Shown: positions 1 through 36,228 of the stretch, piece after piece
Layout: each line of letters starts with the position of its first letter
Numbering within the stretch: the stretch's first letter is position 1
Assembly: GCA_021789495.1 (NCBI GenBank)
Contig: JAJYJM010000020.1
Coordinates: 1-36,228 of the forward strand
DNA: 36,228 nucleotides
From: Nitrospirota bacterium
GTDB taxonomy: Bacteria; Nitrospirota; JACRHJ01
Reading direction: 5' to 3'
The notes under the pieces: model-generated
The model's database searches: none
Seen by the model: only the letters and a program-made list of their open reading frames with translations
Told to the model about the DNA's origin: nothing
Made by a program: the position numbers and the translations under genes

Positions 1-71
1 TATGCGCGTACAAATTGTGAGGTGCATGGCCTTCAGGCGATCCCTGTTGGCCTGCGCGCTTATGCCTGGCT

Positions 72-97
72 TGTCATTCTGAGCGAAGCGAAGAATC
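72..97. repeat. Interspersed repeat, TGTCATTCTGAGCG type
   Basis: The 26 bases read TGTCATTCTGAGCG followed by AAGCGAAGAATC. From general knowledge this word recurs between genes in many unrelated bacterial genomes. It lies in the 165-base stretch upstream of leuA, which contains no convincing gene. Only one copy is in this window, so its status as a repeat rests on family knowledge. Confidence 0.55.
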
Positions 98-114
98 CGC
101 ATGCCATGTATTCA

Positions 115-140
115 AGGGCCGACGCATGGGGCGGCCCCTA
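115..140. repeat. Palindromic GGGCCG/CGGCCC intergenic repeat, copy 1
   Basis: GGGCCG (116-121) can pair with CGGCCC (132-137) around a ten-base loop. The reverse complement, TAGGGGCCGCCCCATGCGTC and on, closely matches the hairpin at 5781-5806. A looser relative is at 14841-14874. The element lies just upstream of the leuA ribosome binding site. Confidence 0.6.
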
Positions 141-165
141 CGATAAAACATATGGAGGCATTTAT

Positions 166-1788
166 ATGTCGCGCATTATAAAAATTTTCGATACTACCTT
201 AAGGGACGGCGAGCAGTCCCCCGGCTGCTCCATGAACATCGACGAGAAGCTGATGGTCGCCCGGCAATTGGCCAGGATGAAGGTGGATATAATCGAAGCG
301 GGGTTCCCAATCGCTTCGGAAGGAGACTTCGAGGCGGTGAAACGCATCGCGCAGGAGGTAAAGGGACCGGTGATATGCGGCCTGGCGCGGACTACGGATA
401 AGGACATAGACCGCGCGGCGGAGGCCATAAAACCGGCAGAACGCGGGAGGATTCATACCTTTCTTGCGACATCGGACATTCACCTGAAATTCAAGCTCAG
501 GAAGGACCGTAGTCAGGTGCTGGACATGGCAGTTGCGGCTGTTAAACGTGCGAGGAAATATACCGACGATGTGGAATTCTCTGCGGAGGACGCCACGCGC
601 TCGGACATCGATTATCTCTGCAAGGTAGTCGAGGCGGCGATATCTGCGGGTGCCGCGACCGTCAACATCCCGGATACGGTAGGTTACGCCATTCCGCAGG
701 AGTACGCGGAACGGATTAAAAATTTATTCGACCGCGTTCCGAACATCGACAAGGCCGTCATATCCGTTCACTGCCATAACGACCTCGGCCTGGCGGTGTC
801 GAACTCTCTGGCGGCAGTGCTATCCGGTGCGGGACAGGTGGAATGCACCATAAACGGCATAGGAGAACGCGCAGGCAACGCGGCGATGGAAGAGATCGTC
901 ATGGCGCTCCGGACGCGCGAGCCTTACTTCGAGGCGCGGACGAATATCGTAACGGAAGAGATTATGGCCGCATCGCGCCTCGTCAGGAACGTAACCGGAA
1001 TGACCGTTCAGGCGAACAAGGCCATTGTAGGCGCGAACGCGTTTGCGCACGAATCCGGCATACACCAGGACGGTTTCCTGAAGGAGAAATCGACTTACGA
1101 AATCATGACGCCGGAATCCGTGGGCATTAAGCAGAGCACGCTTATTTTGGGTAAACATTCTGGCAGGCATGCGCTTAAGGAAAGGTACAAAGAGTTGGGA
1201 TATAAGTTTGTTTCGGACTCCGTGATGATACAGGAAGGTGAGAAGGAGCCGCCAGAAAAAGACGTAAGCAGGGTTCCGTTTTATGTGAAAGAATCCGACT
1301 TTGACAAGATATTCGAGCGATTTAAGAAGCTCGCCGACCAGAAGAAGGACATATTCGACGAAGACCTTGAGGCGCTGGTCGCAGAAGAGGTATTCCGCAT
1401 TCCGCAGGCCTACGAGTTGAAGAAACTTTTTGTGCGGAGTGGGACAGACACAAAACCGCAGGCGGATATTGTCATGGCCGTGTATGGCGCAGAAGAGGAG
1501 AATTCCTCAAGCGGCGACGGGCCTGTGGACGCCGCGCTCAGGACGATAGCGGAGGTTACTAAAACGAAAAGCCGGATGTTCGCATACGAGGTGAAGGCCA
1601 TAACCGGCGGGACGGACGCGCAGGGTGAGGTCGTCGTGCGTCTGCGCGAGGATAATTTCACGGTGATGGGCCAGGGTTCGGACACGGACATAATCGTTGC
1701 CAGCGCAAAGGCATATATTAATGCCCTGAACAAGCTTGAATACCTTAAGAAACGGGGCGAAAAAACGGTTGAAAAGATGTGCGAGTGA
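166..1788 (+). CDS. leuA: 2-isopropylmalate synthase
   Basis: LeuA condenses acetyl-CoA with 2-oxoisovalerate, the first committed step of leucine synthesis in the cytoplasm. The 540-residue protein opens with the family signature [13 protein letters not shown] (residues 8-20), carries the metal-binding [14 protein letters not shown] block (His202, His204) and the GIGERAGNA block, and has a C-terminal regulatory (leucine-feedback type) domain from about residue 400. The frame is open back to base 22, but the ATG at 166 has GGAGG seven bases upstream and matches the family N-terminus, so the upstream 48 codons are rejected. About 26 extra residues (roughly 349-374, rich in Glu and Pro) sit between the catalytic barrel and the linker, making it longer than the usual 510-520. 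It leads leuC-leuD-leuB-asd. Homocitrate or citramalate synthase is less likely, because cimA is separate at 9639. Confidence 0.95.
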
Positions 1789-1830
1789 TGATAATATCAT
1801 CTGCTTAAATATAAGGAGGTTTTCGCTATT

Positions 1831-3093
1831 ATGCCGATGACAATTACCGAAAAAATACTGGCCTTCCACTGCGGCAAGAAAGAGGTGGCGCCTGGAGAAC
1901 TGATAAACGCGAAGGTGGACGTGGTGCTGGCTAACGACATCACCGCGCCCATTTCGATTAAAGAATTCAGAAGGGCCGGGGCGAAGAAGGTATTCGACAA
2001 GACGCGTATCGTTCTCGTGCCGGACCACTTCACGCCGAACAAGGACATCGCCTCCGCCGAGCAGTCGAAGCTCCTGCGGGAGTTCGCAAAAGAGCACGGT
2101 CTGACGAACTACTTCGAGGTGGGCAGGATGGGTATAGAACACGCGCTTCTTCCGGAACAGGGCCTGGCGGTATCGGGCGACGTCATTGTCGGTGCCGACT
2201 CGCACACCTGCACATACGGCGGCCTCGGCGCGTTCGCCACGGGCGTCGGCAGCACGGACGTGGCCGCGGCTATGATAACCGGCGAGATATGGTTCAAGGT
2301 GCCTGAGAGCATAAAATTTGTCTATTACGGCAAGCTCAGGAAATGGGTTTCGGGGAAAGATTTGATACTTCATACCATAGGCGATATCGGTGTTGACGGT
2401 GCGCTCTACAAGGCTATGGAGTTCACGGGCGAGACGATAGATAAAATGGATATGTCCGGCAGGCTTACAATGGCGAATATGGCCATAGAGGCCGGTGGCA
2501 AGAATGGCATTATCGCGCCGGACGACGTTACCAAAGCCTATGAGAGCGGCAGGGCCAAGCGCAGGCCGAAGTTCTATAAATCGGACAGGAAGGCCGTTTA
2601 CGCCGAGGTGCGCGAGTACGATTGCTCTAAACTGGAGCCGCAGGTGGCCTGCCCGCACCTGCCGGAAAATACCAGGGGCGTGAGCGAGCTTTCACATATA
2701 AACATACATCAATCCGTAATCGGTTCCTGTACGAACGGGAGAATCGAGGACCTTCGGATCGCGGCGAAGGTGCTGAAGGGCCGAAAGGTGCATCCGGACG
2801 TGCGGATGATAATTATCCCGGCGACGCAGGCGATATACAAGCAGGCGATGAAAGAGGGCCTGTTCAATATCTTCCTCGATGCACAGGCGGCGGTTTCCAC
2901 GCCCACTTGCGGGCCGTGCCTCGGCGGGCACATGGGCATCCTCGCAAAGGGAGAGCGCTCCATCGCCACGACGAACAGGAACTTCGTCGGGCGCATGGGC
3001 CATCCGGAGTCGGAGGTATATCTCGCAAATCCGGCAATCGCCGCGGCATCGGCGGTATTGGGGCGCATAGGCACCCCGGATGAATTGAAATAG
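1831..3093 (+). CDS. leuC: 3-isopropylmalate dehydratase large subunit
   Basis: LeuC with LeuD isomerises 2-isopropylmalate to 3-isopropylmalate. The 420-residue protein is an aconitase-family [4Fe-4S] enzyme. The three cluster cysteines are visible as Cys300 (GSCTNGR) and Cys360/Cys363 (TCGPC). The substrate-site block [20 protein letters not shown] lies around residues 121-140. At 420 residues it is the short archaeal/anaerobe form rather than the roughly 466-residue E. coli form. The ATG follows AAGGAGG at about 1813-1819. Because cimA is present in the same window, LeuCD probably also processes citramalate toward isoleucine; that is inference from pathway knowledge. Confidence 0.95.
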
Positions 3094-3102
3094 GAGATAT
3101 TT

Positions 3103-3597
3103 ATGAAATTAAAAGGCAATGCCTGGAAGTTCGGCGCGGACATAGACACCGACGCCATAATCCCGGCCCGGTACCTGAATACCTCGGAGCCGTCCGAGCT
3201 TGCGAAGCACTGCATGGAAGACTCGAAGCAGCCCGATTTCATCAAGAAGATGGGCAGGGGCGACATCATCGTTGCCGATAAAAATTTCGGATGCGGCTCC
3301 TCGCGCGAGCACGCGCCCATAGCCATAAAGGCAGCTGGAGTCTCGTGCGTGGTGGCGAAGACGTTCGCCAGGATATTCTATCGCAATTCTTTCAACATGG
3401 GTCTTCCGATATTCGAGTGCCCGGAGGCCGTTGACGGCATATCTCAGGGAGACGCGATAGAGGTGGACGCGGAAAACGGTGTAATAAAAAACCTGACAAC
3501 AAACAGGACGTATCAGGCTGCTCACATCCCGCCGTTCATGCAGGAGCTGATTGCTGCGGGCGGGTTGATGGAGTGGGTTAAGAGAAAGGTCGCGTAG
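3103..3597 (+). CDS. leuD: 3-isopropylmalate dehydratase small subunit
   Basis: This is the swivelling small subunit that partners LeuC. The 164-residue protein has the diagnostic [13 protein letters not shown] block (about residues 11-23), the loop [12 protein letters not shown] that contacts substrate, and [15 protein letters not shown]. Its length fits the short LeuD2-type subunit that pairs with the short LeuC. The start lies nine bases after the leuC stop with a GGAGAT ribosome site overlapping the end of leuC, so the two are translated together. No anomalies were seen. Confidence 0.95.
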
Positions 3598-3610
3598 CAT
3601 CTATAAAGTG

Positions 3611-3633
3611 TAGGGGCGCAATTTATTGTGCCC
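3611..3633. repeat. Palindromic GTAGGGGCGCAAT-type intergenic repeat
   Basis: GGGCGCAAT (3614-3622) pairs with ATTGTGCCC (3625-3633), with one G-U pair and the innermost pairs probably open. The TAGGGGC opening is shared with the hairpins at 5781 and 14841, but the inside of the stem differs. It sits in the 84-base gap between leuD and leuB. There is no T-run after it, so it is not a standard terminator. Confidence 0.55.
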
Positions 3634-3681
3634 GCCAGGGTTTGATAAAACGAGCATATTACCGAAGGGAGAAATCTTCTG

Positions 3682-4746
3682 ATGCCTAAGAATTATAAGA
3701 TTGCGCTCGTTCCCGGAGACGGGACTGGGCCTGAGGTGGTAGCTGAGGCGGTAAAGGTAGTTAAGTCCGCAGCGAAACGTGCGGGTTTCGGTTTATCGTT
3801 CAAGACATTCGATTTCGGCGGGGAGCGCTACAAAAAGACGGGTGAGACGCTATCCGACAAGGATGTCGATACGCTCCGGGATTATGATGCCATACTTCTT
3901 GGCGCTATAGGCCATCCGGACGTTGCGCCTGGAATCCTTGAGAAGGGGATACTGCTGAAGATGCGGTTCGCGCTCGACCTCTATGTTAACCTCCGGCCCG
4001 TGAAGCTCCTGCCCGGCGTGGAAACGCCGCTCAAGGACAAGGGCCCGAAAGAGATAAACTACGTGGTTGTCCGCGAAAATACCGAGGGCCTTTATGCCGG
4101 CGCAGGCGGAGTATTAAAGAAAGGCACGCCGGACGAGGTCGCCGTGCAGGAATCGATAAATACCAGAAAGGGTGTTGAGCGTTGCATCAGGTACGCATTC
4201 GATTACGCAAAGAAGACCGGCAGGAAAAAGGTCACGCTCTGCGGCAAGACGAACGTTCTGACGTTCGCGTTCGATCTCTGGGAGCGCGCGTTCTATGAAG
4301 TCGCCAAGGAATATCCGAAGATAAAGGCCGATTACGCGCACGTGGACGCGACGACGATGTGGATGGTGAAGAACCCGGAATGGTTCGATGTCATCGTTAC
4401 GGACAACATGTTCGGGGACATAATAACCGATCTCGGCGCGATGACGCAGGGCGGAATGGGCATTGCCGCCGGCGGCAACATAAATCCCAGGGGCGTCTCG
4501 ATGTTCGAGCCGATAGGCGGCTCCGCTCCGAAATATACCGGCATGAACATTATCAATCCGCTCGCTGCGATATGCGCCGCACAGATGATGCTCGAACATT
4601 TGGGCGAGACAAGAGCTGCCGGCTGGATAGAAAAATCCGTTGTAAAGGCCATCTCGAAGATGGACAGCCTCGCCGCCGGAAAGATGGGCATGGGCACGAG
4701 CGAGGTCGGGAGCATGGTGGCGAAATTTGTCAAGGAGTCCGATTAA
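3682..4746 (+). CDS. leuB: 3-isopropylmalate dehydrogenase
   Basis: LeuB oxidatively decarboxylates 3-isopropylmalate with NAD+. The 354-residue protein shows the beta-decarboxylating dehydrogenase pattern: VPGDGTGPEVV at the N-terminus, the substrate arginines in LDLYVNLRPVK, RENTEGLYAG, the Mg2+ aspartates in VTDNMFGDIITDLGA, and GSAPKYTGMNIINP in the nucleotide site. The AAGGGAG ribosome site is about ten bases before the ATG. Its stop codon overlaps the asd start in TAATG. The close relatives isocitrate and tartrate dehydrogenase are less likely given the leu operon. Confidence 0.93.
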   Translation: MPKNYKIALVPGDGTGPEVVAEAVKVVKSAAKRAGFGLSFKTFDFGGERYKKTGETLSDKDVDTLRDYDAILLGAIGHPDVAPGILEKGILLKMRFALDLYVNLRPVKLLPGVETPLKDKGPKEINYVVVRENTEGLYAGAGGVLKKGTPDEVAVQESINTRKGVERCIRYAFDYAKKTGRKKVTLCGKTNVLTFAFDLWERAFYEVAKEYPKIKADYAHVDATTMWMVKNPEWFDVIVTDNMFGDIITDLGAMTQGGMGIAAGGNINPRGVSMFEPIGGSAPKYTGMNIINPLAAICAAQMMLEHLGETRAAGWIEKSVVKAISKMDSLAAGKMGMGTSEVGSMVAKFVKESD

Positions 4747-5759
4747 TGTTTAAGAAGATGGATAAGTATGTCGTTGCGGTTGTGGGGGCTACCGGCGCGG
4801 TCGGCGTGGAGATGGTCTCCACGCTTGAGGAGAGGAATTTCCCCTTAGCCGAGCTGAAGCTTTACGCCTCTGAGAAGTCCGAGGGGAAGAAGGTCGAGTT
4901 CAAAGGGAACGAACTTACTGTCCATAAACTGGATAACAACTCCTTCAAGGGCGTGGACATTGCACTCTTCTCGGCAGGCGCTTCGAGGAGTCTTGAGTTC
5001 GCGCCCATCGCCGCCGCGGACGGCTGCATCGTTATAGACAACTCCAGCGCGTGGAGGATGGACCCGGACGTGCCGCTCGTTGTTCCGGAGGTGAATGCGC
5101 ACCATCTGAAGTCCATACCGAAAGGCATAATCGCAAACCCGAACTGCTCCACGATACAGATGCTCGTTGCCCTGAAGCCCCTGCACGAGGCGGCGACAAT
5201 TAAGCGCATTGTGGTTACCACCTTCCAGTCCGTCTCCGGCACGGGCAAGAAGGCTATGGACGAGCTGATGGACCAGACTGCAGCGCTCCTAAGCTTCAGG
5301 CCCGTGCAGAAGAAGGTCTATCCGCACCAGATAGCCTTCAATGTTCTGCCGCATATCGACTCCTTCCTGGAGAACGGCTATACAAAGGAAGAGATGAAGA
5401 TGGTCAACGAGACACACAAGATGCTCGACCCGAACATCAGGGTAACGGCGACCACCGTGCGTGTCCCGGTTTTCAGGAGCCACTCGGAATCGGTGAACAT
5501 CGAGACGGAGAAGAAGCTCACTGCGAACGAGGCGCGGGCAATTCTCTCCACCGCTCCCGGTGTCATCGTCATGGACGACCCGTCCAGGAACATCTACCCG
5601 CTCGCGCTGGACGCCATGGGGCATGACGCGACGTACGTGGGCCGCATCCGCGAGGACGAGTCCATCGATAACGGACTGAACATCTGGGTCGTTTCTGATA
5701 ACCTGAGGAAAGGCGCGGCGCTTAACGCGGTGCAGATAGCGGAAGAGCTGATAAAATAA
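4746..5759 (+). CDS. asd: Aspartate-semialdehyde dehydrogenase
   Basis: Asd reduces aspartyl phosphate to aspartate semialdehyde, the branch point to lysine/diaminopimelate, threonine and methionine. The 337-residue protein has the NADP-binding GATGAVG (residues 14-20), the catalytic Cys134 in NPNCSTIQML, and the later FNVLPHID and VRVPVFRSHSE blocks that include active-site His/Arg residues. The chosen ATG overlaps the leuB stop by one base; an alternative ATG lies at 4758. The long upstream extension of this frame runs inside leuB and is rejected. leuB-asd coupling ties branched-chain and aspartate-family synthesis together. Confidence 0.94.
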   Translation: MFKKMDKYVVAVVGATGAVGVEMVSTLEERNFPLAELKLYASEKSEGKKVEFKGNELTVHKLDNNSFKGVDIALFSAGASRSLEFAPIAAADGCIVIDNSSAWRMDPDVPLVVPEVNAHHLKSIPKGIIANPNCSTIQMLVALKPLHEAATIKRIVVTTFQSVSGTGKKAMDELMDQTAALLSFRPVQKKVYPHQIAFNVLPHIDSFLENGYTKEEMKMVNETHKMLDPNIRVTATTVRVPVFRSHSESVNIETEKKLTANEARAILSTAPGVIVMDDPSRNIYPLALDAMGHDATYVGRIREDESIDNGLNIWVVSDNLRKGAALNAVQIAEELIK

Positions 5760-5783
5760 AATTTATTTATATACCTTGCGTAG

Positions 5784-5809
5784 GGGCCGACCCATGTGTC
5801 GGCCCTTTT
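5784..5809. terminator. Terminator of the leu-asd operon (repeat copy 2)
   Basis: GGGCCGAC (5784-5791), a six-base loop, and GTCGGCCC (5798-5805) form a perfect 8-bp stem followed by TTTTATTT. It lies between the convergent asd and XRE genes and the T-run overlaps the XRE stop. The stem is a copy of the palindromic repeat seen at 115 and 14841, so a mobile-looking repeat appears to serve as the terminator. Confidence 0.8.
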
Positions 5810-6140
5810 ATTTGTCATGAAAGTGCCTTATCGTCTTTCTAATAATCCGTACATCTTCGGTATTCATAGTCCTGATTAATTCCAAAAAGGCCGCAACCTC
5901 TTTTTCTAACTCCGGGTTTTTTTCCTTGAATTCATAATCCGTAAAAATAGAGGCCAAGTCTATTTCCAGAGCCTCGGCAATTGTCTCAAGGGTTGTAAGA
6001 GTGACCTGCTTCTGCCCCCTCTCGATAAGACTGATATAGTTTGAGGATAGTCCGGTTTTCTCGCATAATGTCTCCTGAGAAAGACCCTGTCTTTTTCTTG
6101 CAGTTTTAACCCAATCTCCAACTGCCTTCAGGATGTGCAT
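5808..6140 (-). CDS. XRE-family helix-turn-helix regulator
   Basis: A 110-residue DNA-binding protein. The Cro/C1-type helix-turn-helix spans about residues 8-64: VKTARKRQGLSQETLCEKTG, then LSSNYISLIERGQKQVTLTTLETIAEALEI. The C-terminal 45 residues are charged and helical, with no ligand domain recognised. The start at 6140 was chosen over the longer frame from 6197 because GGAGGG precedes it and the homology begins there. It diverges from the methyltransferase at 6291 and probably acts on the shared 150-base promoter region. The pair is AT-richer than its neighbours, which suggests acquisition. Confidence 0.85.
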   Translation of the reverse strand: MHILKAVGDWVKTARKRQGLSQETLCEKTGLSSNYISLIERGQKQVTLTTLETIAEALEIDLASIFTDYEFKEKNPELEKEVAAFLELIRTMNTEDVRIIRKTIRHFHDK

Positions 6141-6229
6141 GTTTCCCTCCAAGCCGTAATTGTATTTGCATGGCAAAGAAACATGAACAAACCGCAAGAT
6201 TGAAAAAGCTCTAAAATTAACGAAATATT

Positions 6230-6258
6230 TTGACTAATGGTTATAATTGTGCTATAAA
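6230..6258 (+). promoter_or_regulatory. Sigma-70-type promoter of the methyltransferase gene
   Basis: TTGACT (6230-6235), a 17-base spacer and TATAAA (6253-6258) lie upstream of the ATG at 6291, with GGGAG as ribosome site. On the other strand a weaker -10, TACAAT (6159-6164), may serve the XRE gene. The intergenic region is the likely target of the XRE protein. Confidence 0.7.
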
Positions 6259-6290
6259 AATCGACAAAATTACCACGAATAGGGAGAAGG

Positions 6291-6965
6291 ATGGACGTAA
6301 TTTCTGAAAAGGCTTTAAATGAAGAAGTCGAAGATACGCTACTTGTACAGTTATATTCTTCCCACCATAAGAACGGCGGAAGGCTTAGGCAAAGCTTTAT
6401 GGAAGAGAAAAGGGCGCGGCTTTTTTCTTCATGGATCGGTACTGATAAGGATGTGCTGGATCTCGGCTGCCGCGACGGAACTCTGACTCGTCATTTTGCA
6501 CCGAAAAATAATGTTATAGGTTGCGATATAGATAAAGAAGCGCTTGCTTATGCCGAAAACGCTTACGGCATAAAGACCAAGCAAGTCAACCTTAATTGTT
6601 CGCTGCCGTTCAAAAGCGGATCATTTGACATAGTAATTTTGGCAGAAACAATCGAACACCTGCCTTACCCAAAGTTAACCCTATTAGAGATAAAACGGGT
6701 TCTCAGAAATAATGGGCTATTTATCGGCAATGCGCCAATCGCCTATCACATAAAGAACCGCTTCCGAGTCATACGGGGCAAAATGCTTGACTACGACCCT
6801 ACCCATTGCCAATACTTTTCTTATAGCTCTTTAATGAAGTTACTCGGTACATACTTCAATATCAGCGAGATTTCCATTTTAAAGGGTGAGAAGTGGGCCT
6901 GGTTATCGACGGGGCTATTTGCGAGAAATGTTGCGTTCAAATTGGTAAAAGTGACTGACAAGTAA
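6291..6965 (+). CDS. Class I SAM-dependent methyltransferase, substrate unknown
   Basis: A 224-residue soluble methyltransferase. Motif I, VLDLGCRDGTLTRHF, lies at about residues 55-69, the acidic residue after strand 2 in VIGCDIDKEA, and motif IV/post-motif in DIVILAETIEHLPYPKLTLLEIKRVLR, which is the UbiE/Methyltransf_11 style. The C-terminal part (about 150-224) carries no recognised substrate domain. It faces an XRE regulator and is followed by its own terminator, so the two genes form a self-contained, AT-richer cassette. The YFSYSSL and GTYFNISEI pattern is seen in methyltransferases of sugar or lipid-head synthesis, but no such genes are next to it. Confidence 0.8.
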   Translation: MDVISEKALNEEVEDTLLVQLYSSHHKNGGRLRQSFMEEKRARLFSSWIGTDKDVLDLGCRDGTLTRHFAPKNNVIGCDIDKEALAYAENAYGIKTKQVNLNCSLPFKSGSFDIVILAETIEHLPYPKLTLLEIKRVLRNNGLFIGNAPIAYHIKNRFRVIRGKMLDYDPTHCQYFSYSSLMKLLGTYFNISEISILKGEKWAWLSTGLFARNVAFKLVKVTDK

Positions 6966-7021
6966 TTTAGTTCCCTCCTTATCTTTTTCCTAAAAGAAAA
7001 ATCCTCTTTGTGATAGAATTA

Positions 7022-7048
7022 GGGGATAAATTTTATCCCCCCTTTTTT
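7022..7048 (+). terminator. Rho-independent terminator after the methyltransferase
   Basis: GGGGATAAA (7022-7030) and TTTATCCCC (7032-7040) are perfect complements, with the centre opening as the loop, followed by CC and six T (7043-7048). It ends only 14 bases before the tldD start codon, an unusual placement discussed in the findings. Confidence 0.85.
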
Positions 7049-7062
7049 CATGGCAAACGAAA

Positions 7063-8433
7063 TTGGACTATTCAAAAATACTGAAAGCTGCCCTCTCGCG
7101 CGGAGGCGAGTATGCCGACCTGTACGTCGAACATACGGTCCCCACGGCGATTGCGCTCGAAGACGGCAAGGTCGAGAAGGTAATCTCCGGCGTGGAAATC
7201 GGAGCCGGGCTTCGCGTTATTACCGGTTTCATGACGATATACGCATACACGAACGACCTTGCGGAAGCGGCGCTCCTCAACCTTGCCTCGGAGGTGTCGC
7301 GGGCCTGCGACGGTCGGGGAGAAGATATTACGATTGACCTGCGCGAGAAGCATACGCCCGTTGCGCACAGTATAATCGAGCCGCCGGAAGGCGTGGCCGT
7401 GGAGCGCAAACTTGCGCTTGTGAGGGAGGCGGACATGGCTGCGCGGGCGGTGAGCGGGAAGGTCTCCCAGGTCGCGGTTCAATACCGGGACACGCTACAG
7501 CGCGTGACAATCGCCTGCTCGGACGGAACGCTTGCCCGCGACGAAAGATATTATCTTGTAGCGGCGATAAACGTGGTGGCGAAGGACGGGAGTATCGTCC
7601 AGACGGGATATGACGCCGCGGGCGGGAACATAGGTTTCGAGCTGTTCAACGAATTTCCCGTCATATCAATCGCCGAGAAGGCGGCCCGGAGGGCAGTCCT
7701 GATGCTCTCCGCCCGTCCCGCGCCGGGCGGCAGGATGCCCGTCGTGCTTTCATCCGAGGCGGGCGGGACGATGGTGCACGAGGCAATCGGGCATGGGCTC
7801 GAAGCCGATCTCTCGCAGAACGGGCTTTCGGTCTATACGGGCAAGGTCGGCCGGCAGGTCGGCTCGCCGCTTGTAACGGTTGTGGACGACGCGACGCTGC
7901 CTAACAGGCGCGGTTCGTTTAAGTTCGATGACGAAGGCATTGAGGCGCAAAGGACGGTCTTGATGGAAAAAGGAATATTAAAGGGCTTCATGTACGACAG
8001 GCTTACGGCGATGAAGGATAACGCCTCTTCTACAGGAAACGGCAGGCGCGAATCCTACATGGCGCGGCCCATACCGCGCATGACGAACACTATGATACTG
8101 CCGGGGACGAGCGAGCCGTCCGAAATACTTCGTTCGTGCGACAAAGGACTCCTTGTAAAGAAGATGGGCGGCGGCCAAGTGAACACCGTAAACGGCGATT
8201 TCGTATTTGAAGTCAGCGAGGGTTATATAATAGAAAAAGGTGAAGCTTCCGAGCCCGTGCGCGGAGCGACTCTTGTCGGGAACGGTCCTCAGGCGCTCTC
8301 AAGCATAACGATGGTAGGGAGCGACCTGGGTTTTGGTATCGGCACGTGCGGCAAGGATGGACAGGGCGCGCCCGTTTCCGATGCGCAGCCGACTCTCTTG
8401 ATCACGGACATAGTCGTAGGCGGTATGCACTGA
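7063..8433 (+). CDS. tldD: TldD-family metalloprotease
   Basis: TldD with TldE/PmbA forms a cytoplasmic zinc protease that trims unfolded peptides, including microcin B17 and CcdA. The 456-residue protein has the family zinc motif HEAIGH (His239, Glu240, His244) and the C-terminal GIGTCGKDGQG, whose cysteine is the usual third ligand. The start is TTG at 7063, which gives the expected DYSKILKAAL N-terminus. The nearby ATG at 7050 is in another frame. No Shine-Dalgarno sequence precedes the TTG and a terminator T-run ends 14 bases upstream, so initiation is odd. No TldE partner lies beside it; the stop overlaps the next gene. Confidence 0.93.
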   Translation: MDYSKILKAALSRGGEYADLYVEHTVPTAIALEDGKVEKVISGVEIGAGLRVITGFMTIYAYTNDLAEAALLNLASEVSRACDGRGEDITIDLREKHTPVAHSIIEPPEGVAVERKLALVREADMAARAVSGKVSQVAVQYRDTLQRVTIACSDGTLARDERYYLVAAINVVAKDGSIVQTGYDAAGGNIGFELFNEFPVISIAEKAARRAVLMLSARPAPGGRMPVVLSSEAGGTMVHEAIGHGLEADLSQNGLSVYTGKVGRQVGSPLVTVVDDATLPNRRGSFKFDDEGIEAQRTVLMEKGILKGFMYDRLTAMKDNASSTGNGRRESYMARPIPRMTNTMILPGTSEPSEILRSCDKGLLVKKMGGGQVNTVNGDFVFEVSEGYIIEKGEASEPVRGATLVGNGPQALSSITMVGSDLGFGIGTCGKDGQGAPVSDAQPTLLITDIVVGGMH

Positions 8434-9059
8434 TGGGAGCCGGTCCGGAAAGCACGTTCAATTTCTTTGAACGTAAAAGGCGCATAATAACCGGCGTTTT
8501 TCTGTTTGTCGGAATCCCGATGGCGCTCTTCACTCGCCCCGGCTGGCCTGAAGGCGGCATAATCGACCGGGCGTTAAGGTATGGCGGAACCCTACTGATA
8601 CTTGCCGGGCTTGCAGGGCGCGCATGGTGCACCATGTATATCGGAGGCCGGAAAAACAGCCAGCTTGTCCAGGACGGACCATATTCCATGTGCCGAAACC
8701 CGCTTTACTTCTTCTCGTTCCTTGGCGGGCTGGGTGCCTGTTCCGTGCTTGAAAACCTCCCGATAATTTTACTGTATCTTGTTGTCTTCTCGCTTTATTA
8801 TCCGTTTGTCATAAAGTCTGAAGAGAAGCGCCTTGAGATGCTCTTTGGCGCGGAATTTTCCGCATACAGAAAACAAGTTCCGGCTTTTATTCCAAACCCG
8901 TTTATTTTCCGGGCAGGAGGCAAGGCCCCCTCCGATGCGCGGCGCATGGCAAAAACGCTCCTGGACGGGAGTATTTTCCTGCTTTTCATACCCCTCGCAT
9001 ACGTTATAGACAGACTTCAGGCGAGCGGATTACTCCATGTGTGCTGGAAGATACCGTAA
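8433..9059 (+). CDS. Isoprenylcysteine carboxyl methyltransferase (ICMT)-family membrane protein
   Basis: A 208-residue integral membrane protein with about five hydrophobic segments (near residues 23-38, 50-65, 88-108, 109-130 and 180-200). The ICMT/PEMT signature is clear: GPYSMCRNPLYF (about residues 84-95), then EEKRLEMLFGAEFSAYRKQVPAFIPNP. This family moves a methyl group from SAM to a lipid-soluble or membrane-near acceptor; in bacteria the acceptor is mostly unknown. Its ATG overlaps the tldD stop in TGATG, so it is translationally coupled to tldD. A link between the two functions is not evident. Confidence 0.85.
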   Translation: MGAGPESTFNFFERKRRIITGVFLFVGIPMALFTRPGWPEGGIIDRALRYGGTLLILAGLAGRAWCTMYIGGRKNSQLVQDGPYSMCRNPLYFFSFLGGLGACSVLENLPIILLYLVVFSLYYPFVIKSEEKRLEMLFGAEFSAYRKQVPAFIPNPFIFRAGGKAPSDARRMAKTLLDGSIFLLFIPLAYVIDRLQASGLLHVCWKIP

Positions 9060-9072
9060 TGTTAAATTTAGG

Positions 9073-9101
9073 TTGACTAAGGCACCGGTTTATAGTATAA
9101 A
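9073..9101 (+). promoter_or_regulatory. Promoter of tRNA-Asp
   Basis: TTGACT (9073-9078), a 17-base spacer and TATAAA (9096-9101) lie 39 bases upstream of the tRNA. A second TATAAT at 9124-9129 without a good -35 partner is an alternative -10. Confidence 0.65.
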
Positions 9102-9139
9102 TTCCAAGCTTTTCAATTTTTGATATAATTCCCGGAATC

Positions 9140-9216
9140 GGGGACGTAGCTCAGTCGGTTAGAGCGCCTGCCTGTCACGTAGGAGGTCGCGAGTTCGAGC
9201 CTCGTCGTCCCCGCCA
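9140..9216 (+). tRNA. tRNA-Asp (anticodon GTC)
   Basis: The acceptor GGGGACG (9140-9146) pairs with CGTCCCC (9206-9212), followed by discriminator G and an encoded CCA. The anticodon stem CCTGC/GTAGG closes loop CTGTCAC, giving GTC. The D-loop AGTCGGTTA and T-arm GTTCGAGCC are standard. Confidence 0.96.
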
Positions 9217-9224
9217 ACAAAATC

Positions 9225-9256
9225 AAGGGGTTGGGCGTCTTGCCCGGCCCCTTTAA
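9225..9256 (+). terminator. Terminator after tRNA-Asp
   Basis: AAGGGGTTGGGC pairs with GCCCGGCCCCTT (9242-9253), with two G-U pairs and a five-base loop, followed by TTTAATTTT. From there to 9359 only AT-rich sequence without a gene is seen. Confidence 0.8.
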
Positions 9257-9359
9257 TTTTGCAGGTGTCCGTATAGAAATAGCTAAATTAATTTAGGCAT
9301 GTTATTGCATCTGTTCAATCCCGGCCTTCGCTTTTTTTGAGTTTTTTCCGGTATTCTTC

Positions 9360-9387
9360 TTGACAAAAATAAAATTTATTGTATTAT
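9360..9387 (+). promoter_or_regulatory. Promoter of the structured RNA
   Basis: A consensus TTGACA (9360-9365), a 16-base spacer and TATTAT (9382-9387) predict a transcript start near 9394, directly before the outer stem of the RNA element. Confidence 0.65.
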
Positions 9388-9393
9388 TGAGGG

Positions 9394-9535
9394 TATAGTA
9401 AATCCGTTGACTCCCGGATTCCGGGAGACGCAGCTTCCGGGCCACTTAAGCAGGCGATTCCCCTCCCCTGCGGCCTCAGTTTTGCCTTCCCCCGGCATGG
9501 CCGAAGTAAGCCCGGAGGCTGCGAAAACGGATCTC
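9394..9535 (+). ncRNA. Unassigned structured RNA (small RNA or cimA leader)
   Basis: The bases show a nested, branched fold. ATCCGTT (9402-9408) pairs with AACGGAT (9526-9532) and closes a three-way junction. One arm is the hairpin CTCCCGG-ATT-CCGGGAG (9411-9427). The other is a 14-bp helix, 9429-9442 with 9510-9523, which has a single G-U pair. Inside it lie ACTT/AAGT, a GCAGG/CCTGC hairpin (9450-9471) and a CGGCC/GGCCG stem (9471-9475 with 9499-9503; base 9471 is shared) capped by TGCC/GGCA. The apical loops are C-rich (CCCCTCC, TTCCCCC), a pattern known from small RNAs that block Shine-Dalgarno sites. I cannot match it to T-box, 6S, SRP or any riboswitch I know. There is no T-run at its 3' end, so it may run on into cimA as a leader. 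Confidence 0.6.
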
Positions 9536-9574
9536 CCCCATAGCCTCAAATCCCCGAAAATCCCAAAAAAAAGT

Positions 9575-9611
9575 TTGAATTTTTAATGGGTTAATGTTAT
9601 ATTCATTAACC
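9575..9611 (+). promoter_or_regulatory. cimA promoter with an overlapping palindromic operator
   Basis: TTGAAT (9575-9580), a 17-base spacer and TATATT (9598-9603) form a promoter. A perfect inverted repeat, GGTTAATG (9589-9596) and CATTAACC (9604-9611), frames the -10 box, so a dimeric repressor bound there would block transcription. No T-run follows, which argues against a terminator. The cimA ribosome site is GAGG at 9628-9631. Confidence 0.55.
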
Positions 9612-9638
9612 TGTTATCCTAATTTTCGAGGTTTTTTG

Positions 9639-11204
9639 ATGGTAAAAATATACGATACTACCCTGAGGGACGGGGCGCAGTCGGAAGATGTGGCCTTCTC
9701 GCTTGAGGATATGGTCCGGGTGACCCTCAAGCTCGATGAACTGGGCGTCCATTACATCGAGGGCGGCTGGCCCGGCTCCAATCCCAAGGACGCCGCATAT
9801 TTTGATAAAATCAAAGGATACAGGCTTGCTACGGCTAAAACCGCCGCATTCGGGAGTACCCGGCGCGCCGGGGTAAGGGCAGACGAAGACCAGAACCTCC
9901 TATCGCTCGTGAAAGCCGGCACGCCCGTGGTTACGATATTCGGGAAAAGCTGGAACCTGCATGTCCGGGAGGCGCTCAAGGTCTCTCTGGACGAAAACCT
10001 CGACATGATACATAGTTCGGTGTCGTTTCTAAAGGCAAACGTGCCGGAGGTTTTTTACGATGCGGAGCATTTCTTCGACGGCTACAAGTCCAACCCGGCT
10101 TATGCCGTAAAGACATTGAAGGCCGCCCGCGACGCCGGGGCCGACTGCCTGGTCCTTTGCGATACGAACGGCGGCACGCTCACATGGGATATAGAGAGGA
10201 TGGTAACCGAGGTAAAGGAGAAGTTATCCGCCCCGCTCGGCATACACTGCCACAACGACTCCGAGCTTGCCGTGGCCAATTCTCTCGCGGCGATAAATCT
10301 CGGCGCAGAACAGGTTCAGGGGACGATTAACGGCTACGGGGAGCGGTGCGGGAACGCCAATTTATGCTCGATTATCCCTGCTGTTCAGCTGAAGATGGGC
10401 CTGGAAGGTATACCCAATGACAGGCTTGCGAAGCTCAGGGAAATCTCCCGTTTTGTCGCGGAGATAGCCAATCTCAGGCCATACAAGCACCAGCCGTATG
10501 TCGGGAATTCCGCCTTCGCGCACAAGGCGGGGATGCACGTAAACGCCGTCCTGAAGGCGCGCGAGACCTACGAGCACACAAGGCCGGAGGCGGTGGGCAA
10601 CGTCCAGCGCATACTCGTCTCCGACCTTGCAGGCAAGAGCAATATCATCCGTAAGGCGTCCGAGTATGGCATAGACCTCACGCACAATACGCCGGAGGTG
10701 AAGAACATCCTCCATACGCTCAAGGACATGGAGAACCAGGGCTACCAGTACGAGGGCGCGGAGGCGTCTTTCGAGCTGCTTGTCAAAAAGGCCACGGGCA
10801 GACACAAGAAGTTCTTTGAGCTTGAGGGCTACCGCGTAATCGTCGAGTGGTACGAGGCGAAGCGCGAGACGGTCTCCGAGGCGACCATCCGCGTCTGGGT
10901 AGGGCAGGACAAGTTCGAGTATACCGCCGCGATGGGCAACGGCCCGGTGAACGCGCTCGACAACGCCCTCAGAAAAGCCGTCCTGAAGCACTTCCCGGAG
11001 CTTTCCGGCGTGAGGCTCCTGGATTATAAAGTCCGCGTCCTGAGCGCCGGCGAAGGGACGACGGCGAAGGTGCGCGTCCTTATCGAGTCCGGCGACGATA
11101 CCGGCAAATGGGGCACCGTCGGCGTCTCCGAGAACGTCATCGAGGCCTCCTGGGAGGCCCTGGTTGACAGTATCGAGTACAGGCTGCTGAAAGAAGAGAC
11201 TTAA
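9639..11204 (+). CDS. cimA: (R)-citramalate synthase
   Basis: CimA condenses acetyl-CoA with pyruvate to citramalate, starting the threonine-independent route to isoleucine; LeuCD and LeuB complete the chain extension. The 521-residue protein begins [21 protein letters not shown], the form typical of the CimA/TIGR00977 branch rather than true LeuA. It carries [13 protein letters not shown] (metal His pair) and [12 protein letters not shown], and ends in a LeuA-type allosteric domain from about residue 390. The ATG at 9639 is preferred over 9594 because it starts the homology and has GAGG upstream. It overlaps rseC by one base. Control is probably exerted at the palindrome upstream and perhaps by the structured RNA. 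Confidence 0.92.
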
Positions 11205-11635
11205 TGGAAGAACCAGGCGTGGTAATGGAAACCGCGGGTAATACCGCCAAGGTGATGATGTCCCGGAGCGGGACATGCGAGTCGTGCGGCGCATCCGGGT
11301 CCTGCAAGGTCGCCTCCGGAGACAGGATAATGGAGGCGGACAACCCGCTTGGGGCGAAGCCCGGCCAGCGCGTGATGGTTGACATCGAATCCGCGATGTT
11401 CCTGAAGGCGACGTTCCTGACCTACATGCTCCCGGTGATATTCCTCTTCCTTGGCGCGTATCTCGGCGGGAAATACGGGCCGATGCTGTCCGGGGCCATC
11501 GCGCTCGATTACTGGCAGGCTATTGGCGGCGTAATATTTCTCGTCATATCGGCTGTGCTGGTGAGGCTTTACGATAAAAAAGTAAAACGCGCCACGACGA
11601 TAAGACCTGTAATTGTTAAAATAATGGAGGAATAA
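11204..11635 (+). CDS. RseC/MucC-family inner-membrane protein
   Basis: A 143-residue membrane protein of the RseC/MucC (SoxR-reducing system) family. The cytoplasmic N-terminal part has the family cysteine cluster CxxCxxxxxC (Cys25, Cys28, Cys34), thought to bind a metal or Fe-S cluster. Two membrane segments follow (about residues 67-87 and 106-124) and a basic tail. Homologues support electron transfer through Rnf/Rsx-type complexes or sigma-E control, but neither system is in the window. The ATG overlaps the cimA stop (TAATG), so it is co-translated with cimA. Confidence 0.85.
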   Translation: MEEPGVVMETAGNTAKVMMSRSGTCESCGASGSCKVASGDRIMEADNPLGAKPGQRVMVDIESAMFLKATFLTYMLPVIFLFLGAYLGGKYGPMLSGAIALDYWQAIGGVIFLVISAVLVRLYDKKVKRATTIRPVIVKIMEE

Positions 11636-11649
11636 TACAAAAGAAGACC

Positions 11650-11729
11650 GTCACCCCCGTGAAAACGGGGGCCCAGCTACTTTTCTTTTAAATCCAAAGT
11701 CACTGGGTTCCCGCTTTCGCGGGAATGAC
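11650..11729. repeat. Inverted pair of 27-bp GTCATTCCCGCGAAAGCGGG-type repeats
   Basis: Copy A (11650-11676, GTCACCCCCGTGAAAACGGG...) and copy B (11703-11729, read on the minus strand as GTCATTCCCGCGAAAGCGGG...) face each other around a 26-base AT-rich spacer. Each is itself a hairpin. A third copy lies at 20261-20287. The CCCGCNNNNGCGGG core resembles widespread REP/dRS3-like elements, and the doublet arrangement resembles a BIME. It fills the rseC-EF-G gap. Confidence 0.75.
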
Positions 11730-11757
11730 AAAATAATCGCTTATCTCAGGAGGCCAC

Positions 11758-13851
11758 ATGAAAGATTACGCAATAGAGAACACGAGAAATGTCGTAATCG
11801 TATCACACGGCGGCGCAGGCAAGACAATCCTCACAGAGGCCATGCTCTTCGCCGCCGGGGCCACGGACCGCATGGGCAGGGTCGAGGAAGGCAATACCGT
11901 GACCGACTTCGAGCCTGAAGAGATAAACAGGAAGTCCTCCATAAGCTCCGCCGCCGCCTTCTGCGAATGGGGCGGCAACAAAATAACCTTAATAGACACC
12001 CCCGGATACATAAATTTCCTTGAAGACGCAAAGGCCTGCGTCCGCGCCGCGGACGGCGCCGTAGTCATAATGTCGCCCATCTCCGGCATAAAGGCAGAGA
12101 CGGAAAAGGTATGGGAGTATTTGAACGAGTTCGGTCTTCCGCGCATAATCTTCGTCGCCAAGATGGACAAGGAGAGGGCGGACATCGAGACCGTCCTTAA
12201 GGAATGCGGTAAGGGATTCTGCAAGGAGGCGACGCCTGTCCAGATACCCATAGGCTCCGAGAGCGGCTTCAAGGGAATAATCGACCTTTTGAAGATGAAG
12301 GCTTACGTAACCGACGAGGGCGGCAAGACCAAAGAGACCGACATCCCGGCGGACATGAAAGGCAGGGCCGATGAGTTCCGGGGAAAGATGATAGAGAAGA
12401 TCGCCGAGAGCGACGATGCGCTTATCGAGAAATACCTTGAGACCGGCGAGCTCTCCCAGGAGGAGATTCTGGCAGGCCTTCGGAAAGGCTGCATCGCCGG
12501 GAAGGTAACGCCCCTGCTCTGCGGCGCGCCGCCGAAGGGTATCGGCGTGCCGCAGCTTCTCGATATGATTACGTCGGCCCTGCCGAACCCTATGGAGAAG
12601 GCCGAGACGGCGCCGATAAAGGTTAAAGACGCCAGGGGCGCGGAAGCGATCCTGAAGACGGATAAAAACGGCCCTCTGGCGGCGGTCGTTTTCAAGACCA
12701 TTGCCGACCCGTTCGCGGGAAAACTCAGCCTTTTCAGGGTAATATCCGGCCAGTTGCGCTCCGATTCCACCGTATTCAACGCAAACAAAGAGAAGGAAGA
12801 GCGCATAGGCCAGGTGTTTTACCTCATGGGCAAGAAGCAGGTCCCGGCGCAGGCCATAAAGGCGGGCGAGATAGCCGCTGTCGCCAAGCTGAAGGATACC
12901 GTAACCGGCGATACTTTATGCGACAAGGCGCATCCATACATTACGGAGCCGATAAAATACCAGGAGCCTGTGATGGCCTTTGCCATCGAGGCAAAGAACA
13001 AGGGCGAGGAGGACAAAATATCGAACGGCCTGCACCGCCTCCTTGAGGAGGACCCGACGCTTCGGTTCCAGAGGGACGGGCAGACGAAGGAGATGATACT
13101 CTCCGGCATGGGCCAGCTTCACCTTGAGATTACACTTGAGCGCCTGAAGCGCAAGTTCGGCACGGAAGTCGCCATGAAGACCCCGAAGATACCTTACAAG
13201 GAGACGATCAAGGGCAGGACGAAGATTCAGGGCAAATACAAGAAGCAGTCCGGCGGGCGCGGCCAGTACGGCGACACGTGGATTGAAATCGAGCCTATGG
13301 GAAGGGGCGCAGGTTTCGAATTCGTCGATAAAATCGTGGGCGGGGCCATACCAAGACAGTATATCCCGGCGGTTGAGAAGGGCATTATAGAGGCCATGCA
13401 CGAGGGGGTAATTGCCGGCTATCCCGTTGTAGACATCAGGGTTACGCTTTACGACGGCTCATACCACGAGGTGGATTCTTCGGAGATGGCCTTCAAAATC
13501 GCAGGCTCAATGGGCTTCAAAAAAGGCGTCCTGGAGTGCCGTCCCGCGCTCCTGGAACCTGTAATGGACGTAACGATAGTCGTCCCCGAAGACACAATGG
13601 GAAACGTCATAGGCGACCTGAACTCCCGGCGCGGGAAGGTGCAGGGCATGGCGTCCTCCGGCTCGAACCAGAAGGTTACCGCGCAGGTGCCCATGGCGGA
13701 AATGCTTAACTACGCGCCGACATTGAATTCCCTGACATCCGGGCGCGGGATGTATACGATGTCTTTCTCACATTACGAGGAAGTTCCAGCGCACCTGGCG
13801 CAGAAGGTAATAGACGAGAGTAAAAAGGCGAAAGAAGAGAAGGCAGAATAA
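11758..13851 (+). CDS. EF-G paralogue (elongation factor G-like GTPase)
   Basis: A 697-residue translational GTPase with the full EF-G layout: G domain (about 1-280) with P-loop SHGGAGKT (16-23), switch II DTPGYINF (80-87) and AKMD (G4), then domains II-V ending in the EF-G C-terminal fold. Switch II carries Tyr84 where canonical EF-G has the catalytic His of DTPGH, and G4 is AKMD instead of NKMD. Both are typical of the second, EF-G2-like class, whose role (alternative translocation, recycling or stress) varies. It stands alone, not in a str operon with rpsL/rpsG/tuf, which supports the paralogue call. AGGAGG precedes the ATG. Confidence 0.92.
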   Translation: MKDYAIENTRNVVIVSHGGAGKTILTEAMLFAAGATDRMGRVEEGNTVTDFEPEEINRKSSISSAAAFCEWGGNKITLIDTPGYINFLEDAKACVRAADGAVVIMSPISGIKAETEKVWEYLNEFGLPRIIFVAKMDKERADIETVLKECGKGFCKEATPVQIPIGSESGFKGIIDLLKMKAYVTDEGGKTKETDIPADMKGRADEFRGKMIEKIAESDDALIEKYLETGELSQEEILAGLRKGCIAGKVTPLLCGAPPKGIGVPQLLDMITSALPNPMEKAETAPIKVKDARGAEAILKTDKNGPLAAVVFKTIADPFAGKLSLFRVISGQLRSDSTVFNANKEKEERIGQVFYLMGKKQVPAQAIKAGEIAAVAKLKDTVTGDTLCDKAHPYITEPIKYQEPVMAFAIEAKNKGEEDKISNGLHRLLEEDPTLRFQRDGQTKEMILSGMGQLHLEITLERLKRKFGTEVAMKTPKIPYKETIKGRTKIQGKYKKQSGGRGQYGDTWIEIEPMGRGAGFEFVDKIVGGAIPRQYIPAVEKGIIEAMHEGVIAGYPVVDIRVTLYDGSYHEVDSSEMAFKIAGSMGFKKGVLECRPALLEPVMDVTIVVPEDTMGNVIGDLNSRRGKVQGMASSGSNQKVTAQVPMAEMLNYAPTLNSLTSGRGMYTMSFSHYEEVPAHLAQKVIDESKKAKEEKAE

Positions 13852-13871
13852 CGTTTTTCCAATAAAAATCC

Positions 13872-13901
13872 TTGACATAGCCTTATTCCTTAATGTATAT
13901 T
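13872..13901 (+). promoter_or_regulatory. Promoter of the ihfA-merR unit
   Basis: A consensus TTGACA (13872-13877), an 18-base spacer and TATATT (13896-13901) precede the ihfA start by about 97 bases, giving a leader near 90 bases long without an obvious ORF. Confidence 0.65.
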
Positions 13902-13998
13902 CTGCCTGTCGGTGGGGGCGGGATTAAAATTAAAACCGGGATTGCGGATTAACGATGTATTGGCGGGGCAGGCTGTAAATCAACTCAGGAGGCTTAAG

Positions 13999-14292
13999 AT
14001 GACCAAGGCGGACATAGTCTCGGAAGTTTATGAAAAAGTTGGTCTTTCCAAGAAGGAAGCAACTGACATAGTTGAGACGGTCCTGGACACCATAAAGGAT
14101 ACCCTGAAGGGCGGAGAGACGGTAAAGATTGCCGGTTTCGGAAATTTTGTCATCCGCGAAAAGGGCTCCCGCAAGGGACGCAACCCCAAGACTGGCGAAA
14201 ACATCGAGATTACGCCGCGCAAGGTCGTTACATTCAAGCCGAGTATGATTTTCAAGGATTTCGTCGATAAGGGCAAGGAAGAAACGGCATAA
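13999..14292 (+). CDS. ihfA: HU/IHF-family DNA-bending protein, probable IHF alpha
   Basis: A 97-residue nucleoid protein. It shows the family fold: MTKADIVSEVYEKVGLSKKE at the N-terminus, GFGNFVIREKGSRKGRNPKTGE in the DNA-wrapping arm (with the intercalating Pro in RNPKTG) and a final helix. AGGAGG lies just before the ATG at 13999; the upstream 29 codons of this frame have no homology and are rejected. IHF alpha is favoured over HU because of the adjacent MerR-type gene and the tRNA-Pro/surE context seen in Geobacter-like genomes, but the sequence alone cannot decide this firmly. Confidence 0.88.
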   Translation: MTKADIVSEVYEKVGLSKKEATDIVETVLDTIKDTLKGGETVKIAGFGNFVIREKGSRKGRNPKTGENIEITPRKVVTFKPSMIFKDFVDKGKEETA

Positions 14293-14315
14293 GCGTCCGA
14301 TTTCGGAGGCCTCCG

Positions 14316-14825
14316 ATGGCCGCTCAGCCAGGGAAGCTCTTCTATAAAATCGGTGAGGTCAGCCGGCTTGCACAGGTCGAGCCTTATGTCCTGAGGTATT
14401 GGGAAAACGAGTTCCCCGCTCTCTCTCCGAAAAAATCCAGGGGCGGCCAAAGGGTTTACCGGCAGAAGGAATTAGACCTTATCCTCTCGATTAAAAAAAT
14501 GCTCCACGAAGAAGGCTACACAATAGCCGGGGCCAGAAAAAAGATTCTGGAAGGGGGCTGGAGCGGGTCAGCCGGGATAAAAAAAGAGGCAAGGGATACC
14601 GGAAATACGGGGACGATGGAGTCCGGGGGTGCGGAGACGATGGAAGCGGGTGTGGTTGCCGAAATAAGTGCGGAACCCTCTCCGGATCCTCCGACGGTAG
14701 AGATGAATAACTCCCCGCAGATGTCCCTGCCGTTTTTCGGAAGCGGCTCCGGCGCGGGCATCCGGGACGCCCTGCTGAAGGTCAGGGCGGAAATAAAAGA
14801 GATAATCGAGCTGGTTAAATCTTGA
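14316..14825 (+). CDS. MerR-family transcriptional regulator
   Basis: A 169-residue regulator. The MerR winged helix lies at about residues 8-78: FYKIGEVSRLAQVEPYVLRYWENEF, then the wing SRGGQRVYRQKELD. The dimerisation helix follows. Residues 90-140 are a low-complexity linker rich in Gly, Glu, Ser and Pro, and the last 25 residues form an amphipathic helix. No cysteine-based metal site is seen, so this is not a mercury or copper sensor. It sits 23 bases behind ihfA and is the small MerR gene commonly found there. Confidence 0.88.
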   Translation: MAAQPGKLFYKIGEVSRLAQVEPYVLRYWENEFPALSPKKSRGGQRVYRQKELDLILSIKKMLHEEGYTIAGARKKILEGGWSGSAGIKKEARDTGNTGTMESGGAETMEAGVVAEISAEPSPDPPTVEMNNSPQMSLPFFGSGSGAGIRDALLKVRAEIKEIIELVKS

Positions 14826-14840
14826 TTGTATCGTAATTGC

Positions 14841-14874
14841 AGGGGCCGTATCAAGCGAAGCGCGTGTCGGCCCT
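14841..14874. repeat. Palindromic GGGCCG/CGGCCC repeat, copy 3
   Basis: AGGGGCCG (14841-14848) and GTCGGCCCT (14866-14874) share the ends of the hairpins at 115 and 5784 but enclose a longer, different loop that includes AAGCGAAGCG. It may serve as a weak terminator for merR; only a short T pair follows. Confidence 0.55.
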
Positions 14875-14896
14875 TCATTGGTTATAATGTTTAAGT

Positions 14897-14973
14897 CGGG
14901 GCGTGGCGCAGCCTGGTAGCGCACTTGTCTGGGGGGCAAGGGGTCGTCCGTTCAAATCGGATCGCCCCGACCA
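14897..14973 (+). tRNA. tRNA-Pro (anticodon GGG)
   Basis: The acceptor CGGGGCG pairs with CGCCCCG, then A and an encoded CCA. The anticodon stem CTTGT/GCAAG closes loop CTGGGGG, giving GGG. TATAAT lies at 14883-14888 without a clear -35, so it may instead be co-transcribed from ihfA. Confidence 0.95.
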
Positions 14974-15001
14974 TTTTACATACAAAACTCCCAAAGGAAT
15001 G

Positions 15002-15027
15002 GCCGCCGTATAGGCGGCTGTTTTTTT
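15002..15027 (+). terminator. Terminator between tRNA-Pro and surE
   Basis: GCCGCC (15002-15007), loop GTATA and GGCGGC (15013-15018) are followed by TG and seven T (15021-15027). The surE ATG begins at 15032, only four bases further on. Confidence 0.85.
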
Positions 15028-15031
15028 CAAT

Positions 15032-15805
15032 ATGCTTATCCTTGCCACCAACGACGACGGCGTATATTCGCCGGGACTTAAGATTCTCGCCAATGCGCTT
15101 AAGCATCTTGGCGATGTATGGGTCGTCGCGCCGGACAGGGAGCAGAGCGCGGTATCGCATTCCCTGACGCTTCACAGGCCGCTCCTCGTGGAAGAAGTGA
15201 TGGATAAAGTTTATGCCGTCAACGGCACGCCGACGGACTGCGTGAACGTAGCCGTGCACGGGATACTCCCGGAGAGGCCCGGCCTCGTGGTATCCGGGAT
15301 TAACAAGGGCGGGAACTTAGGCGACGACGTGACGTATTCCGGCACGGTATCCGCCGCGCTTGAGGCCGCGATAATGGGCATACCCGCGATCGCGTTCTCT
15401 ATGGCCGCGCGCGAGGATTTTCTTTTCCAGACGGGGGCGGACTACGCGGCGCGGCTGGCCGGGCAGGTGATAAGAGACGGGCTGAAAAAGGACACACTCC
15501 TGAACGTGAACGTGCCGAACATTAATTCGGACGAGATAAAAGGCGTAAGAATTACCCGCCAGGGCAGGCGCGTATATGGCGGCTCCGTCCTTGAGCGCAT
15601 CGACCCCAGGGGCAAGAAATACTACTGGATAGGCGGCGATACGGACAGGTGGATTGACGACCCGCTTGCCGACCACGAGGCCGTCAGGGCCGGATACATA
15701 TCCGTTACGCCGCTTATGCTCGACCTTACGGACCACGGGTATCTTGATAAGATAAAAGGCTGGGAAGAGATAATAAACTCAGACAAAATAACTATTAGGG
15801 AATAA
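15032..15805 (+). CDS. surE: 5'/3'-nucleotidase SurE
   Basis: SurE hydrolyses nucleoside monophosphates and acts in stationary-phase survival. The 257-residue protein has the metal-site NDDG (residues 7-10), [31 protein letters not shown] with the conserved Ser/Asn pair, and the [15 protein letters not shown] region. The ATG gives the exact family N-terminus but has no Shine-Dalgarno sequence and starts four bases after a terminator T-run, so expression must depend on read-through or on leaderless initiation. It abuts pcm without a gap, as in many bacteria. Confidence 0.95.
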
Positions 15806-16465
15806 ATGGTTCAGAACTTCGATGCGCTCCGGAAAAAGATGGTCGAGACCCAGCTTATAGCGCGGGGTATTAAGGACCAGCGCGTGCTTCAGGCCATGCT
15901 GAAGGTCCCGCGTCATCTCTTTGTCGAGGAGGCGCTCTGGGATCGCTCCTATGGAGATTATGCCCTGCCCATAGGCGAGGGGCAGACCATATCCCAGCCG
16001 TATATGGTAGCCGTAATGACAGAGCTTCTTGCCCCGGATAAGGACGACAAGGTACTGGAAATCGGCACCGGTTCCGGTTACCAGGCGGCAGTGCTTGCGG
16101 AACTGGCGTCGAAAGTCTGCACAGTGGAGCGCATCGGCGCGCTCGGGATGCGGGCGAGGAAGGTGCTTGATTTTCTTGGTTATTCTAATATCGCGGTTCG
16201 CACATTCGACGGCACCTACGGCTGGCGCGATGAAGCCCCCTTCGACGGGATAATCGTTACCGCGGCGTCTCCCGAGGTTCCGAAACCGCTCCTGGAGCAG
16301 CTGAAGGAGGGCGGACGCATGGTCATCCCTATCGGCGATAAATACCTCCAGACTCTTATGGTCGCGGATAAAAAACCGGGCGGCGCGGTTGACCTGAAGG
16401 AATCCGTAAAATGTGTTTTCGTGCCGCTTATCGGCGCATACGGTTTTAAGGCGGACGGGAGGTAG
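15806..16465 (+). CDS. pcm: Protein-L-isoaspartate O-methyltransferase
   Basis: Pcm repairs aged proteins by methylating L-isoaspartyl residues with SAM. The 219-residue protein has the N-terminal MVETQLIARGIKDQRVLQAM helix, VPRHLFVEEAL, the substrate block YGDYALPIGEGQTISQPYMVA (about residues 50-70), and SAM motif I VLEIGTGSGYQAAVLA (about 83-98). Its ATG directly follows the surE stop and the DedA gene begins one base after its own stop, so the three form one tightly packed operon concerned with survival and stress. Confidence 0.95.
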   Translation: MVQNFDALRKKMVETQLIARGIKDQRVLQAMLKVPRHLFVEEALWDRSYGDYALPIGEGQTISQPYMVAVMTELLAPDKDDKVLEIGTGSGYQAAVLAELASKVCTVERIGALGMRARKVLDFLGYSNIAVRTFDGTYGWRDEAPFDGIIVTAASPEVPKPLLEQLKEGGRMVIPIGDKYLQTLMVADKKPGGAVDLKESVKCVFVPLIGAYGFKADGR

Positions 16466-16466
16466 G

Positions 16467-17090
16467 ATGTCTGAAACGATTATCAAATACGTCGCGGCGT
16501 TTGTCATAATCGGCATATCCAGAATCGGCTATGCCGGGATAGCCCTGATGATGGCGATAGAATCCGCCTGCATACCGCTCCCCTCCGAGATTATAATGCC
16601 TTTCTCCGGATACCTTGTATACGCGGGGCATTTCCGGCTTTTTTATGTCGCCCTGGCGGGGACTGTCGGGTGCGTCATTGGTTCCGTCCTCGCTTATGGG
16701 GCCGGCGTATACGGCGGGCGGCCCTTCCTGCTAACATACGGGAAATATATATTAATCACGCCGAGAGAGCTCGATTCCGCTGACAGGTGGTTTGCAAGGT
16801 TCGGAGATGGCGCGATTTTTATTTCCCGCCTTCTGCCGGTTATCAGGACGTTTATTTCCCTGCCCGCCGGGATTGCCAGGATGAATTTTCCGAAGTTCGT
16901 TTTATATACCTTCCTGGGTTCATTCCCGTGGTGCTTGGGGCTTGCCTGGATAGGGGAGAAGATGGGCGAGAACTGGGATACCCTGGGAAAATATTTCCAC
17001 CGGATGGATGCGGCAATTGGCGTTGTAATTCTCGCCGGGATAGCGTTTTTTATCTGGCGGCACTGGCCAAGGAAGTCCGTGGCAGCCTGA
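16467..17090 (+). CDS. DedA-family membrane protein
   Basis: A 207-residue inner-membrane protein of the DedA (VTT/SNARE-associated) family, members of which flip lipid carriers such as undecaprenyl phosphate or phospholipids and help maintain proton motive force. The family marks are ESACIPLPSEIIMPFSGYLV (about residues 31-50, with the acidic residue and Pro in the re-entrant loop) and FISRLLPVIRTFISLPAGIARM (about 119-140). Four to five hydrophobic segments are visible. The start at 16467 was chosen over 16413 because the latter lies inside pcm and AGG precedes the later ATG. Confidence 0.9.
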   Translation: MSETIIKYVAAFVIIGISRIGYAGIALMMAIESACIPLPSEIIMPFSGYLVYAGHFRLFYVALAGTVGCVIGSVLAYGAGVYGGRPFLLTYGKYILITPRELDSADRWFARFGDGAIFISRLLPVIRTFISLPAGIARMNFPKFVLYTFLGSFPWCLGLAWIGEKMGENWDTLGKYFHRMDAAIGVVILAGIAFFIWRHWPRKSVAA

Positions 17091-17107
17091 GTAATTCCAA
17101 AATCATC

Positions 17108-17136
17108 TTGAAATAATAAAACCGGGATGCTATTAT
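17108..17136 (+). promoter_or_regulatory. Promoter of tRNA-Gly
   Basis: TTGAAA (17108-17113), a 17-base spacer and TATTAT (17131-17136) predict a start about 50 bases before the tRNA. Confidence 0.6.
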
Positions 17137-17193
17137 TTCACAAGCTGTTTGATATATCAGTTTCGGTTTGTCCGATGAGTCTGCTTTAAGATT

Positions 17194-17269
17194 GCGGGCG
17201 TAGCTCAGTTGGTAGAGTACAAGCTTCCCAAGCTTGGTGTCGCGGGTTCGAGACCCGTCGCCCGCTCCA
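17194..17269 (+). tRNA. tRNA-Gly (anticodon CCC)
   Basis: The acceptor GCGGGCG pairs with CGCCCGC, discriminator T, encoded CCA. The anticodon stem CAAGC/GCTTG closes loop TTCCCAA, giving CCC. Confidence 0.95.
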
Positions 17270-17277
17270 ATTTCCTC

Positions 17278-17297
17278 TGCGGCAATTCCTGGCCGCA
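17278..17297 (+). terminator. Weak hairpin after tRNA-Gly
   Basis: TGCGGC (17278-17283) pairs with GCCGCA (17292-17297); a GGCCTTTT run follows a few bases later. It may end the tRNA transcript. Confidence 0.4.
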
Positions 17298-17368
17298 CAA
17301 GGCCTTTTCCCCCGCCTCCGAGAGTTTCCGTGCGCCCGCATATAAATTGCTTTTGGGATGGAGGACAT

Positions 17369-18583
17369 ATGAAAGCCGTTGAAATAAAAAGTGGTATATA
17401 CTGGGTGGGGGCCGTGGACTGGAACGTGCGGGATTTCCACGGCTATGAAACCCCTCGCGGCACCACATACAACAACTACCTGCTGATGGACGACGACATA
17501 ACCCTTGTCGATACCGTAAAATACGACTTCTCCGAGGAGACGATAAAGAGCATAAGCGGCGTTGTGGACCCGTCGAGAATCAAGAACATAGTAATAAACC
17601 ACATAGAGAACGACCACGCCACAAGCCTCGACAGGATGATGGAGCTTTCGCCCGATGCGGCGATATACATAACGGAGAAAGGCAAAAAAGGCCTGTCCAG
17701 GTTCTTCGACATCTCAAAATGGAAGATGAACGTCGTTAAAACCGGCGACACGCTCACTATCGGCAGGAGAACGCTTTTATTTATCGAGACCCCGATGCTG
17801 CACTGGCCGGACTCCATGATGACATACGTCAGGGAAGAGAAGCTCCTGTTCAGCCAGGACGGTTTCGGCCAGCATATCGCGTCTTCCGTCAGGTTCGACG
17901 ACGAATACATAGCCAGTCAGTCCATGAACGAGCTTGACGACGCGGTTCTGGATTACTACGCGAACATATTGATGCCGTTCGGCCAGATTATCAAAAGTAA
18001 GATAGCGGAGATGCAGCGCCTCGGCCTGGAGATAGACATGATAGCCCCGGACCACGGCACGATATGGCGGAAGGACCCCGGCAGGGTGTTGCGGGCGTAT
18101 CTCGACATGGCCAGCGGAAAGGCGGATTTGAGCGTAGCGGTAATATACGACACCATGTGGCGCAGCACGGAAATAATGGCCGCGCCCATTCTTCAGGGAA
18201 TAAATGACGAAGGCGTCGGGTGCAGGCTGATAAAGCTCAGGGCTACGCACATGAGCGCCGCCGTCAGGGAGTTCTGGAAATCGAGAGGCTGTCTTATAGG
18301 CTCGCCGACGATGAACAATATACTCTTTCCGACAGTCGCCGAGTTCCTTGCGCATCTGCGCGGTTTAAGGCCCAAGAACAGAATAATAGGCGCGTTCGGC
18401 AGCTACGGCTGGGGCGGAGGCGCCGTGAAGGAGGCATACGAGGAGTTCGGCAGAATGGGGCTTGATACGTTCGGGCCGGGGCTTCAGGTGCTTTACAAGC
18501 CCTCTGCCGAAGACGAGAAAGCCTGCTACGATTTCGGCAGGGAATTTGCGAAAAAGGTTAAGGAATTGCACCAGAAGTTCTGA
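17369..18583 (+). CDS. Flavodiiron protein (rubredoxin:oxygen/NO oxidoreductase)
   Basis: A 404-residue cytoplasmic enzyme that reduces O2 to water or NO to N2O in anaerobes. The N-terminal beta-lactamase-like domain has all diiron ligands: His78, Glu80 and Asp82 in NHIENDH, His145 in TPMLHWPDS, Asp164 in FSQDGFG and the His of APDHGTIW. A flavodoxin-like FMN domain follows from about residue 253 ([15 protein letters not shown]) and includes [11 protein letters not shown] and [17 protein letters not shown] precedes the ATG; the longer frame from 17234 crosses the tRNA-Gly gene and is rejected. It has no fused rubredoxin, but rubredoxin is the next gene, its natural electron donor. Confidence 0.95.
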
Positions 18584-18596
18584 CGGAGGCGGAGTA

Positions 18597-18728
18597 ATGA
18601 TCTGGAAATGCAGCGTATGCGGGTATGAGTATGACGAAAGGGTGGAGGGCACGCCGTTTGAACAATTGCCGGCGGACTGGCAGTGCCCGGTATGTTTTGC
18701 AGGCAAGGACGCTTTCGAAAAGGCGTAA
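18597..18728 (+). CDS. Short rubredoxin
   Basis: A 43-residue one-iron electron carrier. The four cysteine ligands are Cys5/Cys8 (KCSVCGY) and Cys30/Cys33 ([12 protein letters not shown]). About eight residues of the usual 52-54 are missing from the loop after CGYEYD, as in the 45-residue rubredoxin known from Desulfovibrio desulfuricans. A GGAGG/GGAG site precedes the ATG 13 bases after the flavodiiron stop. It should deliver electrons to that enzyme. Confidence 0.93.
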
Positions 18729-18761
18729 TATCAACAGTGTGAATCGTTGCGGGAGGTTGTT

Positions 18762-18878
18762 ATGGCAGAGCTTGGCAAGACGTATGTTTGCGACGTGTGT
18801 GGGAACGAAGTGAAGGTGACAAAGGCGGGCGGCGGCGTGCTCGTATGCTGCGGGAAGCCTATGAAGAAGACCGATTAA
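18762..18878 (+). CDS. Stand-alone desulforedoxin
   Basis: A 38-residue protein preceded by GGGAGG. It has the desulforedoxin ligand pattern Cys10-x2-Cys13 and adjacent Cys29-Cys30, with the family segments YVCDVCGNEVKV and GGGVLVCCGKPM. In most genomes this domain is the N-terminal part of desulfoferrodoxin (superoxide reductase); here it ends after the CC motif plus eight residues, with a proper stop, and no superoxide reductase domain follows. It is probably a small dimeric redox carrier or iron donor linked to the flavodiiron protein and rubredoxin. Confidence 0.9.
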   Translation: MAELGKTYVCDVCGNEVKVTKAGGGVLVCCGKPMKKTD

Positions 18879-18917
18879 CCGGTTTTGCTTGACAACCGGT
18901 TAAATTCTATGTATCTT
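18877..18917 (+). promoter_or_regulatory. Promoter of the cob operon with twin AACCGGTT palindromes
   Basis: TTGACA (18889-18894), a 17-base spacer and TATCTT (18912-18917) form a promoter. Two copies of the palindrome AACCGGTT (18877-18884 and 18894-18901), 17 bases apart centre to centre, lie on each side of the -35 box; the first overlaps the desulforedoxin stop. They could be sites for a regulator that works in addition to the riboswitch. Confidence 0.6.
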
Positions 18918-18920
18918 GAG

Positions 18921-19107
18921 TCGGGGCGGTAAGCAGAGTTCGCCCCGATGTCCATAAAATCCCAGGGAAGACGGTAAAAGCCGTCACTGCCCCGCAACTG
19001 TAAGCGGCGAGCCTGTCCCGGATGCCACTGTCCTATATGGATGGGAAGGCGGGCATAGGCGACGACCCGCGAGTCAGGATACCTGGTCGATATAACCTGT
19101 TACTTCC
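18921..19107 (+). ncRNA. Cobalamin riboswitch
   Basis: The leader holds the adenosylcobalamin aptamer. Recognisable blocks are GGGAAGACGGT-AAAA-GCCGTC, ACTGCCCCGCAACTGTAAGC (the B12 box region), GCCACTG, GGGAAGGCGGGC, GACCCGCGAGTCAGGATACC and then CTG. An 8-bp hairpin (18921-18928 with 18941-18948) opens the RNA. A possible alternative stem, TTACTTCC with GGAGGTAA (19100-19120), lies between the aptamer and the terminator. The downstream genes are cobalamin genes, as expected. Confidence 0.95.
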
Positions 19108-19135
19108 GAGGGGGAGGTAAGAGTCTGCTTTTTAC

Positions 19136-19166
19136 ACCCCCGTCATTTTCAAGGCCGGGGGTTTTT
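19136..19166 (+). terminator. Riboswitch-controlled terminator
   Basis: ACCCCCG (19136-19142) pairs with CGGGGGT (19156-19162), followed by a T-run to 19166. Its position between the aptamer and cobO indicates control by premature termination when cobalamin is bound. Confidence 0.85.
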
Positions 19167-19172
19167 GTTTTC

Positions 19173-19183
19173 GGGGGGGGGGG
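19173..19183. repeat. Run of eleven G
   Basis: An uninterrupted G11 tract lies between the riboswitch terminator and the cobO ATG. Such tracts slip during replication and are also a common place for assembly errors. It is too far from the ATG (14 bases) to be an ideal ribosome site. Confidence 0.9.
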
Positions 19184-19197
19184 TATCCTGCCGCGCC

Positions 19198-19734
19198 ATG
19201 CTGGGAAAAGGCCTGGTACACGTCTATACGGGCTTCTCGAAGGGCAAGACCACCGCCGCGATGGGCCTTGCCTTGCGCGCCATGGGGCAGGGCCTGAATG
19301 TCCTTGTCGTCCAGTTCCTTAAAGGGGGCGACAGCGTTTCCGGCGAAATAAAAATGCTCTCTAAAATCCCCGGCGCCGAGATAATAAGGTTCGCCGACCA
19401 GCGCCATCCGCTCTTCTGCAAGGATGGCTGCGATATTGACGATCTGAAGAAATCGATCCGGGGTGGATTCTCGCTCGTCAAGGAGAAGATAATGTCCGGC
19501 GAATACGACATGGCCATCCTGGACGAGATAAACAACTGTGTCAAGGAAGGGTGGCTGGACGTTGATGATGTTGCCTTGCTGATAAAGGAGAGGCCCGACA
19601 CCCTTGAGCTTGTGCTGACAGGCAGGGGATGCCCGAAAGAGATTATAGAACTTGCCGATTACGTTACGGATATGACCGTGATAAAACATCCTGCGGAAAA
19701 CGGCGTCCGGGCACGCAGGGGAATCGAGTTCTGA
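19198..19734 (+). CDS. cobO: ATP:cob(I)alamin adenosyltransferase, CobA/CobO/BtuR family
   Basis: The enzyme moves the adenosyl group of ATP to the Co(I) corrinoid, forming the upper ligand of coenzyme B12. The 178-residue protein has P-loop GFSKGKTTAA (about residues 13-22), VVQFLKGG, and AILDEINNCVKEGWLDVDD, which is characteristic of the CobA type. The ATG at 19198 fits the family N-terminus, but no good Shine-Dalgarno sequence is present, only the G11 tract further upstream. It is the first gene after the riboswitch and its stop overlaps cobU in TGATG. Confidence 0.93.
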   Translation: MLGKGLVHVYTGFSKGKTTAAMGLALRAMGQGLNVLVVQFLKGGDSVSGEIKMLSKIPGAEIIRFADQRHPLFCKDGCDIDDLKKSIRGGFSLVKEKIMSGEYDMAILDEINNCVKEGWLDVDDVALLIKERPDTLELVLTGRGCPKEIIELADYVTDMTVIKHPAENGVRARRGIEF

Positions 19735-20255
19735 TGGGGAAGGTCATATTCATAACCGGCGGCGCGCGCTCCGGCAAAAGCGGCTTCGGGTTATGTCTTG
19801 CGGAGAAACACGGCGGCAGACTCGTATACATAGCCACGGCACAGGCGAGAGACGATGAGATGGCTGAGCGCATAAGAAGGCACCAGAAGGCGCGCGGGGC
19901 GGCCTGGGAGAGCGTGGAGGAGCCGGAAAACATTGCAGAAGCCTTGCATGGGATAGGAGGCGGAACGGTAATCATAGACTGCCTGACGTTATGGCTTTCC
20001 AACCTCATGGAAAAGAACGGAAGCGGCGGCTTTGAAGAGATGGCGTCGGCAAGGGCGGACTTGCTGGCGGGCGCGCTCAAGAATTTCAGGGGCGTCGCAA
20101 TAGTCGTGTCTAACGAACTCGGCTCCGGGATTGTGCCGGCTGACGGCCCGGCGCGCGCGTTCCGGGACGCCGCAGGGCGGGTTAACCAGATAATCGCCCA
20201 GGCCGCAGACGAGGCCTATCTCGTCGCGTCCGGCCTGCCGGTAAGGTTAAAATAA
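19734..20255 (+). CDS. cobU: Adenosylcobinamide kinase / guanylyltransferase
   Basis: CobU phosphorylates adenosylcobinamide and then forms adenosylcobinamide-GDP. The 173-residue protein has the P-loop GGARSGKS (residues 9-16), YIATAQARDDEMAERIRRHQKAR with the GMP-accepting histidine region, IIDCLTLWLSNL, and VSNELGSGIVPADGPARAFRDAAGRVNQ. It is translationally coupled to cobO. A 48-base gap with an interspersed repeat separates it from cobT. Confidence 0.95.
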   Translation: MGKVIFITGGARSGKSGFGLCLAEKHGGRLVYIATAQARDDEMAERIRRHQKARGAAWESVEEPENIAEALHGIGGGTVIIDCLTLWLSNLMEKNGSGGFEEMASARADLLAGALKNFRGVAIVVSNELGSGIVPADGPARAFRDAAGRVNQIIAQAADEAYLVASGLPVRLK

Positions 20256-20260
20256 CGTCT

Positions 20261-20287
20261 GTCGCCCCCGCGAAAGCGGGAACCCGG
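20261..20287. repeat. GTCATTCCCGCGAAAGCGGG-type repeat, third copy
   Basis: GTCGCCCCCGCGAAAGCGGG followed by AACCCGG matches the 27-bp units at 11650 and 11703. It is a single copy here, in the cobU-cobT gap, and can form a CCCGC/GCGGG hairpin. Confidence 0.75.
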
Positions 20288-20303
20288 TGGCTTTGGATAT
20301 CCT

Positions 20304-21365
20304 ATGGGCTTGCTTGAAGATACCTTAAATACTATTACGCCCGTTGACGAATCGCGGGCGTGCGAGATACAGAAGCGGCTCGACTGCAAGACGAAACCGC
20401 CGGGGAGCCTCGGGCGGCTGGAGGAGCTTGCAAAGCGCGTCTGCCTTATTACCGGGAACGAATACCCGGACGTGTCGAGGAAGGTGATATTCGTTTTCGC
20501 TGGAGACCACGGCGTGGCGGACGAGCTGGTAAGCGCATACCCGAAGGCCGTCACGGCCCAGATGGTGCTGAATTTCATTAACGGCGGCGCCGGAGTGAAC
20601 GTCCTGGGAAGGCACGCGGGTGCGGACGTTATCGTTACGGACATCGGGGTTGACCACGAGTTCGGACTGGTCGAGGGCTTAAGGAACGCCAAGGTTGGCC
20701 GGGGGACGAATAACATCGCAAGAGGCCCTGCCATGAGCCGGACGGACTGCGTCAGGGCGATAGAAGTGGGCATAGGGCTGACAAACGAATTTGCCGACAG
20801 GGGCTACGGCATCTTGGGAACCGGCGACATGGGCATCGCAAACACAACACCGTCCTCGGCGCTCGCGGCGGCATATACAGGCCTTTCCGCGGCGGATGTG
20901 ACGGGATACGGAACCGGCATAGGCGAGGAGCGTTTTGCGGCCAAGGTGGAGGTTATAAAAAGGGCGCTGGCGGCGAACCCGCCTGATGCGGATGACCCGC
21001 TTGGAACACTCGCAAGCCTCGGCGGCTATGAGATTGCGGGCATCGCCGGTGTGGTGCTCGGGGCCGCCGCGCGGAAACTGCCGGTTGTGGTGGACGGGTT
21101 TATATCCACCGCCGGGGCGGTTGCGGCGTGCAGAATAAAACTTGAGGTAAAGGGATATATCATCGCCGCGCATAAATCCGTCGAGCGTGGACATATTGCA
21201 ATGCTGAAACTTCTGGGTCAGAGGCCGCTTCTCGACCTCGACATGAGGCTTGGAGAAGGCACGGGCGCCGCGCTCGGGATGATTATTGTAGAGGCGGGGG
21301 TAAAGGTGCTCAGGGAGATGGCTACCTTCGGCGAGGCCGGGGTCGACGGGGAGAAGATTTGCTGA
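20304..21365 (+). CDS. cobT: Nicotinate-nucleotide:dimethylbenzimidazole phosphoribosyltransferase
   Basis: CobT activates the lower-ligand base to its alpha-ribotide. The 353-residue protein has KPPGSLGRLEELA near the N-terminus, FAGDHGVADE, the loop EVGIGLTNEFADRGYGILGTGDMGIANTTPSSA, VDGFISTAGAVAA and the C-terminal LDLDMRLGEGTGAALGM, which holds the catalytic glutamate. Which base it uses depends on the supply; the ThiC-family gene downstream hints at 5-hydroxybenzimidazole. It overlaps cobS by one base. Confidence 0.95.
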   Translation: MGLLEDTLNTITPVDESRACEIQKRLDCKTKPPGSLGRLEELAKRVCLITGNEYPDVSRKVIFVFAGDHGVADELVSAYPKAVTAQMVLNFINGGAGVNVLGRHAGADVIVTDIGVDHEFGLVEGLRNAKVGRGTNNIARGPAMSRTDCVRAIEVGIGLTNEFADRGYGILGTGDMGIANTTPSSALAAAYTGLSAADVTGYGTGIGEERFAAKVEVIKRALAANPPDADDPLGTLASLGGYEIAGIAGVVLGAAARKLPVVVDGFISTAGAVAACRIKLEVKGYIIAAHKSVERGHIAMLKLLGQRPLLDLDMRLGEGTGAALGMIIVEAGVKVLREMATFGEAGVDGEKIC

Positions 21366-22105
21366 TGCTGTCCGATTTCTTGTCCGCGCTCGGTTTTCTG
21401 ACTGTAATACCGGTCGGCCAGGAAAAGATTCCGGTGGAGAAAATGGCCGGCATGATGAGCTTCTTCCCGCTGGTCGGCCTGCTCCTGGGTTCTATTCTCG
21501 CGCTATTCGATTACCTGGCGAAGGGCCTGCTTCCACGGCAGGTAACCGACGCGCTTATAATAGCCTTTCTCGCCTTTATTACCGGAGGGCTTCATCTCGA
21601 CGGCCTCGCCGATACGGCGGACGGTTTAATCGGCGGGAAAGGTGACAGGGAGAAGGCGCTCGCTATAATGAAGGACAGCCGCACCGGCGCGATGGGTGTC
21701 GTTGCAATATGCCTGCTCCTGCTTGTAAAGTTCATGGCGCTCGATTCGATACCTTCCGGTTTAAGGCCTGGCGCGCTGCTCCTTGCGCCGACGCTGTCCC
21801 GCTGGGGACAGGTTCTCGTATCGTACGGTTCGCGCCCCGCGCGGAGCGAGAACAGTCTTGCCGGTTCGTTTATCGTGTACCTGAAACCGGCGCACCTGAT
21901 AGCCGCGTCCGTTATGGCCGTGGCATTCGCGGCCTTGTTCGGCGGCATGACCGGCCTTGCCGCGCTTGCGGCTGTGGCTATGGTCTGTCTTCTGCTTAAG
22001 ATATTCTTTAACCGCTCCATAGGTGGCGAGACCGGCGACACCATAGGCGCGTCGTCCGAGATTGCCGAGGCGCTGGTGTTTATAGTCTTTTCGGTGATGG
22101 TATAA
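21365..22105 (+). CDS. cobS: Adenosylcobinamide-GDP ribazoletransferase (cobalamin synthase)
   Basis: CobS joins adenosylcobinamide-GDP and alpha-ribazole (phosphate) at the membrane. The 246-residue protein is polytopic, with five to six hydrophobic segments. The metal-binding family motif is GGLHLDGLADTADGL followed by DSRTGAMGV (about residues 75-110), and GGETGDTIGASSEIAEAL is near the C-terminus. The ATG at 21365 overlaps the cobT stop; a TTG two codons earlier is an alternative. Confidence 0.95.
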   Translation: MLSDFLSALGFLTVIPVGQEKIPVEKMAGMMSFFPLVGLLLGSILALFDYLAKGLLPRQVTDALIIAFLAFITGGLHLDGLADTADGLIGGKGDREKALAIMKDSRTGAMGVVAICLLLLVKFMALDSIPSGLRPGALLLAPTLSRWGQVLVSYGSRPARSENSLAGSFIVYLKPAHLIAASVMAVAFAALFGGMTGLAALAAVAMVCLLLKIFFNRSIGGETGDTIGASSEIAEALVFIVFSVMV

Positions 22106-22107
22106 AT

Positions 22108-22725
22108 ATGACTTGCACTCGATTATATCTCTGCCGACACGGCGAAGTCTGCGGCGACGACTGGGCCGGCAGACCGGCCAAAAGGCGATACAACGGCCAC
22201 CGGGATGTGGACATAACCGGCGAAGGCGTCAGGCAGATGGAGCGCCTGCGGGATATGCTGCTTGACAAGCCCGTGGACGCGGTCTATTGCTCAGACCTCA
22301 TACGCACTATAAAAGGCGCTGAAATAATCGGCGGGCCGCACGGAGCAAAGGCCATTCCCAGGGCGGAATTCCGGGAGCGCGGCGTCGGGCTTTGGGAGGG
22401 TAAGAGCTTTGATGAGATAGAAGCGGCATACCCCGAAGACTGGAAGGCGTGGTTAAACGACATCGTTCATTTTGTCCCGCCGGGAGGGGAATCGCTCCTG
22501 GAGCTTTCCGCAAGGGTGCTCCCCGCGTTGAACGAGACGCTGGCCGCGCATAAGGATAAGGAGGTAGTCCTTATCGGCCACGGGGGGGTGAACAGGGTAA
22601 TACTATCCCATGCCCTGGGGCTCGAGCTGAAGAACATCTTCCGCATAGAGCAGCGTTACGGCGCGCTGAACATAATAGATTTCTACGAGGACGGAATGCC
22701 GGTGGTGAAACTGCTGAACGGATAA
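22108..22725 (+). CDS. cobC: Alpha-ribazole phosphatase (histidine phosphatase family)
   Basis: A 205-residue phosphoglycerate-mutase-like enzyme with the catalytic LCRHGEV (His11 phospho-acceptor), YCSDLIRTIKGAE, FRERGVGLWEGKSFDEIE and the second histidine in LIGHGGVNR. In the B12 operon the natural role is dephosphorylation of alpha-ribazole phosphate or of cobalamin 5'-phosphate. It starts two bases after the cobS stop. A generic sugar phosphatase could look the same, but the context is decisive. Confidence 0.9.
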   Translation: MTCTRLYLCRHGEVCGDDWAGRPAKRRYNGHRDVDITGEGVRQMERLRDMLLDKPVDAVYCSDLIRTIKGAEIIGGPHGAKAIPRAEFRERGVGLWEGKSFDEIEAAYPEDWKAWLNDIVHFVPPGGESLLELSARVLPALNETLAAHKDKEVVLIGHGGVNRVILSHALGLELKNIFRIEQRYGALNIIDFYEDGMPVVKLLNG

Positions 22726-22731
22726 CAATGT

Positions 22732-23400
22732 ATGAAAATTAAATTTATCTATCTGATATTCATTTCCGCCATGCTCATGCCGTCGCTTGCCTTCGCGGCT
22801 GCGAACCCGCTTGAGAGGCTCCTTGCCGGCAACAAGAGATTTGCCGCAGGCATACCGGCCAGGAAGGAAATCGGCAAGAAGAGGCGCATTGAGCTTGCGA
22901 AAGGGCAGCATCCCTTTGCAATCGTGCTTGCGTGTTCGGATTGCCGCGTCCCGCCTGAAATGGTTTTCGACCAGGGTCCCGGCGATTTGTTCGTTATACA
23001 GGACGCAGGAAACGTGGCCGATTCGGTGGTAATAGGGAGCATAGAATACGCCGTGGAACACCTGCACGTGCCGCTCCTTATTGTGCTTGGGCATTCCGGA
23101 TGCGGCGCGGTAAAGACGACTCTGGAGGCGCGCAGGCGTCCGGCAGGCAACGTCGGCAGTATAACCGACAAGATACTTCCGGCTGTCGTCGAGGCGCGGA
23201 AGTCGGGCAAAAAGGATATTTTTAACGAGGCGGTGCAGGACAACGTAAAGAACGCATGCTCCGAGATTGTCAGGAGAAGCAGTATAATCCAGAAACTGGT
23301 GGCCGAGGGCAAACTCAGGATTGTCGCCGCCGAGTATTACGCGGACACGGGCAAGGTGGAGCCTGTACTCTCCGGCTCTCGCGTGCCACGGAAGAAATAA
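22732..23400 (+). CDS. Exported beta-class carbonic anhydrase
   Basis: A 222-residue zinc enzyme that interconverts CO2 and bicarbonate. A signal peptide is clear: basic MKIK, hydrophobic IYLIFISAMLMPSLAF, cleavage near AFA-AAN (about residue 22), so it acts in the periplasm. The zinc and catalytic residues are Cys68, Asp70 and Arg72 in ACSDCRVPPE, and His121 and Cys124 in GHSGCGA. It sits six bases after cobC and five bases before cobB, hence in the riboswitch-controlled operon. Its place among B12 genes is unexplained. Confidence 0.92.
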   Translation: MKIKFIYLIFISAMLMPSLAFAAANPLERLLAGNKRFAAGIPARKEIGKKRRIELAKGQHPFAIVLACSDCRVPPEMVFDQGPGDLFVIQDAGNVADSVVIGSIEYAVEHLHVPLLIVLGHSGCGAVKTTLEARRRPAGNVGSITDKILPAVVEARKSGKKDIFNEAVQDNVKNACSEIVRRSSIIQKLVAEGKLRIVAAEYYADTGKVEPVLSGSRVPRKK

Positions 23401-23405
23401 AATTT

Positions 23406-24821
23406 ATGAATAAAGGTTCCGTAATAATCTCGGCGCCGTGGAGCGGCTCCGGGAAAACGACAATCAGCATGGGAATAATGGCCGCCCTCCGCGACGCCGG
23501 GCTTGCCGTGCAGCCCTTCAAGACCGGCCCGGACTTTATCGACCCGCAATACCACAGAAAGATCACGGGCCGCACCTCCCGCAACCTCGACTGCTGGATG
23601 ATGAAGCCGGACGGGGTGCTTAAGACTTATGCCAGGGGATGCGCGGGCGCGGACATATGCGTCGTGGAAGGCGCGATGGGCCTCATGGACGGCATAGGCA
23701 AAGGCGGCATCCGGGGCAGCACGGCGGAGGTGGCAAAACTCCTCGGTATTCCGGTCATACTCGTCATCGACGCAAGGGGCATGGCGGGGAGCGCGGCGGC
23801 TGTGATAAAGGGTTTTGAAGACATCGACCCGGACGTTAAAATCGACGGCGTGATATTCAACCGCGTCGGTTCGGAGCGCCATGCGGCGATGCTGAAGGCG
23901 GCGGTAAAGAGGCACTGCGGGGCAAAAGTAATTGGAGCCGTCCCGCGCGAAGATGGTCTTGAAATACCCTCCCGGCATTTGGGCCTCACGACGGACCTGG
24001 ACGGGATACTTACGCGGAAGTATATTCGGAAGCTGAAGGAAACTATAAAAAAGCATATCGACATGGATGCGCTTTTGAAGATTGCGTCGAAAGCTGAGAA
24101 GTCGATGCCGCCGAAAGCTTCCGGTAATACTGAAATAAAGTCCGAAGCCGGTCGACCGGCAGCCGGCCCCCCGGCCTCGGCGCTCGCCGTGGCGATGGAC
24201 GAGGCGTTCTGTTTCTATTACCAGGACAACCTTGAGACGCTTGAATCACTGGGCATCGAGATTGTCCCGTTCTCGCCCCTGAAGGACGGCGGACTGCCGG
24301 AGAATATTTCGGGGATATATTTCGGCGGCGGCTACCCGGAGATGTATGCAAGGGGACTTTCGCTAAACGATTTTGTGAAGAGAGACGTAATCGATGCGGC
24401 GAGACGGAGACTGCCGATATACGCCGAGTGCGGCGGGCTTATGTATCTCTCCGAGGGCATAACCGACATGGAAGGCGTGTTTCATCCGATGGCCGGACTC
24501 ATCCCGGCGAAGACGAAGATGCTGCACAGGCGCAAGGTCCTCGGATACAGGGAAGTCACGGTAACGGGGAATACGCTATTTCCAAAAGGATCTGCGGCGC
24601 GCGGGCACGAGTTTCATTACTCGGAGCTGGGGCCTGTGGGCCGGGGTATCAGGCGCGTATATAAGCTGAAAAACGCATTCGGGGAAGAGGCCGTCGAGGG
24701 ATACGCCGCGGGCAATCTGCTTGCAAGTTACGTGCACCTGCACTTCCTGTCGAATAGGAAATTCGCGGAGAATTTTGCAGATAAAATCAAACAGGTAAAG
24801 ATACCGTTCAGGCGGGTATAA
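23406..24821 (+). CDS. cobB: Cobyrinate a,c-diamide synthase
   Basis: The enzyme amidates the a and c side chains of cobyrinate with glutamine and ATP (CbiA type in the anaerobic pathway). The 471-residue protein has an N-terminal dethiobiotin-synthetase-like ATPase, P-loop APWSGSGKTT (about 10-19) and KTGPDFIDPQYH, and a C-terminal class I glutamine amidotransferase with nucleophile Cys in YAECGGLMYL (about residue 342) and the late histidine in ASYVHLHF. A short variable linker (about 228-260) joins the two. The ATG at 23406 is used rather than the overlap frame inside the carbonic anhydrase gene. Confidence 0.94.
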   Translation: MNKGSVIISAPWSGSGKTTISMGIMAALRDAGLAVQPFKTGPDFIDPQYHRKITGRTSRNLDCWMMKPDGVLKTYARGCAGADICVVEGAMGLMDGIGKGGIRGSTAEVAKLLGIPVILVIDARGMAGSAAAVIKGFEDIDPDVKIDGVIFNRVGSERHAAMLKAAVKRHCGAKVIGAVPREDGLEIPSRHLGLTTDLDGILTRKYIRKLKETIKKHIDMDALLKIASKAEKSMPPKASGNTEIKSEAGRPAAGPPASALAVAMDEAFCFYYQDNLETLESLGIEIVPFSPLKDGGLPENISGIYFGGGYPEMYARGLSLNDFVKRDVIDAARRRLPIYAECGGLMYLSEGITDMEGVFHPMAGLIPAKTKMLHRRKVLGYREVTVTGNTLFPKGSAARGHEFHYSELGPVGRGIRRVYKLKNAFGEEAVEGYAAGNLLASYVHLHFLSNRKFAENFADKIKQVKIPFRRV

Positions 24822-24836
24822 AGGAGGGAAAATTTA

Positions 24837-26150
24837 ATGGCATCGCAGGTGGAACTTTCTGTAAAAGGCATCGTAACCGAGCAGATGAAGGCGGTCGCAA
24901 AAGACGAAGGCGTATCGGAAGAATACGTCCGTGACATGGCGGCCCAGGGCAAGATAGTCATACCAAACAATACCGGAAGGAACTGCAATATCGTCGGTAT
25001 CGGCAAAGGACTTCGCACCAAGATTAACGCGAGCATCGGGACATCCACGGACATTGCGGACATGGGTCTTGAGGTGGAGAAGGCAAAAGTCGCCGAGGCG
25101 TGCGGGGCGGATACGCTCATGGATTTATCAGTCGGCGGAAACATAAAAAAAATCCGGCGCGAAGTGCTTCAGGCGATAAACCTGCCCGTCGGGACCGTCC
25201 CGCTTTACCAGGCGTTCGCGCAGTCGATAGAGAAATACGGAAACCCGGTGGATATGCCGGAGGAGATGCTCTTCGACGTCATAGAAGAGCAGTGCGCGGA
25301 CGGCATATCGTTCATGGCTATACACTGCGGCATAAACCGGCTCACCATCGAGAGGCTTCGCCGTCAGGGATACCGCTACGGCGGGCTTGTCAGCAAGGGC
25401 GGGGCTTACATGGTGGCCTGGATGATGCATAATAACAAAGAGAATCCGCTCTTCGAGAAGTTCGACCGCGTCGCGGATATTCTGAAGAAATACGACTGCG
25501 TGCTCTCGCTTGGGAACGGATTCAGGGCCGGGGCGATACACGACTCCTCAGACCGATGCCAGATTCAGGAACTTATAATCAATTGCGAGCTTGCGGAGCT
25601 TGGCCGGAAGGCCGGGTGCCAGATGATGGTCGAGGGGCCGGGTCATATACCAATCGACGAGATAGAGGCGAATATCATCATGCAGAAACGCATGTCGAAC
25701 GAGGCGCCTTTCTATGTCCTGGGGCCGATAACGACGGACGTCGCCCCGGGTTACGACCACATCACCGCGGCCATCGGCGCATCGCTTTCTTCCGCCTACG
25801 GCGCGGACTTTATCTGCTACGTTACGCCCTCCGAGCACCTGGCCCTGCCCGACGCGCAGGACGTGAGAGAAGGCGTGATGGCTGCGAAGATCGCCGCGCA
25901 TATCGGCGACATGATAAAATTCAAAAGCCGCGAAAGAGACCGTGAGATGAGCCTCGCCCGGCGGGGACTGGACTGGAAGAAGCAGTTCGAGCTTGCCATT
26001 ACCGGGGAGAGACCAAACGAAATCCGCGCCTCGCGGATGCCATCAGACGAAGGCTCCTGCACCATGTGTGGGGAGTTCTGCGCCACGAAAATAGTAACGA
26101 AGTATTTCGAGGAGGATATAGAAAAGGGAGATAAAAAAATCAGGGGTTAG
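24837..26150 (+). CDS. ThiC-family radical SAM enzyme, candidate 5-hydroxybenzimidazole synthase (BzaF)
   Basis: ThiC turns aminoimidazole ribotide (AIR) into the thiamin pyrimidine; its paralogue BzaF turns AIR into 5-hydroxybenzimidazole, a B12 lower ligand made without oxygen. The 437-residue protein has the ThiC core (NTGRNCNIVGIG, ADTLMDLSVGG, EGPGHIP, GPITTDVAPGYDHI) and a C-terminal cluster motif in SCTMCGEFCATK (Cys408, Cys411, Cys415), that is Cx2Cx3C, one residue shorter than the Cx2Cx4C I know from standard ThiC. GGAGGG precedes the ATG. Its place directly after cobB, behind a cobalamin rather than TPP riboswitch, favours BzaF; no bzaCDE methyltransferase genes are nearby. ThiC remains possible. 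Confidence 0.85.
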   Translation: MASQVELSVKGIVTEQMKAVAKDEGVSEEYVRDMAAQGKIVIPNNTGRNCNIVGIGKGLRTKINASIGTSTDIADMGLEVEKAKVAEACGADTLMDLSVGGNIKKIRREVLQAINLPVGTVPLYQAFAQSIEKYGNPVDMPEEMLFDVIEEQCADGISFMAIHCGINRLTIERLRRQGYRYGGLVSKGGAYMVAWMMHNNKENPLFEKFDRVADILKKYDCVLSLGNGFRAGAIHDSSDRCQIQELIINCELAELGRKAGCQMMVEGPGHIPIDEIEANIIMQKRMSNEAPFYVLGPITTDVAPGYDHITAAIGASLSSAYGADFICYVTPSEHLALPDAQDVREGVMAAKIAAHIGDMIKFKSRERDREMSLARRGLDWKKQFELAITGERPNEIRASRMPSDEGSCTMCGEFCATKIVTKYFEEDIEKGDKKIRG

Positions 26151-26171
26151 GAAACCCCCTGCCCCTGATTT
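26137..26171. terminator. Bidirectional terminator at the end of the cob operon
   Basis: AAATCAGGGG (26137-26146) pairs with CCCCTGATTT (26162-26171). Seven A before the stem give a T-run on the minus strand, so it is strongest for the convergent gene at 26180. The 5' arm overlaps the end of the ThiC-family gene. Confidence 0.8.
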
Positions 26172-26179
26172 GACCTGCC

Positions 26180-26467
26180 TCAGCGCCTGAAGTAGCGATC
26201 ATGGTCGTGGTCATCCCAGTCCCGGCGCCAGTATCCCCTGTACATCGGGTAATGTCTCCGGTAATAATACCGGGGGTAATAGTAGGGGTAAGGCGGGTAA
26301 TAATATCGTGGATATGGGTAAGGGTACGGGTAAACCGGAGCAGGGGCTATTATGACTGGCGGAGCTATCCCGAAGCCGAAAGAGAAATTGACATGGGCCT
26401 GGGCCGTCCGGCCCGCGGCCAGGAATACGGCGCCCATAAAGAGCATTAAAACCAGGTATTTTTTCAT
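26180..26467 (-). CDS. Small secreted Tyr/Pro-rich protein
   Basis: A 95-residue protein of unknown function. The first 24 residues are a signal peptide (MKKYLVLMLFMGAVFLAAG, cleavage near AQA-HV). The mature part begins with HVNFSFGFGI, continues through a PxY repeat stretch (PYPYPYPRYYYPPYPYYYPR, about residues 47-66), and ends Arg/Trp/Asp/His-rich (WRRDWDDHDHDRYFRR). This YXWG-like, sticky composition is common in small envelope proteins of Proteobacteria. GAGG precedes the ATG. TATAAT on this strand lies at 26487-26492. It is convergent with the cob operon and not part of it. Confidence 0.8.
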   Translation of the reverse strand: MKKYLVLMLFMGAVFLAAGRTAQAHVNFSFGFGIAPPVIIAPAPVYPYPYPYPRYYYPPYPYYYPRYYYRRHYPMYRGYWRRDWDDHDHDRYFRR

Positions 26468-26503
26468 GCCGCACCTCGCTCTTTATATTATAACAATTAA
26501 GAC

Positions 26504-26519
26504 TCATTCCTGAGAATGA
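26504..26519. promoter_or_regulatory. Inverted repeat between divergent promoters
   Basis: TCATTC (26504-26509), CTGA, GAATGA (26514-26519) is a perfect short inverted repeat in the 102-base gap between the secreted protein gene and cbiX. It overlaps the -35 region of the minus-strand promoter and lies about 15 bases before the cbiX -35, so one regulator could act on both. Confidence 0.4.
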
Positions 26520-26534
26520 AGGTTACAGTTTCAA

Positions 26535-26563
26535 TTGACACAAGGGCCGATTTGTAATATAAG
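26535..26563 (+). promoter_or_regulatory. Promoter of cbiX-tyrS, possibly leaderless
   Basis: A consensus TTGACA (26535-26540), an exact 17-base spacer and TATAAG (26558-26563) place the transcript start at about 26570, which is the A of the cbiX ATG. A GAGG lies at 26563-26566 but would not be on such a transcript. Confidence 0.65.
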
Positions 26564-26569
26564 AGGCGG

Positions 26570-26935
26570 ATGGAAAACACTATAATACTGCTTGGACACG
26601 GCTCCCGCGCCGCATGTCACATGCCGGAAGTGGCGAAGATGGTGTCGGAAATGGGCTCCGTTTGCGTCCGGTATGCCTGCCTCCAGTTTTGTGAACACGA
26701 CCTGCCTTCCGCAGTCGATGAAGCGGTGAAAGACGGCGCCTGGAAAGTGATTATAATCCCGTACTTCCTGCATCTTGGGAATCACATGATAAAGGACATT
26801 CCGGCGGAGATCGATGCCCTGAGAAATAAGTATCCGGACGTAAAAATCGACCTCGCGGAGCACCTTGGGGTGCACCCGAAGCTTGCGGAGATTGTTCTTG
26901 AGAGGATAAAAGAGGCGGGTGACGCCGAAAAATGA
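26570..26935 (+). CDS. cbiX: Small sirohydrochlorin cobaltochelatase CbiX(S)
   Basis: A 121-residue chelatase that inserts cobalt into sirohydrochlorin early in anaerobic B12 synthesis; the single-domain form acts as a dimer. It has LLGHGSRA with His10 and [13 protein letters not shown] with His68/His72, the expected metal-binding histidines. It is half the length of two-domain CbiX/CbiK, as in archaea and some deltaproteobacteria. A nickel or iron sirohydrochlorin chelatase (CfbA, SirB) is the alternative. It overlaps tyrS by four bases (ATGA) and has its own promoter, outside the riboswitch unit. Confidence 0.87.
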
Positions 26936-28146
26936 ATAAGATTAACGATTTTGATTCTCAGCTTGAGACTATCCTACGGGGCGCGGCGGAGATAATATCC
27001 GAGGAAGATCTCAAGAAAAAACTTCAACGCTCCATAGCGGAGAATAAGCCCTTGCGGGTGAAGGCGGGGTTCGATCCTACCGCGCCGGACCTGCACATAG
27101 GCCATACGGTTCTGCTCCAGAAAATGAAGCAATTCCAGGACTTAGGTCACCAGGTAATATTCCTCATAGGGGATTTCACGGGTATGATTGGCGACCCGAC
27201 GGGGAAATTGCAGACCAGGCCGCCGCTTACGCCTGGGCAGGTTCAGTCAAACGCCCGGACATACATGGAACAGGTAGGGAAAATCCTCGATATTTCAAGG
27301 ACTACCGTGGAGTTCAATTCCCGGTGGATGTCTAAGATGTCATCTACGGATTTGATGCAACTTGCTGGAAAATATACCGTTGCCAGAATGCTGGAGCGGG
27401 ACGATTTCCAGAAACGCTTCCGGGAGCAGAGGCCAATCTCCATCCACGAATTCCTCTATCCACTGATACAAGGCTTTGATTCTGTTGCGCTTTCCGCCGA
27501 TGTCGAACTTGGCGGGACAGACCAGAAATTCAACCTCCTCGTAGGCCGGGAGCTTCAGAAGGAATACGGGCAGGAGCCGCAGACGCTTGTTATGATGCCG
27601 CTCCTCGAAGGCACCGACGGCATCAATAAGATGTCGAAATCATTAAACAATTACATCGGGATATGTGAGGAGCCCGGCGAGATTTTCGGCAAGGTTATGT
27701 CCATCTCTGACAGCATGATGGTGCGCTACTACGAACTCCTCTCGGACGCAACTATCGATGAGATAAGGAAAATAAAGACAAACCAGGTTCACCCCATGGA
27801 GGCCAAGAAGGCCCTCGCGGAGGAATTGGTTGACCGTTTTCACGGGAAAGGGGCGGGGAAAAAGGCCAGAGATGAGTTTGAAAGGCAGTTCTCCAAAGGC
27901 GAGATTCCCGAAGAAATACCGGAAGTTACAGTGGAGTGGGAAGTGGCTTCCATGCCTCTTGCGAAGGTGATGCATCTTTCCGGCGTGGCGGCAAGCATCG
28001 GCGAGGGGAAACGTCTTATAAAACAAGGCGGTGTAGAGATTGACGGCATTCGCCGGACTGACCCGGAGCTGCGTGTCGGGCCGGGAAATTACCTCCTGAA
28101 GGTCGGCAAACGCAGATACGTAAAAATCCGGACAAACCAAATATAA
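26932..28146 (+). CDS. tyrS: Tyrosyl-tRNA synthetase
   Basis: TyrRS charges tRNA-Tyr. The 404-residue class I synthetase has HIGH (residues 55-58, in APDLHIGHT), the tyrosine-binding [24 protein letters not shown] region and KMSKS (about residue 233, [11 protein letters not shown]). A C-terminal S4 RNA-binding domain follows from about residue 335. It has the length of the TyrZ-like group rather than the 424-residue E. coli form. The ATG overlaps the cbiX stop, so translation is coupled to a B12 enzyme. Confidence 0.95.
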
Positions 28147-28179
28147 TTTTCGCAGCGCGTTCGCAAATGCCTCAAAACA

Positions 28180-28205
28180 AAAAACAGGGACACACCCCTA
28201 TTTTT
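28180..28205. terminator. Bidirectional terminator between tyrS and the protease gene
   Basis: AAAAACAGGG and CCCTATTTTT (28180-28205) form a hairpin with a short GC core and A/T arms, with T-runs available on both strands. The word CAGGGACACACC is also met in repeats of other genomes, from general knowledge; no second copy is in this window. Confidence 0.65.
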
Positions 28206-28246
28206 CGCCGATTATGCCGGCTGCGAGGATTCTATCCCCGCTTATT

Positions 28247-31200
28247 TTATTGGCTGTATTTTGCGAATCCGCTTGCGTGGCTATGGCAGGTTGCGCAGTC
28301 CTGCCCGTCATAGTTCATTCCGCCGGAGTGGTTCACAAAACCCGTTCCGTCGCGCCTGTAATACTTCGTCGTCGTGTGGCAGACCACGCAGATGCTTGTA
28401 TGCACGCTCGTGCCGTCGGCGAAGGAGTTTGAACCGGTATATCGCAGGAACTTAACAGGCATCGTCGTGTAGTCCAGCGTGCGCACGTTCTCGCGTATGC
28501 CCCTGATGTTCGACGTGTTGTGCGCGGTATGGCAGTTGAGGCAATTCGCATTTTCGTGCGTCTTTTCCGTATGGCAGTCCGAGCACAGGCTGTTGTCCTG
28601 CAACGGCGCGCGCAGGTATGGGTAGTAGAGCGTAACGTATATGTACGATAATGAAGACTGTTGCGCCTTGAACCTGACGAAGCCCGACGTCTCGTTATAC
28701 GTATACTCGGACGGGTCTACAAGATAGCTCTTTTTATCCTTCGAGTATGTCGGCCCGCTCCAGAGGCTCGCATCCCTGTAGACCTTCGGTGTAAGGTTCC
28801 CGTATCCTGACCAGCCGCCGTTCTGGAGATAATACTTATATTGGTTGGGCGTTGTTGTATACTCCCAGACCCTGCCCGGGTCGTCGGACTTCCTCATGGC
28901 GTTGTGGCAGGTCATGCAGGTTACCAAATAGCCGTTCTTGAGCCTGCTGCCGGGGATGTCGTTGTATTCGCCCGCCGTGATATTCCCGTAGGTCGGCTTC
29001 TTCCTGCCGAAGGCCGTGGCGTTGACGAATATCGGATGCTGACCGATGCTGCTGTAAATATCGAGCGCGTGCGCATTGCCCGCGGCGTTGTGGCACGAGT
29101 AACAGAAGGTCGGGCTCTGCATGAAACCCTGCGCGAGGAACGTGCCGGGCGTCGTATGACAGAACGCGCAGTCGGTTCCGTTCGGTATCATGGCCGGGTT
29201 CCAGTTGTAATGCGGAAGCTCCGGGTTCCCGTATGGTGCAACCGTAACCGTTACGCCGGGCCCCGGCGTCTCCACGTTGCCCGCGTTGTCCGCGGCGCGG
29301 GACATGACAATCCTTTTTCCGCCCGAAGGAGGCAGGGTCCATAGATAGCTCCATGAAGTAGTTCCAGTCGCCGGTTGCCATGTGCTTCCGCCGTCGGTCG
29401 AGACATGCACGGACTGGACGCCGGGGCCGGTGCCGTCTGTTGCCGTTCCGGTAATGGTATAAGTCGTGACGTTCAGTGTCGCATTATTGGCAGGGCTGGA
29501 TATGGCTGAAGACGGGGGCGCGTTATTCACCGTTACGGTCACGCCCGCGCCGGGAGTTTCCACAATGCCGGCGTTGTCAGTCGCGCGGGACTGGATGGTA
29601 TAGCTCCCATCCGCCGGAAGGGGCCAGCTGCAGCTCCAGCTTGCGGCGCCCGAGGCCTGATACCATGTTGTCGATCCGCCGGAGGGCGTTATTCCGATTT
29701 CGATTTTCTGAACGCCTGAGCCGTCCCAGGCGGTTCCTGCGACAGTACAGCTCGTGCCGGAAAGCCCTGCGCCGTTTAGCGGCGAGGTGATTGTCGAGCA
29801 GGGGGAGTTCCTTAACGCTCCGGTATGCTCCATCCCGGCGGAAACAGCCGTGGCGGTAATGCCGTTAAGTGCGCCGACCTGCACGGGCGTGAGCCTGTTG
29901 GTAGTCGTGCCGTCGCCGAGTTCGCCGTCGTAATTGTAACCCCAGTCGTAAACCTTGCCGCCCGATTCCAGGGCTATGGCATAACCGGAGCCGCACGCAA
30001 TGGCTGTAACCCCGGAGATGCCGGCTGTTTGTACGGGTAAGTTTCTTTCAGTTGTTGTGCCGTCGCCGATGTCGCCGTATCCGTTATAGCCCCATCCCCA
30101 TGCCGTCCCGTTCGATTTAATTACGGCGGTGTTGAACTGGCCGCCGGCCACGGCGGTAACCCCGGAGAGACCGCTTACCTGGACGGGCGCATGACTATCC
30201 GTCGTAGTGCCGTTTCCAAGCTGGCCATAAGCATTCCAGCCCCACGTCCATACCGTCCCGTCCGACTTCAGGGCTATCGAGTGAGCCGTGCCGCACGCAA
30301 TGGCCGTAATCCCGGAGAGGCCGCTTACCTGAATTGGCGTGTTCCTTTGCGTCGTCGTGCCGTCTCCAAGCTGACCGTAATTATTATAACCCCATGCCCA
30401 GACCGTCCCATCCGATTTAAGGGCTATCGTATACCAGCCGCCGGCTGCGATAGCGACGACTCCGGTAAGCCCGCTTACCTGCACCGGCGTGTTTCTTTGC
30501 GTCGTCGTGCCGTCTCCAATCTCGCCGCCGGAGTTGTCGCCCCATGCCCAGACCGTCCCGTCCGACTTCAGCGCCACAGTGTGATACTCGCCGCCAGCTA
30601 TGGCGACGACTCCGGAGAGGCCGCTTACCTGTACGGGCGTAAGTCTGTTTGTCGTCGTGCCGTCGCCGAGCTCGCCGTATCCGTTATAACCCCATGTCCA
30701 GACCGTGCCGTCGTATCTCAAGGCCGCCGTATGCCATCCGCCACATGAAATGGCCTCGACGCCGTTCAGCCCGCTCACCTCGGTGGGTGTAGTCCAATTC
30801 GGCGCGGTCGAGCCGTCGCCGAGTTCGCCGTCCTGGTTGTAGCCCCACGTGGAGACCGGCCTGGTCGCCAGGGTCGATACGGTGATGCCGCCGCCCGGAG
30901 TCTCCATGTTTCCCGCCCTGTCCGTCGCGCGCGACTTTATATTATAGCTGCCGTTGACAACCGGCAGGGGCCAGGGGAAACTCCAGCTTGTTGTGCCCGT
31001 GGCGGGATGCCAGGTCGTCGTCCCGCCGCTCGGGGTGATGCCCACATCGACCTCGGAAACGCCGGAGCCGCCCGGGTTATCCGCAGCCGTTCCCGTTATG
31101 GCGCATAAAGTATCTTTGAAAGCGGAGCCGTTGGCCGGGGCTGTCATGCTTGAGGAGGGTGGAACCGTATCTATCGTGGTTGTAACCCCGCTCCCCGGAG

Positions 31201-32491
31201 TCTCGATATTGCCTCCGCTGTCCGTGGCCCTTGATTTAATGGTATACACACCGTCGGCAGGGAGCGGAGACCATGTATAAGACCAACTGCCCGTGCCGGT
31301 TGCGGTATGCCAGGTGGCGCCGCCGTCCGTAGAAACTTCCACCTTCGTCAGGTTATAACCCGGCGTCGCCCAGGCCTGGCCGGTGATCGTGCAAGTTGTG
31401 CCGTTTATGGCGCCGCCGTTGATCGGGTTCGTTATGCAGGAGATTATGTTGTGGGACGTCTGGTCGCCATACGCGAGGGCCTCGTAGCCGAACGCGCAGT
31501 CGCCGTTCACCTCGCTGTAGGCTATCTCGAAAAAGCCGCTCTCGCCCCAGCCTGTGCCCCAGCTGTTTTTTACGATGAAGCAGTTGTTCGTGTCGTCGTA
31601 TCCCACCAGCAGGACGGCATGATAACCCTCAAAACTGCCCGAAGTATGCGTGTATATCCCGGACGTGTAAGAATAGAAATCATCGTAAACGGAAAATGTA
31701 ACCACCAACGGGCCGTAAACATAAAGACCGGCCTTGAGCGCGTCTACGGTCTGCTGCGAGCCGTAAGGGACTATCCACGAGTAGCTCGTAGTCTTGTAGG
31801 CGTTCTGCTGCCAGTTGGCGCAGGCGTTAGAGCAGTTGCCGTCCGTGGCGGTATAGGGGTAACAGGATTCGAGGGGAACACCCGTGTTGACAAAAAAATC
31901 GGTCACCAGGTTTCCGCCGTTGCAGCCGTCTCCGTAATTGTCGGCGGTATCGCAGGAATTTACCACCTGCTCGCTTAAGTCGAGGTTGACGCCCGGGGTG
32001 TTCTGCGTGATGAGCGTCTTGGACTCAAGCGCCGCGACCGAGCCGAAGGCCCAGCAATCGCCGCATTGGCCCTGGTCCCGGACGGGCGTAACGAAGTCCC
32101 CTCCGTTGTAGCTGCGCCAGTCAAGCGTCCCGGGGGCAGAGGAAGCTGCCGTGGTCGTGGCGCCGGACGCGCTCAGGCCCAAGTTTGGAGAGTAAACCTT
32201 CAGCTCTCCTGACGGAGGCGCAGCCAATATGCCGAGACGCATCTTCCGCTCCGCCGGGGAAAGCCTCGTTATTGACGTCTCGCCCGCAATCCACTTTGCT
32301 CCCGTGGCCTTTATGGCCGCATTTATTCCGGCAACTTCTTTTTGTATTTCATCGCTGCTGGGTCTTTTAAAATCGTTTTCTTCGGCGTGAGGAGTCGGAC
32401 GGGCAGCCGCAGTCGCCGGAGAGACGGCGGGTATCACAAGGACAATGACCGCCGCAATCAGCAATATCCTGTTTCTCAACAAGTTCAGCAT
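28247..32491 (-). CDS. Exported papain-family protease fused to Ig-like, RCC1-propeller and heptahaem cytochrome domains
   Basis: A 1414-residue exported protein. Residues 1-29 are a signal peptide (cleavage near ATA-AA). A propeptide-like stretch runs to about 120. Residues 121-345 are a C1A papain domain with oxyanion Gln140, catalytic Cys146 (CGDCWAF), His291 (GYHAVLLVGY) and Asn309 (KNSWGTGWGESG). Two Ig-like domains follow (about 350-440 and 446-541), then seven RCC1 repeats of 50 residues (about 548-895; GDGTTTxRxTPVQVSGL), two more Ig-like domains (about 898-987 and 991-1085), and a C-terminal part with seven CxxCH haem c sites (Cys1108, 1130, 1192, 1303, 1317, 1368, 1399). All key residues are intact. 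It should act outside the inner membrane. An inhibitor gene lies 10 bases upstream. Target and redox partner are unknown. Confidence 0.93.
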   Translation of the reverse strand: MLNLLRNRILLIAAVIVLVIPAVSPATAAARPTPHAEENDFKRPSSDEIQKEVAGINAAIKATGAKWIAGETSITRLSPAERKMRLGILAAPPSGELKVYSPNLGLSASGATTTAASSAPGTLDWRSYNGGDFVTPVRDQGQCGDCWAFGSVAALESKTLITQNTPGVNLDLSEQVVNSCDTADNYGDGCNGGNLVTDFFVNTGVPLESCYPYTATDGNCSNACANWQQNAYKTTSYSWIVPYGSQQTVDALKAGLYVYGPLVVTFSVYDDFYSYTSGIYTHTSGSFEGYHAVLLVGYDDTNNCFIVKNSWGTGWGESGFFEIAYSEVNGDCAFGYEALAYGDQTSHNIISCITNPINGGAINGTTCTITGQAWATPGYNLTKVEVSTDGGATWHTATGTGSWSYTWSPLPADGVYTIKSRATDSGGNIETPGSGVTTTIDTVPPSSSMTAPANGSAFKDTLCAITGTAADNPGGSGVSEVDVGITPSGGTTTWHPATGTTSWSFPWPLPVVNGSYNIKSRATDRAGNMETPGGGITVSTLATRPVSTWGYNQDGELGDGSTAPNWTTPTEVSGLNGVEAISCGGWHTAALRYDGTVWTWGYNGYGELGDGTTTNRLTPVQVSGLSGVVAIAGGEYHTVALKSDGTVWAWGDNSGGEIGDGTTTQRNTPVQVSGLTGVVAIAAGGWYTIALKSDGTVWAWGYNNYGQLGDGTTTQRNTPIQVSGLSGITAIACGTAHSIALKSDGTVWTWGWNAYGQLGNGTTTDSHAPVQVSGLSGVTAVAGGQFNTAVIKSNGTAWGWGYNGYGDIGDGTTTERNLPVQTAGISGVTAIACGSGYAIALESGGKVYDWGYNYDGELGDGTTTNRLTPVQVGALNGITATAVSAGMEHTGALRNSPCSTITSPLNGAGLSGTSCTVAGTAWDGSGVQKIEIGITPSGGSTTWYQASGAASWSCSWPLPADGSYTIQSRATDNAGIVETPGAGVTVTVNNAPPSSAISSPANNATLNVTTYTITGTATDGTGPGVQSVHVSTDGGSTWQPATGTTSWSYLWTLPPSGGKRIVMSRAADNAGNVETPGPGVTVTVAPYGNPELPHYNWNPAMIPNGTDCAFCHTTPGTFLAQGFMQSPTFCYSCHNAAGNAHALDIYSSIGQHPIFVNATAFGRKKPTYGNITAGEYNDIPGSRLKNGYLVTCMTCHNAMRKSDDPGRVWEYTTTPNQYKYYLQNGGWSGYGNLTPKVYRDASLWSGPTYSKDKKSYLVDPSEYTYNETSGFVRFKAQQSSLSYIYVTLYYPYLRAPLQDNSLCSDCHTEKTHENANCLNCHTAHNTSNIRGIRENVRTLDYTTMPVKFLRYTGSNSFADGTSVHTSICVVCHTTTKYYRRDGTGFVNHSGGMNYDGQDCATCHSHASGFAKYSQ
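29807..30850 (-). repeat. Seven tandem 150-bp units encoding the RCC1 propeller
   Basis: The coding sequence repeats with a period of almost exactly 150 bases. The unit core is WTWGYNGYGELGDGTTTNRL then TPVQVSGLSGVVAIAGG and ALKSDG. Units begin near residues 548, 598, 648, 698, 748, 798 and 848. Seven units make a full seven-bladed propeller. Near-identical nucleotide stretches recur, for instance CCGTCCGACTTCAG at 30259 and 30558, which points to recent duplication or gene conversion. Confidence 0.85.
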
Positions 32492-32501
32492 GGTTTTTAC
32501 T

Positions 32502-32945
32502 CTACCTGCTTGTTATGTGCAGCTTCACTTCAAACCTGCCTGCCGGATGTTTGCTGCCTTCCCATATCCTGTAATAAAGCATCTTCAATAGCGTATCGCC
32601 CGGAGCCGCGGCCTTGAAAGACCATATGCCCAGCACCGGCCCGCCAGCGATGTTCCCGGGGGAAACCGCCCTTGTCTTTTTCCCGATAAACTTCAGATGG
32701 GTTTCGTCGAGTCCTTCAACATGCCAGTCGTATCCCGTACCGCCCGTAATCTTAAGCTCAACCTTAACCGTTTCGCCGGGAGCAAGACAAGCCTCGCCGC
32801 CGTTATTGTCAATAGTCAGAACATTTGCCATTTTCGGCCCCTTCGCTTCGAGCGGCGACGAATGGAACCGCGCCTTTCCCTCTCCTGTCAGCAAAATGAA
32901 CAGTGTGGCCAATAATATTAATTTAAAATAGCTCGGTTTCATCAT
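32502..32945 (-). CDS. Exported chagasin-type (I42) cysteine-protease inhibitor
   Basis: A 147-residue protein with a signal peptide (hydrophobic FKLILLATLFILLTG, cleavage near residue 24). The mature part resembles chagasin, a tight inhibitor of papain-family proteases. All three inhibitory loops are recognisable: the NPTTGYxW loop as GGTGYDWHV (about residues 68-76), the central loop as GGPVLGIWSFKAAAPGDTLLKM, and the RPWxP loop as YYRIWEG (about 125-131). It overlaps nothing and ends 10 bases before the papain-domain gene, so inhibitor and protease are made from one message, inhibitor first. Two start codons (32945, 32942) are possible and neither has a strong ribosome site. Confidence 0.85.
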   Translation of the reverse strand: MMKPSYFKLILLATLFILLTGEGKARFHSSPLEAKGPKMANVLTIDNNGGEACLAPGETVKVELKITGGTGYDWHVEGLDETHLKFIGKKTRAVSPGNIAGGPVLGIWSFKAAAPGDTLLKMLYYRIWEGSKHPAGRFEVKLHITSR

Positions 32946-32996
32946 TTGCGGCTAAAAGACGTAAGTTTTGCGGCTTTCCTGCAGGATTAATGATTT

Positions 32997-33025
32997 ACGT
33001 TAAACCATTTGAAAAGCTTAGTCAA
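32997..33025 (-). promoter_or_regulatory. Possible promoter of the inhibitor-protease operon
   Basis: On the minus strand, TTGACT (33025-33020), a 17-base spacer and TAACGT (33002-32997) lie about 50 bases before the inhibitor start. The -10 box is weak. A direct repeat of TTTGCGGCT lies between it and the gene. From 33026 to 33212 nothing further was recognised. Confidence 0.45.
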
Positions 33026-33212
33026 GGGCAATTGCCGTACTCGCCGACATGCGTGTTATAGTATGGATTTGCAACGGCATAGTTATTCCGGTCATCTGGG
33101 GCCATAGGATGGCTTGAAAGCGAAGAAGTGCGAAAACTCTTCAGTTTCAAGATGTTAAAAGTGGTTAATTGATTTGGTAATTTGGCGATTGTGCTGATTT
33201 GTGCTGAAAGTT

Positions 33213-33256
33213 AAAAAATTCAAGGAGTTATGGATTTCGCCAAAACCCCTTGAATT
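33213..33256 (-). terminator. Terminator of the former tRNA-Lys gene
   Basis: On the minus strand, AATTCAAGG/CCTTGAATT (33256-33248 with 33225-33217) plus an inner GTT/AAC step form a hairpin followed by a T-run (33218-33213). It lies 13 bases beyond the CCA end of the tRNA-Lys fragment and is what an intact tRNA gene would have, so this flank is the original chromosome. Confidence 0.75.
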
Positions 33257-33268
33257 CATTAATTAATG

Positions 33269-33313
33269 TGGTGAGCCGCGCAGGATTCGAACCTGCGACC
33301 CGCTGATTAAGAG
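33269..33313 (-). other. tRNA-Lys(CTT) 3' fragment: attachment site of an integrative element
   Basis: The 45 bases, read on the minus strand, are the anticodon loop CTCTTAA, the 3' anticodon strand TCAGC, the variable loop, a perfect T-arm (GCAGG-TTCGAAT-CCTGC), acceptor strand GCGGCTC, A and CCA. The match to a tRNA stops right after the anticodon loop: the expected GCTGA partner is absent. This is the usual boundary of tRNA-targeted integration. The orientation puts the element to the right and predicts an intact tRNA-Lys beyond the window end. Confidence 0.85.
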
Positions 33314-33383
33314 ACACATCTATGAGGCGGCCTAACCTCTCTTCATTATAGAGAATTTCGGGCCTACGGTGTAAGCAAATTGC

Positions 33384-33783
33384 TTACACCTCCTTCATAA
33401 ACATTTTCAGGGCATGTAAGAATTCCCGCGCCAGCTTGATGCCTTCTTCGGCCTCTTCCCGCGAAACCTCTGCGAAGTCTTTATAGTCGGCGCCCAGCCT
33501 TTTATCGAACATATCGTGCAATGCCACAGAATATTTTTTCTCTATTTTCCCAGTGTGAACGAACTCTTTGTCGAAAACACCGATGACACGCCCGTGCTTG
33601 GATGTTCTCGGATTTATGTCGCTATGAAGAAAGAGGGAGAGCACGGCATAGAACATGCAATATATAGGCGCGGTTGATAACGGACCTCGGGCTGGCATTG
33701 CCCTTCTGCAAGATTTCGGCTTCGGATAGCGTTTCCTCGGCTTGAATAATGCGATAACCGGCGAGTGTTTGCTTGTCCGTCAT
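33384..33783 (-). pseudogene. HEPN-domain toxin gene, frameshifted
   Basis: The gene starts at the ATG at 33783 (MTDKQTLAGYRIIQAEETLSE) and runs to NRAY, where the frame breaks. Continuing one base later restores the rest: CMFYAVLSLFLHSD, SKHGRVIGVFDKEFVHTGK, and a helical C-terminus ending at 33384. Dropping one A from TATATAT near 33661-33667 gives a single frame of about 132 residues with the typical RAYYxMFYA motif of MNT-associated HEPN proteins. So it is a near-intact RNase-toxin gene with a +1 slip, a recent mutation, a programmed shift or a sequencing error. Its start overlaps the MNT stop in ATGA. A 10-bp hairpin (33368-33390) lies over its end. Confidence 0.85.
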
Positions 33784-34097
33784 ACCCTGACGCCCTCTTC
33801 GTTAATGCATTCGACAATTGGTGACGCTCTAAGCGGAGAATTTTCAAGTTCGTCCCGGGTAAAGACCAGAACCGATATAAGTATCTCATTCTCAAATCCG
33901 ACTTCCCAGGAGATATGGCTTATCTTATCTTTGATTTCGCGGTCTTTTTGCTCGATCTCGACGAACACGTCCAAGTCCGAATCCTCGTCCGCATCGCCCC
34001 TGGCGCGAGAGCCGAACACCTTGAAGTCCACAAGGTTAATCGCCTCGGAAAGTCTCTGCTTTAAAATCCCGGCTATTTTCCGGTCTCTTTCGGTCAT
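33780..34097 (-). CDS. MNT-type nucleotidyltransferase antitoxin
   Basis: A 105-residue minimal nucleotidyltransferase. The signature GS-x10-DxD is exact: Gly29-Ser30 and Asp41/Asp43 in GSRARGDADEDSDLDVFV. MntA antitoxins with this motif neutralise the HEPN toxin by adding AMP groups to a tyrosine. It precedes and overlaps the HEPN gene by four bases, the standard antitoxin-toxin order. If the HEPN frame is truly broken, this antitoxin no longer has an active partner. Its own promoter lies at 34180-34208. Confidence 0.9.
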   Translation of the reverse strand: MTERDRKIAGILKQRLSEAINLVDFKVFGSRARGDADEDSDLDVFVEIEQKDREIKDKISHISWEVGFENEILISVLVFTRDELENSPLRASPIVECINEEGVRV

Positions 34098-34179
34098 GTG
34101 CGCACCGCCTTTTGGCTGGTCAGATTATCCGCTCGCCGGTCCTGACGAATTCAGCCTATCGTCCCTCATCATACCTAAT

Positions 34180-34208
34180 CTTATATATCCTGCCGCACAG
34201 GAAGTCAA
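34180..34208 (-). promoter_or_regulatory. Promoter of the MNT-HEPN module with a palindrome in the spacer
   Basis: On the minus strand, TTGACT (34208-34203), an exact 17-base spacer and TATAAG (34185-34180). The spacer contains TCCTG-N5-CAGGA, a short inverted repeat that could be the autoregulatory operator of the module. Confidence 0.6.
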
Positions 34209-34242
34209 GAAGTTACACTCTTTATCACACTCTTTTAAGATA

Positions 34243-35298
34243 TTACATCTTTTTCTTCCAAAGCGCTCCAGGGCCGCGGCCGAGACACTCCACTTCTCCA
34301 ATATCTTGCAACTTCCAGAGAACTCTGCGTATTGTATCCCTGCTGACGCCTGGGCACGCCTTCTCGATGTCGAGCAGTGAAAATTCGCCTTGATATGAAC
34401 CGATAGCGGTCTTAATAAGTTCCGTCTTTGCGCCTCGGGGCGACTTTGCTTGCCCGACACGCTGCTCGAATTCCCGGCAGGCTTCCTTCAGCGTATAGAG
34501 CACGTAATGGATATAAGGCCACGGGTCGTGCTTTCCTTCGTGCCAGCCTTGCGAGCTTTGCTCCAATGTCTCGTAGTACCGGTCTTTGCTCTGCTCGATA
34601 ATCCGCTCGATACTGATATAACGACCAGCTTCATAACCAAGATGATAAGACTGAAGGAGAAGAAGCATCCTGGAAACTCTGCCGTTGCCTTCACGGAAGG
34701 GATGGATGCAGAGGAAGTCGAAATTAAAGGCGGCCATAGCAACCAGCGGGTGTACCCATCTTTCGCGGAGGCAACAGCCCCAGAGGTCAACCAGTTCGGC
34801 CATGTATTTTGGAGTCCTGGCGGCTGAGACCGTCTTGAACCGGACACGCGACCTTCCATCGGGGTATTTCTCTATGATGTCGCTGTCCTTGTCCTTGTCC
34901 TTGTATTTGCCGGCGTCCCAGACGTCGCCCTTCGCCAGCTTGTGAAGCTTTAGAATTGTTTCCTCCGAGACCGGCAGTTTTGCTCCTTGCCCGTGTATGA
35001 GGTCTAGCGCGTTCCTGTAGCCCCGGACTTCCTCCTCGTCGCGGTCGCGGAGTGGCGCCTTGCCGAGCACTATAGTCTGGACACGCGCCTGGTCAACGGT
35101 TACCCCTTCGATACGGTTCGAGGATACGGCGCTCTCGATGAGGGCGTGCTCCCTGAGTACCTTGAGTCGTTGAGGTGTCTGTTTGGTAAAAAGCTGCTGT
35201 TTGCCGAGCGCCTCGCCAAGGTCGGCGAGATACCAGGACGCGGTTGCCGGTATGGTTTCGGGCTTACGCGAGAATTGCCTAAGTGTCATCATCGCCAT
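34243..35298 (-). CDS. Fic/DOC-family protein with N-terminal self-inhibition motif
   Basis: A 351-residue Fic protein, which would transfer AMP (or a similar group) from a nucleotide to a target hydroxyl. The catalytic HPFREGNGRVSR lies at residues 199-210 with His199. The inhibitory helix motif SxxxEG is at residues 60-65 (SNRIEG, Glu64), so it is a class II, self-inhibited Fic. A winged helix occupies the C-terminal 70 residues (FSLLDIEKACPGVSRDTIRRVLWKL). Residues 132-138 are KDKDKDK from a short hexanucleotide repeat. All catalytic residues are intact. No ribosome site precedes the ATG at 35298; a second Met lies two residues later. It is an accessory gene on the integrated element, with possible defence or signalling roles. 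Confidence 0.92.
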   Translation of the reverse strand: MAMMTLRQFSRKPETIPATASWYLADLGEALGKQQLFTKQTPQRLKVLREHALIESAVSSNRIEGVTVDQARVQTIVLGKAPLRDRDEEEVRGYRNALDLIHGQGAKLPVSEETILKLHKLAKGDVWDAGKYKDKDKDSDIIEKYPDGRSRVRFKTVSAARTPKYMAELVDLWGCCLRERWVHPLVAMAAFNFDFLCIHPFREGNGRVSRMLLLLQSYHLGYEAGRYISIERIIEQSKDRYYETLEQSSQGWHEGKHDPWPYIHYVLYTLKEACREFEQRVGQAKSPRGAKTELIKTAIGSYQGEFSLLDIEKACPGVSRDTIRRVLWKLQDIGEVECLGRGPGALWKKKM

Positions 35299-35342
35299 AA
35301 TGATATATGAAAAAAAGGGTTTTGCAAGGGGAAACCAGCTGC

Positions 35343-35702
35343 TTATCGTTCCATTTTGATTACATCCGGACGGAGCATCTCCACGGCGATATGCGTGTAC
35401 TTCTGAGTCATGGTGATGTCCTGGTGTCCGAGAAAGCCCTGTACCTTCCTGATGTCTGAACCCTCAGCGATCATCTGTGTCGCCGCGCTGTGCCTCAACA
35501 GGTGAGGATAAACCCGTTCCTTTATACCGGCGCTTTCCGCCAGATTTTGAAGAGATTTTCTGATAGAGGTGATAGGCTTGCCGGTCTTATGGTTGATAAA
35601 GACGAAACCGGTTACATCCTTCATCCCTCGACTCTCTGGATTAAGAGCGAGGATTTCATCGATAAGCTCGTTCTTGGTCTTCCCGTATTTATTATGCCGC
35701 AC
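35343..35702 (-). pseudogene. Tyrosine recombinase, C-terminal remnant
   Basis: The frame encodes the last 119 residues of a phage/ICE-type integrase. Visible catalytic residues are His67 and Arg70 in HLLRH, His93 in LGH and the nucleophile Tyr102 in KYTH. The N-terminal arm-binding and core-binding domains and the first catalytic arginine are missing. The frame meets a stop about ten codons above the GTG used here, right where the IS200-type hairpin begins, so the gene seems cut by that insertion. It was probably the integrase that used the tRNA-Lys site. Confidence 0.87.
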
Positions 35703-35737
35703 AAAACTCCAGACTCCCGTCTGGAGATGTAGCGGCT

Positions 35738-35829
35738 ATCCAGACGAGATGGCGTGTGGTATCATGATGCATGAAATTTCGGAAGAGTGCCCATGCCCTG
35801 TATAAGACGGAATACCATCTCGTCTGGAT
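35738..35829 (+). promoter_or_regulatory. Long-range 15-bp inverted repeat across the tnpA start
   Basis: ATCCAGACGAGATGG (35738-35752) is the exact reverse complement of CCATCTCGTCTGGAT (35815-35829), which encodes codons 15-20 of tnpA. In an mRNA the two arms would enclose the start codon at 35771. IS200 transposases are known to be throttled by 5' mRNA structure, so this is a plausible translation control. Confidence 0.6.
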
Positions 35830-36199
35830 CCCTCGATATCGGCGGAAGGTTTTTGTCAAGGGAGTCAAGGAATATGCCGAGAAGGTGCTGGCGCATATTC
35901 CGGAGCTTGATCCCGATATCGAGGTAATAAAGCTCAATGTTCAAGTAGACCACGTTCATATGGTGATAGTGGTACCGCCGAGGATTGCAGTTGCCCGAGC
36001 TGTACAGTATATCAAGGCGCAATCGGCAAAAGCGCTAAAGGCGAAATTTCCTTTTCTGCAAAAGGCGTACTTGACCAAAGAAGGCATATGGTCAAGAGGA
36101 TACTGTGTATCGTGCATAGGCTTGGATGAAAAGGAAATTCTCGCCTATGTCGAACATCAAGAAAAAGAAGACAAGGGGCAACTGCAATTAACAATGTGA
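35771..36199 (+). CDS. tnpA: IS200/IS605-family transposase TnpA
   Basis: A 142-residue single-strand transposase (Y1 HUH endonuclease). The HUH motif is His61-Val-His63 in VDHVHMVIVVPP and the nucleophile is Tyr126 in ILAYVEHQ, both intact. The family block YHLVWIPRYRRKVF lies at residues 15-28 and IWSRGYCVSCIG at 106-117. Length is normal. It is probably active, and it is located next to the truncated end of the integrase remnant. Confidence 0.95.
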   Translation: MKFRKSAHALYKTEYHLVWIPRYRRKVFVKGVKEYAEKVLAHIPELDPDIEVIKLNVQVDHVHMVIVVPPRIAVARAVQYIKAQSAKALKAKFPFLQKAYLTKEGIWSRGYCVSCIGLDEKEILAYVEHQEKEDKGQLQLTM

Positions 36200-36228
36200 T
36201 GAGCCAGGATGCCCCCGGCTCTGCCGGG

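Follow-up and report, generated by a model that had tools for sequence, protein, structure and literature searches.

A conserved, apparently noncoding structured RNA upstream of the citramalate synthase gene in a genus of uncultured Nitrospirota

Does the DNA ahead of cimA in an uncultured member of the Nitrospirota encode a small RNA (sRNA) in its own right, or is it the 5' leader of a gene of isoleucine synthesis? The window, i.e., the whole stretch of 36,228 nucleotides that was analyzed, is contig 13 of a 2.08-Mb genome, the nearest named relatives of which are uncultured Nitrospirae metagenome-assembled genomes (isolates WY2.bin87, DBS2-1.bin100, and DBS1-3.bin157). The initial annotation proposed either a new sRNA or a ligand-sensing leader. 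The part common to both proposals stands: the feature is real, conserved, structured, apparently noncoding, and absent from Rfam. The choice between the two is not settled, and the evidence favors the sRNA. In either case, the locus is a well-bounded candidate RNA gene of uncultured Nitrospirota that is not contained in Rfam 15. The features discussed are compiled in Table 1. The cluster leuA-leuC-leuD-leuB-asd (window positions 22-5759) is located near cimA, and much of leucine synthesis and of isoleucine synthesis by the citramalate route is thus grouped in this window.

Table 1. Positions of the RNA, its predicted structural elements, and the adjoining features in the window
Feature	Position	Strand	Description
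Promoter P1 of the RNA, predicted	9360..9387	+	Sigma-70, 11/12 consensus; -35 TTGACA (9360-9365), 16-nt spacer, -10 TATTAT (9382-9387)
Structured RNA, ~140 nt	9394..9535	+	z -5.7; predicted to start near 9394 and to end with the closing stem or shortly behind it
Closing stem, 7 bp	5' arm 9402..9408, 3' arm 9526..9532	+	MFE; 97% of cells paired, five species
Hairpin CTCCCGG-ATT-CCGGGAG, 7 bp	9411..9427	+	MFE
14-bp helix	5' arm 9429..9442, 3' arm 9510..9523	+	MFE; 100% of cells paired, five species
Inner hairpin 1	9450..9471	+	MFE; stem GCAGG/CCTGC, C-rich loop CGATTCCCCTCC (9455-9466)
Inner hairpin 2	9472..9502	+	MFE; stem GGCC/GGCC and TGCC/GGCA, loop TTCCCCC (9487-9493)
Spacer	9533..9560	+	Variable, C-rich, G-poor; mean identity 0.52 at 9532-9551
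Putative cimA promoter P2	9575..9603	+	TTGAAT-17-TATATT, extended -10 (TG before); hexamers invariant in 5/5
cimA	9639..11204	+	(R)-Citramalate synthase (isoleucine by the citramalate route); TIGR00977, 769 bits versus a cutoff of 450

Fold and conservation of the RNA

A consensus promoter leading into a branched fold with a closing stem, a side hairpin, a long helix, and two inner hairpins had been described from the sequence, and both the promoter and the fold were borne out. Both hexamers of P1 are retained in all five members of the genus, with a spacer of 17 nt in G001. The minimum free energy (MFE) structure of the RNA is identical to the centroid and contains every element that had been named. 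Its energy is -69.3 kcal/mol, compared with a mean of -45.8 kcal/mol for shuffled sequences, and 0 of 200 shuffles were as stable; the z-scores of the five homologues range from -5.2 to -6.2. A scan of 510 control stretches of the window, with 16 shuffles each and a 142-nt grid by which the RNA element is split in two, gave a z below -5 only for one REP-like inverted repeat, at 11645, on both of its strands. This repeat (paired inverted copies CACCCCCGTGAAAACGGGGG ... CCCGCTTTCGCGGG, window 11645-11740, flanked by an RseC-like and a 697-aa EF-G-like gene) was the strongest fold of the scan, with a z of -8.9 (16 shuffles) or of -5.1 (200 shuffles, slightly different ends).

A DNA search of 99 relatives retrieved the RNA from each of the five genus members but from none of the 94 others, which included the sister genus G005. 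It is present in a single copy per genome and is located upstream of, and co-oriented with, cimA in each of the five, with about 107 nt between it and the start of cimA. A covariance model built from the five sequences scored them at 152 to 160 bits and gave no credible match in 241 other Nitrospirota genomes, an incomplete sample of the phylum that included the sister genus. A 22-bit match in G192 was rejected as a homologue, since it falls within an ORF of 420 aa. Direct reading of the 1.2 kb upstream of cimA in G005 revealed no match to the model. The phage sequences searched contained no match to the RNA, the plasmids searched gave only weak matches (E 0.6) to the AT-rich promoter stretch, and the exact RNA core was not found in viral contigs.

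In the global alignment of the five genomes, identity is at chance level (0.3 to 0.5) upstream of 9352, climbs to 0.72 to 0.95 over P1 and the RNA, drops with indels in the spacer, and climbs again just ahead of cimA. Pairwise identity amounts to 85 to 96% for the RNA, whereas the four-fold degenerate cimA sites of these genomes reach 57 to 78%; this difference indicates purifying selection on the RNA. Variation avoids the predicted helices: of the 26 variable columns, 7 are among the 82 paired and 19 among the 55 unpaired columns. In the 14-bp helix, three positions vary, and each change remains paired via G-U. The only pair with changes in both partners is the apical pair of the hairpin at 9411-9427 (GC/AU/GU), which is mispaired in two species; the loop of this hairpin contains a 1-nt insertion in G004. 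The covariation test on the five sequences accordingly yielded a single two-sided pair, and 190 of 500 shuffles did as well. The near lack of covariation is due to the high similarity of the five sequences. The stems of both inner hairpins show no variation across the five species. RNAalifold pairs this region otherwise in its consensus, with hairpin 2 drawn differently, and the arrangement of the inner hairpins is thus less certain and model dependent.

The initial annotation also suggested that the C-rich loops could pair with Shine-Dalgarno (SD) sequences. The part of this proposal that concerns the loops agrees with the comparison: the two C-rich loops vary at 2 of 19 columns, whereas the remaining unpaired columns vary at 17 of 36, and the loop cores are invariant. 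They are included in two invariant runs, TTCCCCTCCCCTGCGGCCT (9458-9476), which holds CCUCC, the core complement of the SD site, and TTTTGCCTTCCCCCGGCATGGCCGAA, in the region of inner hairpin 2 (9480-9505, invariant in 5/5). Together, the runs comprise 45 columns, for which the hypergeometric probability under random placement is 8e-6, a value that overstates the case since the runs were chosen after the data had been seen. As for targets, no perfect loop complement was seen to recur at the same start codon among the stretches read.

Small RNA or leader of cimA

With moderate confidence, we consider the feature a genus-restricted, free-standing regulatory sRNA with UCCC/CCUCC loops that would pair with G-rich ribosome-binding sites. 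This reading is favored because the block of conserved sequence does not extend past the closing stem, a variable spacer follows, and cimA has an apparent promoter of its own. P1 and the RNA form one conserved block that is preceded by random-like sequence, and this block has been kept despite three different upstream contexts, namely, tRNA-Asp in the window, tRNA-Leu in G002, and a radical-SAM protein in G001 and G003; G004 carries the tRNA-Leu-side sequence as in G002, beside an assembly gap. Two marks of C-rich-loop sRNAs are found here: a promoter of its own, as P1 appears to be from its sequence, and conserved UCCC/CCUCC motifs in loops that are predicted to be exposed. On the other hand, the RNA adjoins cimA in all five genomes, and no intrinsic terminator (stem and T-run) was found directly after 9532. 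The spacer may possibly serve as a zone of Rho-dependent termination.

The sRNA would operate as follows. (i) An RNA of roughly 140 nt would be transcribed from P1, its 3' end lying at or slightly beyond the closing stem and being made by Rho-dependent termination or processing. (ii) The loops UUCCCCUCC and UUCCCCC would base-pair with mRNAs encoded elsewhere, at their G-rich ribosome-binding sites, which is plausible by analogy with known sRNAs, and this pairing would block translation or alter mRNA stability. (iii) Hfq, which is encoded by the genus, may take part. (iv) cimA would be a mere downstream neighbor that is transcribed from P2. Apart from the ordinary hfq gene, a tandem pair of Hfq-like domains is found at G000:C7:31885-32288, G002:C2:131624-132027, and G003:C37:1584-1965, and such tandem domains occur in several members of the family.

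Perfect complements of 11 to 12 nt to the loops (GGGGRGGGGRR and GGGGGRRGGYRR) were searched in the five genomes, and in the stretches read, none recurred at the same start codon; the seeds of sRNAs are usually shorter than these complements. The sites are scattered, and many are found in dispersed, paired G/C-rich repeats. Dispersed G/C-rich palindromic repeats of the TACCCTCCCCACTCGTGGGGGAGGGTGG type are present in the genus at L180:1520-1560, L181:1440-1475, L182:3060-3100, and other loci; one copy of this type in L182 is located just upstream of an ATG, and the product of that gene looks like a P-II protein (GlnB/GlnK).

The main competing explanation, which we regard as a serious though less probable one, is that the RNA is a cis-acting 5' leader, either riboswitch-like or protein binding, and that, in transcripts initiated at P1, it regulates isoleucine synthesis. 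Its constant place directly upstream of cimA and in the same orientation, even though the upstream gene varies, is what a leader would show. The invariant internal sequence would be in keeping with an aptamer, no intrinsic terminator separates the RNA from cimA, and the leucine cluster is close by in the genome. However, the sister genus possesses cimA without the RNA, the spacer to cimA is variable, and no expression platform conserved together with an aptamer, as expected of a riboswitch or attenuator, was found in the five genomes. Two candidate platforms were inspected. (i) In the predicted folds of long transcripts, the cimA SD is paired in most species, which speaks for a leader, but its partners are located in the upstream spacer in G000 and G001 and in the coding sequence in G002 and G004. 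Since the SD pairs with different partners in different species, no shared switch was found, and conserved SD sequestration was rejected. (ii) An AU hairpin at 9584-9616, which is followed by a T-containing stretch, was flagged as terminator-like, but it overlaps the conserved promoter P2; with three GC pairs only, no two-sided changes, and a stem that is broken in several species, it was rejected as an attenuator. The same segment is an imperfect palindrome, GGTTAATG-TTATATT-CATTAACC, that is centred on the putative -10 box of cimA and has a right half that decays in sister species; it is a possible repressor operator for cimA. P2, judged from its sequence, appears to supply cimA with a short leader of its own.

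A more specific form of the leader explanation holds that the RNA represents a new ligand- or protein-sensing class for the citramalate route to isoleucine, restricted so far to this genus, with the invariant C-rich hairpins as the binding site. This we think unlikely. We know of no metabolite-sensing RNA that had been tied to citramalate synthase, and if the RNA does sense a metabolite, it would to our knowledge be the first one.

It is also improbable, in our estimate, that both roles are combined, such that a terminated or processed leader fragment acts in trans as well. The loops look adapted to pairing, and in the absence of an obvious terminator between P1 and cimA some read-through from P1 into cimA is to be expected; nevertheless, nothing tested sets this combination apart from either the sRNA or the leader.

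Strand, coding potential, and known RNA families

We consider it very unlikely that the element acts as DNA or on the minus strand, for example, as a repeat-type palindrome or as an RNA with GGA loops that binds CsrA. The minus strand folds well too (z -4.4 to -5.9), and REP-like palindromes are common here, but the element is single copy in each genome, the conserved P1 has plus-strand orientation, and near the element no promoter was flagged on the minus strand. The plus strand is further favored by the three changes in the 14-bp helix, which pair as G-U there and are A-C mismatches on the minus strand.

A short protein-coding gene was rejected. The reading frame is broken by single-base indels in G002 and G004, which are located in loops or junctions, open frames are interrupted, and changes occur at first and second codon positions; a small protein is therefore unlikely.

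That a known housekeeping RNA was overlooked, or that the fold arose by chance, is an explanation to which we give almost no weight, and within the tests made it is already refuted: over the region 9300-9660, Rfam 15, including the T-box, riboswitch, SRP, RNase P, tmRNA, and 6S models, gave no match at gathering scores, in agreement with the initial annotation, and conservation together with the z-scores makes a chance fold very unlikely. Even at lax E-values, the best match in this region, on the opposite strand, reached 18.1 bits, where the gathering score is 83. An identity with 6S RNA was rejected because the RNA fails the RF00013 model and the 6S RNA of this genome is encoded on another contig (G000:C8:7978-8156, 93.5 bits); a separate 6S gene is present in the genus, at 93 to 99 bits. 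A cobalamin riboswitch (97 bits) is located elsewhere in the window, at 18901-19104, ahead of a cobalamin synthesis cluster, and it is followed by a run of 11 Gs at 19173-19183, close to where the next gene begins.

Comparison with known regulatory RNAs

Lineage-restricted regulatory RNAs that carry C-rich loops, the kind to which we assign the feature, are already known. A number of likenesses and differences can be derived. (i) 6S RNA (RF00013) is of a similar length class and has stable long helices, but the RNA described here does not match its model. (ii) The sRNA RepG of Helicobacter pylori targets a G-repeat within the leader of an mRNA (PMC8295292). The likeness would lie in this mode of action; organism and sequence are unrelated, and RepG has a defined target. 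(iii) Yfr1 and Yfr2 of cyanobacteria are lineage-conserved sRNAs known by their conserved motifs (PMC6778093). The RNA of this study resembles them in being lineage conserved and recognized by its motifs; Yfr1 and Yfr2 differ in sequence and architecture and span a whole phylum, in contrast to the single genus here. (iv) PmaR of Agrobacterium tumefaciens binds its targets through a C-rich loop on a long stem (PMC6234868), and the RNA upstream of cimA likewise has a long stem that would present C-rich loops. PmaR, however, is alphaproteobacterial and forms one spoon-like hairpin, as opposed to two inner hairpins and a side hairpin, and most PmaR targets are activated and are not contacted at the SD. 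(v) A parallel in loop motifs is offered by sRNAs of the Firmicutes with C-rich regions, RsaE/RoxS, LhrC, FsrA, and SprD, whose UCCC-type loop motifs bind SD regions (PMC4132741, PMC4409812). The loops described here carry motifs of the same type, suited to a G-rich SD. Unlike these sRNAs, the RNA belongs to another phylum, has no sequence relation to them that Rfam detects, lacks an intrinsic terminator, and is larger, with a branched, GC-rich fold, and its pairing with targets is a proposal. If its loops do bind ribosome-binding sites, the C-rich-loop design, which is known mainly from the Firmicutes, reaches another phylum.
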